A stretch of DNA of 64,000 nt from Mesonia aestuariivivens. GTDB taxonomy: Bacteria; Bacteroidota; Bacteroidia; Flavobacteriales; Flavobacteriaceae. Position numbers and translations under genes: made by a program. Numbering within the stretch: the first letter of the stretch is position 1; each line of letters starts with the position of its first letter. Location: NCBI RefSeq assembly GCF_019311235.1, contig NZ_JAHWDF010000001.1:62001-126000 (forward strand). The letters are read 5' to 3'. Of the stretch, positions 1 through 64,000 are shown piece by piece. The notes below the pieces were generated by a model. That model had not been told where the DNA came from, made no database searches, and was given only the letters and a program-made list of their open reading frames with translations.

Positions 1-118
1 TGATTGGTAAAATGAGTGATTAATAAGTTGTTATTTCGTCATTCTGTGCTTAACACTAAATCGCATATTTATCTGTAAATTTTCAATTAAATATTTCTGA
101 AGAAATTTTTAGGGTTTA

Positions 119-1804
119 TTATTCAGATTTTCTGCTTTTTATATTAAAACTCGGCGCTTCATAATCTTCAGGTAAGTAATCTTTCGGAATGGTGCTCATA
201 TTTCCATCACGTTGGGCACGGTAGTGTGGCGATAAAATTTCAATATCCATTTCATTACAACAATCTTGAATATTTTGATGCAAATCTGAATAAATTAGCG
301 CTTGTTTATTAGCGTGTTTGGTATAAGCATTCAGTTGGTAAGACACATAAAAATCATCTAAACTGGTTTGTAGCACAAAAGGTTGAGGTTTTTTTTCGAT
401 TAAATTAGTACGTAAAGCGGCTTCAACTAAAGCTGCATAAACTGTTTTATACGGAAGGTCATAACCTAAGGTCACTGTGGTATTAATAATTAAACCTTCA
501 CCTTTATCTTTGGTAAACGTGGAATAATTTACCGTGTTTCCACTCAAAACTGCAGAATTGGGAATGGTGATTTCTTCATTTTTTATGGTTTTAAGTCGGG
601 TAACTAGAAGTGTTTTTTCGATTACATTTCCAGTAGTATCTCCAATATTAATACGATCACCAATTTTAAAAGGTCGCATATAGGTAATTACCAAACCTGC
701 GACCATATTTGCGATGGCTGAAGAAGATCCTAGCGATAATAAAACTCCTAAAAAGACAGAAACGCCTTTAAAAATGTTGGAGTCTGATCCTGGTAGTAAT
801 GGAAAGATGAGTACAAACATAAAGGCAAATAACAAAAACCTAATAATGGTAAATGTGGGCATAGCCCAATCGGGGTGAAATCCTGATATTTCTAACTTTT
901 CACCTTCAATTTCAGTAAAAATATATTTTACAGATTTTACAAAATAGCGCATCACAAAAATGATGACTGCAATTTTGATGAGGTTAGGGAAGTAACTCCA
1001 AATGGCTGTAAATATTTGTCCGAATGAAGAAAATATCAAATCGAAAAGATAATTAGACCAACCTTGAGTAAACTCAAATACGCTAAAAATAAGCGGAAAA
1101 AAGATATAGACAACCAGCAGAATTAAAAACCATTTTAAAACTTTCAGTAGTAATAGTATTACATTAAGTTCTTGTTCTGGTGTGATAAAAGTATAGTTAT
1201 TGTAGGTAAGACTTTTAAGCCATTTATCTTTTTTACGTTCAATAAAACGAATACTTCTCTGGTTTAAAAATCCTATTAATTTAAGCGCTAGCCATAAGCC
1301 TAAGAGTATTAATGCAACAAAGCCAATTTTTAAGAATATGTTTTTCGGGACATATTTGCTTTCAGCGATATCAAGATTTGCAGCAATTTTACCTACGTAT
1401 AAATTGGCTAACTGCTCTTTTGTTTTTTGAGTGTTAAGCGTATCTAAATTAGAAATATTAAAAAGTAATTGATTAGCATAAAACACTTCTAAATGATCAC
1501 TATCATTTAAAATTTGAAGAGAGTCTTTTGCAAATAAATTAGCATCAATGCGTTGTATTCTTCTTGATATAATTTCGGCGCGTTCTGCAGCAGATAAATC
1601 TCCTGATTTTTGATAAATTGAAAATAATTCTTCTCCCGCTTTACCAATAACAGGAAAATTTTCTTTGGGAATTAACTCGTTTTTAGTGGAAGTAGTGTCT
1701 TGTTCAAATTCATTTAAATTTGAAGCAGAAAAAGCAAAACAGCTCGTTGATAAACCAGAAAAAATTATCAATAAACCGACTGTAATTTTGTAGATAATCC
1801 CCAT
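119..1804 (-). CDS. Mechanosensitive ion channel, MscS family
   Basis: A 561-residue membrane protein that probably opens under membrane tension to release solutes during osmotic downshock. It starts with a signal-like hydrophobic segment (residues about 5-25), then a roughly 130-residue extracytoplasmic part, then several membrane helices between about 155 and 370. The MscS core follows, with a Gly/Ala/Ser-rich pore helix around residues 350-370 (GVLLSLGSSSAIANMVAG) and a beta domain (FKIGDRINIGD, then ITIPNSAVL). The C-terminus is soluble and charged. It is longer than E. coli MscS (286 residues) because of the N-terminal extension, which is common in Bacteroidota members. It is transcribed away from the CYTH gene. 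The start is ATG at 1804. Family call is firm; the gating stimulus is inferred. Confidence 0.93.
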   Translation of the reverse strand: MGIIYKITVGLLIIFSGLSTSCFAFSASNLNEFEQDTTSTKNELIPKENFPVIGKAGEELFSIYQKSGDLSAAERAEIISRRIQRIDANLFAKDSLQILNDSDHLEVFYANQLLFNISNLDTLNTQKTKEQLANLYVGKIAANLDIAESKYVPKNIFLKIGFVALILLGLWLALKLIGFLNQRSIRFIERKKDKWLKSLTYNNYTFITPEQELNVILLLLKVLKWFLILLVVYIFFPLIFSVFEFTQGWSNYLFDLIFSSFGQIFTAIWSYFPNLIKIAVIIFVMRYFVKSVKYIFTEIEGEKLEISGFHPDWAMPTFTIIRFLLFAFMFVLIFPLLPGSDSNIFKGVSVFLGVLLSLGSSSAIANMVAGLVITYMRPFKIGDRINIGDTTGNVIEKTLLVTRLKTIKNEEITIPNSAVLSGNTVNYSTFTKDKGEGLIINTTVTLGYDLPYKTVYAALVEAALRTNLIEKKPQPFVLQTSLDDFYVSYQLNAYTKHANKQALIYSDLHQNIQDCCNEMDIEILSPHYRAQRDGNMSTIPKDYLPEDYEAPSFNIKSRKSE

Positions 1805-1935
1805 AAGTATAAATTAACGTGCTGCTAACTTGATGATTTCGCACGGACTACTAAGCTAAAAATAAATATTTTAATTTTCAGAAATACTTTTAAATGCTAA
1901 GCTTATCAATAGGAAGACTGTTTTATAGAAATGAT

Positions 1936-1943
1936 TACTTTTG
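1936..1943 (+). promoter_or_regulatory. Candidate -7 box for the CYTH gene
   Basis: TACTTTTG matches the Bacteroidota -7 consensus TAnnTTTG and lies 12 bases before the ATG at 1956. It overlaps the extra codons of a longer TTG-started frame (from 1941), which argues for the ATG. No good -33 TTG is visible. Confidence 0.4.
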
Positions 1944-1955
1944 AAAGAAAACACT

Positions 1956-2429
1956 ATGCTTGAAATCGAACGGAAATTTTTGGTACAAAACCAAGATTTT
2001 AAAATAGAAGCTTTTCAATCTTTTGAGATTAAACAAGGTTATTTAAATTCTCATCCTGAGCGTACCACTCGTATTCGAATAAAAGAACTTGAGGCTTTTA
2101 TAACCGTTAAAGGAAAGTCTTCTGAAAACGGTTTATCACGTTTTGAGTGGGAAAAAGAAATTAATTTAAAAGATGCTGAAGCTTTACTGAAATTATGTGA
2201 ATCGGGCAAAATTGAAAAGACGCGCTATTTAATTAAGTCTGGAAATCACACTTTTGAAGTTGATGAGTTTTATGGGCAAAACCAAGGTTTAATCGTTGCA
2301 GAAGTAGAGATGAAATCTGAAGAAGATGAAGTTATTCTACCCAAATGGTTAGGAAAAGAAGTAACGGGAGAACAAAAATATTATAATTCAGCATTAACTC
2401 AACACCCTTATTGTAGTTGGGAAAAATAG
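1956..2429 (+). CDS. CYTH domain protein (triphosphate tunnel metalloenzyme)
   Basis: A 157-residue single-domain protein. The N-terminal EIERK fits the ExExK signature that binds metal and triphosphate in CYTH/TTM enzymes. Alternating Arg/Lys and Glu strands follow (TRIRIKE, FITVKGK, FEWEKEI, FEVDEFYG, VAEVEM), as expected for the eight-stranded tunnel. Bacterial members are usually inorganic triphosphatases or class IV-like cyclases; the length and lack of a CHAD domain favour a stand-alone triphosphatase, but substrate cannot be read from sequence. The ATG at 1956 is chosen over the in-frame TTG at 1941 because a -7 box overlaps the longer start. It converges on the RND efflux operon. Confidence 0.9.
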   Translation: MLEIERKFLVQNQDFKIEAFQSFEIKQGYLNSHPERTTRIRIKELEAFITVKGKSSENGLSRFEWEKEINLKDAEALLKLCESGKIEKTRYLIKSGNHTFEVDEFYGQNQGLIVAEVEMKSEEDEVILPKWLGKEVTGEQKYYNSALTQHPYCSWEK

Positions 2430-2457
2430 AGAAGTACCTTTATAACTACATAGCATG

Positions 2458-2501
2458 AAAAAAATCGCCTTGTAAAAATTAATTTACAAAGCGATTTACT
2501 A
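2458..2501. terminator. Bidirectional hairpin terminator between CYTH and efflux operon
   Basis: Arms 2462-2476 and 2483-2497 pair over 15 positions with one C-A mismatch around a six-base loop. Read on the minus strand the stem runs into GCGATTTTTTT, a good U-tract, so it chiefly ends the RND efflux operon. Confidence 0.75.
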
Positions 2502-2526
2502 ACCAAAAATTACAAACTATAAAATT

Positions 2527-3936
2527 TTATTTCCATCCGCCACCTAAAGCTTGGTAAAGATTTACGATAGAATTTAACTGGGTGTATTTTGCTGTAATTA
2601 AATCTAACCTAGAGTTTAAAGCATTTTCTCTTGCAGTTAACACTTCTAAATAATTAGCTAAACCATTATTTAATAATTCTTGAGAATAGTTAGTAGCCGT
2701 TTCATAAGCATCAAATTCTTTCTCTTTAATCTCTATTTTTTCTGTTGAAGCTTCATAATTATACAAAGCATCAGCCACTTCTTTAGTTGCCGTTAAATAA
2801 GCTTGTCTAAACTGAAGTCTAGCTTGCTCTTGTTGTACTTGAGCTGCCTCATACTGCGTTTTTATTTGTCTTTTCTGAAAAATAGGCTGGGTTAATCCAC
2901 CTACAATCGTAGCAAATAATGAGTTCGTATCAAACAATTCTTTTGCGCTTAATGCTTGTAGGCCTCCAGTTGCCGTTAACGTAATCGAAGGATAAAAGTT
3001 TGCACGAGCTACATTGGTAAGCTCAAAAGCATTTACCAGCTTATATTCTGCTTGCTTAACATCGGGCCTGTTGCTTAATAATTGTGCAGGAACACCGGTT
3101 TTCAGTTCAGTGTCTATACTTTGATTTTCTAGCAAGGTTCTATTGATATCTTGAGGTTCTTTACCTAGCAGAATTGACATCGTGTTTTCTAATAATCTAA
3201 TTTGATTATTTAAATCTACCAATAAGGCTTGCGCTGTATAAAGTTGAGCTTCGGTTTGCTTCACTGCAACTTCGGTAATATTTCCGGCATCTTTTAAAGC
3301 TTTATTAGTTTCTAAACTTTTCTCTCTAGTTTCAATAGTTTTTTTAGTGACTCTTCGTTGTTCATCTAAAGAAAGCAATTGGTAATAGTTAGAAGCAATA
3401 TTAGAAATTAAAGTAGTTTTTACGGCTTGATGCGCAGCTACACTTTGTAGGTAAGTGGCACCGTAAGCTCTTTTTTGACTTCTGATTTTTCCCCAAATAT
3501 CGGCTTCCCAAGAAAGGTCGGCAGAAAGTTCATATTGATCTTGGGATGAAAAAAATGAACCAAATTGACTGTTGGAGGAAATTTCTTGATGTGTTAAACT
3601 TGCATTTCCAGTAATGGAAGGGAAATAGCCCGCTTTACCTTGTTTCAAGTAAGCTTCAGCATATAATATTTGCTGAAGCGCTACCCGAATATCAATATTA
3701 TTTTGAAGACCTTCTTCTATGTAATCTTGCAATACAGGATCTGTGAACATATCTCTCCAAGAAACATTTGCCATGTTTAGGCTATCTTGAGGAATATTAT
3801 CTGTTCTAAAATTCTCTTCGTTTACAATTTCCGGTTGCTCGTAATCTTTAGCTACGAAACAGCTTTGCATTGTGATGGCAAAAGTAGCCATTAAAGCTAC
3901 TTTTTGCCATTTTTTATTTTTTATGATAGATTTCAT
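2527..3936 (-). CDS. Outer-membrane efflux lipoprotein, TolC/NodT family
   Basis: A 469-residue outer-membrane channel of the RND pump encoded just upstream in transcription. The N-terminus is a lipoprotein signal with lipobox MQSC near residue 26, so it should be lipid-anchored like OprM/CusC rather than free like TolC. Two repeated TolC-type helical halves follow, with the typical LLSNRPDVKQAEYKL segment marking the second repeat and a VLTARENALNS/LYQALGGGW C-terminus. It starts one base after the pump gene stops, so the two are translated together. Substrate is unknown. Confidence 0.95.
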   Translation of the reverse strand: MKSIIKNKKWQKVALMATFAITMQSCFVAKDYEQPEIVNEENFRTDNIPQDSLNMANVSWRDMFTDPVLQDYIEEGLQNNIDIRVALQQILYAEAYLKQGKAGYFPSITGNASLTHQEISSNSQFGSFFSSQDQYELSADLSWEADIWGKIRSQKRAYGATYLQSVAAHQAVKTTLISNIASNYYQLLSLDEQRRVTKKTIETREKSLETNKALKDAGNITEVAVKQTEAQLYTAQALLVDLNNQIRLLENTMSILLGKEPQDINRTLLENQSIDTELKTGVPAQLLSNRPDVKQAEYKLVNAFELTNVARANFYPSITLTATGGLQALSAKELFDTNSLFATIVGGLTQPIFQKRQIKTQYEAAQVQQEQARLQFRQAYLTATKEVADALYNYEASTEKIEIKEKEFDAYETATNYSQELLNNGLANYLEVLTARENALNSRLDLITAKYTQLNSIVNLYQALGGGWK

Positions 3937-3937
3937 A

Positions 3938-6900
3938 TTATTTGTTTTCTTCTTCAGTAGATTCTATAATGAATTCTGGTTCACCAGAAATTTTTTCTTG
4001 TAACCATTGAAACATAATATACAGTATTGGAATTACGAAAACTCCCGCAAGAGTACCTATTAGTAATCCTCCAACAGCACCTGTACCAATAGATCTATTA
4101 CCAATTGCACCTACACCACTTGCTAAAACTAAAGGCATTAAACCTAATATAAATGCAAATGAGGTCATTAATATTGGTCTTAAACGTGCTTTGGCTCCAT
4201 TAATAGCAGCATCTACAATAGACTCGCCTCGTTTTCTTCTTTGTATAGCAAACTCTACAATAAGAATAGCATTCTTAGCAAGAAGACCTATTAGCATGAT
4301 GAGTGCAATTTGAAAATAGATATTGTTTTGTAAGCCTAACATTTTAATAGAAAAATATGCTCCAAAAACTCCAAGCGGTAATGAAAGGATTACAGAGAAT
4401 GGTAATAAATAACTTTCATATTGAGCAGAAAGTAAAAAGTAAACAAAAACTAAACACAATATAAATATCATAGTAGTTTGGTTACCTGCGCTTACTTCTT
4501 CTCTAGTAAGCCCAGAATAAGCTGTGTTAAAATTATTAGGTAACGTACTCGCTTCTTCCTTAATAATATTAATTGCATCACCTGTACTAAAGCCAGGATT
4601 CATGGCTACTGTAAGTTTTGTGGAATTAAATAAGTTAAAACGGGTAACGGCTTGCGGTCCATATACTCTTTTTAAGGAAATAAATTGAGTAATTGGGGAC
4701 ATCTTACCATCGCTAGTTTTTACAAATAATTTGTTTAAATCACTTTTTGAAGCTCTATCTTCTGGTAAAGATTGAATGTATACTCTATATTGTTTACCAA
4801 ATCTAGCGAAATCTGCTGCATAAACTCCACCAATATACCCTTGCAGTGTAGAGAAAATATCACTAATAGACACTCCTTTATCTTTTGCAACAGGAACATT
4901 GATATTTAATTCATATTGTGGGTATCTTGTGTTAAATGAAGATTGCGCGTATTGGACTTCTGGATGCTTCATTAAAGATTGAATAAACTTTTGATTAGTT
5001 TTATCGAGCTCTTTAAACGATCCTCCTGATTGATCTAATAAGTTTACCTCTGCACCAGCAGACGCACTAAAACCTGGCACACTTGGAGGTGCAAAGAATA
5101 TAATATTAGCTTCAGGTATAGTTGATGCAATACCAAATAATCTTCCTGTAATAGCATCTACCGATAGAGAATCTTCTTTACGTTCAGACCAATTTTTAAG
5201 TTTAATAAAACCTAGTGCATAGTTTCCACCAGCTCCACTTAATAAACTAATTCCATCAATCATAGAAACTGCTTCCACACCAGGTAAATCTTTAATTTTA
5301 TTATACATCGATTCGTTTACAGCATGCGTTCTATCTAGCGTTGCTCCTGCAGGTAATTCAATATTGGCAAAAATAATACCTCTATCTTCGTTAGGTATAA
5401 AACCTGTCGGAGTGGTAGTAGAAGTCCAATAAATACCCACGATTGATAATGCTAAGATGACAAACGTAATCCACTTATTTTTATATAAGAATCCTAGCGA
5501 CTTACCATATCTATTTATGGTAGCATTAAATCCACGATTAAATGCAGCATAGAATCGTTGTAAAAATGATTTTTTGCTTTCTTCCTCATTGTGTGGTTTT
5601 AAAAACAAAGCACAAAGCGCTGGACTTAGTGTTAAAGCATTAACTGCAGAAATAACAATAGCTACAATTAAAGTTATACCAAATTGTTTATAAAAGACTC
5701 CTGTTGGTCCTTGTACAAAGGTGACCGGTACAAATACAGCCGCCATTACAAGTGTAATAGAAATAATAGCTCCTGATATTTCGTGCATAGCGCCTATGGT
5801 TGCTTTTTTTGCAGTTTTGGCGCCTTCATCAATCTTCGCATGTACAGCTTCTACTACTACAATAGCATCATCAACAACAATACCAATGGCCAGAACAAGT
5901 GCAAATAGGGTAAGTAAGTTAATAGAAAAACCAAAAACATTTAGGAAAAAGAATGTACCAATAATAGATACTGGAACTGCAATAGCAGGTATTAAAGTAG
6001 ATCTAAAATCTTGTAAGAATATAAATACAACAATAAATACTAAAATAAAAGCTTCTATTAAGGTGTGTACTACTTTTTCTATAGAGGCATTTAAAAACTC
6101 ATTGGTGTCGTAAGGAATTAGAGTCTTTACACCATCAGGGAAGTCTTTTTCTAAAACGTTTAGGCGAGATTTAATTTCTTTAATAATTTCTTGTGCATTA
6201 GAACCTTTAGTTTGATATATAGCCATATTAATACTCGGGTATCCCTCTGTAATAGACTTTTTACCATAAGTTTGTGCTCCAAGTTCAATATCTGCGACGT
6301 CTTCTAATTTTAAATACTGCCCATTTCCTAAGGCCTTTATCACAATACCTGAATATTGCTTTTCTGTTTTAAAACGGCCACTATATTTAATTACATAAGA
6401 AAATGATTCACCATTATTTTCTCCTAACGCACCAGCTGCTGCTTCTAAACTTTGCTCACTTAATGCCGCACTAATATCTGCAGGTGTTAAGTCGTAAGCT
6501 GCAAGTTTTTCTGGTTTTAACCATATACGCATGGCGTAATCTTCTTGAGAAAATACGTTTACATCTCCAACACCACTTACCCTTTGTAATTCAGGAATAA
6601 CATTAATTTTTAAATAGTTTTGTAGGTAAGTAGAACTATAATCTTTATTTGTAGTATAAAAAGATAAGAACATTAATGAACTGGTCTGTTGCTTTTGTGT
6701 AAGTACTCCAGTTTGTTTTACCTCTGCTGGTAATAAAGGATTTGCTCTAGCAACACGGTTTTGTACATTTACTGCAGCAATATCGGGGTCTACATTTTGA
6801 TTAAAATAAACTGTAATCTCTGCAGTTCCGTTGTTGGTTGCTGTAGATGTAAGATAGGTCATTCCTTCCACACCATTAATTTGTTCTTCTAAGGGTATAA

Positions 6901-7084
6901 CAACACTTTCTAGAATGGTTTCTGCATTCGCTCCAGGATAGGTTGTGGTGACCTTAACGGTTGGTGGAGCAATATCTGGATATTGCTCAATAGGTAGTGT
7001 GGTAAGTCCCAACACTCCTAATATTACGATGATAATTGAGATCACGGTAGAAAGTACCGGACGTTCTATAAATGTTTTTAGCAT
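3938..7084 (-). CDS. RND efflux pump inner-membrane subunit, HAE1/AcrB type
   Basis: A 1048-residue proton-driven drug exporter of the hydrophobe/amphiphile family. It opens with the typical FIERPVLSTVISIIIVILG first helix, has two large periplasmic loops and two groups of membrane helices. The proton-relay Asp pair sits in helix 4 (GIVVDDAIVVVEAV, about residue 405), and the matching Lys is in helix 10 (GLLAKNAILIVEFA). Length equals AcrB (1049), so it is complete. It lies between the adaptor and outer-membrane genes on the same strand, completing a tripartite pump. The regulator upstream suggests drug- or envelope-stress-linked control. Actual substrates are not predictable. Confidence 0.97.
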   Translation of the reverse strand: MLKTFIERPVLSTVISIIIVILGVLGLTTLPIEQYPDIAPPTVKVTTTYPGANAETILESVVIPLEEQINGVEGMTYLTSTATNNGTAEITVYFNQNVDPDIAAVNVQNRVARANPLLPAEVKQTGVLTQKQQTSSLMFLSFYTTNKDYSSTYLQNYLKINVIPELQRVSGVGDVNVFSQEDYAMRIWLKPEKLAAYDLTPADISAALSEQSLEAAAGALGENNGESFSYVIKYSGRFKTEKQYSGIVIKALGNGQYLKLEDVADIELGAQTYGKKSITEGYPSINMAIYQTKGSNAQEIIKEIKSRLNVLEKDFPDGVKTLIPYDTNEFLNASIEKVVHTLIEAFILVFIVVFIFLQDFRSTLIPAIAVPVSIIGTFFFLNVFGFSINLLTLFALVLAIGIVVDDAIVVVEAVHAKIDEGAKTAKKATIGAMHEISGAIISITLVMAAVFVPVTFVQGPTGVFYKQFGITLIVAIVISAVNALTLSPALCALFLKPHNEEESKKSFLQRFYAAFNRGFNATINRYGKSLGFLYKNKWITFVILALSIVGIYWTSTTTPTGFIPNEDRGIIFANIELPAGATLDRTHAVNESMYNKIKDLPGVEAVSMIDGISLLSGAGGNYALGFIKLKNWSERKEDSLSVDAITGRLFGIASTIPEANIIFFAPPSVPGFSASAGAEVNLLDQSGGSFKELDKTNQKFIQSLMKHPEVQYAQSSFNTRYPQYELNINVPVAKDKGVSISDIFSTLQGYIGGVYAADFARFGKQYRVYIQSLPEDRASKSDLNKLFVKTSDGKMSPITQFISLKRVYGPQAVTRFNLFNSTKLTVAMNPGFSTGDAINIIKEEASTLPNNFNTAYSGLTREEVSAGNQTTMIFILCLVFVYFLLSAQYESYLLPFSVILSLPLGVFGAYFSIKMLGLQNNIYFQIALIMLIGLLAKNAILIVEFAIQRRKRGESIVDAAINGAKARLRPILMTSFAFILGLMPLVLASGVGAIGNRSIGTGAVGGLLIGTLAGVFVIPILYIMFQWLQEKISGEPEFIIESTEEENK

Positions 7085-7103
7085 AATTTATTGCCTTCTA
7101 TTA

Positions 7104-8237
7104 TTATTTAAATACCTTTTTGATCGGTTTTGCAATACTGTCAAAAGGAGTTTCTTGTGGGGCTATAGGAGTTCCGTTTCTTAACTTTCCTACTCCTTTT
7201 GCTATAATTTTTTCACCTTCTTCAATTCCATCTTCGACTACATATAAGTTTCCAACTTCGTCTTTTATGGAGAGCACAGAAGATTCTGCTTTATTGTTTT
7301 TACCTACTTTAAAAACTAATACTTGCCCTTGTTGTTCAAAAGTTGAAGTTTGAGGAATAACTACTGCATTCTCATAAGTTTGTGGTATTTTAATAATTCC
7401 ACTATTTCCGTTAGTCAATAATTGATTTGGGTTATCGAAAATAGCTCTAAAGCTAACTGTACCTGTAGTCTTATCTATCTGCCCAGTTACGGTTTGTATT
7501 TTTCCTTTTTGCTCGTACGTACTTCCGTTAGTCAGCACTAAACTTACTTCAGGAAAATTATTTACTTTTTCTTGTAACGTTTTTCCTTTAGTAGTTTGTA
7601 TAAAGCTTAAATAATCTGTTTCATTCATTGAAAAATAAGCATATACTTTACTAATGTCAGAAACCGTAGTAAGAAACGTTTGGTCTGAAGGTCCAACTAA
7701 AGCTCCTTGACGATAAGGGATTGAACCAACAAAACCATCTACAGAACTTTTTACTGTACCATAATTAATATTGGCATTAATACTTTGATAGTTACTTTTT
7801 GCTTGTTGTAATTTAGCCTTAGCAGTTTCTAACTGAACATTGCTTATAATGTTTTTTTCAACAAGTGGCTTTAACTTATCGACTTCAACTTGAGCAGCAT
7901 TCACATTAGCTTTTCCTGCAGCAGCGTCTTGCGATAATGATTGGGTTTCTAGTTTAAATAAAGGTTGGCCTTTTCTTACTTTTTCACCTTCATCTACCAA
8001 TACTTCTTGAATGTATCCTTGTACTTTAGCGCGTACTTCACTGTTTACAATTCCTTCAATACTTGTAGGGTAAGAATTGTAACCTGTTAATGTTTTTGTA
8101 GGAACCGTAATTACAGGAAATGGTTTTGCTTGTTGTGCTTGAGCTTGTCCTTGCTGTTGAGCTTGCTTATCATCGCCACAGGAAACTAAAAAGAGAATCC
8201 CAGCGAATAAACTGATATATTTTAGTGTCTTTTTCAT
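7104..8237 (-). CDS. RND efflux periplasmic adaptor (membrane fusion protein), AcrA type
   Basis: A 377-residue lipoprotein that links the inner-membrane pump to the outer-membrane channel. The lipobox FLVSC is at about residues 16-20, followed by a Gln/Ala-rich linker. The lipoyl half-motifs and hairpin are visible: VRAKVQGYIQEVLVDEGEKV, a coiled-coil hairpin (about residues 110-155) and DGFVGSIPYRQGALVG. The C-terminus has the beta-barrel and membrane-proximal domains (VVEDGIEEGEKIIAKGVGKL). It lies 21 bases downstream of the GbsR-type regulator and 19 bases upstream of the pump, so regulator, adaptor, pump and channel form one operon. Confidence 0.96.
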   Translation of the reverse strand: MKKTLKYISLFAGILFLVSCGDDKQAQQQGQAQAQQAKPFPVITVPTKTLTGYNSYPTSIEGIVNSEVRAKVQGYIQEVLVDEGEKVRKGQPLFKLETQSLSQDAAAGKANVNAAQVEVDKLKPLVEKNIISNVQLETAKAKLQQAKSNYQSINANINYGTVKSSVDGFVGSIPYRQGALVGPSDQTFLTTVSDISKVYAYFSMNETDYLSFIQTTKGKTLQEKVNNFPEVSLVLTNGSTYEQKGKIQTVTGQIDKTTGTVSFRAIFDNPNQLLTNGNSGIIKIPQTYENAVVIPQTSTFEQQGQVLVFKVGKNNKAESSVLSIKDEVGNLYVVEDGIEEGEKIIAKGVGKLRNGTPIAPQETPFDSIAKPIKKVFK

Positions 8238-8258
8238 TTTATTATTTTAGATATTAAT

Positions 8259-8744
8259 TTATTTATGGGTTAGTTTTGACATTTTTTCAATGGTATCTTT
8301 AATTATATTTTTCTGATTCATTAAATATCCTTTATAGAGCGAGGAGAAATCTTGGTGTTCTTCATATTTTTTTACATTAAATTCAGCATGATATTCACTT
8401 ATTTTTTTTATTACAGTAATCTCTTTGTTAATAGCATCTACTTGTTCTTCTAAAGTATTAATCATATATCTTTTACTAGCCCTAAAATACCTTTTGCGGT
8501 CTCCTGATTTAGTAAAATATTCTGCTTTTTTTAATTGTAATAAAACATTAAGTTGTGTTGAAACTGAACTTTTACTAGCGCAAGTAATTTCTAAAATTTC
8601 TTCAAACGTATGTCCGTCTGAAGGAGATAGAATCATAATTGCATATATTCTAGCTGCTAGTGGAGAAATTTGATGCGTATGCTCAAAATGAAGTCCCACT
8701 TCTTCAATTAATTTTTTCTTTGCATTAGAACAGCCCATAATCAT
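8259..8744 (-). CDS. GbsR/MarR-family transcriptional regulator of the efflux operon
   Basis: A winged-helix repressor-type protein of 161 residues, first gene of the RND efflux operon and probably its autoregulator. The helix-turn-helix is around residues 45-85 ([31 protein letters not shown], then a wing with Arg/Lys), followed by a long C-terminal helix for dimerisation. An ATG at 8768 would add eight residues, but a -7 promoter box lies at 8758-8765, downstream of it, so transcripts should begin after that start. I therefore chose ATG 8744; ATG 8738 is equally possible. A palindromic candidate operator overlaps the promoter. The ligand is unknown. Confidence 0.88.
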   Translation of the reverse strand: MIMGCSNAKKKLIEEVGLHFEHTHQISPLAARIYAIMILSPSDGHTFEEILEITCASKSSVSTQLNVLLQLKKAEYFTKSGDRKRYFRASKRYMINTLEEQVDAINKEITVIKKISEYHAEFNVKKYEEHQDFSSLYKGYLMNQKNIIKDTIEKMSKLTHK

Positions 8745-8757
8745 AAATTTAAGTTTG

Positions 8758-8765
8758 CAAAAATA
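8758..8765 (-). promoter_or_regulatory. Candidate -7 box of the GbsR-RND operon
   Basis: The minus strand reads TATTTTTG, a perfect TAnnTTTG, about 14 bases before the chosen ATG. A TTTTG further upstream (plus-strand 8790-8794) could be the -33 element, though the spacing of 24 is longer than usual. Predicted mRNA leader is very short. Confidence 0.45.
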
Positions 8766-8770
8766 CATTT

Positions 8771-8799
8771 AGTTCTTAATTAACCGAACCAAAAGAACT
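8771..8799. promoter_or_regulatory. Inverted-repeat candidate operator for the GbsR regulator
   Basis: AGTTCTT (8771-8777) and AAGAACT (8793-8799) form a perfect 7-base inverted repeat with centres 22 bases apart, about two helical turns. A further GAAC (8786-8789) lies inside. The repeat spans the region between the -7 box and the putative -33 element, where a dimeric MarR-type repressor would block transcription. Binding by this regulator is inferred. Confidence 0.45.
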
Positions 8800-8873
8800 T
8801 AAATAATTGTTAAATAATAATCAACACATATTATTGTTTGACTTTGAAGCAATAAAAAGGTTTAATTGTTACT

Positions 8874-11216
8874 TTAATTTTTTTCGATTAAAATTTCTTG
8901 AGTAATAGAATTTCCTTCCTGATCAGTTGCTGTGAGGGAGTGTTTGCCTGGTTCAGGTTCGTAGAGAAGCTCATGAAAAGTTTGTGTAGTTGTGATAAAT
9001 TTTTTATCTAGGTACCAGTAAACGGTAGTGTTTGGATTGTGATGTGCTAATTTAAATACAACAGGATTAGTCTGTTCTTTAAAATTTTTTGGAAGTAAAA
9101 TAGCTTCATTCCTCTTTGGATAGATAAATTGCATTAATTGTTCGCCTTCTTTTAAGCACCCCGATTTGAACGGAGGAATATTTTTGTATTCTGGATGCTT
9201 AGAAGCATAGTAATACTCCATAATTGGTGGTAATGAAAACCAATTCGTTGCTTTCATTGCAGCAAATTCATAACAAGAAGAATTTACTTGAAATTGCTCA
9301 GATTCATCTAAAAAAACCTGTTTGTGATAGGGGCAAGCTTCAGTTCGAGTTCCGTTTTTAGGGATCCATTCTTTTTTTACTTTATCACAATAAATTCCCG
9401 CTAAGTGACCGCTTTGGGTACAAACTTCAGCCTCTATTAATTCGTCATAAGGAATATTGAAGCGGCTAGCTTTTGGTAATTTATCAAAAGCTTCAAATAA
9501 AATAGGAGCCGCAGCTTGTAACCCCGTCAGTCCTGGGCGACCTTCACCATCAGCATTTCCTACCCAAACGCCCACTACAAATTTCGAATTTAAACCAACG
9601 GCCCAAGCATCTTTAAATCCGTAGCTCGTTCCTGTTTTCCAAGAAATAGCTTGTGAGTGTGAAAAAAAATTCCAGTTTTCTTCTCCTGTTGGTCGGTTTA
9701 CTTCTTCTAAAGTTTTTAAGGTGTGGTAAATGGCTCCGGCCTGAAAAACTTCAGGTTGAAATTGGTGATCGCCAAAATTCACTTTTTTACCTAAGTGATA
9801 AATAGGTTCTAAAAACTCATTCGGGTAATATTCACTCGAAGAAGCATTAAAATGATTTAACGTTGAAGCCATACCTGCATAAGCTGTTGTAATGTTCCAA
9901 AGTGAACTTTCTGCGCCTCCTAGAATTAAAGAAAGGCCGTAGTAACCTGCAGATTTATTGACATCTTTTAATTGAATTTTTTGAAGTTTATGGTAAAACT
10001 TTTGTAAACCGTAATCTTGAAGCATTCTTACCGCCGGTACATTTAATGACCTCGCTAAAGCTACATTTGCAGGAACAGCTCCATTAAACTTTTTATCAAA
10101 GTTTTGCGGTTGGTAACCATTTATCGAAGTGGGAACATCGGCTACTAAGCTATTTGGGAGAAGTGTACCTTCATCAAGCATCGCGGCATATAAAAAAGGT
10201 TTTAAAATGCTACCAGTACTTCGCGGTCGCTGTATAATATCTACGTAGTGATTGTGTTCTGCCGTAGTGGGAGAGTTACCTACGTAAGCTAATACTTCTC
10301 GCGTATTTACATCAAGTATTAAAATTGAAAGGTTGTGTATTTCATTTTGTCGTAAGTTCTCATAGTTTTTCCTAGCAATCTCATTCATTTGTTGTTGAAG
10401 AGTAAAAGGAATGGTTGAGGTTAATTGTGTTCCCTTATCATCATTTCTAAGCTTTTCGGTGAGATGCGGAGCAATTTCAGGAAGCGCTAAAGGTTTCCCA
10501 GGAAGTTTTTCGGCTAGTGCTAAGTCGTAGGTAGTTTCATCGATAATTTTATTCTTAAAGAGTTTTAGCAGCAATCGATCACGCTTTTCTTTTAAAATCT
10601 TTTCATTTTTACCAGGAAATATTAATGATGGTGCATTGGGTAAAACCGCTAAAGCTGCTGCTTGTCCCCAACTTAAATCTTCAGAGGAGATGCCAAAATA
10701 ACGCCAAGAAGCAGTTTCTAATCCTACTACATTTCCACCAAATGGTGCGTTCGTGGTGTAGAGATTTAGAATTTCTTTTTTACTTGAACGAAATTCTAAT
10801 CGCGTTGCCTGAAAAATTTCTATTAATTTTTCCCAATAGGTACGCTTTTGGTTTTTTCTCGCTAAACGTATTACTTGTTGCGTTAGGGTACTTCCACCTC
10901 GACGTTCATGAGTGGTTAGATTTTCCCAAAGAGCTTTACTTATAGCTATAGGGTTAAAGCCGGGATGCCAATAAAAATATTCATCTTCAAAATTTAAAAT
11001 GCACTTTTCAAAACGATGGGAGACACTGTCTTGTTTAGGGAATCGCCACTGGCCATCGTCTGCAATTCTAGCACCCAGCATCAAACCTTCTCGGCTTTTA
11101 AGCACGGTTGAAGTTGGTTCTTTAAATAGGTTACTTGGTAAACAAAAAAGCCACACCAATATTAAGAGGAGTAAAATTCCGATTTTAATTGGATTTCTTT
11201 TAAGAAAGTGAAGCAT
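8874..11216 (-). CDS. pbpC: Penicillin-binding protein 1C
   Basis: A 780-residue bifunctional murein synthase. After a short cytoplasmic tail and a membrane anchor (residues about 10-27) comes the glycosyltransferase domain with FEDEYFYWHPG (catalytic Glu at about 77) and RRGGSTLTQQ. The transpeptidase domain carries STGSILK (active Ser about 336), SLN and KTG (about 526). The tail is a PBP1C-specific C-terminal domain with several Cys. It lies 135 bases downstream of the alpha-2-macroglobulin gene on the same strand, the same pairing as yfhM-pbpC in E. coli. All catalytic motifs are present. Probable role is cell-wall repair linked to the macroglobulin. Confidence 0.96.
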   Translation of the reverse strand: MLHFLKRNPIKIGILLLLILVWLFCLPSNLFKEPTSTVLKSREGLMLGARIADDGQWRFPKQDSVSHRFEKCILNFEDEYFYWHPGFNPIAISKALWENLTTHERRGGSTLTQQVIRLARKNQKRTYWEKLIEIFQATRLEFRSSKKEILNLYTTNAPFGGNVVGLETASWRYFGISSEDLSWGQAAALAVLPNAPSLIFPGKNEKILKEKRDRLLLKLFKNKIIDETTYDLALAEKLPGKPLALPEIAPHLTEKLRNDDKGTQLTSTIPFTLQQQMNEIARKNYENLRQNEIHNLSILILDVNTREVLAYVGNSPTTAEHNHYVDIIQRPRSTGSILKPFLYAAMLDEGTLLPNSLVADVPTSINGYQPQNFDKKFNGAVPANVALARSLNVPAVRMLQDYGLQKFYHKLQKIQLKDVNKSAGYYGLSLILGGAESSLWNITTAYAGMASTLNHFNASSSEYYPNEFLEPIYHLGKKVNFGDHQFQPEVFQAGAIYHTLKTLEEVNRPTGEENWNFFSHSQAISWKTGTSYGFKDAWAVGLNSKFVVGVWVGNADGEGRPGLTGLQAAAPILFEAFDKLPKASRFNIPYDELIEAEVCTQSGHLAGIYCDKVKKEWIPKNGTRTEACPYHKQVFLDESEQFQVNSSCYEFAAMKATNWFSLPPIMEYYYASKHPEYKNIPPFKSGCLKEGEQLMQFIYPKRNEAILLPKNFKEQTNPVVFKLAHHNPNTTVYWYLDKKFITTTQTFHELLYEPEPGKHSLTATDQEGNSITQEILIEKN

Positions 11217-11295
11217 TTCGTTATTCCTGAAATTTTAAATGTTTATTCTTAACTCGAGCGTTACCGATATTTTTTTAGCTGAATACATCTACTTT

Positions 11296-11326
11296 ATGAG
11301 ACCCCAAAAAGAGTTTAGAGTCTCAT
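11296..11326 (-). terminator. Hairpin between macroglobulin and pbpC genes
   Basis: ATGAGAC (11296-11302) and GTCTCAT (11320-11326) pair, extendable by two more pairs. Read on the minus strand it follows the macroglobulin stop by about 25 bases and has no strong U-tract, so it may attenuate rather than fully end transcription into pbpC. Confidence 0.4.
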
Positions 11327-11351
11327 TTTATAAAGTTTTCTTTAGCTAGAT

Positions 11352-14300
11352 TTATTGCACAACTTTTATCCATTTTCCTTTGGTTCTTGCAAAATAGGTA
11401 TTGTCGTACATCGCTTCTGCTTGCGTACCTGGTAAATAATAGTTGCCTAAGTAAGACGCATTCAGTTTTACAGAGAAGACTTTGGTTTTCTTGCTGTCTA
11501 ATTCAAAATAGAAATTTACACGGTCATCACGAATATCTTTATAATTAGCTTCATCATCGGCGCCTCCAGCTAAATCTGTAAAGCTAGTGTTCACCAACTC
11601 CCAACCACTTGGGAAAATTTGTGAGAGGGCAATATTATCTACTTTATCTATAGTAGTATTGGTTACACTCACTTTAGCAATTACTTCGGTGCCTTGGCGT
11701 AATTCAGAAACCTCTAACGCATTGCCTGCGCCATCCATAAACTGGGTTTTTACCGAGAGTTTACTTTGTTCTACCAACTCTTCACCTAACGGAAGTTTTC
11801 CGCTTTGCGAAACCGTTACATATAAAATATTATCTTTTTGATTTTCTAAAATCAATTTATTAGAACCCATTTTAATCGCTAAGTTACGTTCAGCAAGAGA
11901 TTTAGTCGTTTTGAGACTTTCACCTTTACCGTTGAAACTGTGGTTTACCTCAACTGATTTCCCTCCGTTATTATTCGCCATTTTAGCTAGTGATAATAAT
12001 GCATAAGAGGTCTCTTGCGTGCTATACCAGTTGGAAGATGATAAGCTTTTAGCTAAAGAAATAGCTAGCTCTCGTTGTTGGTTATCTTTTAAAATTACCA
12101 TAGTTTCTAGTGCCATCGCTTTATTTCTAAATGGTGACCCATACGTGTAATAATTGTCATCTTTAGCTTGAAAACTGATGTTCGCGTTAGCGGCAATTTG
12201 TTTAGCTACACTTTGTTTTCCTATAAGCGCATAAGCAGCAGCTAATCTCCATTTTGCATTGTTACTCATCGCTCCAGATTCTCGCAAACGGTTCATCGCT
12301 GCTAATTCTGGTTGCCCTGCAAGTGCTAAGGTGTAAAGTCGATAAGCTTGTGTTAAGCTTGAATTGTATTGTGTTCGAGAATCTCGCCATTGTCGAGCTT
12401 GGTTTTGTTGGTAGCGTATCCAATTGCTCAAGAACGTTATGGGTAAAGCGTAGCCTTTTTTCTTAGCTTCTAACATAAAATGACCCGCATAACTAGTTCC
12501 CCATTCATCAGCTTCTGTATTTCCGGGCCAATAACTTAAGCCTCCTTTAGTGGATTGGAAATTATTTAGTCGGTTAATGGCGTGTTTGATGTTTTCTTCA
12601 ATTTCTTGCTTTTTGTTGAACGTAAGATCAAAAATATCTCCCATAAATAACTGCGGAAATACGCTAGAAGTAGTCTGCTCTACACATCCGTGAGGATAAC
12701 GAATTAAAGATTCCATACGTTTACTGAAATCCATCGGAGGGAGAGTAGAGAATTCTACTGTAGCAGAGTTACTTCCTTCGATTCCAAAAGTTGTCAACTC
12801 AACTTTTTTATTTTCTTTATTTTCTAAGGTATAGGTAATCGATTTTTGAGAAATCGGGTTTGGGTTCACTACATCAATTTCTATTGTAGTTTTTGCGTTT
12901 TCTCCGTTTCCAGAAGCATAAATTTGAAAAATTTGTGGCTTATTTGTTGCGCTTACTTCAAATTCAAAATTTACAATTTTTTCTCCTATCTCTGAAAACG
13001 AGATGTTTTTTGAAGCGGCTCCAATTGGCGTAAATGCTTCACTTGCTTTTACTTTTACTTTTACATTTTTTATCTGCTTTTCCATAGCGAAAACAGTTAC
13101 TGGTAAAGTTACTATTTCACCAGGGGAAAGTTTTCTTGGCAGTGAAGCTAACATCATTAACGGTTTTCTTACAGGAGTTACCTTTTCAGCATTTCCGTAA
13201 GCAGCGGTTTTATGATCTCCTGCAACGACCATCGTTTTAACTGAGCCTACATAATTAGACATATATAAACGATGAGTTTTTGATTCGCCTGATTTTAGTT
13301 GAAACGGACCTAAATACGTAACCACTGGTTTAAACCGATCTGCTTTTCTATTTTTGGCCCCTGCGGCGGCATCACCACCACCAATTTCATAAATATTATC
13401 TACGCTTCCAGAGTAGGCACCAATCACATCATCAAAAATATCGAAAGTTTTTACGCCTAAAGCCTCACGAGCATAAAAAGCTTCATGTATATTTGGTGTG
13501 GTGTATCGAGTTAAGTCGAGTAAACCTTCATCAACCACAGCAAGCGTATAGGTCATTTCCTTATCATTAGTTTCAGAAACTTTTATGGTATAATTTTCTT
13601 CCGGTTTTAAAATTTCCGGCATCTCTATTTCGGGATTTAATTTTGTTTTTGGGTTTTCTACCAATAGCGGAATAACACCGTATAACCTAATGGGTAAGTC
13701 ATTTTTAGTTTGCGCGTGCGGTTGTAGTAAAGAGATATTTACATACACGTTGGGAGCCATTTCTTTGGTTAGTGGAATGGTTACTTGTGTTTCGCCTTTT
13801 TGCGTCTCTACCCATTGTTTAGAAAGTACTTCGGTTCCATTTTCAATACTAATAAAAGCTTTTCCTTTACTACCAGAAGGGAAAGTGATCACGGCATCTT
13901 CGCCTAACTTATAATTTTCTTTATCTGCAGAAAAGACTAACATTTTAGCACTTTCGGCATCGGCTCCAGATGGCCTTTTAGACCAATTTCGATAGAAATA
14001 AACAGTTTTTCCTGTGGCGTGACCAGAAGCTTTATCAATTACTCGTATTAAATAACGTCCGCTTGCTTCTTCGGGAATATTTAGGGTAAATTGACCTTTA
14101 CCATTACTTTCTGTAGTGATGGTGAAATCTTTTACAGGTCGGTAGGTGTTGGTGTTTTCATAACGTGAAAGGTTATCACTACCACGGCTCCACCACCAAC
14201 GCCATTCAATTTCAAACACTTTTACTTCTAATTCACGATTACCCGCAGTTTTGCCTTGAGCATCTACGCTTACCATATTAAAAACTGTGTTTTCATCTGT

Positions 14301-16913
14301 ATAATAGGAGCCATAGCGATGGGGTTCTGGAGCGAGCAAGCCTACAAAATAATCATAGGGAGCTAGATTTTTAGAAAATACATCGATAGAAAAATCGCCT
14401 CCGCCTTCAAATACTTTGGTTAAAAAAGTAGCTTTTAGCATTCCTGGAGCTTTTTCATTAAGTTCCATTTTTTTACTAAATGAAGTTTCTCCCTCTGAAG
14501 AAAGTTGGGTTTCAGCAATAGGCATTTCAATTTTTTCAAAACTTCTTACGGGGTCAGTAAAAACATACTTTGGAAATTTATCGAAAGCACTTGTGGTTGA
14601 AGTTAAAGTGACTTCCATTTCAGCTTTTAAATTTCTTGCTGGAGCACCGTGTAACCAAGTTGAACTTAAATTTCCTGCGATGGGTTTACTTGCGTCGAGA
14701 ATTTCATCTTCAAAATCTAGTTTTATTTTTAAGCGATTTGGTTTTACGGTAGCTACTTTTAAGTTTTTAGAAAAACTCGCTCCACCTACGTGAACGGTTG
14801 CATTCCAATTTCCAGTAGGATCTGTGTCTTGGGTGCTAATAGGGAAATAATAAAAACCATTTTTAGCTTGCTGTGTATTTATATTTTCACTTAAAATTTC
14901 TTGTTTCACTAATTTACCTCGAGCATCTGTCACTTCTAATTTTATGGGGTGATTTTTAGGTAGCGGATTGGCTTTGTCATTCAGTGCAAAAGTTAAATGA
15001 ATGGTGTCTCCTGGGCGATGAACATCTCTTTCTGTATACAAAAAACCTTTTAAGCCTTTTTCAAGAATCTTTCCTGAAACATCAAACTTGCTTAAAGAAA
15101 GTGCATTACCATCTTCTAATTTAGCGTAAGCATAATTTTTGTTTTTGTGAGCAATGGCAAAAGCTGCTTTTTGATCACTGTCTATAATTGCAAAACCTTC
15201 TTTATCTGTGATTACAGAAGCTATGAGCTGTTGCTGGTAATTATAAAGATCTATTGTTGTTGCAGGTTCTGCTGTTGCGCTTATTAAGTTGGTGGTTGCG
15301 AAATGATAGGAGCGATTACTACTTTCTTTTACAATTAAACCTAAGTTAGAACCTAAAACATTGGTGACTGCAAAACGATCGTTAGTATAATAAGAATTAC
15401 TGCAAGGATTGTCTCTTTCTTGCCAATTGTAGTGAGTATTTCGCCAATTGTAAATTTCATTATTCCAATATTGTTCTTCACGTTCTTCTTCTTCAGTTGA
15501 AGCAAAGTCTTCGTAATAATCCTGTTCTTCTGAATTATTTTCAGTTAAATTGGTTTCATTTCCACAGTCAAAAGTGCTGTATTCTTTTTTAAAGCTAATT
15601 TCTACTTGGTACATTGCACCTGGATCTGCTTTAATAAACTCTGAAATATTTAAGGCATGAGCTTTCCAAGAGTTAAGTTCAAACTCTGTAGTTGTTTTTA
15701 GAGAAATTGTTTTTTTAGCAACACGTCTTCCTACTCTGCGAAGGTTATAAGAGTTTTCTTCATTTAAGTTAGCGTTTTGTAAAAACTGAAGCATATTATC
15801 TTCATAAATTTTGATCACTCGCACATCGACAGTAGAAAGGTTTACGCTTTCAAAATAAATAGGAGTTTGTTGTGAGTTGGGTAAAATTACACCTTTAGAG
15901 AGAAGCCTAACAGCTGGTTCTAACTGCTGAAAAGAAAGTGTTTCTGAAAAATCTTTTTTTAGACTAAATCCGTAACTATTTTTAATGCCTTTAAAAATAT
16001 CTACTTTTACATCGCCGGTGATTCTGTGATTAGGATAAACGTATAATACATTTCCGTTTACTTCAAAACGCAACTGGTTTTGATTTTCGATATTTACCAA
16101 GCCCTTAAAATTTTGTTTTTCTTGTATAGGGTCTGAAAAGTTAATGGCAACAGAACTTTGCGCTGCGTGAGAAGATTGTAAATCGATTACCGTAAAGTTA
16201 TTTTGTCCTGGGATAGGAAAAGTATTTTTGCCTTTATTATCTGCATTAATAGATTTTCCGTTCCAAGCTATTTCTATTTGAGAATCGTCTATGTGTCGTT
16301 TTATGCTATCGATGGTGAATTTAAAATAATTAGCATTTTCATTGTTTTCTGGCCAAGTGATCTTTAGATTTTCACCCTCTTGTTTTGCTTCTACAATAGT
16401 TTTAGCTTTTTCTAATTGAATTACATCTGAAGCTTCTATTGTACCAGTAACGTATTGCCATTCTTTGGTATAAGACTGTAAATTATCAAGGTTAATTTTG
16501 AAGTCAGGTTGAATGGTTTTAAAGCTAAACTGAAAAGTCTCGAACCCGTCTTCTACGTCTTCGTATAATTTTTCTAAATCTAATTTTACGGTATATTCTG
16601 TATCGGGTTTCAGGTATTTATTTGGCTTAAAAATTAAGGTGCTATTATTCTCTATAAGTAATTTACCTTCTGTAGCAGGGGTTATTTTTATAGAATTAGA
16701 AGGTATTTCTTGAGTTATTTCATATTGCTCTAGAGGTTGAGCTAAATCAATACGAATAGGTTCTGCGATAGAAGATTTTCCTTGGGTATGAAACGAAATG
16801 TAATCTCTAAACTTAAAAAGATTATCGGTATTTTCTGTAGTGTCGCTTTTATCTTTACAAGCCATGAAAACGCATAAAATAGTAAGAACTAATACACGAT
16901 AAAACTTTTTCAT
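11352..16913 (-). CDS. Bacterial alpha-2-macroglobulin lipoprotein (MG2/thioester)
   Basis: A very large (1853 residues) periplasmic lipoprotein that probably traps proteases entering the envelope. The signal peptide ends in lipobox FMAC at about residue 19. MG domains follow, including an MG2-like Ig segment near residues 640-750 (LYTERDVHRPGDTIHLTFAL). The thioester motif is intact: GCVEQ with Cys1410, preceded by RYPH, followed by the alpha/alpha toroid domain. Around residues 450-505 is an unusual Glu/Tyr/Asn-rich insert with two Cys (CGNE and NPCSN). It precedes pbpC on the same strand. Being longer than E. coli YfhM (1653) reflects N-terminal additions. Family call is firm; protease trapping is known from relatives. 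Confidence 0.95.
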   Translation of the reverse strand: MKKFYRVLVLTILCVFMACKDKSDTTENTDNLFKFRDYISFHTQGKSSIAEPIRIDLAQPLEQYEITQEIPSNSIKITPATEGKLLIENNSTLIFKPNKYLKPDTEYTVKLDLEKLYEDVEDGFETFQFSFKTIQPDFKINLDNLQSYTKEWQYVTGTIEASDVIQLEKAKTIVEAKQEGENLKITWPENNENANYFKFTIDSIKRHIDDSQIEIAWNGKSINADNKGKNTFPIPGQNNFTVIDLQSSHAAQSSVAINFSDPIQEKQNFKGLVNIENQNQLRFEVNGNVLYVYPNHRITGDVKVDIFKGIKNSYGFSLKKDFSETLSFQQLEPAVRLLSKGVILPNSQQTPIYFESVNLSTVDVRVIKIYEDNMLQFLQNANLNEENSYNLRRVGRRVAKKTISLKTTTEFELNSWKAHALNISEFIKADPGAMYQVEISFKKEYSTFDCGNETNLTENNSEEQDYYEDFASTEEEEREEQYWNNEIYNWRNTHYNWQERDNPCSNSYYTNDRFAVTNVLGSNLGLIVKESSNRSYHFATTNLISATAEPATTIDLYNYQQQLIASVITDKEGFAIIDSDQKAAFAIAHKNKNYAYAKLEDGNALSLSKFDVSGKILEKGLKGFLYTERDVHRPGDTIHLTFALNDKANPLPKNHPIKLEVTDARGKLVKQEILSENINTQQAKNGFYYFPISTQDTDPTGNWNATVHVGGASFSKNLKVATVKPNRLKIKLDFEDEILDASKPIAGNLSSTWLHGAPARNLKAEMEVTLTSTTSAFDKFPKYVFTDPVRSFEKIEMPIAETQLSSEGETSFSKKMELNEKAPGMLKATFLTKVFEGGGDFSIDVFSKNLAPYDYFVGLLAPEPHRYGSYYTDENTVFNMVSVDAQGKTAGNRELEVKVFEIEWRWWWSRGSDNLSRYENTNTYRPVKDFTITTESNGKGQFTLNIPEEASGRYLIRVIDKASGHATGKTVYFYRNWSKRPSGADAESAKMLVFSADKENYKLGEDAVITFPSGSKGKAFISIENGTEVLSKQWVETQKGETQVTIPLTKEMAPNVYVNISLLQPHAQTKNDLPIRLYGVIPLLVENPKTKLNPEIEMPEILKPEENYTIKVSETNDKEMTYTLAVVDEGLLDLTRYTTPNIHEAFYAREALGVKTFDIFDDVIGAYSGSVDNIYEIGGGDAAAGAKNRKADRFKPVVTYLGPFQLKSGESKTHRLYMSNYVGSVKTMVVAGDHKTAAYGNAEKVTPVRKPLMMLASLPRKLSPGEIVTLPVTVFAMEKQIKNVKVKVKASEAFTPIGAASKNISFSEIGEKIVNFEFEVSATNKPQIFQIYASGNGENAKTTIEIDVVNPNPISQKSITYTLENKENKKVELTTFGIEGSNSATVEFSTLPPMDFSKRMESLIRYPHGCVEQTTSSVFPQLFMGDIFDLTFNKKQEIEENIKHAINRLNNFQSTKGGLSYWPGNTEADEWGTSYAGHFMLEAKKKGYALPITFLSNWIRYQQNQARQWRDSRTQYNSSLTQAYRLYTLALAGQPELAAMNRLRESGAMSNNAKWRLAAAYALIGKQSVAKQIAANANISFQAKDDNYYTYGSPFRNKAMALETMVILKDNQQRELAISLAKSLSSSNWYSTQETSYALLSLAKMANNNGGKSVEVNHSFNGKGESLKTTKSLAERNLAIKMGSNKLILENQKDNILYVTVSQSGKLPLGEELVEQSKLSVKTQFMDGAGNALEVSELRQGTEVIAKVSVTNTTIDKVDNIALSQIFPSGWELVNTSFTDLAGGADDEANYKDIRDDRVNFYFELDSKKTKVFSVKLNASYLGNYYLPGTQAEAMYDNTYFARTKGKWIKVVQ

Positions 16914-17146
16914 AAGAAGGAATATTTGTTGCTATTTAAAGTTAGTAAATATAAGATAGAATTACAGTAGAAAAACTAGCTGTAAACCGTGAAATATTAA
17001 ATTTATTTTGGTGATGCTTTATGATTAGTTGGGTTATTAATAATGTTTTTAATTGTTCTAATAATAGAAATTGAAATGAAAATGTTTTTAAATTTATTTT
17101 GAACCAAGAGAAATGCTTAAATTTATTATTTCTAAAGCAAAAAATT
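16914..17146. other. Divergent intergenic region, macroglobulin / nbaC
   Basis: 233 very AT-rich bases between two divergently transcribed genes. No exact TAnnTTTG box, clear operator or hairpin was seen; both promoters must lie here. Confidence 0.5.
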
Positions 17147-17689
17147 ATGGCTATTCAACAACCTTTTAATTTAAATCAGTGGATTGAAGATAATAGAGCT
17201 CTATTAAAACCGCCCGTTGGAAATAAAAACTTATATAAGGATGCTGGTGATTATATTGTGATGATCGTAGGAGGACCTAATGCTAGAAAAGATTATCATT
17301 ATAATGAAACGGAAGAATTATTTTATCAATTAGAAGGAAATATTGAAGTTCATATTCAAGAAGATGGCGAAAAGAAAACCATGAAATTAGGCCCTGGCGA
17401 TATGTATTTGCATCCGGCAAAAGTACCTCATTCTCCAGCACGCGGTGAAAATTCTATAGGTTTAGTGATCGAGCGTAAACGTGCACATTTAGAAGTAAAA
17501 GATGGTTTGCTTTGGCATTGTGATAACTGTAACTATAAGTTATATGAGGTTTATTTTCCTTTAGAAGATATTGAAGTAGATTTTTTAAAGCATTTTAAAT
17601 ATTTCTACGAGAATGAGGATTTAAGAACCTGTGATAATTGCGGAGAAGTGATGCCTGTAGATTCGCGATTTGTAGCCGATGAAGAATAA
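17147..17689 (+). CDS. nbaC: 3-hydroxyanthranilate 3,4-dioxygenase
   Basis: A 180-residue cupin enzyme that opens the ring of 3-hydroxyanthranilate, giving the precursor of quinolinate in the kynurenine pathway. Catalytic iron ligands H51, E57 and H95 and substrate-binding R47 are present, and a second rubredoxin-like metal site is formed by C125, C128, C162 and C165. Positions coincide with those known for the well-studied bacterial enzyme. The ATG at 17147 gives the family length; an in-frame TTG at 17099 would add an unlikely 16 residues. No other kynurenine genes are in the window, so role (NAD synthesis or tryptophan breakdown) is open. It ends two bases from the convergent PepSY gene. 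Confidence 0.97.
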   Translation: MAIQQPFNLNQWIEDNRALLKPPVGNKNLYKDAGDYIVMIVGGPNARKDYHYNETEELFYQLEGNIEVHIQEDGEKKTMKLGPGDMYLHPAKVPHSPARGENSIGLVIERKRAHLEVKDGLLWHCDNCNYKLYEVYFPLEDIEVDFLKHFKYFYENEDLRTCDNCGEVMPVDSRFVADEE

Positions 17690-17691
17690 GA

Positions 17692-18744
17692 TTATTTAGC
17701 TTTCTTTTTCTTCTTCTTTTTTCTTTTATACCATAGATAAAACCCGGTGATTGAAAGAAATGGACCAGATAAACCAATTACTGAATAAATTATTTTTCCA
17801 AAAATTCCTGCAAACTGTCCGTAATGAAAAGGTAAAATAGAGCTGTTAAACCTGTACAGGAAACTTTCATGTGCAGTTTTTTTGATCTTGCTAATCTTAC
17901 CAGTTTTGTAATTTATTTCAACTTTATTGTAATGTATGCTGTAATAAAAAGGATCATTTTTAAACGGACCATTAATTACAATTTTCTTTCCTTTTGTAGA
18001 GGGTAGTCTGATATATTCTGGATTGAAATCAGGATGGTTTTTCTTTAAATTATTGAGTATTTTTTCTACTGAAGTTTTTACGATTGGGGGAGAGGTGATG
18101 CTCTTTTTTTTTAAACCGCCAACAGCAACATTGTAACTTAAAAATATACCTGTAAAGACTAAAACTAAATTGAGAAATAATGCCCAAACTCCTATATAAC
18201 GATGTAAGACAGAGTAATAGGTTCTTTTATTCTTTTTCTTTAGTTTAACTTTAAAGAGGAGCGTTTTTAAAATATTTTTTCGAAATAAAATAATCCCACT
18301 AATCAAAGAGATAAAAAATAAGACGCCTACGATAAGTATTATAAATTTGCCAATTACACCCGCATGCAGTGAGTAGTGTAACTTTAACATCCATTTACTA
18401 AGGTGTGAACCTTCATTTATTTCACCAATTATTTTTCCAGTATGAGGAGCAACAAAAACTAACTTTCTCTCATTTGGTTTTCTTACGTTAAAAACGAAAG
18501 TCTCTCCTTTTTTAAAATGTATAATTCTTGTGCTCCAGTTTTTATACTGGTCTTGAACATTCTTTATTGCGCTATCAAGCTGAAAAGCTTCTGGGAAACC
18601 TTGAGTTTCATATTTTTGAGCTATAGCGTTATCAATGTTAGAATTAAACACTAAAATAGAGCCGGTAATCCCTAAAATAAATAAGAAAATACCGGCAATA
18701 AGTCCACTAATAGAATGATATTTCAATAATTTTTTATTGTTCAT
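17692..18744 (-). CDS. PepSY-associated membrane protein (iron uptake-linked)
   Basis: A 350-residue inner-membrane protein with four likely membrane helices (about residues 15-35, 135-160, 185-210 and 310-335) and extracytoplasmic PepSY-type loops. The segment LKYHSISGLIAGIFLFILGITG is typical of PepSY_TM proteins, some of which reduce or process ferric siderophores. The C-terminus is an unusual run of eight basic Lys residues. It begins 20 bases after the TonB receptor stops, on the same strand, so the two probably form an iron-uptake operon. Its stop is only two bases from that of the opposite-strand nbaC, leaving no room for a separate terminator. Confidence 0.85.
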   Translation of the reverse strand: MNNKKLLKYHSISGLIAGIFLFILGITGSILVFNSNIDNAIAQKYETQGFPEAFQLDSAIKNVQDQYKNWSTRIIHFKKGETFVFNVRKPNERKLVFVAPHTGKIIGEINEGSHLSKWMLKLHYSLHAGVIGKFIILIVGVLFFISLISGIILFRKNILKTLLFKVKLKKKNKRTYYSVLHRYIGVWALFLNLVLVFTGIFLSYNVAVGGLKKKSITSPPIVKTSVEKILNNLKKNHPDFNPEYIRLPSTKGKKIVINGPFKNDPFYYSIHYNKVEINYKTGKISKIKKTAHESFLYRFNSSILPFHYGQFAGIFGKIIYSVIGLSGPFLSITGFYLWYKRKKKKKKKAK

Positions 18745-18764
18745 TCAATCTGTAAATGCTAAAA

Positions 18765-21113
18765 TTATATTTTTACGGTTAACCCAAGGTTAAATTGAGT
18801 TCCATTAGCTTTAATGTAATTAGAATCTCTTGCAGCCCATTGAGAAATTAAATTGTAATAATCTTCATTGAATAAGTTTTTAATTCCTAAACTTAATTTT
18901 GTAGACTTACTTAATTGGTAACTTGTGGTTAGGTTAAAAATATTAAAACTCTCAACAGGACCTTTTCCATATGTGTAATCACCGTTTTCGTTAGCTTCAA
19001 ATTTATCTCTGTTTCCGCTATAAATATGTGATAAACGAGCATTGAATCTATTGTTCCAAGTATATGAAATAAAGCTTACTGTTTTTATAGGAGAGATTCT
19101 ATCGCTTCCCATATAGGTGTTATAAGAATTATCATTATTAGCATCTATTTTTCCTTCGGTATAAGAGAAAGAAGTTCCAAAACCAACATTTTTAATAATT
19201 TCTGTAGTTAAAGCAATTTCAAATCCATATACTTTTTCTGGTTGGCGTAAGATTTCAAAGGCACCACTCTCGGTTTCTCTATAGGTTGAACCTAGGTCTG
19301 ACGTGCTAATATAATATGAACCACTCAAATTTGTTTTTCCAAAACTACTATTAAAACCTGCTTCATAATTGTTCGCGATAACAGCTTCAGAATTAATTTG
19401 ACTTACAGTATTTGCAGTAGCTGAACGTAAAACTCTTCCTATATCGGCAACAGAAAAACTTTGAGAAAAACTAACAAAGGGTTTAAAGATGCCCCATTTA
19501 TTGTAACGTAAACCTAAATTGAAAGTAGTAGCATTATAATCTTTTTCTCCTCCATTAATAGCAACGCCGCCACTGTTGGGTTGAGTTTCGCCTACATTAT
19601 AGCGAGTTAGTGTGGTGTAATTTGGAATATCAATTTTAATATTCTCAAAACGTATCCCTCCTTTAAAGACAAAGTTTTTATACATTGTCTTTAGTTGGGC
19701 ATATGGAGCAAGATTATTCATATCTATTTTAGGTACCCAAGGCCTACCATCTACTAGATCTTGAGAGGTAACATCGTTTAAAGCATCTAAACCATATAAA
19801 ATTTCACCATTAATCGCTCCAAAACTATAATAGGTGTTGAAATTAAAACGAGCACCTTTTTTAGTAGAAGAAATAGTAGACTGGCCTCCGTCAAAACCTA
19901 AATCTGGATTGTAAAAGCTGTCCGTATAACCGTAGATAGTTTTAAAATCTTGCATATATAGGTTGAGCTTAAAATCAGTATTTTTATAAATCTCATTAAA
20001 ATTATAAGTCAGTTGAACATTATGATTATAACGCGTACCCTGATCTACTCCTGCATCTTCTCCTAATACACCAATGGTTGGGTTTTCTCTGTAAATTCCT
20101 ACTTGTGCTAAATATTTTGAATCCTGATTACTACTGAAATAATTATATGATAATTGGATAGAATGCTGGTCGTTAATAGTGTAATTTGCTTTGCCAAATA
20201 AACTATATTGGCTTGTTTCTCCTAACCCATAGAAAGGCGATATTACCTCACCATTGGCATCTTTATAGACACCAGTTTGTTTTACACTTCCGCTAGCCAC
20301 ATAAGAAAACTTGTCGAGGTTACCAGAAAAAGTTTGGGTAATTTTAGAACCTACGGTATTATTAAAACCTTTTAAACCTCCTTCAGCATTAATACTTGTG
20401 GTGCTTTCTATCTTTTTTAGACTTGTTGGTTTTTTGGTAATATAATTTACAATTCCGCCATCGGCACCATTTCCGTAAATTGCCGTTGCTCCTTTAATTA
20501 CTTCAATACGCTCAATGGTACTTGGGTCTATACTATTAATATCTCTTCCTCCTTTTCTTAAAGGCGTAGATTGCGGAATCCCATCAACCAAGATTAACAT
20601 ATTTCTACCTCTAAGTGTTTGCCCGTTGCTGCTCGTTTGATTATTAGATAGTGCAATACCAGGAACTGTACTAAGAATATCAGCAACAGAATTACTTGTT
20701 TGCGTTAAATTTTCGATATCTTTTGATGTTAAGACAGAAACTGATGAAGGAACTTCATCTAAAGTTTCACGAGTTCGGTTAGACGTAATCACCACTTGAT
20801 CTAAGCCTTCTAAACTTTTTTCTAAACTTATGTTTAATATATTTTGTCCTTTATCAATTCTAAATTTTTTGATTTGTTTTTTAAATCCAATGGCAGAGAA
20901 ATGAAAAGTATATTCTCCTGTTTTTTTGGTTTGTAGTTCATAGTTTCCTTCCATATCGCTCGCTACACCTTTATTAAGTTCAGCTATGGTAACAGATACA
21001 AAAGGAATAGCTCTGTCATTTTCATCTACAACTTTTCCGATAATTTTAGCTTCTTGCCCGTATGTGCTTATGAATGTGAAACAGCTAAGACATAAAATAA
21101 GAAATGATCTCAT
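18765..21113 (-). CDS. TonB-dependent outer-membrane receptor (probable siderophore)
   Basis: A 782-residue outer-membrane receptor. A signal peptide (cleaved after about residue 19) is followed by a CarboxypepD_reg-like domain (about 22-105; GKVVDENDRAIPFVSVTIAE), the TonB plug (about 110-230; VPSSVSVLTSKDIENL, LVDGIP, IERIEVIKGATAIYGNGADGG) and a 22-strand barrel ending in FNLGLTVKI. The C-terminal half resembles FhuA/FecA-type receptors rather than SusC. The PepSY protein 20 bases downstream supports siderophore or ferric uptake. A Fur-like palindrome is found just upstream of the start. The exact ligand is not predictable. The SusD partner typical of glycan receptors is absent. Confidence 0.94.
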   Translation of the reverse strand: MRSFLILCLSCFTFISTYGQEAKIIGKVVDENDRAIPFVSVTIAELNKGVASDMEGNYELQTKKTGEYTFHFSAIGFKKQIKKFRIDKGQNILNISLEKSLEGLDQVVITSNRTRETLDEVPSSVSVLTSKDIENLTQTSNSVADILSTVPGIALSNNQTSSNGQTLRGRNMLILVDGIPQSTPLRKGGRDINSIDPSTIERIEVIKGATAIYGNGADGGIVNYITKKPTSLKKIESTTSINAEGGLKGFNNTVGSKITQTFSGNLDKFSYVASGSVKQTGVYKDANGEVISPFYGLGETSQYSLFGKANYTINDQHSIQLSYNYFSSNQDSKYLAQVGIYRENPTIGVLGEDAGVDQGTRYNHNVQLTYNFNEIYKNTDFKLNLYMQDFKTIYGYTDSFYNPDLGFDGGQSTISSTKKGARFNFNTYYSFGAINGEILYGLDALNDVTSQDLVDGRPWVPKIDMNNLAPYAQLKTMYKNFVFKGGIRFENIKIDIPNYTTLTRYNVGETQPNSGGVAINGGEKDYNATTFNLGLRYNKWGIFKPFVSFSQSFSVADIGRVLRSATANTVSQINSEAVIANNYEAGFNSSFGKTNLSGSYYISTSDLGSTYRETESGAFEILRQPEKVYGFEIALTTEIIKNVGFGTSFSYTEGKIDANNDNSYNTYMGSDRISPIKTVSFISYTWNNRFNARLSHIYSGNRDKFEANENGDYTYGKGPVESFNIFNLTTSYQLSKSTKLSLGIKNLFNEDYYNLISQWAARDSNYIKANGTQFNLGLTVKI

Positions 21114-21445
21114 GTATTTTATTTTTATTTAGACTCATTTTAAAGAAGTGTAAAAGTATATGCATGTAGTAACATATCAAAGTTTTTTTTAAAATTTATT
21201 TGATGAGATTTTACAGGATAAAAAAATAATGTTTTTTTAAATAATTGCCTTATCAAGATAATTGTTAAGAAAGAGTTTTAGATGAAATTTTAATTAACTG
21301 TGTTTAGTTCAGTTTCTTGAACTTTTCTTGAAAATCATCAGTTTTGAGAGATAAAATTTTTATTTTAGGCTAAATATTGAGATTTATTCAATTTAAGTTT
21401 TTTAATAACAAGAAAATTACCAATCAACTAAAATATATACCACTA
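21114..21445. other. Divergent intergenic region, TonB receptor / aldehyde dehydrogenase
   Basis: 332 AT-rich bases. Apart from the Fur-like palindrome at 21128-21144 I see no convincing promoter box, hairpin or small gene. Confidence 0.5.
21128..21144. promoter_or_regulatory. Candidate Fur box upstream of TonB receptor
   Basis: TTTAGACTCATTTTAAA resembles the AT-rich Fur palindrome TTTAGATTnAATCTAAA, with 13 of 16 compared positions agreeing. It ends 15 bases before the receptor's ATG. The position and the iron-type gene pair fit, but AT-rich sequence produces such matches by chance. Confidence 0.3.
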
Positions 21446-22999
21446 ATGAGTCAAATCGCAAAAGATTTTGGAATAGATAAAGCCTTAAAAGAATTAGGGC
21501 TAAAAGAAATAAATAATGGGACTTCTACCGGAAAAGACTTTTTCGCTACTGGAGAAGTAATCGAATCTTACTCTCCAGTAGATGGAGCTTTGATTGGTAA
21601 AGTAAAAGCAACGACCAAAGAAGATTACGAAAAAGTAATTACTACTGCACAAAAAGGATTCTTAGAATGGCGAACAATGCCAGCTCCACAGCGAGGCGAA
21701 ATTGTAAGAAAATTTAATGATGAATTACGCCGTTTAAAAGAACCACTAGGGAAACTTGTTTCTTATGAAATGGGTAAATCTTATCAAGAAGGTTTAGGAG
21801 AGGTTCAAGAAATGATTGATATCTGTGATTTTGCCGTAGGTCTTTCACGTCAGTTACACGGATTAACGATGCATTCTGAGCGTCCAGGTCACCGAATGTA
21901 CGAGCAATATCACCCACTTGGAGTTGTAGGAGTAATATCGGCATTTAACTTTCCTGTAGCCGTTTGGTCTTGGAACACTGCTTTAGCTTGGGTTTGTGGC
22001 GATGCCTGTATCTGGAAAGGTTCAGAAAAAACACCATTAACCTCTGTAGCTTGTCAAAATATCGCAGCACGTGTATTTTCTGAAAATGGAGTGCCAGAAG
22101 GAATTTCTTGTTTAATTACAGGAGATTATACGGTTGGTGAATTAATGACTAAAGATGAACGCGTTCCGTTAATTTCTGCAACAGGTTCTACCCGAATGGG
22201 AAAAACTGTAGCAAAAGAAGTTGCTGGGCGTTTAGGGAAATCTTTGTTAGAATTAGGAGGTAACAATGCCATTATCGTTACTCCAGATGCGAATATTAAA
22301 AATACAGTAATCGGAGCTGTTTTTGGTGCGGTAGGAACTTGCGGACAACGTTGTACTTCTACCCGTCGTTTAATTGTTCACGAAGATATCTACGATAAAA
22401 TAAAAGATGCGGTTGTCGATGCTTATAAGCAAATTAAAATAGGTAATCCGTTAGATGAAAATAATCACGTGGGGCCGCTAATCGATAAAGATGCCGTGAA
22501 GAATTATCAACATGCGTTAGAAAAAGTAGTGGAAGAAGGTGGCAAAGTTTTAGTTGAAGGTGGTGTTTTAGAAGGCGAAGGTTATGAAAGCGGTTGCTAC
22601 GTAAAACCAGCGATTGCTGAAGCTGAAAATCATTTTGAAATCGTACAACACGAAACTTTTGCTCCTGTGCTTTATATTATGAAGTATAAAGGTGATGTTG
22701 CCGATGCTTTAGCATTACAGAACGGAGTTCGACAAGGACTTTCTTCTGCAATTATGACTAATAATTTAAGAGAAGCAGAACGTTTCTTATCGGTGGAAGG
22801 CTCAGACTGTGGGATTGCCAATGTAAATATCGGAACATCAGGAGCTGAAATCGGTGGAGCCTTTGGTGGTGAAAAAGATACTGGCGGCGGTCGTGAATCT
22901 GGTTCTGATGCTTGGAAAGTCTATATGCGTAGACAAACCAATACGATCAATTATACCACAGAATTACCGCTAGCGCAAGGAATAAAATTTGATTTATAA
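21446..22999 (+). CDS. Aldehyde dehydrogenase, ALDH7 (aminoadipate-semialdehyde) type
   Basis: A 517-residue NAD(P)-dependent dehydrogenase. The catalytic Cys303 is in GTCGQRCTSTRR and the catalytic Glu in LLELGGNNAIIV; this Asn-Asn and the GQRCT context are typical of the ALDH7 (antiquitin/AmaB) branch, which oxidises alpha-aminoadipate semialdehyde (piperideine-6-carboxylate) in lysine breakdown. The ATG at 21446 is used; a TTG at 21377 would add 23 residues without family support. It stands alone, with a terminator directly after. The family branch is well supported; the substrate is inferred from it. Confidence 0.93.
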   Translation: MSQIAKDFGIDKALKELGLKEINNGTSTGKDFFATGEVIESYSPVDGALIGKVKATTKEDYEKVITTAQKGFLEWRTMPAPQRGEIVRKFNDELRRLKEPLGKLVSYEMGKSYQEGLGEVQEMIDICDFAVGLSRQLHGLTMHSERPGHRMYEQYHPLGVVGVISAFNFPVAVWSWNTALAWVCGDACIWKGSEKTPLTSVACQNIAARVFSENGVPEGISCLITGDYTVGELMTKDERVPLISATGSTRMGKTVAKEVAGRLGKSLLELGGNNAIIVTPDANIKNTVIGAVFGAVGTCGQRCTSTRRLIVHEDIYDKIKDAVVDAYKQIKIGNPLDENNHVGPLIDKDAVKNYQHALEKVVEEGGKVLVEGGVLEGEGYESGCYVKPAIAEAENHFEIVQHETFAPVLYIMKYKGDVADALALQNGVRQGLSSAIMTNNLREAERFLSVEGSDCGIANVNIGTSGAEIGGAFGGEKDTGGGRESGSDAWKVYMRRQTNTINYTTELPLAQGIKFDL

Positions 23000-23024
23000 T
23001 TTTTATAACTAAGATTTTAGATAC

Positions 23025-23057
23025 AAACCTCACGGGTAATTCTGTGGGGTTTTTTTG
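23025..23057 (+). terminator. Terminator after aldehyde dehydrogenase gene
   Basis: AAACCTCAC (23025-23033) pairs with GTGGGGTTT, with one G-U pair, and runs into seven T. It begins 25 bases after the stop. Confidence 0.8.
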
Positions 23058-23069
23058 TAAAACCAAATA

Positions 23070-24686
23070 TTACTTTTTATTCAAACAGCATTTTTTGTAT
23101 TTTTTACCACTTCCACATGGGCAAGGGTCATTTCGTCCTGGTTCTTTTTGTTTTTCAATAGGCGATTCATCTTCGTTATGCATAATTAAACGCTGAAATT
23201 CTTCTTCATTAAAAAGGTTATCCATTATATCGAAGTCGTCGTCTTCAAATTCTCTTTCTAAATAATCTTCGAAGTCTGTTTTCCAAATTTTATATTTTTC
23301 AAATATGTTGGCTTTGGGTAGCTCTGCTTGTTCTTCTATAGGTTTTAGATCTTTGAAATCTTCTTTTAAAGTATCTAAGTCACCATTAACGCTTTCGCAA
23401 ACTAAATTCAACTGATAAAGTTCCGTGATCTCAGGTAATAATTCTTCCATCTTCAAATCGATGATATCTGCGATGATAAGTCCGTAGGCTTCTTCATCTA
23501 TCAGGTTCTCATTCTCTTTTTCTGCTATAAAATAAAGCAGTAGATCTTTATAATGGGATTGAATGTTTTCTCTTAATTCTGGTTTTTCTTTTGCTAAAAA
23601 AGTAATTCCTTCAGAAATATATGCTTTAGAAAGACTATAAAGATTTGGAGTTTTTAGAAAGTTGAAAAATTGTTCTAGATTATTTTCCCCAAATGTAAAA
23701 ACGATCGAAGTGACAATATCATTTACAAAATCTCCGAAATAGGTTTCATAAATTTCCTCATCTTGTTTTAGAAATTCTAAAATTTCATGAAGTGCCTGTT
23801 CAGCTTTTAATTCTTCTAGTAGAAATAGGGTGTGTGTAGGAAAGAGAAGGAAGTCTATTGTTTCGTCATCTTCCATAAAATAGTTGAAACGACCAATGCT
23901 ATCGTTTAATACTTTTTTTAAATCTTCAATAAGCGGTTTGCGTTCCAGTTGCAGGATAGTTTGTAATTTGTAGTTAGGAAAATCATAATCTTCTTCATAC
24001 AACCACTGCATTTGTAAGGGAAAATGAAAAACAGGAGCTTTATCGGTTTGCAAACGTTTACCGATTACTTCTGTAGCGTGTGATTCTTCGCTTTCCATTT
24101 GTTTTATTTCCATCACTTTTGTAAGTATATAATGTTCTATACTTTCCTGTATATATTGTGTTTTAGGGTGATTTGGCGCAACTTTTAACATCATATTTGC
24201 CCTCATTTCAGCTTGTTCTAACTCTTGGTCTCCCAAAAAATATAAAACTGCGATTTGATTGAAAGCGATAAATTCTTCAATATGAAACTCTTTGCGATCG
24301 GGATAAAGTGATTTTAATTCCATCATTTCGCCCAAAACTTCTGGAATTTTCTCTAACTGATTATTTGCTAGATATTCTGTAGCTAAATTAATTCGGCCAA
24401 ATAGATAATTGGGATGCTCTTTTGCTAGCCATCGGTTAGCTTTAAAAGCTTGGTCTATTTCTCCGCGTTCTTTATGTAGTGTAGCCAAAAAGTTTTTAAA
24501 AGCGGGTACCTTTGGATATTGCTCAATAAGCTCGGGTAGTTTTTTTAGTAAGTATTTTTTGCCTTTTAGAACATCGGGATGAATGCTTTCAAGAACCTCA
24601 CGTACTTCTGAAGAAATATGATTTTCATTATCTAATAATTCGTGATCTGAACTTATAGTATAAGATGTAAGCTGGTATTGAAGCAT
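23070..24686 (-). CDS. SEC-C motif protein with TPR-like N-terminal region
   Basis: A 538-residue acidic, soluble protein of unknown function. The N-terminal third looks like helical repeats of TPR type (about residues 35-190; FKNFLATLHKERGEIDQAFKANRWLAKEHP, shown only in part by this stretch). The last 25 residues are a textbook SEC-C zinc-binding motif (NDPCPCGSGKKYKKCC), as at the end of SecA, where it binds zinc and SecB. The middle is helical with many Glu/Leu and no recognised domain. A -7 box lies 24 bases before the ATG. It stands alone between the aldehyde dehydrogenase and an AraC regulator. Confidence 0.85.
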   Translation of the reverse strand: MLQYQLTSYTISSDHELLDNENHISSEVREVLESIHPDVLKGKKYLLKKLPELIEQYPKVPAFKNFLATLHKERGEIDQAFKANRWLAKEHPNYLFGRINLATEYLANNQLEKIPEVLGEMMELKSLYPDRKEFHIEEFIAFNQIAVLYFLGDQELEQAEMRANMMLKVAPNHPKTQYIQESIEHYILTKVMEIKQMESEESHATEVIGKRLQTDKAPVFHFPLQMQWLYEEDYDFPNYKLQTILQLERKPLIEDLKKVLNDSIGRFNYFMEDDETIDFLLFPTHTLFLLEELKAEQALHEILEFLKQDEEIYETYFGDFVNDIVTSIVFTFGENNLEQFFNFLKTPNLYSLSKAYISEGITFLAKEKPELRENIQSHYKDLLLYFIAEKENENLIDEEAYGLIIADIIDLKMEELLPEITELYQLNLVCESVNGDLDTLKEDFKDLKPIEEQAELPKANIFEKYKIWKTDFEDYLEREFEDDDFDIMDNLFNEEEFQRLIMHNEDESPIEKQKEPGRNDPCPCGSGKKYKKCCLNKK

Positions 24687-24709
24687 ATGTTATATATTTT
24701 CGGTTATTT

Positions 24710-24717
24710 CAAAGGTA
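24710..24717 (-). promoter_or_regulatory. Candidate -7 box of the SEC-C protein gene
   Basis: The minus strand reads TACCTTTG, matching TAnnTTTG, 24 bases before the ATG at 24686. No -33 TTG at usual spacing. Confidence 0.35.
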
Positions 24718-24844
24718 AATATAATAGTGTTGAAATAGATGATGAATTGAATACACTCAGTCAATTTTTTAAATGGCGCTTCAATTAGAAATAAACATTG
24801 CGTCTCGCAAAACTAATAATAATGTAAAAAAGATTTACCAGTAA

Positions 24845-25633
24845 CTAAACATTCTGTTTTCTAAACTCATTAGGGGAGTGGTGAATTAATTGATGAAAAG
24901 CATAACTAAACGCAGAAATACTATTATAACCGCAGCTATAAGCAATTTCGGTAACAGAAAGATCGGTTTGTAAAAGCAGTTCCATACTTTTTATAATTCG
25001 GGTAAGTTTTACATATTGCAAAAAAGAGATTTCTATATTTTTTTTAAATAAGCGTGAAAGTGTACGCGCACTTTGCCCAAATTCATGTGCAATTTTATCT
25101 ACATATAAATCTTGGTCTATATGTAGGTGTATGTATTTTAAGATGGGTTGTAAAATTTCATTTTTAGTTGTGGGTAAGACAATAGGTAAAGGGTTTTCAG
25201 CAACATCAAGCACAATATTTTTCATTGCCATTAAAAATTCATATTTGCTAGTATCTTTTTGGCTCACGTCACCTCGCCAATTAACAGTGTAATAAATCAT
25301 TTCCATTAAAAGATTAGTCACCGGAAAAATACCTCCCTGATATTGCAATTCGTGATCTTTAGGAATAGCCTCTTTCGGAAAAAAAATATTACGTATTATT
25401 TTTACCGAAGTTCTCGACGTTACGTTATGCTCTCTCCCTGCGGGAATCCAAATAAAATGCCTTGCCGGGAAAAAATAAGACTTGTTTCTCGTATTCAGAA
25501 AAGCAACACCTCCTTCTACATAACTAAGCTGATGTTTAACGTGGCTATGCATGGGTAAACGTTCTTCAATTTTGGTATGATACACAAAAAAGCTGTTCGG
25601 ATCTCGTTTTACGTTTTCTAAAAATGGATGCAT
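24845..25633 (-). CDS. AraC-family transcriptional regulator
   Basis: A 262-residue regulator with an N-terminal cupin-like sensor (about residues 15-130; HSHVKHQLSYVEGG, FIWIPAGREHNV) and a C-terminal double helix-turn-helix (about 160-260; VDKIAHEFGQSARTLSRLFKK and VTEIAYSCGYNSISAFSYAFHQ). It is divergent from a TolC-HlyD-MFS efflux operon with under 100 bases between, so it most likely activates that operon. An in-frame TTG at 25660 would add nine residues; I chose the ATG at 25633. The inducer is unknown. Confidence 0.92.
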   Translation of the reverse strand: MHPFLENVKRDPNSFFVYHTKIEERLPMHSHVKHQLSYVEGGVAFLNTRNKSYFFPARHFIWIPAGREHNVTSRTSVKIIRNIFFPKEAIPKDHELQYQGGIFPVTNLLMEMIYYTVNWRGDVSQKDTSKYEFLMAMKNIVLDVAENPLPIVLPTTKNEILQPILKYIHLHIDQDLYVDKIAHEFGQSARTLSRLFKKNIEISFLQYVKLTRIIKSMELLLQTDLSVTEIAYSCGYNSISAFSYAFHQLIHHSPNEFRKQNV

Positions 25634-25730
25634 AAAGCTTCTAATATCAGTTTTTAACAATGGCTTAAATTATAAAATATTTGTCTAATTTTTGAAAATA
25701 AGACTTGAAATTATGACGGAAATTTGCAAA

Positions 25731-27080
25731 ATGAAATTGAAAATCATACATCGCATTTCAAGGCGCTTAATTTTAGTTGCTTTTGTTTTCACTATAAGTG
25801 AATTAGCAATTGCGCAAGTCTCAAAAGATAGTATTCCTTTAAGTTTAAATGAAGCTTGGAGTCGCGCCAATACGTATAGCAAAAAACTTCGACTTAGTGA
25901 GTTTGATAAAGAAATTGGTAAAGAAAAAGTTATAGATGCCAAACGAGAACGCTTGCCAGTTATTGGGATAGAGGGTAGTTATGGGCAACTTTCTAACATT
26001 CCTATTTTTGTTGATGGAGTTTCTAACGATGCAGAATTTATTCATTTAGAAGATCATACCACTTATAGCGCAGGGGTAGAAGCTTACTTCAATCTATATA
26101 ATGGTAATAAAACGAATATTCATATTACAAAAGCAGAAACAAGACAAGAATTGCTTAGCTATTTAGAAGAAGAAACCAGCGCTGTTATTCATTTTAAAGT
26201 AGCTGAAGCTTATCTAGATATGCAACGCTCAATGGAGTTTAATCAGCTAATTCTTCAAAATATAAAGAGAAATGAAAAGCGTTTAGATCAAATTACCAAA
26301 TTGTATGAAAATGGGGTGGTTTTAAAAAGTGATTTATTGCGTGCTAAACTGCAGTTATCAAGACAGCAAACCAATTTGTTGGAAATGAAAAATAATGTAG
26401 AACTTGCCACACAATCTTTAAATATTTTGGTAGGTTTTAATGATGAGCAGCCTATACAACCTACAGATAGTATTCAGGTAAATTTATTAAAAGCAGCGAA
26501 AACATATCGAGATTATAGGAATGATGCGTTAGAGATTTCACCTTTAATGAAGATTGCAGATAAAGAAATCGAGCTAAAAAAACTTCAAGAAGAGGAATTA
26601 AAGGCCGATAAACTACCTAAAATTGGACTTTTTGGAGATTACACCTATTCTTACCCTCAAATTAAACTCTATCCTTACGAAACCGCGCCTTATTTATTAG
26701 GAGTGGCGGGCATTAAATTGTCTTATGATGTTTCTGCTTTGTATCACGATAAGCATAAAGAAGAAGCAGCGAAAATTGCAGTAGATCGGCAAAAGTTAGT
26801 GAAAGAAAATACCCAAGACAAGCTTAGAAAAGGGGTGAAAGCAGCTTATAAACATTTAGAAGAAGATGTAGAGAAAATTGTAATTGCAAAGATGAATATC
26901 GAGCAAGCAAAAGAAAGCTATCGCATTGTAAATCAAACCTATTTCAATCAGTTGTCGTTATTGACAGATCTTTTAGATGCAGATACACAATTATTACAAG
27001 CAAAATTTGAATTGGTAAACAATCAAATTTCAGCAAAATTACATTACTACCAATTACTTAAAATAACAGGCGAATTATAA
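25731..27080 (+). CDS. TolC-family outer-membrane efflux protein (EmrAB-type operon)
   Basis: A 449-residue outer-membrane channel, first gene of an efflux operon. The signal peptide is clear from the ATG at 25731 (basic MKLKIIHRISRRL, hydrophobic core, cut after AIAQ); earlier starts at 25713 (ATG) and 25692 (TTG) would put extra residues before it. Two TolC-type helical repeats follow, ending in LLDADTQLLQAKFELVNNQ. Unlike the RND-linked channel earlier in the window it has no lipobox. Its stop overlaps the start of the adaptor gene by one base (TAATG). Confidence 0.92.
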   Translation: MKLKIIHRISRRLILVAFVFTISELAIAQVSKDSIPLSLNEAWSRANTYSKKLRLSEFDKEIGKEKVIDAKRERLPVIGIEGSYGQLSNIPIFVDGVSNDAEFIHLEDHTTYSAGVEAYFNLYNGNKTNIHITKAETRQELLSYLEEETSAVIHFKVAEAYLDMQRSMEFNQLILQNIKRNEKRLDQITKLYENGVVLKSDLLRAKLQLSRQQTNLLEMKNNVELATQSLNILVGFNDEQPIQPTDSIQVNLLKAAKTYRDYRNDALEISPLMKIADKEIELKKLQEEELKADKLPKIGLFGDYTYSYPQIKLYPYETAPYLLGVAGIKLSYDVSALYHDKHKEEAAKIAVDRQKLVKENTQDKLRKGVKAAYKHLEEDVEKIVIAKMNIEQAKESYRIVNQTYFNQLSLLTDLLDADTQLLQAKFELVNNQISAKLHYYQLLKITGEL

Positions 27081-28141
27081 TGAGCGAGCAAATAAAAAAA
27101 TACGAAAAATTAGATAAAGTGGTTGTGAAAACCACCTACGTGGTGGCTTTAATTATAGTTTTAGCTTTAATTATTTGGGGTGCTTTTTCGCTGTTAAATT
27201 CTTGGCGTTATGAAGAAACGAATGATGCTCAGGTAAAAGAATACATTAATCCTATTTTGAGCAGAGCTAGTGGTTATGTGGAAAAAATACGCTACAAAGA
27301 TCACGAGCAGGTTGCTAAAGGAGACACGCTGGTGGTTTTAGATACCCAAGAAGCGAATGTAAGTTTGCAAGAAGCCAAATCAGCTTTAGCTTCAGCAAAA
27401 GCACAATTAGAAGTTTTAAAAAGTAACGTTTCTACGGCAACGAGTAGCGCTAGTGTAAACGAAGCAAAGATTAGCGCAGCCAAAGCAAAATTATGGCAAC
27501 AACAGCAAGAGTTTAATCGCTATCAAAAACTACTAGCGGGAGAAGCCGTAACTCAGCAACAGTTTGAAAATATTAAAACCAGCTTAGAGGTCGCTAAGTC
27601 TAATTACCAAGCCATTAAAAATTCTTTTAATACTTCCCAAGGAAAAACTAGAGATGTGAGTGCACAAATTGCCGTTGCTGAAGCTAGGATAGCGCAAAAG
27701 AAATCGGTATTGGAGCGTATTCAACTTAACTTAAAATACAGTGTCATTGTTGCTCCGTCTGATGGTTATATGGGTAAAAAAAACCTGCAAAAAGGGCAGT
27801 ATGTTCAAAAAGGACAAACGCTTGGTTTTATTGTAGATCAAAATCAGGGAAAATGGGTAGTGGCGAATTTTGAAGAAACTCAAATTGCTACAATGCAAGA
27901 AGGGCAAGAAGCTAAAATTACGATCGATGCTTATCCTAATGAAACTTTCCATGGAAAAATTGAATCGCTTTCTCCCGCCACAGGATCAGAATTTTCTTTA
28001 TTACCAACCAATAATGCCACCGGAAATTTTGTTAAAATCACACAGCGTTTTCCTGTCCGTATTCTATTTACCGATAAGGAAGCTAAACTTAAAAAACTTC
28101 GTGCAGGAATGAATGCGGAAGTTTTTGTACCCAAATCTTAA
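27080..28141 (+). CDS. HlyD/EmrA-family membrane fusion protein
   Basis: A 353-residue adaptor with one N-terminal membrane helix (about residues 18-40), a lipoyl-like domain split by a long coiled-coil hairpin (about 90-215, Ala/Lys/Gln-rich) and a C-terminal beta domain (VVANFEETQIATMQEGQEAK; LRAGMNAEVFV). The YEETNDAQVKEYINPI segment is a hallmark of EmrA/VibH-type adaptors. Its start overlaps the TolC stop and the MFS gene begins three bases after its end, giving a full EmrAB-TolC-type exporter under the divergent AraC regulator. Confidence 0.95.
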   Translation: MSEQIKKYEKLDKVVVKTTYVVALIIVLALIIWGAFSLLNSWRYEETNDAQVKEYINPILSRASGYVEKIRYKDHEQVAKGDTLVVLDTQEANVSLQEAKSALASAKAQLEVLKSNVSTATSSASVNEAKISAAKAKLWQQQQEFNRYQKLLAGEAVTQQQFENIKTSLEVAKSNYQAIKNSFNTSQGKTRDVSAQIAVAEARIAQKKSVLERIQLNLKYSVIVAPSDGYMGKKNLQKGQYVQKGQTLGFIVDQNQGKWVVANFEETQIATMQEGQEAKITIDAYPNETFHGKIESLSPATGSEFSLLPTNNATGNFVKITQRFPVRILFTDKEAKLKKLRAGMNAEVFVPKS

Positions 28142-28144
28142 GTT

Positions 28145-29743
28145 ATGGCAAGTGAAAAAAATCAGGCTATTTTTAAAAGTTGGGTTCCAGATTGGTTAAT
28201 TTTATTGGCAATCTTTCTTTTTTTACTTCCGATCGCTTCGGTATTAGGGATTTATCTAGCAGGTACGACTAGTGCTATGAGTTATTACGGAGTAGACAGT
28301 ACAGATATTCGTTATTCTGTCGTTGTATTTTATTTGGCAATCGCTAGCGCTTTCCCTTTAGAGAAAAATTTCTTTAATTTCTTTTCTTCAAAAATTTATT
28401 TAGTAGGAGCTGGAATACTTTTTGTTTGTGTAAATCTTATTTTATACTTCACCAATAGTTTTGCGGTGTTAGTCATTTTAAGATTTTTTGGAGGCGCACT
28501 GTCTTTAAGTTTTATAGGGGTAGCTTTTAGTCTTATATTTAGGCAATTTCACGCACAAAGAAACAGGGTGTTGGGCTATGCAACATTGTATTCATCTTTA
28601 TTTGTAACTGCACCATTAGCTCAAATTTTAGATGCGAATATTTTTACACATTATGATTTTAATGTGATTTTCTTAGTTAAAATTTATAGCGTTTTGCCTG
28701 GATTATTATTGTTCTTATTTCTGTTGAAAAAGAAGGTAGATCTAAGGCCAGAAGGTAAAATTCCTTTTAGAAATGTAGATTGGCAAAGCTTTGTAATTTA
28801 TGCTTCAGCTTTATTGCTACTCGCTTATATTTTACTTTATGGGCAATATTATCACTGGTTTAAGAGTCTAAGAATTACTTTTTGTATGATTGGCTTTATC
28901 TTCTTGTTGTTGTTATTTGTTTTGCGACAACTAAAACTGAAAATACCTTATATAGATTTAAAGATATTTAAAACGCGAAACTTTAAAATAGGTATGGCTT
29001 TGCTTATTGCATTTTATTTGGCGAAAGGAGATACTAGCGTATTGTACGGTTTTTTCTCTAATAGCGTAAACTTAGATGCTTACCATAAAGGTTACGTGAT
29101 GTTGTGGAACGGATTAGGAATTGTTATAGGAGCATTTTTAAGTGCGCGTTTTATTTTAGCAGGAAGAAAAATTAGATTGATTTGGTTAACTGGTTTTGGA
29201 GCTTTGTTGGTGTACCATTTATTAAGTTTAAATGTTCTTGGCGATCAAGCTGAAATGACTGGTTTAATTTTGCCATTATTTTTGCAAGGTTTTGGTAATG
29301 GAGTGCTAATTCTCTCTATTGTAATTTTTTATGCAACCTCAGTATCACCAGAACTTGGATTTTCGGCTTCAGTTACAGGTGTCGCTTTTCGTTTTTTCTC
29401 TTTTACAGCGAGTATGGCTTTGGTCGCTTTTATGGGGTTACACCAGCAAAAAATACATCAGCAATCTTTCGCAGCAAATATCACTGCAGATAATCCAGTA
29501 GCGATGCAAGAGATTTCAAAATATTCAAATGCGTTGCAGCAAAACGGGAAGTTGGTAGAATCTAATAAAGCGGCAAAAGCTTTATTAAATAAAGAAATTG
29601 GTAAGCAGTCTAACCTAATGTTTGCTAGAGATTATTTTATCTATATGAGTATATTTATAGGGTTGGTGATGCTAGCGATTGCAGTCATCCCACATTTTCA
29701 CTATAAAATACGCGAGATAGGAGCAAAATTAATTCCGGTCTAA
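28145..29743 (+). CDS. MFS drug exporter, EmrB/DHA2-like
   Basis: A 532-residue inner-membrane transporter with about 14 hydrophobic segments, the number expected of the DHA2 family. An MFS-like LRFFGGALSLSFIGVAFSLIF segment lies near residues 115-135; the classical GxxxDRxGRR loop motif is not well kept, as in many Bacteroidota EmrB-like proteins. It has a longer soluble stretch (about 440-505) before the last helix. Last gene of the TolC-HlyD-MFS operon, ending at a strong hairpin. Substrates unknown. Confidence 0.88.
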   Translation: MASEKNQAIFKSWVPDWLILLAIFLFLLPIASVLGIYLAGTTSAMSYYGVDSTDIRYSVVVFYLAIASAFPLEKNFFNFFSSKIYLVGAGILFVCVNLILYFTNSFAVLVILRFFGGALSLSFIGVAFSLIFRQFHAQRNRVLGYATLYSSLFVTAPLAQILDANIFTHYDFNVIFLVKIYSVLPGLLLFLFLLKKKVDLRPEGKIPFRNVDWQSFVIYASALLLLAYILLYGQYYHWFKSLRITFCMIGFIFLLLLFVLRQLKLKIPYIDLKIFKTRNFKIGMALLIAFYLAKGDTSVLYGFFSNSVNLDAYHKGYVMLWNGLGIVIGAFLSARFILAGRKIRLIWLTGFGALLVYHLLSLNVLGDQAEMTGLILPLFLQGFGNGVLILSIVIFYATSVSPELGFSASVTGVAFRFFSFTASMALVAFMGLHQQKIHQQSFAANITADNPVAMQEISKYSNALQQNGKLVESNKAAKALLNKEIGKQSNLMFARDYFIYMSIFIGLVMLAIAVIPHFHYKIREIGAKLIPV

Positions 29744-29761
29744 AGCTTAAACCGGAATTAA
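29729..29761. terminator. Perfect inverted repeat at the end of the EmrB-like gene
   Basis: TTAATTCCGGT (29729-29739) and ACCGGAATTAA (29751-29761) pair over 11 bases without mismatch. The MFS stop codon lies inside the loop. It sits between convergent genes; on the minus strand it leads into a short T-rich stretch, so it probably serves both. Confidence 0.75.
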
Positions 29762-29776
29762 TTACAATCCAATTCT

Positions 29777-30361
29777 TTACTTAGTTTTCTTAACGTATTG
29801 GGTAAGAATAACAATGTGCTGCCCGTCTACACGGCCTTCAATTTGCTCAGCATTATCGTGTACTAAAGAAATTCTATGTACGGGCGCACCACGCTTTGCA
29901 GTGAAATTAGCGCCTTTTACATCTAAATCTTTAATAAGCACTACAGAATCACCATCGGCAAGAATATTACCGTTGCTGTCTTTATGAATTATTTTTTCAG
30001 CTTCATCTTCCGTATCTTCAGTAGCTTTTGCCCAAGCTAAAGCTTCTTCATCTAAATACATCATCCCTAACAAATCTTGCGGCCATCCTTCGCTACGTAA
30101 TCTATTGAGCATTCTCCAAGCTATAATTTGTACTGGTAGGTGTTCACTCCACATACTGTCATTTAAGCAACGCCAATGATTAGGATCTATTTTTTCTGGA
30201 TCTTCAATTTGTGTGATACAATTTTTACACGCTAGAATAGAGTCTTCTAATGTTCTTTCTGAAGTTGGTGGAACTTGATAAACTTGCAAGTCGTGTTCGT
30301 AACCACATAATTCACATTTGTTACCACTACGGTCTACTAATCTTTTCTCAAGTACGCTCAT
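29777..30361 (-). CDS. PhnA/YjdM-like zinc-ribbon protein
   Basis: A 194-residue cytoplasmic protein. The N-terminus has a zinc ribbon with C16, C19, C45 and C48; the C-terminus is the PhnA domain (about 120-190; DSNGNILADGDSVVLIKDLDVKG, given in part), a small SH3-like fold. The middle is about 70 residues longer than E. coli YjdM (111 residues). Despite the historical name, members are not established phosphonate enzymes and the function is unknown. A -7 box lies 16 bases upstream of the ATG. Confidence 0.88.
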   Translation of the reverse strand: MSVLEKRLVDRSGNKCELCGYEHDLQVYQVPPTSERTLEDSILACKNCITQIEDPEKIDPNHWRCLNDSMWSEHLPVQIIAWRMLNRLRSEGWPQDLLGMMYLDEEALAWAKATEDTEDEAEKIIHKDSNGNILADGDSVVLIKDLDVKGANFTAKRGAPVHRISLVHDNAEQIEGRVDGQHIVILTQYVKKTK

Positions 30362-30377
30362 ATGCTGAAATTTTCAA

Positions 30378-30385
30378 CAAAAATA
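30378..30385 (-). promoter_or_regulatory. Candidate -7 box of the PhnA-like gene
   Basis: The minus strand reads TATTTTTG, matching TAnnTTTG, 16 bases before the ATG. -33 element not evident. Confidence 0.4.
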
Positions 30386-30495
30386 CATTTTATTTCCGCT
30401 TAGAAAATGAGATTTCAAATTTTGTTAAATTTTCTGTTAATTGTTGAAATGTATTAAAACCTTATTTTTTTAGGATGAAATAATTTATCCAAAAA

Positions 30496-31047
30496 TTAAA
30501 ATCTGTACCCCACATTAAATCCTGCATTAAACTCTATGGCAGAGAAACGATCTTTTACCTCGTCACTAAAGTTTCTGGCAATGTTTACAAAAGGGCCTAA
30601 TACAAATTTGTTATTAAAATTCCATTTATAACCAGCTCCTAAGCCTACCATAAAAGCATCCATATCAGTTTCTACATTAATAGTTTGCCCACCAATAGAT
30701 TGATCTTGTGAAAAATCACCAAATCGATATTTTAAAAACGGATTGGCGTAAATTCCTGCTCCCGATTGTTCTAAGTCAAAATAATAGTTGTAACCTAGTT
30801 TAATACTGTTGGTGTTAAAATCTCTAGAACCACTTTGACTGTGATAATTTATACGATCATTTATTAATCCTACGACTTCAACAGATTGATTAAAACTAAT
30901 AAAACGTTCATATCCAACTTCTACCGATGCAATGGCAATGGTGTTAGCGATGTTTAGTTTTACTTCATTTTTAGGGAATTCTTCTGTTTGTGCTTTGGCA
31001 AATGTTGTTGCCAGTAAAAGGCTCAATAATAAGTATGCTTTTTTCAT
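30496..31047 (-). CDS. Small outer-membrane beta-barrel protein
   Basis: A 183-residue secreted protein. The signal peptide is cut after AKAQ (about residue 20). The rest is alternating short strands with aromatic ends (VEVGYERFI, IKLGYNYYF, PFLKYRFG, VGLGAGYKW, FNVGYRF), as in small eight-strand porins; it ends in Phe, the usual barrel-insertion signal. It resembles DUF3575-type or porin-family proteins of Bacteroidota. Ligand or function unknown. It lies 14 bases downstream of the phosphatase gene on the same strand, so the two may be co-transcribed. Confidence 0.8.
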   Translation of the reverse strand: MKKAYLLLSLLLATTFAKAQTEEFPKNEVKLNIANTIAIASVEVGYERFISFNQSVEVVGLINDRINYHSQSGSRDFNTNSIKLGYNYYFDLEQSGAGIYANPFLKYRFGDFSQDQSIGGQTINVETDMDAFMVGLGAGYKWNFNNKFVLGPFVNIARNFSDEVKDRFSAIEFNAGFNVGYRF

Positions 31048-31061
31048 AATTTTTAGTTGAA

Positions 31062-31787
31062 TTAATTTCTGCCCGATTCGTTTGGGTAAAGTTGATGAAC
31101 GGGTTCACTTTGTATAATTTCTTTTGTGTCTATATTAAGCATGGTTAAAGGCCCTTTAAAAGCAGCGCCTGTATCTACATTCCAAATATTTGCGGCATTT
31201 ACTGGTTTGGTTTGGTTAATTCTTGTGACTGGGGTGTGACCAATAAATATTTCATGAAATAGCTTGAAGCGTTTAGGGTATAATAAATCTTCTGGTTTTA
31301 AATTTTCATCTAACGCAAGTGCTGTTTCCCATAAAGTTCTGTCCCAATAAACCATATAGGGCTCATATTCATTTTGTGGACCATGCATATTGGCGAAACC
31401 CGCATGAACAAAAAGATTGTTCTCTGGATCTATGTAATAATTTTCAAGATTGCTGAAGAATTTTTTGTGTTCTTCAACTTCAGAAAGAGTTAGTTTTGCA
31501 TAAGCATCTTTACTAGATTGACCGCCGTGCTTTAACCAGTTCTCATTTTGCTCATCGGTTTTTAACCAGTGATGCACTAAATCGTCATGGTTCCCTCTTA
31601 TAAAGATGCAATTGTGAGTTTTAGATAATTCTATTAGAAAAGAAATAACTGCAGCAGAATCACTCCAACCATCTACATAATCTCCTAGAAATATTAATTG
31701 ATCTTGGGTGGTGACTTTTGCTCTCTCTAAAACTTGCTTTAAAGCTTTGAGTCCGCCGTGAATGTCTCCTATTGCAAATCTTTTCAT
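31062..31787 (-). CDS. Metallophosphatase of the PPP family
   Basis: A 241-residue calcineurin-like phosphoesterase. The metal-binding motifs are in order: GDIHG (residues 7-11), GDYVDGWSDS (about 35-44, a variant of GDxVDRG in which Arg is replaced by Trp), RGNHDD (about 69-74), and late His residues (VHAGFA, GHTPV). Bacterial members include Ser/Thr phosphatases and symmetrical Ap4A hydrolases; the Arg to Trp change means a canonical PPP role should not be assumed. Cytoplasmic. Confidence 0.9.
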   Translation of the reverse strand: MKRFAIGDIHGGLKALKQVLERAKVTTQDQLIFLGDYVDGWSDSAAVISFLIELSKTHNCIFIRGNHDDLVHHWLKTDEQNENWLKHGGQSSKDAYAKLTLSEVEEHKKFFSNLENYYIDPENNLFVHAGFANMHGPQNEYEPYMVYWDRTLWETALALDENLKPEDLLYPKRFKLFHEIFIGHTPVTRINQTKPVNAANIWNVDTGAAFKGPLTMLNIDTKEIIQSEPVHQLYPNESGRN

Positions 31788-31859
31788 TGGAGTAAAATTA
31801 CAACTTATAAGTTTAGTTTGTTTATAAGTGGTTTAGATTAACAAAGATTTAAATGTAAT

Positions 31860-32993
31860 TTAATTATACCTCACTTTTCTTAAAATCCTCAAATTATCTT
31901 TTAATCGCTGATAAGTTGAAGGATACTTTTTTAAAAGTGTTTTAGCTTGTTCAAGTTTATCGTAAGCACTATTAATACCGTTGAGGTAGCACAAAAGCAA
32001 GGTGTCTGGTAAGCTCTTTATGTCTTTTTCTTCGGTTGGTTTTAGAATTAAATTTTTGGAAAGTTTATTAATGAGTGCTGAATTACTATTAAAAATATGA
32101 TGCAATGTGCTTTTTGAAAATTGAGGCGGTTCAAACAAAATTTTGCTTTCAATCTCATAACTCATGTTGTTTTTGAAACTTATTTTTACTTCTTCTAAAG
32201 GGTAATATTGATAACTTTCGTACAAGCCCAAATACACATATTCAATAATTTTGAATTCATCGGGCGCAAAGAAAATTCTTATTTCATCTAAATCTGAATA
32301 GAATAATTTTACTTGTTCATTAATTAATTCAATATTTACCCGGCTATAATATTTTTGATCTTTAATTACTTTTTCTTTCCCTGCCCAACACACTACAAAA
32401 TATTCTTGAAATACTTTATAAGTAGGGTGATAATCTCTATTTTTCTGCATAAAATCAAAAACACCATCAAGTGTGTACTCAATGGTGTTTTGTGAGTGAC
32501 TTTCTATAGAAGCTACAATTTTAGAATTTCGATCGGTTAAATCAATTCCGAAATCTTTGGGCATACTTATGCTCCCATCTCTAAAAAATACAGCGCCGCC
32601 ATAATACTTCCAAATATTTTTACGAAGGCTGCAAACCTTACCTTGATTGGCTCTAATAATCACCAACCCTACAACTTTCTCGTTAGGTAAATGCGGAAAA
32701 AGAATATTCTCGTAAGTGATATTGGGCGGATTGGTGAGGTAGGCATTAATCAAGTTCTGAATTTTACTATCATCAAAAAAATCTACGCCCGTAATGCTAT
32801 TATCACGATCTTCTACCCCAACTACAATATAACTATTGTTAAATGGGTTGCTATTGGCTAAAGCGCAAACGTGTTTTAAAAACTTAGCTTTTCCTTCTTT
32901 TTCGCCCAAGTTTAATTTGCGCTTTTTGTCGTAAAAACTATTCTCATCGCTATGAGCTAAGAGGTTTTTAATGAGTAAGCGCTTATTGATCAT
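31860..32993 (-). CDS. AlbA_2 (Schlafen-like) domain protein
   Basis: A 377-residue soluble protein. Residues about 15-150 form an AlbA_2-type domain (FLKHVCALANSNPFNNSYIVVGVEDRD; VVGLVIIRANQGKV; then FRDGSISMP), a fold once called a DNA-binding/ATP-binding domain and often found in accessory regulators. The remaining 220 residues match nothing I recognise and contain no GHKL ATPase motifs or obvious helix-turn-helix. It begins one base after the SDR gene stops, so the two should be co-translated. No toxin, nuclease or phage gene is nearby, so a defence role is not supported. Confidence 0.75.
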   Translation of the reverse strand: MINKRLLIKNLLAHSDENSFYDKKRKLNLGEKEGKAKFLKHVCALANSNPFNNSYIVVGVEDRDNSITGVDFFDDSKIQNLINAYLTNPPNITYENILFPHLPNEKVVGLVIIRANQGKVCSLRKNIWKYYGGAVFFRDGSISMPKDFGIDLTDRNSKIVASIESHSQNTIEYTLDGVFDFMQKNRDYHPTYKVFQEYFVVCWAGKEKVIKDQKYYSRVNIELINEQVKLFYSDLDEIRIFFAPDEFKIIEYVYLGLYESYQYYPLEEVKISFKNNMSYEIESKILFEPPQFSKSTLHHIFNSNSALINKLSKNLILKPTEEKDIKSLPDTLLLCYLNGINSAYDKLEQAKTLLKKYPSTYQRLKDNLRILRKVRYN

Positions 32994-32994
32994 G

Positions 32995-33747
32995 TTATTT
33001 TTTATCTACAATAGTTGAAGAAGCTTGAGCGGTGCACATCACAATTAAATCTGCAATATTAACGTGGTAAGGTCTTGTCACCACAAATTTGATGATGTCT
33101 GCAATATCTTCTGGTTTTAGTGGCGTAAAACCTTGATAAACTTTACTGGCTTTTTCGCTGTCTCCTTTAAACCTAACTTCGCTGAACTCGGTTTCTACCA
33201 ATCCCGGATTAATACCGCCAACTTTTATTCCTGTGCCATTGAGATCTATTCGCATTCCTTGAGTAATGGCATCTACTGCATGTTTACTGGCGCAATATAC
33301 ATTTCCTTTGGGGTAAACCTCTTTTCCTGCAGTAGAGCCAATGTTAATAATATGTCCGTTACCACGTTCTACCATCTGCGGAATAATTTGTTTACTTACA
33401 TAAAGTAACCCTTTTACATTAATATCGATCATGGCATCCCAATCGTCAATATTTCCATCTTGAATAGTGTCTAAGCCGTGTGCGTTTCCTGCGTTATTAA
33501 TTAAAATATCAATTAGCTGAAATTCTTTTGGTAATGACGCTATCTCTTTTATAACTTCTTGTTTATCTCGAACATCAAAACTTAATGTGTGAACTTTCGT
33601 AGTTGCAGAAAGTTTAGCTTTTATTTCGTCTAGACGTTCTTGTCTTCTTCCGCAGAGAATTAAGTTAAAGTTTTCTTTGGCAAGCTCAATAGCAGTAGCT
33701 TTTCCTATTCCGCTAGTTGCTCCGGTAATTAAAACAGTTTTATTCAT
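32995..33747 (-). CDS. Short-chain dehydrogenase/reductase, YdfG-like
   Basis: A 250-residue cytoplasmic NAD(P)-dependent oxidoreductase. The cofactor motif TGATSGIG is at residues 8-15, NNAG about 87-90, the catalytic Ser in NIGSTAG (about 140) and YxxxK in VYCASKHA (about 154-158). CGRRQERL after the second strand suggests NADP preference. It is most like YdfG-type 3-hydroxy acid dehydrogenases (serine/threonine as substrates). First gene of a pair with the AlbA_2 protein; divergent from the bat operon. Confidence 0.93.
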   Translation of the reverse strand: MNKTVLITGATSGIGKATAIELAKENFNLILCGRRQERLDEIKAKLSATTKVHTLSFDVRDKQEVIKEIASLPKEFQLIDILINNAGNAHGLDTIQDGNIDDWDAMIDINVKGLLYVSKQIIPQMVERGNGHIINIGSTAGKEVYPKGNVYCASKHAVDAITQGMRIDLNGTGIKVGGINPGLVETEFSEVRFKGDSEKASKVYQGFTPLKPEDIADIIKFVVTRPYHVNIADLIVMCTAQASSTIVDKK

Positions 33748-34091
33748 TAAAATTTACTTTTTGCTTAAAAGTAAATCATTTTAAATAGGAATAAAAAAGA
33801 TCACTATTAATTTAAATGAAAGATATGAACAGGAAAAATACTAAACCTGAATAACTTGCGTTTTATAAGGGTTCGTAATTCACTTCCGCGAAAAAATCAA
33901 AAATTTTTTGCAACACTACATACTTCAAATAAGTCTTTTGAATAAAAGACTTAAAAATGCTATGTTTACTATTTATTTCATTTCAATATCGAATTGTATT
34001 TTAACCAAATATTAACATTATTGAATGAATATTTTGGGACTTTGCCAAGTCTTATAAACAATAAGAAAAAAATTAATTTTAGTTATTAATT
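33748..34091. other. Divergent intergenic region, SDR / bat operon
   Basis: 344 bases, strongly AT-rich. It holds a perfect 9-base inverted repeat (33931-33952). No exact TAnnTTTG box or coding frame was found, yet promoters of the SDR pair and of the bat operon should both be here. Confidence 0.5.
33931..33952. repeat. Perfect inverted repeat in the bat/SDR intergenic region
   Basis: AAGTCTTTT (33931-33939) and AAAAGACTT (33944-33952) pair without mismatch around GAAT. Since neighbouring genes diverge, it is not a terminator for either; an operator or an RNA hairpin in a leader is more likely. Confidence 0.65.
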
Positions 34092-35093
34092 ATGGAACAA
34101 AACACATCCGTAGATATTGCAGGTTTAAACGAAAAGGTACAACGTGAAAGTGCGTTTGTAGATTTATTAACCAATGAAATGAATAAAGTAATCATTGGTC
34201 AAAAATACATGATTGAGCGTTTATTAATTGGTCTGCTAGGTCAAGGTCATATTTTATTGGAAGGTGTTCCTGGGTTAGCAAAAACCTTAGCCATTAATAC
34301 ACTTTCAAAAGCCGTAAAAGGAAGCTTTAGTAGAATTCAGTTTACGCCAGATTTACTTCCTGCCGATGTGGTGGGAACGATGATTTATAATATGAAGGAA
34401 AATGACTTCAGTATTAAAAAAGGTCCCATTTTTGCCAACTTCGTATTAGCAGATGAGATTAACCGTGCACCAGCAAAAGTACAATCTGCATTGTTAGAAG
34501 CGATGCAAGAAAAGCAAGTTACGATAGGAGACCAAACCTTTGTGTTAGATAAGCCTTTTTTAGTAATGGCTACACAAAACCCAGTAGAACAAGAAGGTAC
34601 TTACCCATTGCCAGAAGCGCAAGTTGACCGTTTTATGCTAAAAACAGTCATAGATTACCCTAGCCTAGAAGAAGAACAACTGGTGGTAAGAGCAAATTTA
34701 AAAGGCTCATTTGAAAAAGTGAATCCGGTAGTTTCTCTAGAGCAAATTTTAACCGCTCAGCAAACCGTGAGAGAAGTATATATGGATGAGAAGATTGAAA
34801 AATATATCCTCGATATTATTTTTGCTACTCGTTACCCAGAGAAATATAATTTAGAATCTTTAAAGCCCTTAATCTCTTTTGGAGCTTCACCAAGAGGAAG
34901 TATTAACTTAGCGACTGCCGCAAAATGTTACGCTTTTATAAAGAGAAGAGGTTACGTAATCCCAGAAGATGTACGTGCAGTAGTTTTAGATATTTTACGC
35001 CACCGAATAGGAATTACCTATGAAGCAGAAGCAGAAAATATAACTTCAGAAGATATTGTAGGTAAAATTGTAAATGAAATTGAAGTGCCATAG
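34092..35093 (+). CDS. MoxR-family AAA+ ATPase of the bat operon
   Basis: A 333-residue cytoplasmic chaperone-type ATPase, first of the bat (Bacteroides aerotolerance) cluster. Walker A is GVPGLAKT (residues 58-65), Walker B ADEINR about 121, sensor-1 Asn in ATQNPVEQEGTYPLPEAQ, then the C-terminal lid domain. MoxR proteins typically act with VWA-domain partners, which are encoded two to five genes downstream. The following DUF58 gene is 54 bases away on the same strand. Confidence 0.96.
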   Translation: MEQNTSVDIAGLNEKVQRESAFVDLLTNEMNKVIIGQKYMIERLLIGLLGQGHILLEGVPGLAKTLAINTLSKAVKGSFSRIQFTPDLLPADVVGTMIYNMKENDFSIKKGPIFANFVLADEINRAPAKVQSALLEAMQEKQVTIGDQTFVLDKPFLVMATQNPVEQEGTYPLPEAQVDRFMLKTVIDYPSLEEEQLVVRANLKGSFEKVNPVVSLEQILTAQQTVREVYMDEKIEKYILDIIFATRYPEKYNLESLKPLISFGASPRGSINLATAAKCYAFIKRRGYVIPEDVRAVVLDILRHRIGITYEAEAENITSEDIVGKIVNEIEVP

Positions 35094-35147
35094 AATAGAC
35101 AAAGCTGGTTTAATTTTTTCAGTTGAAATCTAATCTGATGCAGAATA

Positions 35148-36014
35148 ATGAACACGAAAGAACTCCTTAAAAAAGTAAGAAAAATAGAAATTAAAACACG
35201 TCGGTTAAGTAATCACGTGTTTGGTGGTGAATATCACTCTACCTTTAAAGGTCGCGGAATGACCTTTAGTGAAGTACGTCAATACCAATTTGGTGACGAT
35301 GTGCGAAGTATAGATTGGAATGTAACTGCACGCTATAATGAACCTTTTGTAAAAGTTTTTGAAGAAGAACGCGAACTCACCATGATGTTGGTGGCAGATG
35401 TTTCTGGGTCAGAATTTTTTGGTTCTACCGAGACTTTTAAAAAAGATATCATCACAGAAATAGCAGCAACTTTAGCCTTTTCGGCAACACAAAACAACGA
35501 TAAGATTGGGTTGTTACTTTTCTCTGATGAGGTCGAATTATACATTCCGCCTAAAAAAGGGCGTTCTCACGTGCTACGAATTATTCGGGAGTTATTAGAA
35601 TTTCAGCCAAAAAGCAAAAAAACAGACCTTACTCAAGCGCTCAAATTTCTTCAGAATATGATGAAGAGAAAAGCCATTGTATTTATTCTTTCAGATTTTT
35701 TAACCGATGATTATCAGCATACGCTTAAAATTATGGGAAATAAACATGATGTAACCGGAATTCGAGTTTACGACCAGCGAGAAGAAGAAATGCCCAATGT
35801 AGGAATGGTGCAAATGCAAGATGAAGAAACAAGCGAATTAATTTGGGTAAATACAGGGTCTAAATCGGTGCGAACAAGTTACGCCAAATACTTTAGTGAG
35901 CGCACAGCTTATTTTCATTCGAGTTTTAGACTTAGCGGTTCAGGAAGCATTGATGCCAGAACCGATGAAAGTTATGTGAAAAAATTATTGGGTTATTTTA
36001 AACAAAGAGGTTAA
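35148..36014 (+). CDS. DUF58 domain protein of the bat operon
   Basis: A 288-residue soluble protein. The DUF58 signature is present (GEYHSTFKGRGMTFSEVRQY, DDVRSIDWNVTARYNEPFVK), followed by a VWA-like fold (MLVADVSGSEFFG, with a degenerate DxSxS metal motif, DVSGSE). It regularly accompanies MoxR ATPases. It ends directly before the next start codon (TAAATG), so translation should be coupled. Confidence 0.95.
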   Translation: MNTKELLKKVRKIEIKTRRLSNHVFGGEYHSTFKGRGMTFSEVRQYQFGDDVRSIDWNVTARYNEPFVKVFEEERELTMMLVADVSGSEFFGSTETFKKDIITEIAATLAFSATQNNDKIGLLLFSDEVELYIPPKKGRSHVLRIIRELLEFQPKSKKTDLTQALKFLQNMMKRKAIVFILSDFLTDDYQHTLKIMGNKHDVTGIRVYDQREEEMPNVGMVQMQDEETSELIWVNTGSKSVRTSYAKYFSERTAYFHSSFRLSGSGSIDARTDESYVKKLLGYFKQRG

Positions 36015-37640
36015 ATGAAGCAATTAGTAAAACAAATATCAGTAGGCAGAGTGATGCTTTTGGCGGTATTGGGGTTGCTCTTTATTCAGCAAACTTCAGC
36101 GCAAGAAATTTCATCTTCAATAGATACTACGCAAATTAAAATTGGAGAGCAACTTCATTATCAAATACAAGTTAAAGCCAATAAAGATTTGCCAGTAGTC
36201 TTCCCAGAAGGACAAAGTTTTATGCCATTAGAAATGGTAGAGGTTTATAGAATAGATACTACGCAACTTAAAGACAGCCCAACTTGGAAACTTACTAGAG
36301 AATATGTATTAACCCAATGGGATTCAGGATCTTATACGATTCCGCGACAAAAAGTAATCATTAATGATCAGACTTTTTTTACAGATTCTTTAAAAGTTGA
36401 GGTGGCTACGGTAGTGGTCGATACGACAAAGCAAGATGTTTTTCCTATTAAACCAACCATCGAAATTAAAGAACCTTCGGTTTTCCCGATGTGGTTACTT
36501 TGGGTACTTTTAACGATAGGTGTTATTGCTGGGTTAGTCTTCTTAATTCTGAAATTGAGAAAACGAAAAATTGAGCGAGCAAAGCAAATTCCGCCCTATG
36601 AGAGAGCTATCGATACGCTTAAAAAGTTAGATGAAAGTCAGGTGTTGGAGCGTGGAGAAATGAAAGTTTATTATTCTACATTAACCTTAGCTGTAAAAAG
36701 ATACATTGATGAAAAGATTGATGAACGAGCTTTAGAAAGTACCACAGAAGAGTTAATTGTTCATTTAAATGAATTGAAAGCCAATCAATCACTTTTAGTA
36801 GATAATAAAGTGATTAACGATTTAAAAGATATTTTACGAAGAGCAGATTTAATAAAATTTGCTGGTGGCGGAATGGATAAACTTACCGCTAAAGCAGATC
36901 GTAAACTAATCGAAGAAGATATTAATAACATTAAAGATTCGATACCAGAACCTACCGAAGAAGAGCTGCAAAAAGATGAAGCTTATTTAGAAGGGAAAAA
37001 GAAAAAAGAGAAACGTACTAAAATTATTGCTGGTGTTGTAGGATTGGTTTTAGTGTTTATCGTTGCCAATTTTGTTTTTTTTGAAAATAAAGGCTTTGAA
37101 TACCTTAAAGATTTAGTGATTCATGATTCAGCGGAAGAATTACTCGAAAAAGATTGGATTGCAAGTGAATATGGAAACCCACCGGTGTATATTATTACTC
37201 CAGAAGTTTTAGTAAGAAAAAACAATAATTCCATCTTAGCTAAAGATAAGGCGACACTTACAGGCGAGTTGTTTACTTACGGTGCAATTGCAAAAGATCT
37301 TTATATTAACTTAAACATTTTTAACACCAAACCAGATTCTTCACTAAGTATAGAAAGTCAAGTAGACCGTTTAGAAGCGTTAGGAGCAAAAAATATTCTA
37401 TCTAAAGAAGAAAAGTTTACCACCGCAGATGGTAGTGAAGGAGTGAAGGTTTTTGGTGATTTTAGTATCAAAGATCCTATTACTAAGCAAGAAGAAAAGA
37501 AAAGTTATGTGCAACTATTTTTTGCATCAGAGCAAGGCAATAATATTAGCATCTTTATTTCGGCAGAAGACAAAGATGAAGGTTTTAAAGAAATTATCAA
37601 CAGAATTATTAATTCCGTAGAATTTAACAGAGAAAACTAA
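36015..37640 (+). CDS. Bat operon membrane protein, DUF4381-like, with extra C-terminal domain
   Basis: A 541-residue envelope protein in the third position of the bat operon. It has a signal peptide (cut after TSAQ, about residue 29), an extracytoplasmic Ig-like domain (about 30-150), a membrane helix (about 160-182), a cytoplasmic helical part typical of DUF4381-like proteins (about 190-320), a second helix (about 334-355) and a further domain of about 185 residues outside. The last part is beyond the usual family length and matches nothing I know. Its stop overlaps the batA start by one base. Confidence 0.75.
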   Translation: MKQLVKQISVGRVMLLAVLGLLFIQQTSAQEISSSIDTTQIKIGEQLHYQIQVKANKDLPVVFPEGQSFMPLEMVEVYRIDTTQLKDSPTWKLTREYVLTQWDSGSYTIPRQKVIINDQTFFTDSLKVEVATVVVDTTKQDVFPIKPTIEIKEPSVFPMWLLWVLLTIGVIAGLVFLILKLRKRKIERAKQIPPYERAIDTLKKLDESQVLERGEMKVYYSTLTLAVKRYIDEKIDERALESTTEELIVHLNELKANQSLLVDNKVINDLKDILRRADLIKFAGGGMDKLTAKADRKLIEEDINNIKDSIPEPTEEELQKDEAYLEGKKKKEKRTKIIAGVVGLVLVFIVANFVFFENKGFEYLKDLVIHDSAEELLEKDWIASEYGNPPVYIITPEVLVRKNNNSILAKDKATLTGELFTYGAIAKDLYINLNIFNTKPDSSLSIESQVDRLEALGAKNILSKEEKFTTADGSEGVKVFGDFSIKDPITKQEEKKSYVQLFFASEQGNNISIFISAEDKDEGFKEIINRIINSVEFNREN

Positions 37641-38650
37641 TGTTCGATTTTAATAACATCACATTTGAAAATCCGCAGTGGTTTTGGTTATTTCTATTAT
37701 TTCCAATTCTAATTGCTTGGTATGTTTGGAAACGTAACCTTCAAACTCCTGAAGTAAAAATTTCTAGCATAAAAGGCTTTAAAATAAAACAAGGTATTCT
37801 GCCTAGATTAAGACCTTTGTTATTTGTATTTAGACTCTTAGCGCTAAGCTTACTAATTACCGCAATGGCAAGACCTAGAACGGTAGATGTAACTTCTAAA
37901 ACAAAAAAGACACAAGGTATAGATATCGTGATGGCGATAGATGTTTCCCCTAGTATGTTAGCTAGAGATTTAAAGCCAAATCGTTTAGAAGCCTTAAAAG
38001 AAGTTGCGGCAGAATTTATAAAAGGTCGCCCAAACGATCGTATTGGTTTGGTAGTTTATTCGGGAGAAAGTTTTACCAAAACGCCAATAACCAGTGATAA
38101 AGCTATTGTACAAAATGCATTGAGTGAAATAGAATATAGCGATTTGTTAGATAATGGTACAGCGATAGGAATGGGATTAGCTACTTCTGTAAATCGATTA
38201 AAAGACAGTAAGGCCAAAAGTAAAGTGATTATTTTACTTTCAGACGGGGTGAACAACACTGGGTTTATTGATCCTAAAATCGCAACAGAGTTAGCTGTAG
38301 AATATGATATTAAAGTGTATACCATTGGTTTAGGTTCTAACGGGACTGCGATGGGACCTGTAGGAATAGATAGAAATGGGCAATTGAGATACGGGCCAAC
38401 TAAGGTCGAGATTGATGAAGACCTGATGAAAGAAATTGCCACTAAAACTAGTGGGGAATACTTTAGAGCTACTGATAATAAAAAGTTAGAAGAAATTTAC
38501 GATGAAATTAATAAGCTTGAAAAAACAGAAGTAGAAGAATCTAAATTTTATAATTATGAAGAAAAATATAGACCACTAGTCATTTTAGCAGGTTTACTTT
38601 TTTTAATTGAAATTATAGTTAGAAACACAGTATTTAGAAGTTTTGTATAA
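37640..38650 (+). CDS. batA: BatA, VWA-domain protein
   Basis: A 336-residue inner-membrane protein with helices near residues 14-30, 58-78 and at the C-terminus (about 311-328). A von Willebrand A domain lies between, with metal-adhesion site DVSPS (D101, S103, S105) and a later Thr and Asp (GMGLATSVN, LLSDGVNNTG). VWA domains bridge partners through a metal ion; here the MoxR ATPase is the likely partner. The next gene begins directly after the stop. Confidence 0.94.
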   Translation: MFDFNNITFENPQWFWLFLLFPILIAWYVWKRNLQTPEVKISSIKGFKIKQGILPRLRPLLFVFRLLALSLLITAMARPRTVDVTSKTKKTQGIDIVMAIDVSPSMLARDLKPNRLEALKEVAAEFIKGRPNDRIGLVVYSGESFTKTPITSDKAIVQNALSEIEYSDLLDNGTAIGMGLATSVNRLKDSKAKSKVIILLSDGVNNTGFIDPKIATELAVEYDIKVYTIGLGSNGTAMGPVGIDRNGQLRYGPTKVEIDEDLMKEIATKTSGEYFRATDNKKLEEIYDEINKLEKTEVEESKFYNYEEKYRPLVILAGLLFLIEIIVRNTVFRSFV

Positions 38651-39700
38651 ATGGTAGTTCTAGAAGAGAAAATATATTTTTGGTTTTTACTAGCGATCGT
38701 ATTGGTCGTGGTTATTTACTTTCTTCAACTTATTTGGAAGAAAAAAGCTCAGCGTAAATTTGCTTCTCCAGAATCGTTGGAGAAATTGAGTCCTCATAAA
38801 TCAAAATTTAAGCCCATTTTAAAAGTCCTGTTTTGGAGCTTAGCAATCGCATTTTTAACCATGGCATTGGTTAATCCAAAGATTGGTTCTAAAATGGAAA
38901 CGGTAAAGCGAGAAGGCGTAGATATTGTTTTTGCGATCGATGTGAGTAAAAGTATGCTGGCAGAAGATATCGCACCCAATCGTTTAGAAAAATCTAAACA
39001 ACTGGTTACGCAAATCATTAATAACCTAACCAGTGATCGCGTGGGTATTATTGCTTATGCAGGTTCAGCATTTCCGCAGTTACCTATCACTACAGATTAT
39101 GGCTCGGCAAAATTATTTTTACAGTCTATGAATACCGATATGGTTTCTAGTCAAGGTACTGCCATTAATGAAGCCATAGAATTAGCACAAACTTATTACA
39201 ATGATGAGTCAGAAACCAATCGCGTACTTTTCTTAATAAGCGATGGAGAAGATCACGGCGGTAATATTGAAGATATTGCAGAGCAAGCAGCAGAAAAAGG
39301 AATTCGTATTTTTAGTATAGGAGTGGGAACAGCTAAAGGTGGTCCAATTCCTATTAAAAGAAATAACTTGATTCAATCTTATAAAAAAGATAGAAATGGC
39401 GAAACGGTTATTACCCGTTTGGATGAAGCAACACTAAAGCAAATTGCAATGGCCACCAATGGTGAATTTATTAGCGGTAATATAACAAGTCAAGTGGTAG
39501 ATAAAGTAAATGATATATTAGCCAATATAGAAAAAACCGAATTTGAAAGTCAGCAAATTGCAGATTATAAAGATCAGTTTCAATGGTTTTTAGGGTTTGG
39601 CATACTTTTTATTGTATTAGACATATTTGTATTAGAACGCAAAACCTCTTGGATAAGAAAGTTAAATTTATTTAATGAAAAGAAAGAAGATGAAGAGTAA
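38651..39700 (+). CDS. batB: BatB, VWA-domain protein
   Basis: A 349-residue paralogue of the preceding BatA with the same plan: N-terminal membrane helices (about 8-28 and 57-76), VWA domain with metal site DVSKS (D97, S99, S101), LFLISDGEDHGG, and a C-terminal helix (about 313-331). BatA and BatB evidently arose by duplication. Its end overlaps the BatC gene by 11 bases. Confidence 0.94.
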   Translation: MVVLEEKIYFWFLLAIVLVVVIYFLQLIWKKKAQRKFASPESLEKLSPHKSKFKPILKVLFWSLAIAFLTMALVNPKIGSKMETVKREGVDIVFAIDVSKSMLAEDIAPNRLEKSKQLVTQIINNLTSDRVGIIAYAGSAFPQLPITTDYGSAKLFLQSMNTDMVSSQGTAINEAIELAQTYYNDESETNRVLFLISDGEDHGGNIEDIAEQAAEKGIRIFSIGVGTAKGGPIPIKRNNLIQSYKKDRNGETVITRLDEATLKQIAMATNGEFISGNITSQVVDKVNDILANIEKTEFESQQIADYKDQFQWFLGFGILFIVLDIFVLERKTSWIRKLNLFNEKKEDEE

Positions 39701-40547
39701 ATTTTTAATCATACTGATAGTTTTTTCTACTACTTTTTATGCCCAAGCACAAAATGAAGAAGTAAAAGAAAAGAAAACTCAAGCCAAGATATTAGCTTTT
39801 GAAGCTCAAAATGCCATGGCTAAAAACGAGTTTGAGAAAGCTGAAGCTAAATATAGAGAAGCAATTTCTAAAGATCCAGAAAATGCCGAATTGAAATATA
39901 ATTTAGGAACAGTCTATCACAATAAAAATAAAAATACAGAATCGGTAGTAAGGTTAAATCAATCTGCCAAAATTTCAGAAAGTAAATCCATAAAACATAA
40001 AGCATTTCATAACCAAGGAAATGTTTTTATGAAAGAAGAAAAATATGGAGAAGCAATAGAAGCTTATAAAAATGCATTAAGAAACGACCCCACCGATGAA
40101 GAAACACGTTACAATCTTGCATTAGCGAAAGAAAAAGCGAAACAGCAGCAGCAAGACCAAGATCAAAATAAAGATAAAGAAGAAGAGAATAAAAAGAACG
40201 AAAACGAAGAAGGAGAGAATAAAGAAGACCAAGAGCAGAATAAAGATAAAAAAGAGAACCAAGAAGGCGATCAAGGTAAAGATCAAGAAGAGAACGGCGA
40301 GCAAAATAAACAAGAAAAGAAAGAAGGAGAAGGCGATCAAGAAAAACCACAACCCGATAAAGAACAACAAGGAGATAAGGGTGAAGAAGGTAAAGAGCAA
40401 AGCCAACAGCCAGTGAAAGGACAAATGTCTCCACAACAAATGAAGAATTTGTTAGAAGCGATGGAAAATCAAGAAAAAGAAATTCAAGATAAAATTAATG
40501 CTCGAAGAGCAAAAGGTCAACCAAAAACTACAGATAAAGATTGGTAA
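39690..40547 (+). CDS. batC: BatC, TPR protein with long acidic Gln/Lys/Glu tail
   Basis: A 285-residue periplasmic protein. The ATG at 39690 puts a clean signal peptide first (MKSKFLIILIVF..., cut after AQAQ); an ATG at 39675 would add five residues. TPR repeats cover about residues 30-135, and then about 90 residues consist almost only of Glu, Gln, Lys, Asp, Asn and Gly before a short helical end (MSPQQMKNLLEAMENQEKE). Such tails are common in BatC. The low-complexity part gives long antisense open frames that are artefacts. Confidence 0.92.
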   Translation: MKSKFLIILIVFSTTFYAQAQNEEVKEKKTQAKILAFEAQNAMAKNEFEKAEAKYREAISKDPENAELKYNLGTVYHNKNKNTESVVRLNQSAKISESKSIKHKAFHNQGNVFMKEEKYGEAIEAYKNALRNDPTDEETRYNLALAKEKAKQQQQDQDQNKDKEEENKKNENEEGENKEDQEQNKDKKENQEGDQGKDQEENGEQNKQEKKEGEGDQEKPQPDKEQQGDKGEEGKEQSQQPVKGQMSPQQMKNLLEAMENQEKEIQDKINARRAKGQPKTTDKDW

Positions 40548-42319
40548 TGAAGATGAAGCAGTTTATTTTTTACATCCTTTTATTTGTTTCTTGTGCAGGT
40601 ATAGCTCAAGTAAAATTTGAAGCTCAGGCGAGTAGAGAGAAATTGGGGGTTAACGAACGTTTAAGAGTAGATTTTACGATGAATCAAGATGGAGATAATT
40701 TTAATCCGCCAGATTTTCGTGGGTTTAAAGTTATTGGTGGCCCCAACCAATCTATCAGTCAGAGTTTTGTTAACGGAAAGCGTTCTTTTCAGAAAAAGTA
40801 CAGTTATTTTCTTCAGCCTAACGGAAGAGGAAATTTCAACATTGGTCAAGCAACTATAGAAATAGAAGGGCAAACTTATAAAACACCTCCTGTTGCGGTC
40901 GAGGTTACTGCAGCAGTAGATAAACCTACCGATGGCAGTAATCCAGAAATTATTGCAGCAGATAATATTCATTTAGTAGCAGAAATTTCTAATAGAACAC
41001 CTTATTTAAATGAAGGGATTGCTGTAAAGTATAAACTCTATTTTAGTCCGCAAATAAACATTAGACAGTGGTATCCTAAAGATAATCCTAAGTATGCAGA
41101 TTTTTGGAGTCAGAATATAGATATAAAACAATTAAATGTAAAAGAAGATTTATACCGAGGAGATCCTTACCAATATGTGGTAATAAGAGAAACGGTATTG
41201 TATCCTCAAAAAACAGGAAAGTTAACGATAGAGCCTTTGGTGCTTAGTGTTCCTGTAAGTGTGCCTTCAGATCGGCGTGATATTTTTGGAAGAAGATTGT
41301 CTGAAACCGTAGATCAAACAGTATCTTCTAACCATCAAACTATAGACGTGAAATCTTTACCAGCAGCTGGTAAACCTGCTAATTTTACTGGAGCCGTAGG
41401 GAGTTTTAATTTTAATGTCACTAATAGTAAAGATGTTTTAGACGCAACAGAATCGTTACAAATTAAACTTCAGGTTTCTGGAAATGGAAATTTAAAATTA
41501 TTTCAGCTTCCTAAATTAAATGTTCCGGCCTCGTTAGAGATTTATGAGCCAGAACACCAAGAGCAAGTGAGTACCAATTTAAATGGAATGCACGGAAGAA
41601 TTACAGATAGCTATACACTTGTGCCGCAGTTAAAAGGAAAGTACCCCATTAACCCAGTAAGTTTTAGTTATTTTGACCCTCGATCTGAGAGCTATAAAAC
41701 GATAACTTCAAAAGAAATTTTGCTAAATGTAGAAAACGGTCCCACAACTACTACAACGGCTCCAGTAGCTTCTTCGGGTAAAGAAAGTTCTACTAAACAA
41801 GCTGTAGCTTCAGCTTCAAGTCAGTTCAAATACATACAATTAGACGCAAATTTAAAACCAATAGATCAACCAGCCTTTTTTAAAAGTGTGGCATTTTGGT
41901 CGGCTTTGGTTACGCCATTATTATTAATCCCTATTGGTATTTTTACAGGTAAAAAACGAAAATCTTTAATAGCAGATGCTGCAGGTAATACTTCTAAAAA
42001 AGCAGATAAACTAGCACGTAAATATTTATCTGAAGCTAAAAATAGTTTAGGAGATCAGAAGAAATTTTATGAAGCTTTAGAGCGAGCTTTACATAATTAT
42101 TTAAAAGCAAAACTTTCTATTAAAACGGGAGAGATGAGTAAAGATAAAGTTAAAACTTTACTGGCAGAGCGAAGTGTACAACCAGCGACAACTACTTCTT
42201 TTATAGAGATTTTAGAAAGTTGTGAGTTGGCGCGTTACACACCAACCTCTAATGTAGAAATGCAGAAAGATTATGATAAAGCTAAAAAGACAATTTCAGA
42301 ATTAGATAAGCAGTTGTAA
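40547..42319 (+). CDS. batD: BatD, oxygen-tolerance protein
   Basis: A 590-residue envelope protein. Signal peptide cut after GIAQ (about residue 20); BatD repeats outside (about 21-395; SREKLGVNERLRVDFTMNQ, PNGRGNFNIGQATIE), a membrane helix about 445-465 and a cytoplasmic helical end (about 485-585). The start ATG overlaps the last base of the batC stop. A TTG at 40541 would add two residues. Family call is firm; molecular role of Bat proteins is not settled. Confidence 0.94.
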   Translation: MKMKQFIFYILLFVSCAGIAQVKFEAQASREKLGVNERLRVDFTMNQDGDNFNPPDFRGFKVIGGPNQSISQSFVNGKRSFQKKYSYFLQPNGRGNFNIGQATIEIEGQTYKTPPVAVEVTAAVDKPTDGSNPEIIAADNIHLVAEISNRTPYLNEGIAVKYKLYFSPQINIRQWYPKDNPKYADFWSQNIDIKQLNVKEDLYRGDPYQYVVIRETVLYPQKTGKLTIEPLVLSVPVSVPSDRRDIFGRRLSETVDQTVSSNHQTIDVKSLPAAGKPANFTGAVGSFNFNVTNSKDVLDATESLQIKLQVSGNGNLKLFQLPKLNVPASLEIYEPEHQEQVSTNLNGMHGRITDSYTLVPQLKGKYPINPVSFSYFDPRSESYKTITSKEILLNVENGPTTTTTAPVASSGKESSTKQAVASASSQFKYIQLDANLKPIDQPAFFKSVAFWSALVTPLLLIPIGIFTGKKRKSLIADAAGNTSKKADKLARKYLSEAKNSLGDQKKFYEALERALHNYLKAKLSIKTGEMSKDKVKTLLAERSVQPATTTSFIEILESCELARYTPTSNVEMQKDYDKAKKTISELDKQL

Positions 42320-42320
42320 A

Positions 42321-43070
42321 ATGAAAAAGTTATTGATTGTTTTTTTATTACTTGGTACAAGTTTATTGGCACAAGATAACGAGGCGTTGTTTAAACAAGC
42401 TTCACAAGATTATGCAGACGGTAATTATAAAAAAGCCATAGACCAATATGAGAAGATCTTAGGCAATGGCGAGGCTTCTGCTAATTTGTATTATAATTTG
42501 GGAAATGCTCACTATAAGCTAGACCATATTGCGCCAAGTATCTACAATTACGAAAAAGCTTTATTACTAAAGCCTAACCATCAAGACGCAAAGAATAACT
42601 TGGTTTTTGCGCAAAATATGACCTTAGACGCGATTGATGATTTACCTAAAAGTAGTTTGTCTAAAGTCGTGAATAATATAATTTCTAAACTAAGTTACAA
42701 TGGCTGGGCTTGGTTGGCAGTAAGTAGTTCAGTATTATTATTAATCTTCTTTTTCTTTTATTATTTCTCTGCAACCACTGGTAAAAAGAGAGTTTTTTTT
42801 ACTGTTTTTGTAGTAAGCTGTATAGTGATGATTTCTTCAGTAATATTTGCTTATTTACAGTTTGATATTCAGCAGAAAAAGAAGTTTGCAATTATTTTTG
42901 CTGAAGAATCAACTGTTCTGTCTGAACCTAATTCTAGCTCATCTAACGTATTTACGTTGCATGAGGGCACTAAGATTAAGTTATTAGATGAATTTAATAA
43001 GTATTATAAAATAGCACTTTCAGACGGGAGAGAGGGTTGGATAAGAGCTACCGATTTAAAAGCGCTTTAA
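42321..43070 (+). CDS. batE: BatE, TPR and SH3-like protein
   Basis: A 249-residue protein with a signal peptide (cut after LLAQ), two or three TPR repeats (about 20-105; NLYYNLGNAHYKLDHIAPSIYNYEKAL shown in part), two membrane helices (about 130-150 and 157-180) and a C-terminal SH3-like domain (about 195-249; HEGTKIKLLDEFNKYYKIALSDGREGWI, in part). Starts one base after the batD stop. Last clearly Bat gene; no hairpin terminator follows. Confidence 0.92.
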   Translation: MKKLLIVFLLLGTSLLAQDNEALFKQASQDYADGNYKKAIDQYEKILGNGEASANLYYNLGNAHYKLDHIAPSIYNYEKALLLKPNHQDAKNNLVFAQNMTLDAIDDLPKSSLSKVVNNIISKLSYNGWAWLAVSSSVLLLIFFFFYYFSATTGKKRVFFTVFVVSCIVMISSVIFAYLQFDIQQKKKFAIIFAEESTVLSEPNSSSSNVFTLHEGTKIKLLDEFNKYYKIALSDGREGWIRATDLKAL

Positions 43071-43124
43071 ATTTCTTTATATCTTATTATTTGCATAATT
43101 TAGAAAAATTAAAATCTAATTTTT

Positions 43125-43433
43125 TTGAAAGCACTAGTACTTATATTTTTAATTTTATTTTCTGCTTTTTTACTTGCTCCAACCATAATAAGTATAACTG
43201 GGCATAGTAAAGAGGAAGAGGTGTTAAATCTATTTGATGGTGCAGAAGAAGAAAATTCGGTAGAATTTGATGAGTATTCCAAATTAAAAAATTTAGTTTA
43301 TAAAGTTTCTTTTGTATATTTTAGTAATATACAGTGTTTAGGTGTGCAAACATTTATAGATAAGTATCAAACTGCAGCACAACTTCCTATAGTTTATTTT
43401 GATTTATTATCACCTCCTCCAAAATTAGCATAA
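43125..43433 (+). CDS. Small secreted or membrane-anchored protein, unknown
   Basis: A 102-residue protein that I do not recognise with certainty. The first 25 residues form a strongly hydrophobic signal/anchor, followed by an acidic stretch (EEEVLNLFDGAEEENS), a hydrophobic middle and a Pro-rich tail (LLSPPPKLA). There is no in-frame ATG; TTG at 43125 is the only plausible start. It lies 54 bases after batE and 87 before the SulP gene, all on the same strand. Small proteins with similar anchor and Pro-rich tail occur upstream of transporter genes in other Flavobacteriia (from memory). Could be a peptide accessory to the SulP transporter. Confidence 0.6.
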   Translation: MKALVLIFLILFSAFLLAPTIISITGHSKEEEVLNLFDGAEEENSVEFDEYSKLKNLVYKVSFVYFSNIQCLGVQTFIDKYQTAAQLPIVYFDLLSPPPKLA

Positions 43434-43520
43434 CTTTTTTCATTTTCTATTATAAGAATCAGGTGAGATTTTCATCCTTCTTTTAGTATTCAAAACAATA
43501 GTTGTAAAAAAATTAAAGTT

Positions 43521-45098
43521 ATGTTTAAATATTTAAATAAAGATATACCTGCGAGTATAGTCGTTTTTTTTGTTGCTTTACCTCTTTGTTTAGGTATTGC
43601 TCTGGCAAGTGGCGCACCTGCGTTTTCAGGATTAATTGCCGGTATAATTGGTGGTGTGGTCGTAGGCGCTATTAGCGGTTCTCAATTAGGGGTTAGCGGG
43701 CCGGCAGCAGGGTTGGCAGTAATTGTTTTGGGAGCAATTGCTACGCTTGGTTTTGATCAGTTTTTAGTGGCCGTAGTTATAGGTGGCGCGCTGCAAATTT
43801 TATTAGGTATTTTAAGAGCCGGAGTCATTGGTTATTATTTTCCTTCTGCAGTAATAAAAGGGATGTTGGCCGGTATAGGAATTATAATTTTTCTTAAACA
43901 AATACCACACGCATTTGGTTATGATAAAGATTATGAAGGCGAATTAGAATTTTTTCAGTCTGATGGAGAAAACACTTTTTCAGAATTAATCAACATGCTT
44001 GATTACATCTCTCCAGGAGCCGTAATTGTAACCATTATTTCATTAATTATTTTGTTGCTTTGGGAAAATGTACTTTCTAAAAAACATAAAATTTTCACCA
44101 TTATTCCAGGTCCATTAGTGGCGGTAGTTTTTGGAGTTGTTTATGCGATGCTGATGCAAGACACTAGTTTAGAAATTGCCGAAGCACATTTGGTGAAAGT
44201 TCCTGTGCCAGAGAGTTTAAAAGATTTTGGTTCTCAATTTACATTTCCAGATTTTAGTGCTATTTCGAACATGAAGGTATGGGTGACCGGAGTTACTATT
44301 GCTATTGTAGCAAGCTTAGAAACTTTATTATGTGTAGAAGCAGCAGATAAGTTAGACCCTCATAAAAGAGTAACGCCAACTAACAGAGAGCTGTTGGCAC
44401 AAGGAACGGGAAATATTATTTCTGGTTTAATTGGTGGTTTGCCTATTACTCAGGTAATTGTAAGAAGCTCAGCAAATATACAGTCTGGCGCAAGAACGAA
44501 AGTTTCGGCAATTTTGCACGGAATATTTATATTAATATCAGTAGTTACCATTCCAGTTTTATTAAATAAAATTCCATTAGCGGTTTTGGCGGCTATACTC
44601 TTTGTAGTGGGCTATAAATTAGCAAAACCTAGTTTGTTTAAACACATGTATAAGTTAGGGAAAGCACAATTTTTGCCATTTGTAATTACTATTATTGGGA
44701 TCGTCTTTACAGATTTGTTAATAGGTATAGGTTTAGGCTTAGCAGTAGGAATAATTACTATATTGCTCAATAGTTATAAGAATTCTCACTTTTTACATAA
44801 AGAAAAATTTAATGATATTAACAATAAATTTAAAATGAACCTTGCTGAAGAAGTTACTTTTTTAAATAAAGGAGCAATAAATCGAGAATTACATAATTTG
44901 CCAAAAAATGCTTATTTAGAGTTAGATGTAACTAAAACAAAATGGTTAGATTATGATATTGTTGAAATTTTAGATGAATTTGCTATTCGAGCTAAAGAAA
45001 AAAATATAACAATTCAATTAATTTCACAACGAGGAACAGTAGAAAACCCAACGAGTTATAAAGTGTTTTTTGAAAAAGAAAAAAAAGAAATTATCTAA
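43521..45098 (+). CDS. SulP-family anion transporter with STAS domain
   Basis: A 525-residue inner-membrane transporter with 12-14 helices. The SulP signature SGPAAGLAVIVLGAIATLG is near residues 60-80, and IVRSSANIQSGARTK around residue 313. The C-terminal STAS-like domain (about 440-525; AYLELDVTKTKWLDYDIVEIL, shown in part) is short. The gene directly downstream encodes a beta-carbonic anhydrase; this pairing in bacteria points to bicarbonate rather than sulfate transport, as for BicA. That substrate is inferred from context. Confidence 0.93.
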   Translation: MFKYLNKDIPASIVVFFVALPLCLGIALASGAPAFSGLIAGIIGGVVVGAISGSQLGVSGPAAGLAVIVLGAIATLGFDQFLVAVVIGGALQILLGILRAGVIGYYFPSAVIKGMLAGIGIIIFLKQIPHAFGYDKDYEGELEFFQSDGENTFSELINMLDYISPGAVIVTIISLIILLLWENVLSKKHKIFTIIPGPLVAVVFGVVYAMLMQDTSLEIAEAHLVKVPVPESLKDFGSQFTFPDFSAISNMKVWVTGVTIAIVASLETLLCVEAADKLDPHKRVTPTNRELLAQGTGNIISGLIGGLPITQVIVRSSANIQSGARTKVSAILHGIFILISVVTIPVLLNKIPLAVLAAILFVVGYKLAKPSLFKHMYKLGKAQFLPFVITIIGIVFTDLLIGIGLGLAVGIITILLNSYKNSHFLHKEKFNDINNKFKMNLAEEVTFLNKGAINRELHNLPKNAYLELDVTKTKWLDYDIVEILDEFAIRAKEKNITIQLISQRGTVENPTSYKVFFEKEKKEII

Positions 45099-45110
45099 AA
45101 ATTATTAACT

Positions 45111-45749
45111 ATGAGCCAAGATTTTTATAAGAAGATTTTAGACAATAATAAAAAATGGGTAGAAAGCAAGTTAGATGCAGATCCTGAATTTTTTAAGCGA
45201 TTAGAAAATGGTCAAAAACCCCCTTTGCTTTGGATAGGTTGTGCAGATAGTCGCGTGCCTGCAAATGAAATTATTGGAACCCAGCCAGGAGAAGTTTTTG
45301 TTCATCGTAACATCGCCAATATGGTGGTTCATACAGATATGAATATGCTTAGTGTTTTAGATTTTGCTGTAAATGCACTTAAAATTGAGCATATTATTGT
45401 TTGCGGTCATTACGGTTGCGGTGGTGTAAAAGCAGCTATGGAAAATCAATCGATTGGTTTAATAGATAACTGGGTGCGACACATTAAAGATGTCTATAAA
45501 ATGCACAAAGAAGAATTAGAAAAAATAGACGATACTAAACAACGTTGGGATAGGTTTGTTGAACTAAACGTGGTAGAGCAAGTTTTTGATCTTGCCGAAA
45601 CTTCAATAGTTCAAAACGCTTGGAAAAACAAACAAAACTTAACAGTACACGGTTGGGCTTACGGTGTTGGTACAGGTATTGTAAACGATCTTGGGGTTAA
45701 TATGAGTAATAACGATGAGTTAGATGAAGTCTATAAATTGAACTTCTAA
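45111..45749 (+). CDS. can: Beta-class carbonic anhydrase
   Basis: A 212-residue zinc enzyme interconverting CO2 and bicarbonate in the cytoplasm. Zinc ligands C44 (GCADSRVP), H100 and C103 (CGHYGCGGV), and the catalytic Asp/Arg dyad D46-R48 are in place. Lengths fit E. coli Can (220). It follows the SulP transporter gene by 12 bases, suggesting coordinated bicarbonate supply and hydration. A bidirectional terminator follows. Confidence 0.97.
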   Translation: MSQDFYKKILDNNKKWVESKLDADPEFFKRLENGQKPPLLWIGCADSRVPANEIIGTQPGEVFVHRNIANMVVHTDMNMLSVLDFAVNALKIEHIIVCGHYGCGGVKAAMENQSIGLIDNWVRHIKDVYKMHKEELEKIDDTKQRWDRFVELNVVEQVFDLAETSIVQNAWKNKQNLTVHGWAYGVGTGIVNDLGVNMSNNDELDEVYKLNF

Positions 45750-45767
45750 TTTTAATAAATAAATTAT

Positions 45768-45801
45768 AAAAAAAGCTGAATAATTCTATTCAGCTTTTTT
45801 T
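45768..45801. terminator. Strong bidirectional terminator, carbonic anhydrase / cvpA
   Basis: Fifteen bases (45768-45782) pair perfectly with 45787-45801 around ATTC, with A7 and T7 at the two ends, so it works on both strands. The stop codon of cvpA is inside its right edge. Confidence 0.9.
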
Positions 45802-46312
45802 ATACGTTTAGTTTTTCTTTAGTTTCTTCAATGCCTTTAAGTACAGGCGGTAAAATAATTGGAGCTACTTTTTTAATTGGTTCAAATAATACAGACTCTT
45901 CAAATTTTTCTTCACTTATAAAACTAATATTCTTATTTAATCCTTCGGTAAACATTAAAGCTACACTCAAGATAAAAGCAAATTTTATAAGTCCGAAAAC
46001 ACCTCCTAAAATACGGTTAACAATACCTAGAGCGATAACTCCTGCTAATTTGGTAAGTAATTTTCCTGCCAATATAATAAGTATAATAATAAGAAGAAAT
46101 GTAAGTGCAATCCCTACTATTTGAATATACTCTTCATCCCAAGAAACATATTTTGTTAGCAAATCTATCGCGTAATACGAAAAGTGAATGGCGCCATAAA
46201 CTCCTGCAATTAATGCAATAAGAGAAGCAAGTTCAATAATTAAGCCGCGCATCACTCCGCGAGCAAAACCTAAAACGAGAATTACGATAATAATAATATC
46301 TACTAGATTCAT
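45800..46312 (-). CDS. CvpA-family membrane protein
   Basis: A 170-residue inner-membrane protein with four hydrophobic helices (about 3-18, 25-45, 65-88 and 103-120). The start (MNLVDIIIIVILVLGFARGVMRG) and the Arg/Gly pattern fit CvpA (colicin V production) proteins. It has a -7 box (minus-strand TATATTTG, 46318-46325) only five bases before its ATG. Convergent with carbonic anhydrase. Function in most bacteria is unclear. Confidence 0.85.
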   Translation of the reverse strand: MNLVDIIIIVILVLGFARGVMRGLIIELASLIALIAGVYGAIHFSYYAIDLLTKYVSWDEEYIQIVGIALTFLLIIILIILAGKLLTKLAGVIALGIVNRILGGVFGLIKFAFILSVALMFTEGLNKNISFISEEKFEESVLFEPIKKVAPIILPPVLKGIEETKEKLNV

Positions 46313-46317
46313 AAAAG

Positions 46318-46325
46318 CAAATATA
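46318..46325 (-). promoter_or_regulatory. Candidate -7 box for cvpA (near-leaderless)
   Basis: Minus-strand TATATTTG matches TAnnTTTG and ends five bases before the ATG, so transcription would begin at or near the start codon. Divergent box at 46350 is 24 bases away. Confidence 0.45.
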
Positions 46326-46349
46326 ATTATTTTGAAATAAGAAGTTGAT

Positions 46350-46357
46350 TATCTTTG
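46350..46357 (+). promoter_or_regulatory. Candidate -7 box for the 46363 gene (near-leaderless)
   Basis: TATCTTTG matches TAnnTTTG and ends five bases before ATG 46363, mirroring the cvpA box. The longer in-frame start at 46345 lies upstream of the box and is therefore rejected. Confidence 0.5.
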
Positions 46358-46362
46358 TGCTT

Positions 46363-46719
46363 ATGGCAAGAGATGAAGATTTAAAACAAAATTGGCAAAA
46401 AGTACAGCAAAAACTTTCAGACCAATTTGCAGAAGGAGATGTATTAGAATTAGATGCAATTATATATTTAATTGGCGTTCAAGAATTAGGGCAATTGCAC
46501 AGAAGATTTAAGAAAGATCAGAAATTAGATTTAATGCATATTGCTATTTGTAGATTGCTAGAACCTTATGGATATTATGAGTTTGATTATGTAGATGAAG
46601 AAGGATGGCCGCACTATAAAATAATCGAGCAATTACCTAATCTAAAAGCAGGAGAACAAGCCGTGATGATGAAAGAAGCAATCGTTCAATATTTTTTAGA
46701 AAAAGAATATATTGATTAA
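46363..46719 (+). CDS. Conserved-looking protein of unknown function
   Basis: A 118-residue acidic cytoplasmic protein. No domain recognised. It is mostly helical with a central RRFKKDQKLDLMHIAICRLLEPYGYYEF segment (given in part by position about 45-72), a WPHYK motif and a long C-terminal helix. The ATG at 46363 is supported by the -7 box just before it. The membrane-hydrolase gene begins directly after its stop (TAAATG), so they should be translated together and may act together. Confidence 0.7.
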   Translation: MARDEDLKQNWQKVQQKLSDQFAEGDVLELDAIIYLIGVQELGQLHRRFKKDQKLDLMHIAICRLLEPYGYYEFDYVDEEGWPHYKIIEQLPNLKAGEQAVMMKEAIVQYFLEKEYID

Positions 46720-47415
46720 ATGAGTCTATTTTTAAAAGCATTAAATTTCCCTAACGATAGTGGTCCTATTTATAGAGAAACCTTAGCAGGAAGGCTTCCG
46801 GTAGAGCCTTTTAATACGTTTAGCAATATATTGTTTTTATCAATAGTGATTTATTTTTCTTTAAAGGTTTATAAAAATGTAAAGCAGCAAGCTTTTTTAG
46901 CTTTTGCTTTGCCCGTCTTACTAATAGGTTTTATAGGCGGTACGATATATCACGCAACCCGAAGTCATGAAATTTGGTTGTTAATGGACTGGGTGCCTAT
47001 TGTAATTCTTTGCCTTTCAGCCTCTATTTATTTTACGTTTAAAGACGGTGAAAACTCTCTGCAGAAATACGGCTTATTAGTTATAGTTTTACTTTTGTTG
47101 TTTGGTGTAGAACTTATTAATTGGCCCAACCAATTAGGCACCTCAATAGGTTATATTTCAACTGCAATAGGCTTATTGTTGCCTATGTGCATTTACTTAG
47201 TAAAAACAAATTTTATTTACGGTAAATATATTTTATTCGCATTGCTTTCATTTTCTGCTGCTATAAGCTTTAGAATTATAGACCAGCGTTTAGATTTATT
47301 TGAAATGGGAACACACTGGTTATGGCACAGCTTCGGAGCGATTTCAGTTTTCTTTTTAATGCAATACATCTACAAAGATCGTTTGCATTTATCTTCTAAA
47401 AATATACCAAGTTAA
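46720..47415 (+). CDS. CREST-superfamily (ceramidase-like) membrane hydrolase
   Basis: A 231-residue membrane protein with about seven helices. It carries the spread-out pattern of the CREST superfamily (alkaline ceramidases, PAQR, PGAP3 relatives): Glu29 then NTFSN (32-36), His78 (GGTIYHATRS), Asp90 (LLMDWVP) and HWLWH with His199 and His203 in the last helix. These residues bind zinc in ceramidases. EPFNTFSN is especially like the ceramidase branch. Bacteroidota make sphingolipids, so amide hydrolysis of a lipid is plausible but unproven. Directly joined to an unknown upstream gene. Confidence 0.72.
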   Translation: MSLFLKALNFPNDSGPIYRETLAGRLPVEPFNTFSNILFLSIVIYFSLKVYKNVKQQAFLAFALPVLLIGFIGGTIYHATRSHEIWLLMDWVPIVILCLSASIYFTFKDGENSLQKYGLLVIVLLLLFGVELINWPNQLGTSIGYISTAIGLLLPMCIYLVKTNFIYGKYILFALLSFSAAISFRIIDQRLDLFEMGTHWLWHSFGAISVFFLMQYIYKDRLHLSSKNIPS

Positions 47416-47442
47416 AAAACTTCAAATAGTGTTCTATTTTCT

Positions 47443-47450
47443 TAACTTTG
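47443..47450 (+). promoter_or_regulatory. Candidate -7 box of pheS
   Basis: TAACTTTG matches TAnnTTTG and lies 22 bases before ATG 47473. No hairpin leader or T-box is visible between. Confidence 0.4.
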
Positions 47451-47472
47451 CTGCTTTATAAGTTGAAGAAAA

Positions 47473-48495
47473 ATGGTAGATAAGATTAAAAATTACATTG
47501 CTGAAGTCGAAAAATTCTCAGCCTCAACGCAGGAAGAAGTAGAAAACTTTAGAATCAAATTTTTAGGGCAAAAAGGAATCTTAAAAGAGTTTTTTGCTGA
47601 ATTTAAAAACGTTCCCAATGAATCTAAGAAAGAGTTTGGGCAAACGATAAATCAGTTAAAAAATGCAGCTCAAGATAAAGTAAGCCAACTTAAAGAAGAG
47701 TTGGAAAGCAAGCTTGAGGAGAAAGGCGTTTACGGCGATTTAACTCGTCCTGGAGAACCTATTGAAATAGGTTCGCGTCACCCAATATCTATTGTTAAAA
47801 ATCAAATTATAGAAATCTTTTCTAACATAGGGTTTAATGTTTCTGAAGGACCCGAGATGGAAGATGATTGGCATAATTTTACAGCGTTAAACTTGCCAGA
47901 ATATCATCCTGCCAGAGATATGCAGGATACCTTTTTCATTCAAACCGATCCTGAAGAAATTTTGCTGAGAACACATACTTCTAGCGTTCAGGTGCGATAT
48001 ATGGAAAACAATAAGCCGCCAATTAGAACCATTTCTCCTGGAAGAGTATTTAGAAACGAAGCAATTTCTGCGCGTTCACACTGTATATTTCATCAGGTAG
48101 AAGGTTTATATATCGACAAAGGCGTTTCGTTTGCAGATTTAAAGCAAACTTTGTTATATTTTACCAAGCAACTTTTTGGGAAATCTAAAATTAGACTTCG
48201 ACCTTCATATTTTCCATTTACAGAGCCCAGTGCTGAGGTAGATATTTATTGGGGATTAGAAACAGAAACAGATTATAGAATCACCAAAGGCACTGGTTGG
48301 TTAGAAATTATGGGCTGTGGTATGGTAGACCCTAATGTGCTTAAAAACTGTAATATAGATCCAAATGAATATTCTGGTTTTGCATTTGGTATGGGTATCG
48401 AACGTATTGCAATGTTACTGTATCAAATTGGTGATATTCGAATGTTTTATGATAACGATGTTCGTTTTTTAAATCAATTTAAATCAGTTTTATAA
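47473..48495 (+). CDS. pheS: Phenylalanyl-tRNA synthetase alpha subunit
   Basis: A 340-residue class II synthetase subunit charging tRNA-Phe. The N-terminal coiled coil (about 1-90) binds tRNA; the catalytic core has motif 2 ([19 protein letters not shown], about residues 190-208), [14 protein letters not shown] (about 248-262) and motif 3 [14 protein letters not shown] (about 297-310). Length and motifs are complete. pheT is not in the window, as expected in this group where the subunits are often unlinked. Followed closely by two small genes. Confidence 0.97.
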
Positions 48496-48496
48496 T

Positions 48497-48667
48497 ATGA
48501 AAAAGATAGGCTTCTTTATTTTAGCAATCATTGTATTGGGGGTCATTTTATATGTCACCTTCGTGATTGCACTATTAAAAATAACCATTGGTTTAATATT
48601 ATTAGCAGTTGCTGTGATTTTATTTGCAATAGCCTATCAAAAGATTAAACATCGTTTAGAAGATTAG
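48497..48667 (+). CDS. Small two-helix membrane protein downstream of pheS
   Basis: A 56-residue frame starting with ATG one base after the pheS stop (MKKIGFFILAIIVLGVILYV...). Two hydrophobic segments (about 4-20 and 27-45) are followed by a basic tail (YQKIKHRLED). Position, codon use and tight fit between pheS and the next gene (two bases) support a real gene. Function unknown; no family recognised. Confidence 0.65.
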   Translation: MKKIGFFILAIIVLGVILYVTFVIALLKITIGLILLAVAVILFAIAYQKIKHRLED

Positions 48668-48669
48668 AT

Positions 48670-49065
48670 TTGAAAGAAGATATTAAAATTCCAGAAGTTG
48701 CAGGCGTTTATTTAGTAGCTGTTAATCAGTTTAATAAAGATCATAGAACTTACGATTGGTATGCTTACCTTATTAATGAAAATAATTACCCATTAGAGAC
48801 CGTTTTAATTGTCTCTAATGGTTACGATAAGAAAGATAAGACCTCTACAATGCGTCACACCTTAAAAGTGCTAGGTGCTAAATCTTTTGCAAAAGTTGAA
48901 TACTTAGAGCCAAATGTGTTAAAACTCAATAATGAATTCTCTATAAGCTTTTTTGCTGAAGGAAAAATGTTGCATAAAAACTTCATTTTTAAGAAAAATA
49001 CGATAGCTGAATCAAATGCTAAAAAAATACCTCTAATGGAAGAAGACGGCATATTAGCTAAATAA
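48670..49065 (+). CDS. Conserved protein linked to pheS, unknown
   Basis: A 131-residue soluble protein begun by TTG at 48670 (no in-frame ATG near). From memory, relatives in Flavobacteriia are often labelled phenylalanyl-tRNA synthetase alpha subunit, an error spread from the neighbour pheS; this protein has no synthetase motif. Visible features: WYAYLINENNYPLETVLIVSNGYD (in part, about 30-52), TSTMRHTLKVLGAKSFAKVEYL (about 59-80), and a closing IPLMEEDGILAK. It ends one base before the convergent EamA gene. Function unknown. Confidence 0.75.
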   Translation: MKEDIKIPEVAGVYLVAVNQFNKDHRTYDWYAYLINENNYPLETVLIVSNGYDKKDKTSTMRHTLKVLGAKSFAKVEYLEPNVLKLNNEFSISFFAEGKMLHKNFIFKKNTIAESNAKKIPLMEEDGILAK

Positions 49066-49066
49066 T

Positions 49067-49960
49067 TTATTGTTTTAGCTTTCTTATATTCATCACCACA
49101 ATAGATGCTAATATTAAGATAATGCCAAGCCACTGGTAAATAAGAACAGTTTCGTTTAGTAATAAATAAGCAGCCATCACAGCTACTGGCAATTCAATAG
49201 AAGTTATAATTACGCCTAATCCTACATTTATTTTTGGCATCCCTGTCGTCATTAATAAAGGAGGAAGTACCGTTCCAAACAATGCTAAAATGGGTCCCCA
49301 TTTAGTGAAAATAAGTAGATTAAAATTTTCGTTTAAGTAGGGTATAGATATAGCAGTAACTACTATAAGTCCGCCTAGCATCATCCATTTACTTCTGGTA
49401 ATGGAGGGTAATTCTTTTGCCACTGTGTTAGAGGTGTAGATAGTTACCGTATAAGAAAGAGCCGCTAATAATCCAAAAAGAATTCCTATAGGACTAAGTG
49501 TAATTTCATCAAAAAGAATATTTGTTGCTAATACAGTGCCTGTAAGAATAATTATGACGGCTAAGATTTTTAGAAAAGAAGGTTTCTCTTTAGTGAGAAA
49601 AGCATTAAAAACTACACCCATCCAAACACTTTGCATTAATAATACAATCCCTATAGATACTGATACATATTGTACAGCCAAGTAATAAAAAGTACTGGTT
49701 AATCCTAATGAGGTTCCTGCCAGCATTAGGTGAAGAATATTTTTCTTAGAAGCTTTTTCTGGAGCTTTTTTCTTTGTATATCCTTTATAGAAAAAATTAA
49801 TCACTACCAAACAGATAAAGCCTAATAGCATTTGGGAGAAGGTTACTTCATAGGTGTTATAACCTTCGCTGTAGGCTAATTTTACAAAAGTGGTAAGAAT
49901 TCCGTAACTCGCGGCTCCTAATGCAACAAGCATTCCGCCTAAAAGTGTTTTATTTTTCAA
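49067..49960 (-). CDS. EamA-family transporter (first of two)
   Basis: A 297-residue inner-membrane protein with ten helices in two EamA repeats (about 8-138 and 155-290), the drug/metabolite transporter fold. Start is TTG at 49960, which gives the usual N-terminus (KNKTLLGGMLVALGAASYG); the nearest ATG (49933) would cut into the first helix. It follows gpsA by 11 bases on the same strand and is probably co-transcribed. Substrate unknown. Confidence 0.9.
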   Translation of the reverse strand: MKNKTLLGGMLVALGAASYGILTTFVKLAYSEGYNTYEVTFSQMLLGFICLVVINFFYKGYTKKKAPEKASKKNILHLMLAGTSLGLTSTFYYLAVQYVSVSIGIVLLMQSVWMGVVFNAFLTKEKPSFLKILAVIIILTGTVLATNILFDEITLSPIGILFGLLAALSYTVTIYTSNTVAKELPSITRSKWMMLGGLIVVTAISIPYLNENFNLLIFTKWGPILALFGTVLPPLLMTTGMPKINVGLGVIITSIELPVAVMAAYLLLNETVLIYQWLGIILILASIVVMNIRKLKQ

Positions 49961-49971
49961 TGAAAATTATA

Positions 49972-50976
49972 TTAGTTGAGTTTATCGCTAAGCTTAGCGA
50001 AAATTTCTTTTGGGTTTTTCTGTTCGTAAAGAATTTGATAAACCGCATTAATAATTGGAGTTTTAGCCTTTTTCTTATTCTTAGCTATGTTAATGTTGTA
50101 GGCGCTTTTTGTAGCATAATAACCTTCGGCTACCATACTCATTTCCATTTGGGCACTTTTTACGGTGTAGCCTTTCCCAATCATATTTCCGAACATTCTA
50201 TTTCTACTAAATACAGAATAACCAGTCACTAACAAATCTCCTAAATAGGCAGAGTCGTTAATGTTACGTTTCATTTTGTACGTTTTCTTTATAAAACGCT
50301 TCATCTCTCTAATAGCATTACTCATCAATACACTCTGAAAGTTATCTCCGTAACCCAGTCCGTGAGCAATACCTGCTGCAATGGCGTAAATATTTTTGAG
50401 CATAGCTGCGTATTCTGTGCCTACTACATCTTCACTTGTTTTACAGTTAATGTAGTGACTACTTAAATGCTCAGCAAGAAAATCAGCATGAACTTCATTA
50501 GCGCAAGCGATGGTTAGGTAAGATAAACGTTCTAAGGCAACTTCTTCGGCATGACAAGGGCCTGTAATTACGCCAATATTTTCAAAAGGAATATTATAAA
50601 TTTTATGAAAATGTTCACCTACAATTAGACTCGTTTCTGGTACAATACCTTTTATGGCGCTAAAAATTACTTTATTTTCTAAAGAAGCGGTGAGTTCTTC
50701 TAATTCTGTTTTTAAAAAGGCAGATGGTATAACGAAGATTAAGTAATCTGCGTTTTCAACAGCTTCATTTATATTATTGGTAAGTAGTAGTTGATCATTG
50801 TTAAATTCAACAGAACTTAAGTAATTGGGGTTGTGATCTTCTTTACGTATATGTTCAATAGCAGTCTTATTGCGCATATACCAATAAATTTTATCTACAT
50901 TTTCGCACAACATTTTTGCAATAGCTGTAGCCCAACTGCCACCACCTAATACTGCAAATTTAGCGTCTCTATTCAT
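49972..50976 (-). CDS. gpsA: Glycerol-3-phosphate dehydrogenase (NAD(P)+)
   Basis: A 334-residue cytoplasmic enzyme that makes glycerol-3-phosphate from dihydroxyacetone phosphate for phospholipids. Nucleotide motif GGGSWATA (residues 11-18), VITGPCHAEEVA (about 137-148), the catalytic Lys in AAMLKNIYAIAAGIA (about 193) and the SVLMSNAIREM segment are typical. C-terminal end is Lys-rich. -7 box lies 21 bases upstream of the ATG. Confidence 0.96.
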   Translation of the reverse strand: MNRDAKFAVLGGGSWATAIAKMLCENVDKIYWYMRNKTAIEHIRKEDHNPNYLSSVEFNNDQLLLTNNINEAVENADYLIFVIPSAFLKTELEELTASLENKVIFSAIKGIVPETSLIVGEHFHKIYNIPFENIGVITGPCHAEEVALERLSYLTIACANEVHADFLAEHLSSHYINCKTSEDVVGTEYAAMLKNIYAIAAGIAHGLGYGDNFQSVLMSNAIREMKRFIKKTYKMKRNINDSAYLGDLLVTGYSVFSRNRMFGNMIGKGYTVKSAQMEMSMVAEGYYATKSAYNINIAKNKKKAKTPIINAVYQILYEQKNPKEIFAKLSDKLN

Positions 50977-50996
50977 AGCTGTTCTTTATTTAATAC

Positions 50997-51004
50997 CAAA
51001 GTTA
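50997..51004 (-). promoter_or_regulatory. Candidate -7 box of gpsA
   Basis: Minus-strand TAACTTTG matches TAnnTTTG, 20 bases before the ATG at 50976. No -33 TTG at usual spacing. Confidence 0.4.
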
Positions 51005-51124
51005 AAGCCTCTGAAGAATTTAAGGGGTTAAGATTTGATACTTTTAACATTCATTTTTCTATCTACAGGGCAATTATATAGAAAAGATATCGTTATTTAA
51101 ATAGATTTTTTGGTTGGTTATTTA

Positions 51125-51162
51125 GTAAAGCCGTTTTGTGAAAATTCACAGGGCGGCTTTAC
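51125..51162 (-). terminator. Two-stage hairpin at the end of nadD
   Basis: GTAAAGCCG (51125-51133) pairs perfectly with CGGCTTTAC (51154-51162); inside, TGTGAA and TTCACA form a second stem, separated by small internal loops. The nadD stop codon lies in the outer stem. There is no U-tract, so it may protect the 3' end of the mRNA as well as stop transcription. Confidence 0.55.
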
Positions 51163-51746
51163 AATTTATAGAAATTCATTTCATCTATATATTCCCAAAC
51201 TTTATGCGGAAGTAGCGGTGTGATTCTTTTTCCGTTTTTTACTGCGTTTCTTATAAATGTGCTAGAGATCTCCATAATAGGAGCATCGAGCTTTGTTATT
51301 TTTGGATGGTTTTGAAACTCATCTTTTAAAACAGCTGAAGTAATTCTTGGATATACAAAAACTTCAAAACGCTCTAGAATCACTTCATGGTTTTTCCATT
51401 TATGAAGTGTATTTAGATTGTCTTCACCCATAATTAAAGCGAAATTGTATTCAGGATATTTTTCTTCTAAATGAGCAAGTGTATTAACGGTATAATTAGG
51501 TTGTGGTAAACCAAATTCTATATTGCTAGGTTGTATATGGTCGTAGTCTTCTGTGGCTAGGTAAACCATTTCTAAACGATGATGATCTTCCAGCAATGTA
51601 CGTTTCTTTTTTAACGGATTGAGAGGAGTCACCACCATCCAAACTTCATCTAAATCTGAAAACTCAACCATATGGTTAGCAATCGCTAAATGTCCCATGT
51701 GTACGGGGTTAAACGTGCCAAAATATAAACCTATTTTTTTTTGCAA
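51159..51746 (-). CDS. nadD: Nicotinate-nucleotide adenylyltransferase
   Basis: A 195-residue cytoplasmic enzyme that forms nicotinic acid adenine dinucleotide in NAD synthesis. GLYFGTFNPVHMGHL (residues 6-20) holds the nucleotidyltransferase (T/H)xGH motif and ISSTFIRNAVKNG (about 159-171) the second signature. No ATG is available; TTG at 51746, six bases after the gmk stop, is the only start that keeps the full first strand. It is followed at once by nine A in a row, a slippage-prone tract. Last gene of the yicC-gmk-nadD operon. Confidence 0.95.
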   Translation of the reverse strand: MQKKIGLYFGTFNPVHMGHLAIANHMVEFSDLDEVWMVVTPLNPLKKKRTLLEDHHRLEMVYLATEDYDHIQPSNIEFGLPQPNYTVNTLAHLEEKYPEYNFALIMGEDNLNTLHKWKNHEVILERFEVFVYPRITSAVLKDEFQNHPKITKLDAPIMEISSTFIRNAVKNGKRITPLLPHKVWEYIDEMNFYKL

Positions 51747-51752
51747 AATCGT

Positions 51753-52325
51753 TTAATTATTTATGAAGTTTTTAACCAAATGATAAGACTCTTCAAGTGC
51801 TTTTTGCAAGTCATTATTTACAATAATAAAATCGAATTGCGGAGCCGTTGCCATTTCTATAGAAGCTTTGGCTACTCGCATATTAATACGATCTTCAGTT
51901 TCTGTTTTGCGCTTTTTTAATCTTATTTTTAGTTCTTCAATACTTGGCGGTTCTACAAAAACAGCTAATGTACGTTCTGGGTAAATGTGCTTAATGTCTA
52001 AACCACCCACCACATCAATATCAAAAACAACGTGTTTGCCTTGCTCCCAAATGCGTTCTACTTCTTTTTTTAGCGTACCATAAAAATTATCTCTATAAAC
52101 TTCTTCCCATTCTAAAAAATCGTCGTGTTTAATGTGGGTTTTAAATTCATCTAAAGACATGAAATAGTAATCTTCGCCATTTACTTCATTTTCTCTTGGA
52201 GCTCTAGAGGTTGCTGAAATTGAAAAATCTAGGTTTAAGTCTTCTTGTTTTAATAAATGCTGAACAATGGTTGTTTTACCAGAACCAGAGGGAGCAGAAA
52301 AGACAATAAGTTTACCTTCTATCAT
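51753..52325 (-). CDS. gmk: Guanylate kinase
   Basis: A 190-residue cytoplasmic kinase converting GMP to GDP. P-loop SAPSGSGKTT (residues 10-19), the GMP-binding region (ISATSRAPRENEVNGEDYYF, about 37-56) and the lid (RLKKRKTETEDRI, about 135-147) are intact. The gene directly follows yicC (no gap) and precedes nadD by six bases. Confidence 0.97.
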   Translation of the reverse strand: MIEGKLIVFSAPSGSGKTTIVQHLLKQEDLNLDFSISATSRAPRENEVNGEDYYFMSLDEFKTHIKHDDFLEWEEVYRDNFYGTLKKEVERIWEQGKHVVFDIDVVGGLDIKHIYPERTLAVFVEPPSIEELKIRLKKRKTETEDRINMRVAKASIEMATAPQFDFIIVNNDLQKALEESYHLVKNFINN

Positions 52326-53192
52326 TTAAAGTACGTTTAAAAGTTGTTCTTTTATTTTTTCTAACTCGTCTTTCATTTGTACTACGAGTTTTTGCATAGG
52401 GGCGAAGTTAGATTTACTACCAATGGTGTTAATCTCTCTACCTATTTCTTGACCGATAAAGGCTAATTTTTTTCCATTAGCGCCAGAAGAGTTTAGGGTT
52501 TCCATAAAATAACTTAAATGGTTTTCTAAACGTGTTTTTTCTTCGGTGATATCGTATTTTTCGATGTAGTATACCAATTCTTGCTCAAAACGATTTTCAT
52601 CAACACTTTCCTTCAGTTCTGCAATTCCTTTTTGCAAACGTTCTTTTACGCCTTCAATTCGTTCAGGATCTATTTGTATCACTTCTTTTAATAATTGCTG
52701 AAGTGTTTCTACACGAAGTAAGAAATCTTTTTCAAGAGCATTTCCTTCGGCAGTTCTAAACTCATTAATCTCTAATAAAGCTTCTGTTAGGCCTTGGTCA
52801 ATTGCGTTAAATTCAGATTCGTCTATTTCGTCACGTTCTGTTTTTAACGTATCTGGTAGACGCATGGCAATTGCTAGTAGAGATGCTTCGTCTGCAGTTC
52901 CGTTAGTAGGAATTTCTTTTAATTGCTGAAGGTATTTTTTTACCACTTCTGTATTTACAGAGGCTGTGGTAGCTTCTCCAGTAACTTCTACATACAACGA
53001 GAAATCTACTTTACCGCGAGAAAGTGATTTAGCAATTTTGTTTCTCAAATCTAATTCACGTTCTCGGTATTGAGAAGGCATCCGAGCATTTAAGTCTAAA
53101 TTTTTACTGTTTAGTGATTTAAGCTCGATTGTGATTTTCTTGTTGGGAAGCTCGATCATACTTTTCCCAAAACCCGTCATAGATTGAATCAT
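52326..53192 (-). CDS. YicC/YloC-family endoribonuclease
   Basis: A 288-residue protein. The N-terminus MIQSMTGFGKS and SLNSKNLDLNARMPS are YicC hallmarks, and the C-terminal DUF1732 (GANGKKLAFIGQEIGREINTIGSK, in part, about 245-265) holds the conserved metal-binding Glu residues. Recent work on relatives shows RNA cleavage. First gene of an operon with gmk and nadD. A -7 box lies 21 bases before the ATG. Confidence 0.93.
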   Translation of the reverse strand: MIQSMTGFGKSMIELPNKKITIELKSLNSKNLDLNARMPSQYRERELDLRNKIAKSLSRGKVDFSLYVEVTGEATTASVNTEVVKKYLQQLKEIPTNGTADEASLLAIAMRLPDTLKTERDEIDESEFNAIDQGLTEALLEINEFRTAEGNALEKDFLLRVETLQQLLKEVIQIDPERIEGVKERLQKGIAELKESVDENRFEQELVYYIEKYDITEEKTRLENHLSYFMETLNSSGANGKKLAFIGQEIGREINTIGSKSNFAPMQKLVVQMKDELEKIKEQLLNVL

Positions 53193-53213
53193 GCGTTTGT
53201 TTTAAAAGTTGCG

Positions 53214-53221
53214 CAAAGGTA
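53214..53221 (-). promoter_or_regulatory. Candidate -7 box of the yicC-gmk-nadD operon
   Basis: Minus-strand TACCTTTG matches TAnnTTTG, 21 bases before ATG 53192. No -33 TTG at usual spacing. Confidence 0.4.
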
Positions 53222-53273
53222 ATAAAAACAATAAAGTATCTAAGAACTTCACTGTATTTGATTTTTGCAATAG

Positions 53274-53392
53274 GGATAGCAGCGGTATCTTTTTTAGTGG
53301 CAACCTTAAAGGTTTTAGTAAATCGAAATTAACCTATCACTAAAAAAATACGAGCGTATAGCCCGGCCCGTTAGGGATTGCCCAACTCATAT
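53274..53392. repeat. Structured GC-capped extragenic element
   Basis: A 15-base arm GTATCTTTTTTAGTG (53285-53299) pairs with CACTAAAAAAATAC (53338-53351), only one C bulging. Outside are GGGATAGCAGCG (53274-53285) and GTATAGCCCGGCCCG (53356-53370) with GGGATTGCCC, much richer in GC than anything nearby. The loop holds AACCTTAAAGGTT (53302-53314), itself palindromic. No coding frame. It resembles a dispersed extragenic repeat or structured RNA; only one copy was seen in the window. Confidence 0.55.
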
Positions 53393-53433
53393 AAATTTCA
53401 TTTTAAAAACTATGCCTGCATAATAGATTTTAG

Positions 53434-53441
53434 TAGTTTTG
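53434..53441 (+). promoter_or_regulatory. Candidate -7 box of the thioesterase gene
   Basis: TAGTTTTG matches TAnnTTTG, 17 bases before ATG 53459. No -33 TTG at usual spacing. Confidence 0.4.
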
Positions 53442-53458
53442 TTTGAAAATGTTAAGCG

Positions 53459-53947
53459 ATGTACCATAAAGAATTTGAAATTAGATGGAGTGATGTAGAT
53501 GCTAATCGTCATTTAGCGAACTCTGCTTATATGAATTTTATGAGTCATACCCGTATGGCTTTTCTAATGGAAAACGGGTTTGGCCAGAAACAGCTAGCCG
53601 AATTAAATATTGGACCGGTGGTTTTTTATGAACATATCTATTATTTTAAAGAAGTTTTTGCTGGTAAACCAGTAACGGTAACCTTGCAGTTAAAAGGTTT
53701 ATCTGAAGATGGAATGTTTTTCGAGTTTTTGCACAATATCTATAATTATAAAGGTGACCATTGTGCCAGTTGTGAGATTTTAGGTTCTTGGATAGATTTA
53801 AAAGAGCGTACCTTAACTAAATTATCTCCAGATCTAATTAAAAATTTAGATCATCTTGGTAAAACTGAAGATTTTAAGATTTTAACAAAAGAGGACACGC
53901 GTCGCTACGGTAAAAAACCAAAAGCTATTGATCTTTCTGAACTTTAG
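53459..53947 (+). CDS. Acyl-CoA thioesterase, 4HBT hot-dog family
   Basis: A 162-residue hot-dog protein. WSDVDANRHLANSAYMNFM (residues 10-28) is the 4HBT/YbgC-type active-site segment. The rest follows the FadM/YbgC pattern of strands. Such enzymes hydrolyse acyl-CoA; the substrate is not predictable. It stands alone after a structured intergenic element, and its last 23 bases overlap the end of the convergent EamA gene. Confidence 0.9.
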   Translation: MYHKEFEIRWSDVDANRHLANSAYMNFMSHTRMAFLMENGFGQKQLAELNIGPVVFYEHIYYFKEVFAGKPVTVTLQLKGLSEDGMFFEFLHNIYNYKGDHCASCEILGSWIDLKERTLTKLSPDLIKNLDHLGKTEDFKILTKEDTRRYGKKPKAIDLSEL

Positions 53948-54830
53948 TCGTGGGATTTTTAGAAACCATATAAACTCCCACAAATACTAAAATAGCGGCT
54001 ACCACTTTAATGGTATTTAAAGTGTCTGCCCCTGTGGTAATAGAGTAAGTAATCGCAATGAGTGGCTGCAAATAGATAAACGAGCTTAATGTTGAAGCTG
54101 ATAGATATTTAAGTGCATATAAGTTGAGTAAATAAGTGAAAAAGGTGGTGCCAATAACTACAAAACTCATTTTCCAAATTGCATTAAAAGGTAAGCTTTG
54201 CCATTCTACTTCTGTAAATTCTGAAAGTGTAATCGGTAAATTGATAATGACTGCAATAGTGAAAATCCATTTCATTAGCGTAATGGTGTCATATTTTCGA
54301 GCTAAAGGTTTTACGATAATTAGATAAACACCGAATGAAAGCGCATTCACGATAAAAAATAAATTCCCTAGCGGAATATTAGCTGCAGATTGATTGCTGC
54401 TTTTGCTAAAAAACACCAAGAATAAGGCGCCAGCTAGTCCTACAATAATTCCGGAGATTTTTAGTAACGTAATTCTTTCTTTCAATAAAAATGCTGAAAG
54501 AATAATCACCATAACCGGAGAAAGCGTGGTGATAACCGAGCTGTTAATGGGCGTAGACATGTTTAATCCTTTAAAAAAGAAAAGCATATTAATCACCATA
54601 CCAAATACAGCGCAAGCCACTAATCTAGGCCAGTCTTTTCTTTCAATATTTTCCCAAGGTTTAAAAATACTTACCAGCCAAAAAAGAACAGCGGCGCCAC
54701 TCACGCGTAATAAAATAAAGCCGAAAGGTTGTATGTAAGTAGGCATAACTCCTTTGGCAACTGTATGATTAATTCCGTAAATGGTGCTGGCTCCAATGGC
54801 AGCAAGAATAGCAAGAATACGTTTATCCAT
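53925..54830 (-). CDS. EamA-family transporter (second of two)
   Basis: A 301-residue inner-membrane protein with ten helices in two EamA repeats (about 5-140 and 155-290). It is only distantly like the copy at 49 kb. The start ATG overlaps the ArsC-like gene stop by eight bases, so the two are co-translated; the stop overlaps the convergent thioesterase gene by 23 bases. Substrate unknown. Confidence 0.9.
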   Translation of the reverse strand: MDKRILAILAAIGASTIYGINHTVAKGVMPTYIQPFGFILLRVSGAAVLFWLVSIFKPWENIERKDWPRLVACAVFGMVINMLFFFKGLNMSTPINSSVITTLSPVMVIILSAFLLKERITLLKISGIIVGLAGALFLVFFSKSSNQSAANIPLGNLFFIVNALSFGVYLIIVKPLARKYDTITLMKWIFTIAVIINLPITLSEFTEVEWQSLPFNAIWKMSFVVIGTTFFTYLLNLYALKYLSASTLSSFIYLQPLIAITYSITTGADTLNTIKVVAAILVFVGVYMVSKNPTTKVQKDQ

Positions 54831-55176
54831 GCAAATGCTGCTTCACGGCTGTTACCGTTTTTTTACTGTTGCCAATAAAAATTTCACCCTCCAACATAAA
54901 TACTGGGCGATTCAAAAAAGTATAGTGTTCGAGAATAAGATTTTTAAAATCTTCCTCTTCTAAGTTTTGATTCTTTAAATCACGTTGTTTATACAATTGA
55001 GCGCGCTTACTAAACAAACTTTCATAGCTGCCAGAAAGTGAGTACATTTCTTTTAACTGTAAAGCGGTAATGGCTTCGGTTTTTATATCTTGTTTTGTTA
55101 CAGTTTCGGGCAAATTCACTTCGTTGAAAATTCGTTTACACGTGTCACAGGTAGATAAATAATATACTTTTTTCAA
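54823..55176 (-). CDS. ArsC/Spx-like thioredoxin-fold protein
   Basis: A 117-residue protein with a single thioredoxin-like fold. The CxxC motif is C10 and C13 (YYLSTCDTCKRIFNE); a typical arsenate reductase keeps Cys with a conserved Arg trio and Spx has CxxC, so this is closer to the Spx-like branch, though no RNA polymerase role is implied. Start is TTG at 55176 (no ATG upstream). It sits between a lipoprotein gene and an EamA transporter; arsenic genes are absent, so arsenate reduction is not supported by context. Confidence 0.85.
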   Translation of the reverse strand: MKKVYYLSTCDTCKRIFNEVNLPETVTKQDIKTEAITALQLKEMYSLSGSYESLFSKRAQLYKQRDLKNQNLEEEDFKNLILEHYTFLNRPVFMLEGEIFIGNSKKTVTAVKQHLHG

Positions 55177-55186
55177 GGTATAGGTT

Positions 55187-55981
55187 TTAGTAGTTGAGGT
55201 ATTTTTTTACGTTTTCTTTTTTGAACACTAACTCTAATTGTCCCTGCGCATAACTCGCTGCTTCGTAAGGATTGTAGATTAAGATCACTTCATCTTCTGT
55301 TATCGCAATGTTTTCTGGTAATTTATAGGTGTCTTCTTCAAAAAAGAAACCATTAGCATTTATATTTTCTGAAGTAATTTCGTATTTCTCTCTAAATCTC
55401 TTTTCAGCATAAGCGGTAAAGCCTTCAGGATCTGAAAATAATTCAGCATTTGTGAGCTTATTTCCGTTATTAAGATTAAAATTTAAAAATCGGGTAGCTC
55501 CATAGCCATGTGCGCCACCAGTAAACAAATAAAACTTGGTTTTATAGGTAAGTAGACTGTCGGTTTTTATTAATTCTTCCTGAGAAATTTCAGCTTCATA
55601 AGCAGCTGGAGTTTCGGGAAATTCATTTTTAAATTTAAAATAATCGTTGATAAATTTCTGCACTGCTTCTTCTAAATTATCTACAGAAGAAGGTGATGGC
55701 GTAGAGTTAAAAATTTCAATTAAATAAGCTTCGTTTTCTTGATTTATTTTTTCTGAATATTTTCCTTTAGCTACTAAATATTCTAATTGAACTTCTGGAC
55801 ATATATTTTCTTTGCAAATATCAAATTGATTACTCTCAATAGTTGAAGAATTAATTTGAAGTGTTTGCTCTTTTATAGTTACCGCCTTCTCGGGGTCATT
55901 TTTATTTTCTTGCTTAGAGTCGTTTTTACAAGCTGAAAATAAAAAAGTGGACGAGAGGGCTATTATGATAAGTTTTTTCAT
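55187..55981 (-). CDS. DUF4163/DUF3298 (RsiV-like) lipoprotein
   Basis: A 264-residue lipoprotein. The lipobox FSAC is at about residues 15-18 and is followed by a charged linker. The core fits DUF4163 followed by DUF3298 (GGAHGYGATRFLNFNLNNG, LFSDPEGFTAYAEKRF), as in the extracytoplasmic part of RsiV. The frame is open 72 residues further, but the lipoprotein signal fixes the start at ATG 55981, and the extension would overlap the metB-type gene. It is followed by the ArsC-like gene 10 bases on. Confidence 0.87.
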   Translation of the reverse strand: MKKLIIIALSSTFLFSACKNDSKQENKNDPEKAVTIKEQTLQINSSTIESNQFDICKENICPEVQLEYLVAKGKYSEKINQENEAYLIEIFNSTPSPSSVDNLEEAVQKFINDYFKFKNEFPETPAAYEAEISQEELIKTDSLLTYKTKFYLFTGGAHGYGATRFLNFNLNNGNKLTNAELFSDPEGFTAYAEKRFREKYEITSENINANGFFFEEDTYKLPENIAITEDEVILIYNPYEAASYAQGQLELVFKKENVKKYLNY

Positions 55982-56007
55982 AGTTAATTCAAATTGATCA
56001 TCAAAAT

Positions 56008-56015
56008 TAAAGATA
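56008..56015 (-). promoter_or_regulatory. Candidate -7 box of the RsiV-like gene
   Basis: Minus-strand TATCTTTA is one base off TAnnTTTG, with TTTG (plus-strand 56035-56038) 19 bases upstream as -33. It is divergent from the metB-type promoter. Confidence 0.35.
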
Positions 56016-56022
56016 GTGTCTT

Positions 56023-56054
56023 TTTGTTTAAACACAAACGGAATGGTACATTTG
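56023..56054 (+). promoter_or_regulatory. Promoter of the cystathionine synthase-type gene
   Basis: TTTG (56023-56026) and TACATTTG (56047-56054) are 20 bases apart, fitting the Bacteroidota -33/-7 pair. ATG 56078 follows by 23 bases. This is the best-formed promoter in the window. Confidence 0.6.
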
Positions 56055-56077
56055 CTATGAAAAGAAAAAAATAGATT

Positions 56078-57220
56078 ATGAAGTTTAACACGAAGACAAT
56101 TCACGGCGGACAAGAAAATACAGATCCGGCTTATGGCTCTGTAATGCCACCAATATATCAAACATCTACCTATTCTCAAGACACTCCTGGAGGTCACAAA
56201 GGTTTTGAGTATTCTAGAAGTGGAAACCCAACGCGTACAGCACTAGAAAACTCTATAGCGAGTATAGAAAACGGAAAATACGGGATGGCTTTTGGATCTG
56301 GTTTAGCGGCTATCGATGCAGTTTTAAAATTATTAAAACCTGGAGATGAAGTAGTTTCGACGAATGATTTATACGGCGGTTCTTACCGTTTGTTTACCAG
56401 TATTTTTAAAGATTTCGGGATTAAATTTAATTTTATCGGTATGCAAAATGCAGAAGATATTGAAAAGCATATTACCGAAAACACAAAATTAATTTGGGTA
56501 GAAACACCAACAAACCCAATGATGAATATTATTGATATTGAAGCTGCTGCTAAAATTGCTAAAAAGCATCATGTGTTGTTAGGCGTAGATAATACGTTTG
56601 CTACTCCATATTTACAACAACCTTTAGATTTAGGAGCAGATTTAGTGATGCATAGCGCAACTAAATATTTAGGAGGTCATAGTGATGTAGTAATGGGAGT
56701 TTTGGCTGTTAAAGATAAAGAACTTGCCGATAGATTGTATTTTGTTCAAAATGCAAGTGGTGCTGTTGCAGGACCACAAGATAGTTTTTTGGTTCTTCGT
56801 GGAATTAAAACCTTACATTTAAGAGTGCAACGCCATTGTGAAAACGGAAAAGCCGTGGCAGAATATTTAAATAATCATCCTAAAGTTGATAAGGTATACT
56901 GGCCTGGTTTAGAGAATCACCCTAATCATGAGATTGCCAAAAAGCAAATGAAAGATTTTGGAGGTATGGTTTCTTTTACAACTAAAGGTAATTTATTAGA
57001 AGATGCGGTAAGCTTCGTTGAAAAATTAAAAGTATTTACATTGGCAGAATCTTTAGGCGGTGTAGAGTCTTTAGCGGGTCATCCAGCTAGTATGACGCAC
57101 GCTTCTATCCCAAAAGAAGAAAGAGAAAAAACTGGGGTTGTAGACTCTTTAATTCGTTTAAGTGTAGGTGTTGAAGATGAAGAAGATTTAATTGAAGATT
57201 TAAAACAAGCTTTAGGGTAA
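56078..57220 (+). CDS. Cystathionine gamma-synthase/lyase family enzyme
   Basis: A 380-residue PLP enzyme of methionine/cysteine metabolism. The PLP lysine is K196 (SATKYLGGHSDVVMG); YSRSGNPTR (residues 45-53) and GMAFGSGLAAI (69-79) bind cofactor phosphate. Length is full. The family has synthase (MetB) and lyase members; SLGGVESLAGHPASMTHA near the end is common to both, so I leave the symbol blank. Followed by a strong terminator. Confidence 0.93.
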   Translation: MKFNTKTIHGGQENTDPAYGSVMPPIYQTSTYSQDTPGGHKGFEYSRSGNPTRTALENSIASIENGKYGMAFGSGLAAIDAVLKLLKPGDEVVSTNDLYGGSYRLFTSIFKDFGIKFNFIGMQNAEDIEKHITENTKLIWVETPTNPMMNIIDIEAAAKIAKKHHVLLGVDNTFATPYLQQPLDLGADLVMHSATKYLGGHSDVVMGVLAVKDKELADRLYFVQNASGAVAGPQDSFLVLRGIKTLHLRVQRHCENGKAVAEYLNNHPKVDKVYWPGLENHPNHEIAKKQMKDFGGMVSFTTKGNLLEDAVSFVEKLKVFTLAESLGGVESLAGHPASMTHASIPKEEREKTGVVDSLIRLSVGVEDEEDLIEDLKQALG

Positions 57221-57241
57221 AATTTAGTTTTATTTTTACCT

Positions 57242-57274
57242 AAAAAAGACCTGCGATTCGTGGGTCTTTTTTTT
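57242..57274 (+). terminator. Terminator after cystathionine synthase-type gene
   Basis: AAAAAAGACC (57242-57251) pairs with GGTCTTTTTT (57263-57272) around eleven bases and leads into a U-tract, 21 bases after the stop. Confidence 0.85.
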
Positions 57275-57384
57275 GTTTAATAAATCTAAAATGCTAATGT
57301 TTTCGTATGTTTTATTGTCAATCCCTTTGTTATTGCTTAGTTTTACCGATAATTTTATTGAAATTTAACCCTAATATTATATTT

Positions 57385-60081
57385 ATGAAGAGTAAAATAC
57401 CCCTGTTACTTCTAATTATGATGAGCTTCTCAGTTTTTTCTCAAAATTATTGGCATCAATCTAAAGTTGGCGATAAAGAGTTTAAAAAAAATAAAATATA
57501 TTTAAAAAATTCTACACCTTTTTTTACTTTAAATGTAAGTGAATTACAACAAGAATTAGAAGAGGTAAGACAAAGAGATGTTTCTGCAGATTTCCCTAAA
57601 AATACTATTATTAGCTTGCCTAATGAACTTGGAGAAATGACAAAATTTTATGTTGCCGAGGCATCCAACTTTACTCCATATTTGCAAGCTAAATATCCTG
57701 ATATTAGAGCATATAGAGGTATAGGAGTAAAAGATCCTTCAATCTCTTTAAGTTTTAGTTTGTCTTCTGAATTAGGCTTAAAAGCTATGTTTTTAACTCC
57801 TGGGAAGCCAACTGTTTTTATAGGAACTGTTACGAAAGACAATTCTATTTATGCTATTTATCATAAAAAGAATAAAAATTCCGAGTTTGAATGTCGTTTA
57901 CCAGATGAATTATCTTTAGAGAAGAAAATAGCTAATGCTTCTTCAACTTTTAATGCAGATGATCAAGTATTGAGAACTTTTCGATTAGCTGTTTCTGTTA
58001 CAGCAGAATATACACAGTATTTTGGAGGTTCAAAAGAAGAAGCCTTAGCGGGTATTAATGCAACAATAACACGAGTAAATACAATTTTTGAAAGGGATTT
58101 TGCAATAAATATGGTTTTAATAGATAATGTAGATGAAATAATTTATACTAATCCTAATTCAGACCCATATTCTTCTGTAAGTCAAGGGGGTAATCCTCAT
58201 CCTATCTACGGTAGTCAACCATATTTTGCGTCTAATTGGACTGTAGAATTGCAGGAAACTTTAACAGAGGTTATAGGTGAAGAAAATTACGATATAGGTC
58301 ACTTATTTGGAAGTGCTGGTAGTGGCGGTAATGCAGGTTGTATAGGATGTGTGTGTGAAACTAATTTTCCTCAAGGAAAAGGTAGCGCTTATACTTCTCC
58401 TAGTGACGGAATACCTGAAGATGACACCTTTGATATAGATTTTGTGGCTCATGAAATGGGTCACCAATTTGGGGCAAATCATACTTTTTCAAAAAATGAG
58501 TTTACAGGTGTAGCTATGGAGCCAGGAAGTGGATCTACTATTATGGGATATGCTGGTATAACGGGGCCTACAGACATACAGGCGAATAGTGATGATTTTT
58601 TTCACTATATAAGTATACAACAAGTAACTAATAATATAGTGAATAAAGATTGTGCTACAGAAACATCTTTAGTAAATACGCCGCCAAATGTAGATGCAGG
58701 AGCAAACTATACAATTCCATCTGGTACTGCTTTTAAATTAACGGCAGAAGGAAATGATTTAGATGGTGATCCAGTAACCTATTCTTGGGAACAAGGAGAT
58801 GCGTCTTCTACCCTTAACTATTCTTTTCCTGACCCTAATAGTGGAGCTGGACCATTATTTAGAGTAAATCAACCAGTTATTTCCTCAGAACGTTATTTTC
58901 CTTCTTTCGATTTAGTTTTAAATGGAGAGCTTTACAGTACTTGGGAAACTGTTTCAGATGTCTCAAGAGAAATGAATTTTACCGTTCAGGTGAGAGATAA
59001 TAATGTAAACGTTGGCCAGACAACTTCAGATGATGTTAAGATTACGGTCATCGATGATAATGGTCCTTTTCAATTTTCAAATATAGCTTATGAGCAGAGT
59101 TTTGCTTCTGATGGTGTTTATACTTTAAATTGGGATGTGGCGGGTACAAATTTAGCTCCTTTTAATAGCCCTAATGTAAATATTTTATTTTCGAATGATG
59201 GAGGAGATAGTTTCACTATTTTAAAAAATAATACACCTAATGATGGAAGTGAAGAAGTGATTATACCTGAAGATTCAGAAAGTCAAACAGCTTATTTTAT
59301 GATTGAATCTGTTGAAAGTATTTTCTATGCAGTAAGCCCTAAAGTATTAGTTGATTTTTCTGAAATTTGCGAAACGTATCAGGCTGATATAAATTTTCCA
59401 GTAAATATTGATGATGGTTCTGACTTTTCTTCTGGAGAAACTCTGGTTATCCCTTTTCATGATATTCCTGAATTAGGAGAATTGAATGATGTGAACGTTA
59501 GTATAGAAATTGAACATTCTTATATTGGAGATTTAATTATAGTACTACAATCTCCTGATGAAACTCAAACTTATTTATGGAATCGAGATTGTGGTAATTA
59601 TCAAAATTTAAACATTACTTTTGATGATGATGGTAGTCAAGTTGAATGTGGTTCTCCTGCAGTCGGGATTTTTCTTCCTTCAGATAGATTATCAGATTTA
59701 AATGGTCAGTCTACTGCTGGAACATGGTATGTATTGGTGGTAGATAATGTTTCTGGAGATACTGGAAGGGTTTTAGATGCTAGAATAGAAGTCTGTGGTG
59801 CTGAAGATCTGATTTTAGATACCGATGAAGAAGAGTTTGAGAATGAAATAAAAATTTACCCTAACCCAACCAAAGGTCTCGTGAATATTGATTTGAACAA
59901 TAGTTTAAGTTTAAAAAAATCTCAATTAAACCTATTTGACTTATTAGGTAGAAAAGTTAAGTCTAAGTCTTTAATTGCTAAAAATTCAGAATTGAATATT
60001 TCAGATTTACCTTCAGGTGTTTATTTATTAGAAATAGAGTCTGATGGAAATAAAATAACAAGAAAGATTATTAAGCAATAA
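57385..60081 (+). CDS. Secreted reprolysin-type metalloprotease with P domain and T9SS tail
   Basis: An 898-residue exported zinc protease. Signal peptide cut after VFSQ (about residue 19), propeptide (about 20-190), then a metzincin catalytic domain with HEMGHQFGANH (H356, E357, H360, H366) and Met-turn STIMGYAG. A PKD-like/Ig domain (about 430-560) and a proprotein-convertase P domain (about 665-805; YIGDLIIVLQSPDETQT, GTWYVLVVDNVSGDTG) follow. The last 75 residues are a Type IX sorting domain (IKIYPNPTKGLVNID; SGVYLLEI). The ATG at 57385 gives the signal peptide; an earlier frame from 57307 would not. Probably cell-surface or released, digesting proteins. Confidence 0.95.
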   Translation: MKSKIPLLLLIMMSFSVFSQNYWHQSKVGDKEFKKNKIYLKNSTPFFTLNVSELQQELEEVRQRDVSADFPKNTIISLPNELGEMTKFYVAEASNFTPYLQAKYPDIRAYRGIGVKDPSISLSFSLSSELGLKAMFLTPGKPTVFIGTVTKDNSIYAIYHKKNKNSEFECRLPDELSLEKKIANASSTFNADDQVLRTFRLAVSVTAEYTQYFGGSKEEALAGINATITRVNTIFERDFAINMVLIDNVDEIIYTNPNSDPYSSVSQGGNPHPIYGSQPYFASNWTVELQETLTEVIGEENYDIGHLFGSAGSGGNAGCIGCVCETNFPQGKGSAYTSPSDGIPEDDTFDIDFVAHEMGHQFGANHTFSKNEFTGVAMEPGSGSTIMGYAGITGPTDIQANSDDFFHYISIQQVTNNIVNKDCATETSLVNTPPNVDAGANYTIPSGTAFKLTAEGNDLDGDPVTYSWEQGDASSTLNYSFPDPNSGAGPLFRVNQPVISSERYFPSFDLVLNGELYSTWETVSDVSREMNFTVQVRDNNVNVGQTTSDDVKITVIDDNGPFQFSNIAYEQSFASDGVYTLNWDVAGTNLAPFNSPNVNILFSNDGGDSFTILKNNTPNDGSEEVIIPEDSESQTAYFMIESVESIFYAVSPKVLVDFSEICETYQADINFPVNIDDGSDFSSGETLVIPFHDIPELGELNDVNVSIEIEHSYIGDLIIVLQSPDETQTYLWNRDCGNYQNLNITFDDDGSQVECGSPAVGIFLPSDRLSDLNGQSTAGTWYVLVVDNVSGDTGRVLDARIEVCGAEDLILDTDEEEFENEIKIYPNPTKGLVNIDLNNSLSLKKSQLNLFDLLGRKVKSKSLIAKNSELNISDLPSGVYLLEIESDGNKITRKIIKQ

Positions 60082-60105
60082 TAATTTGAATTAGATTCTT
60101 TACAT

Positions 60106-60135
60106 AAAAAAGCCAAGCGTAATGCTTGGCTTTTT
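60106..60135 (+). terminator. Terminator after metalloprotease
   Basis: AAAAAAGCCAAGC (60106-60118) pairs with GCTTGGCTTTTT (60124-60135) with five bases between. Perfect stem with a U-tract, 25 bases after the stop. Confidence 0.88.
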
Positions 60136-60221
60136 GTTTAGTTTTTATTTACTTATTTATTAATATTTTTTTTGTTTAGTAAGAGTAACTTATACATAAT
60201 AAAGTATTGAAATTATAAATT

Positions 60222-60257
60222 AAAAAAAGCCCTGTATCAATAATACGGGGCTTTTTT
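60222..60257 (-). terminator. Terminator of the atpD-atpC operon
   Basis: GCCCTGTAT pairs with ATACGGGGC (one wobble) flanked by A7 and T6. On the minus strand it follows the atpC stop and runs into T7. Confidence 0.85.
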
Positions 60258-60273
60258 AATTGTGATATTTTGT

Positions 60274-60552
60274 TTAATCTGCTAAAACAATAGCTTTATT
60301 ATTTTTCATCTCTAGAACTCCTCCTTTAATAGGGAAATACCATTTACCGTCTTGAGCTTTTGTAACAACATCTTTAAGTTCTTTAGGTATTTCAAGATTT
60401 CCTTCAACTTTAATAACGCCTTTATCTAATACAGAAACAATTGGAGCGTGATTATTGAGCATCTGAAACTCTCCGTCAATACCAGGAACCGTGACTGAAT
60501 TTACTTCAGCGCTTAGCAAAACTCTCTCTGGAGATACAATTTCTAAATACAT
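60274..60552 (-). CDS. atpC: F1-ATP synthase epsilon subunit (short form)
   Basis: A 92-residue protein containing only the beta-sandwich domain (LEIVSPERVLLSAEVNSVTVPG, in part; FQMLNNHAPIVSVLDKGVI). The C-terminal two-helix domain that inhibits rotation in E. coli (total 139 residues) is absent, as in many Bacteroidota. Follows atpD by 44 bases on the same strand. Confidence 0.95.
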   Translation of the reverse strand: MYLEIVSPERVLLSAEVNSVTVPGIDGEFQMLNNHAPIVSVLDKGVIKVEGNLEIPKELKDVVTKAQDGKWYFPIKGGVLEMKNNKAIVLAD

Positions 60553-60596
60553 ATTATTTTGTTTGTTGAGAGTAGTTTTAAAAACTACTGTCCAAT

Positions 60597-62111
<1,515 letters not shown>

Positions 62112-62169
62112 CTAATTGTTTAATTTATAGTTTGTAATCTAGAAAAAAGAGACTTACTTTTTTCGGCTG

Positions 62170-62177
62170 CAAAGATA
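62170..62177 (-). promoter_or_regulatory. Candidate -7 box of atpD-atpC
   Basis: Minus-strand TATCTTTG matches TAnnTTTG, 61 bases before ATG 62108. It implies a leader of about 55 bases. No -33 TTG at usual spacing. Confidence 0.4.
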
Positions 62178-62235
62178 GGTTATTTTTATTAAATAATTTC
62201 CTCTAAATTTTGAAAAATATTTTGGAAAACAAACC

Positions 62236-64000
62236 TTATTCTACAGTAACCGATTTAGCAAGATTCCTAGGTTGATCTACATTTTTACCTAACATTAAGG
62301 CTATATGGTACGAAAGCAGTTGTAATGGAATCGTGGTGAGTAAAGGCGTAAATGCTTCTACCGTATCTGGCACCTCAATTACATAATCTGCTAAATTTCT
62401 TACTTCTTCGTCTCCTTCGGTAACAATTCCAATAATTTTACCGTTTCTTGATTTTATTTCTTGAATGTTACTAATTACCTTTTCGTAATGCCCTTTTCTG
62501 GTAGCAATTACAACAACAGGCATCATCTCATCAATAAGAGCAATAGGGCCGTGTTTCATTTCTGCAGCGGGATAACCTTCTGCATGTATATATGAAATTT
62601 CTTTTAACTTTAAAGCGCCTTCTAACGCTACTGGAAAATTAGAGCCTCTACCTAAATATAAAAAGTTGGAAGCATCTTTATATTTTTCAGCGACTTTGGT
62701 AATATGATCGTTCGATTTTAAAGCTTTTTCGATTTTACCTGGGATAAGTTCTAATTCTCTTAAGTAGAGATGAAAATCTGAATTACTAATAGTGCCTTTT
62801 TCTTTGGCTAATTTAAGTGCTATTAAGCTTAAAACTGTAATTTGTGTAGTAAATGCTTTTGTAGAAGCAACACCAATTTCTGGTCCTGCGTGAGTGTAAG
62901 CGCCAGCGTTTGTTTCTCTTGAAATGGAAGAGCCTACGACATTACAAACTCCAAATACAAAAGCTCCTTTTTCTTTAGCTAACTTTATAGCAGCCATCGT
63001 ATCTGCAGTTTCTCCAGATTGAGAAATAGCAATCACGATATCGTCTTTGTATATTACAGGGTTTCTATATCTAAATTCTGAAGCGTATTCTACTTCTACA
63101 GGAATTCTTGCAAGATCTTCAAAGATATATTCTGCCACTAAACCAGCATGCCAAGAGGTTCCGCAGGCAACAATTAAAATTCTACGTGCATTTAAGAATT
63201 TACTTAAGTTATCATCTACACCAGCCATTCTAATAATGCCTTTATCTACTAACATTCTTCCTCTATAGGTATCTGTAATAGCATCTGGTTGTTCGTAGAT
63301 TTCTTTAAGCATAAAATGATCGTAACCATTTTTTTCTATCTGTTCTAAATTAAGTTTTAATTTTTGAACATAAGGATCTACAAGAGAATCATTTTTAATT
63401 TCTCTAACTTTTATCCCTTTTCCTCTTCTTACGATCGCCATTTCCCCATCTTCTAAATAGATAGCAGAACTAGTGTACTCAATAAAAGGAGAGGCGTCAG
63501 AAGCTATAAAAAATTCATCTTCACCAACACCAATAGCTAACGGACTACCTAAGCGCGCAACAACAAGTTCATCTGGTTTTTTCTTATCAAAAACGGTAAT
63601 TGCATAAGCGCCAATAGTTTGGTTTAAGGCAATTTGTACCGCTTTTCCTAATTTTACTCCTTCTTTTAACTGAACGTCTTCAATAAGGTTTACTAAAACT
63701 TCGGTATCTGTATCTGATTGAAACTCATAACCTCGTTTAATTAATTCTTTTTTGATCGTATCGTAATTTTCAATTATTCCATTATGAATAATTACTAAAT
63801 CACCAGAATTAGAATAATGAGGATGAGAATTTACATCATTGGGTACACCATGAGTAGCCCATCTTGTATGACCAATACCTACTGTACCTTCAGTTGAAAT
63901 TTCGTTTTCAAGTTTATCTTTTAAATCGGCTACTTTGCCTTTTGTTTTGCTTAGTTTTAAGTCTTTGCCGTCATATAAAGCAATACCCGCACTATCATAA
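62236..64000 (-). CDS. glmS: Glutamine-fructose-6-phosphate aminotransferase (partial)
   Basis: The frame stays open to the right edge of the window, so only the 3' part (588 residues) is visible; about 27 N-terminal residues, including the catalytic Cys2 of the glutaminase, are missing. Translation from the edge reads YDSAGIALYDGKDLKL, then GHTRWATHGVPNDVNSHPH and FQSDTDTEVL of the glutaminase, then two SIS domains (CGTSWHAG; SQSGETADT; AEMKHGPIALI) and the end LAKSVTVE. It makes glucosamine-6-phosphate for cell-wall synthesis. An in-frame Met at 63441 is internal, not the start. Confidence 0.97.
   Translation of the reverse strand, partial: YDSAGIALYDGKDLKLSKTKGKVADLKDKLENEISTEGTVGIGHTRWATHGVPNDVNSHPHYSNSGDLVIIHNGIIENYDTIKKELIKRGYEFQSDTDTEVLVNLIEDVQLKEGVKLGKAVQIALNQTIGAYAITVFDKKKPDELVVARLGSPLAIGVGEDEFFIASDASPFIEYTSSAIYLEDGEMAIVRRGKGIKVREIKNDSLVDPYVQKLKLNLEQIEKNGYDHFMLKEIYEQPDAITDTYRGRMLVDKGIIRMAGVDDNLSKFLNARRILIVACGTSWHAGLVAEYIFEDLARIPVEVEYASEFRYRNPVIYKDDIVIAISQSGETADTMAAIKLAKEKGAFVFGVCNVVGSSISRETNAGAYTHAGPEIGVASTKAFTTQITVLSLIALKLAKEKGTISNSDFHLYLRELELIPGKIEKALKSNDHITKVAEKYKDASNFLYLGRGSNFPVALEGALKLKEISYIHAEGYPAAEMKHGPIALIDEMMPVVVIATRKGHYEKVISNIQEIKSRNGKIIGIVTEGDEEVRNLADYVIEVPDTVEAFTPLLTTIPLQLLSYHIALMLGKNVDQPRNLAKSVTVE

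What the first reader, a model, noticed from the sequence alone, without database searches (positions are those of the whole stretch)
53274..53392. Structured, GC-capped extragenic element upstream of the thioesterase gene
In an AT-rich spacer, a 14-base-pair stem (53285-53299 with 53338-53351, one bulged C) is flanked by GC-rich GGGATAGC and AGCCCGGCCCG / GGGATTGCCC blocks, and its loop contains a second palindrome (53302-53314). It is not a coding frame and not a terminator of either flanking gene, since these diverge. It looks like a dispersed repeat (REP/BIME-like) or a structured RNA. I have an unverified memory of similar AGCCCG...GGGA...GCCC blocks between genes in related genomes.
Basis: partly seen in the sequence, partly recalled or inferred. 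Interest (0 to 1): 0.55.

Follow-up and report, generated by a model that had tools for sequence, protein, structure and literature searches.

The report
Flavo-1 dispersed repeat, extended three-way fold
This 120-base stretch between two genes is one of some three dozen scattered copies of a folded element called Flavo-1 in this bacterium's genome; comparing copies shows a bigger fold than was on record and an apparently unrecorded sister family with the same outer frame and a different centre, which gives new ways to test what these elements do.

Summary
The element (about 53264-53386, + strand) matches Rfam Flavo-1 (RF01705) at 41.0 bits, one bit under the cut-off. The genome holds 34 such matches at E < 1e-4, 23 over the cut-off; the copies at the same site in G004 and G006 pass it.

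Pairing covaries strongly: 99.5% of 383 cells paired, covariation 0.527 against 0.187 shuffled. P0, perfect in 74 of 85 copies (shuffled mean 13.9), lies outside Rfam's structure.

New here: a sister family with the same frame but another core, unmatched in Rfam and clear in 88 of 199 sampled genomes. At two leu-operon sites some species have the Flavo-1 core, another the sister core.

It is not a RAYT-type REP. Copies show no orientation preference and no promoter. Best reading: a dispersed, non-autonomous repeat whose working form is one folded strand. How it spreads, and whether it acts as RNA, is open.

The parts
53264..53386 (+). whole Flavo-1 element (type with GGG/CCC foot, P0 and P2)
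   Evidence: Rfam RF01705 match at 53262-53372, 41.0 bits, gathering 42, E 1.1e-7; edges from the fall of conservation outside P0 in 133 copies on the 5' side and 71 on the 3' side
53267..53271 (+). P0 outer stem, 5' arm GCAAT
   Evidence: pairs with 53377-53381; all 5 P0 pairs have changes on both sides in alignment A2
53377..53381 (+). P0 outer stem, 3' arm ATTGC
53382..53383 (+). conserved CC after P0, the 3' edge of the element
   Evidence: 1.7 and 1.4 bits at these two positions over 71 copies, then at most 0.8 bits for six bases and near zero beyond
53273..53275 (+). foot of P1, GGG, pairs with 53362-53364 CCC
   Evidence: CNG/CNG in most copies from other genera
53277..53283 (+). P1 lower helix: T53277-A53360, A53278-T53359, G53282-C53355, C53283-G53354, with purine-rich internal loops between
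   Evidence: C53283-G53354 is T-A in the copies at the same site in G004 and G006
53354..53364 (+). 3' side of the P1 lower helix, down to CCC
53285..53299 (+). P1 upper stem, 5' arm (C53289 unpaired)
   Evidence: 14 pairs with 53338-53351
53338..53351 (+). P1 upper stem, 3' arm
53302..53314 (+). palindrome in the apical loop; the apical part differs from copy to copy
53367..53376 (+). P2 hairpin CCC-GTTA-GGG; length and sequence vary between copies, and some copies lack it
   Evidence: listing of 85 copies, read by eye
52326..53192 (-). yicC (YicC-like endoribonuclease)
   Evidence: Pfam PF03755 E 9.7e-39, PF08340 E 4.6e-38
53459..53947 (+). 4HBT-type thioesterase
   Evidence: Pfam PF13279 E 3.6e-21

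Best explanation
SHOWN: this is a copy of Flavo-1, a dispersed intergenic element of Flavobacteriaceae with sharp ends (TTTGC...GCCCAA here) and a fold of three helices: outer stem P0, a long hairpin P1 with purine-rich internal loops, and an optional hairpin P2. SHOWN: a second element family uses the same frame (P0, GGGAT...AGCCCG, P2, terminal CC) around another P1 core, and at two sites one core stands in some species and the other core in another. SUPPORTED, not proved: the working form is one particular folded strand (the + strand here), because departures from Watson-Crick pairing are more often G-T than A-C when read on that strand. INFERRED: the elements are non-autonomous repeats that spread as a folded single strand, most likely ssDNA moved or copied in trans by an enzyme not identified here, and are overwritten in place by conversion from other copies. 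They work like REP or MITE repeats but are not RAYT-type REPs. Pressure on pairing remains after insertion. At this site the element is probably neutral cargo between divergent genes rather than a dedicated regulator of yicC or the thioesterase, because most genus relatives with the same gene pair lack it there.
For: Family match. 34 matches at E < 1e-4 in the genome. 123 of 199 sampled genomes of the family match at E <= 0.001, none of 14 control genomes does (at E <= 10 ten of the 14 ring, none over the cut-off). Covariation on 32 copies: 99.5% of 383 cells paired, 10 of 12 pairs changed on both sides, score 0.527 vs 0.187 (sd 0.016); partners slid by 1-3 columns pair 30-45%. P0 perfect in 74 of 85 Flavo-1 copies (shuffled mean 13.9, max 25) and 42 of 44 sister copies (mean 16.1, max 25). 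Orientation against flanking genes: of 30 own copies 11 sense to both neighbours, 12 antisense to both; G141 5 and 5 of 22 parsed, genus relatives 5 and 10 of 22; sister family 19 and 25 of 57. No Bacteroidetes-type promoter upstream: 2 of 136 vs 1.6 in shuffles; 5' flank information near zero. The window's site is occupied in G000, G004 and G006 and empty in the other 11 of the 14 genus genomes that keep yicC next door. Non-Watson-Crick cells in the six core pairs of 140 copies: 12 G-T, 2 A-C (both in one degenerate copy), 2 other, after 4 spurious parses were dropped; with P0 added, 16 copies have a G-T and 4 an A-C. Core exchange at two leu-operon sites.
Against: No transposase is linked to it; no target-site duplication could be read, since empty relatives are too diverged. 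No significant replication-strand bias: 31 leading, 45 lagging of 76 in two genomes, p 0.14. Copies in a genome are diverged, not a fresh burst of identical ones. Many sites are shared between species with pairing kept (28 scored comparisons, 308 pairs: 289 same, 10 changed on both sides, which are about 7 separate changes, 7 G-T on one side or the other, 2 A-C), as a host function would also give. The G-T excess is equally expected of RNA; copies were mostly found with an RNA model that tolerates G-U; the excess is p 0.027 if one doubtful parse is kept as a fifth A-C copy; in the sister family alone it is 6 against 2 copies, p 0.29. Orthologous copies are not independent. The sister family lies between divergent genes more than between convergent ones (11 against 1 of 57), though partly through repeated orthologues. 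The leu-site exchange could be one recombination event carrying both sites.
Confidence: 0.5

Rival explanations
1. The sense-strand RNA is the working form: a structured RNA, read in UTRs, intercistronic spacers or from a start of its own, that binds a protein or is processed, present in many copies.
For: Rfam files it as an sRNA gene. G-T excess on the sense strand. Compensatory changes at orthologous sites. In F. psychrophilum several 5' transcribed regions coincide with Flavo-1 hits (PMC9723704, passages seen). Sister copies lie just upstream of the same gene, thyA by recall, in several genus members.
Against: About as many copies lie antisense as sense to flanking genes; no promoter signal. 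The same paper says hits are indistinctly sense or antisense of the transcribed regions and many lie in none.
Confidence: 0.3
2. A double-stranded DNA site: cruciform or protein-binding repeat (nucleoid, supercoiling, insulation between genes).
For: Intergenic, both orientations, often a few bases from a gene end.
Against: Two pairs of P0 are nearly free in sequence but stay paired, which a protein reading duplex DNA would not need; G-T and A-C should be about equal if the hairpins of both strands mattered, against 16 and 4 copies.
Confidence: 0.14
3. A true REP moved by a RAYT (Y1 transposase).
For: Genomes with any Flavo-1 have Y1_Tnp more often (58 of 123 vs 14 of 76, odds ratio 3.95, p 4e-5); genome size was not controlled.
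Confidence: 0.04

Closest known systems
Flavo-1 RNA (Rfam RF01705; Weinberg et al. 2010, PMC2864571)
   Same: inner hairpin, internal loops, host group; the window copy aligns over the full model 1-76
   Different: Rfam's structure line leaves the P0 arms unpaired and does not reach P2's 3' side; the window copy scores one bit below the gathering score; the sister family with another core had no Rfam match
RAYT-type REP / BIME (PMC2817692, passages seen)
   Same: dispersed extragenic palindromes in which complementary mutations are preserved
   Different: about 120 bases and three helices, not 20-40 bases (size from the abstract of PMC3733652 in the listing); no RAYT flanked by them; no GT(A/G)G head
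MITEs (recalled)
   Same: short, non-autonomous, dispersed, near-inverted ends
   Different: ends vary from copy to copy and covary; no target duplication seen; no parent transposon found

Membership tests
Flavo-1 (RF01705) | covariance-model score at or above gathering (42 bits) | tested here: not met
   window copy 41.0 bits; copies at the same site in G004 and G006 50.2 and 56.5. Filed as Flavo-1 all the same, because those orthologous copies pass and the miss is one bit
Flavo-1 (RF01705) | full-length match to sequence and structure, E-value far below chance | tested here: met
   positions 1-76, E 1.1e-7; 23 other copies in the genome pass the cut-off
Flavo-1 (RF01705) | expressed RNA | not testable with these tools
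   no RNA data; published F. psychrophilum statements are mixed
RAYT-type REP | RAYT gene flanked by two inverted copies | tested here: not met
   PF01797 0 matches in own genome; 0 of 20 RAYT-like loci with RF01705 at gathering, 15 of them in Flavo-1-positive genomes
RAYT-type REP | GT(A/G)G head at one end of a short palindrome | tested here: not met
   5' edges read TTTGCNNNNAGGG or TTAGCC, by eye
MITE | target-site duplication | tested here: inconclusive
   empty relatives too diverged
MITE | presence/absence between relatives | tested here: met
   occupied in 3, empty in 11 of 14 genus genomes with yicC next door
MITE | autonomous parent element with the same ends | not tested
   only Y1_Tnp was sought; other transposase families were not

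The most novel reading that the evidence does not exclude
Flavo-1 and the sister family found here are two interchangeable cores of one modular element class, in which a conserved three-way-junction frame keeps its place in the genome while the core inside is swapped, spread by a strand-specific mechanism that does not use RAYT.
Probability: 0.33. Interest if true: 0.75.

Novelty: new variant of a known kind. Interest (0 to 1): 0.5.

Why it matters
Flavo-1 has been filed as an RNA since 2010 without a function. If it is instead a dispersed repeat that keeps one strand folded, annotation of flavobacterial genomes changes, and the question 'RNA or mobile DNA?' becomes a direct test. The sister family and the exchange of cores at orthologous sites give natural pairs on which to run it.

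Tried and rejected
RAYT link: rejected. Own promoter on either strand: no enrichment. Lagging-strand bias: not significant. Phage or plasmid vehicle: no match of a consensus query at E 0.01 in 50,697 phage and 72,556 plasmid records; an exact pattern hit 2 IMG/VR contigs, both with Flavo-1 matches over the cut-off, which may be host flank; a sister-core pattern hit none. Single-sequence folding: uninformative. Terminator of a flanking gene: rejected, the genes diverge. Rows dropped: 4 spurious parses before the G-T/A-C count, and at least one more of the 140 kept (L158) is doubtful; the parser itself gave 10 hits at its threshold in 492,288 shuffled bases, one strand. 13 of 41 orthologous stretches did not parse: two carry the sister core (L206, L214), two a Flavo-1 with a foreign insert (L191, L192), one is partly replaced (L199), two hold another repeat (L217, L218), L039 is the empty window site, and five are diverged or unresolved (L193, L224, L226, L227, L230). 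Four of the 34 own copies had no locus fetched and are missing from the orientation count of 30; a second ORF rule kept 24 own copies, 11 sense and 9 antisense.

Full report
WHAT IS THERE. The spacer between yicC (52326-53192, -) and a thioesterase gene (53459-53947, +) is 266 bases; Pfam confirms both genes. Folding this sequence alone gives nothing special (z -0.40); a stem as long appears in 3 of 200 shuffles of the spacer.

WHAT IT IS. cmscan gives RF01705 Flavo-1 over the full model, 41.0 bits against a gathering score of 42, E 1.1e-7; at the gathering threshold the window shows nothing, so a routine annotation would miss it. The same model finds 35 places at E <= 10 in the genome, 34 with E < 1e-4 and 23 over the cut-off; this copy ranks 24th. 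In the same genus G004 has 39, G013 39, G012 19 and G005 9 matches at E <= 0.001. In the family 123 of 199 sampled genomes have at least one; counts there are capped at 22 a genome. Contig lengths of G004 and G013 (215,339; 184,972 and 54,846) equal those of Mesonia mobilis DSM 19841 and Mesonia sp. UWMA-0090 records, so the genus is, by inference, Mesonia.

ARCHITECTURE. Aligning copies shows more than Rfam's hairpin. An outer stem P0 of five pairs (GCAAT 53267-53271 / ATTGC 53377-53381) encloses the long hairpin P1 and a small hairpin P2 (53367-53376). P0 is a perfect 5-bp match in 74 of 85 copies of this type; shuffling arms between copies gives 13.9 on average and at most 25 (the 3' arm was taken as the best 5-mer of the 3' flank in both cases; the copies are mostly from the own genome and its genus, orthologues counted apart). 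On a tool-made alignment of 32 copies (A2; copies with short loops from the own genome and genus relatives, window included), 99.5% of 383 cells pair, 10 of 12 pairs have changes on both sides, and the covariation score is 0.527 against 0.187 +- 0.016 in shuffles; sliding the partners by 1 to 3 columns pairs 30-45%. In most copies from other genera the foot of P1 is CNG paired with CNG, N varying with its partner, and the pair two bases on is A-T, T-A or G-C. After P0 come a conserved CC and a few A; beyond that little or no conservation, nor upstream of TTT.

A SISTER FAMILY. At two leu-operon sites G000, G012 and G013 have Flavo-1, while G004 has the same P0, GGGAT...AGCCCG foot, P2 and flanks around another core, GAGYGATT(T)GTTGRAGCTCTTTTT...AAAAAAGCGACTCRCGA; G005 has that core at two places 2.2 kb apart, one of which was read and has the same leuB-side flank. 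A pattern for the core, up to 3 mismatches, matched in 15 of 16 genus genomes, at 12 places in the own genome, and in none when read backwards. Forty-four distinct copies have P0 perfect in 42. On 23 of them the proposed structure pairs in 87.8% of cells with covariation 0.184 vs 0.075 in shuffles; P0 pairs in 99.1% and the GYG/CRC helix in 89.9%, the other helices covary little, and a slide by -1 column still scores 0.149 (53.8% paired), so the support rests on P0 and GYG/CRC. Rfam gives no match to these copies (8 loci at E <= 1; 20 at E <= 0.01, where the one sub-threshold Flavo-1 hit lies about a kilobase from the sister copy; 8 more at E <= 0.01). A covariance model finds 128 of 199 genomes at E <= 0.001; because it also reaches Flavo-1 copies through the shared frame, down to 3.5e-10 in five genus genomes, I count only E <= 1e-10: 88 of 199, 79 of them also with Flavo-1, and 13 places in the own genome. 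An exact pattern in the 84,980-species collection gave 76 stretches, all with titles of flavobacterial genera (family membership by recall) except one 'Bacteroidia bacterium'. Text searches (listings seen, apart from passages of the papers named below) showed no description of such a sister family; the library holds open-access papers only.

BEHAVIOUR. Copies sit between genes in both orientations: of 30 own copies 11 read with both neighbours, 12 against both, 5 in convergent and 2 in divergent spacers (simple ORF calls). No promoter motif precedes them. At the window's site 3 of 14 genus genomes with yicC adjacent (adjacency read by eye) hold the element (G000, G004, G006) and 11 do not; C53283-G53354 is T-A in the other two, and P0's last pair T-A is A-T in G006. 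Over 15 own loci, 28 of 41 orthologous stretches parse as Flavo-1; of 308 pairs 289 are the same, 10 changed on both sides with pairing kept (about 7 separate changes, since related genomes share some), 2 are G-T where the own copy is paired, 5 paired where the own copy is G-T, 2 A-C. The other 13 include decay, foreign inserts, replacement by other repeats and the two core exchanges. So copies are old and structurally constrained, but are lost and overwritten too.

WHICH STRAND. In the six core pairs of 140 copies, 12 cells are G-T, 2 A-C and 2 other once four false parses are removed. With P0 added, 16 copies carry a G-T and 4 an A-C; a doubtful fifth A-C copy makes it p 0.027. Two of the 16 (L174, L181) look like orthologues. 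Sister family: 6 against 2, p 0.29. Equal numbers are expected if only duplex DNA mattered. The bias towards G-T is what RNA or one DNA strand would give; the search models also favour it somewhat, so I hold it as support, not proof.

MECHANISM. RAYT is excluded as the present driver here and unsupported elsewhere. Orientation neutrality, no promoter, sharp ends and presence/absence point to a mobile or formerly mobile repeat; strand-specific folding points to a single-stranded form. ssDNA mobilisation in trans with conversion between copies is my first choice and is inference; a transcribed RNA is the main rival, helped by the published overlap with some 5' transcribed regions (PMC9723704, passages) and weakened by the same paper's remark that hits are sense or antisense alike. 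Weinberg et al. 2010 was seen as passages, PMC9029176 as passages, PMC3733652 and PMC2817692 as passages.

Noticed in passing
L018 (own contig C32) 256-2301: A C5 cytosine methyltransferase gene is interrupted: its N part and C-terminal part are separated by an HNH endonuclease gene and a small ORF, with one Flavo-1 copy at each end in inverted orientation; the contig is only 4.3 kb, so an assembly fault is possible.
   Followed up: partly
L019, L021, L023, L276, L293, L316 apical loops: Other palindromes (such as CTTCTCGACTCCGCTCGAAGTGACA and ATTCCTGCCTACGCAGGAAT) are nested in the apical loop of several Flavo-1 and sister copies, as if the loop were a landing place for other repeats.
   Followed up: no
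L271, L273, L285, L289, L292, L295, L297: A sister-family copy lies just upstream of a gene starting M(K/Q)QY(H/L)DL...GDRTGTGT (thymidylate synthase by recall) in several genus members.
   Followed up: no
L071, L076-L078, L082, L085, L092, L097, L101, L109: Flavo-1 copies from ten genera share one flanking site, antisense to a gene starting like MFNVDDIRKDFP (cysteine desulfurase by recall; read by eye).
   Followed up: no
L141-L160: Several RAYT-like genes in this family have varied short palindromes of their own beside them (for example CACGCTGGCGCGAGCATCATGCTCGTG in L158), read by eye.
   Followed up: no
L427 1827-1913; L428 5094-5170: Two IMG/VR contigs carry Flavo-1 copies well above the cut-off.
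   Followed up: no
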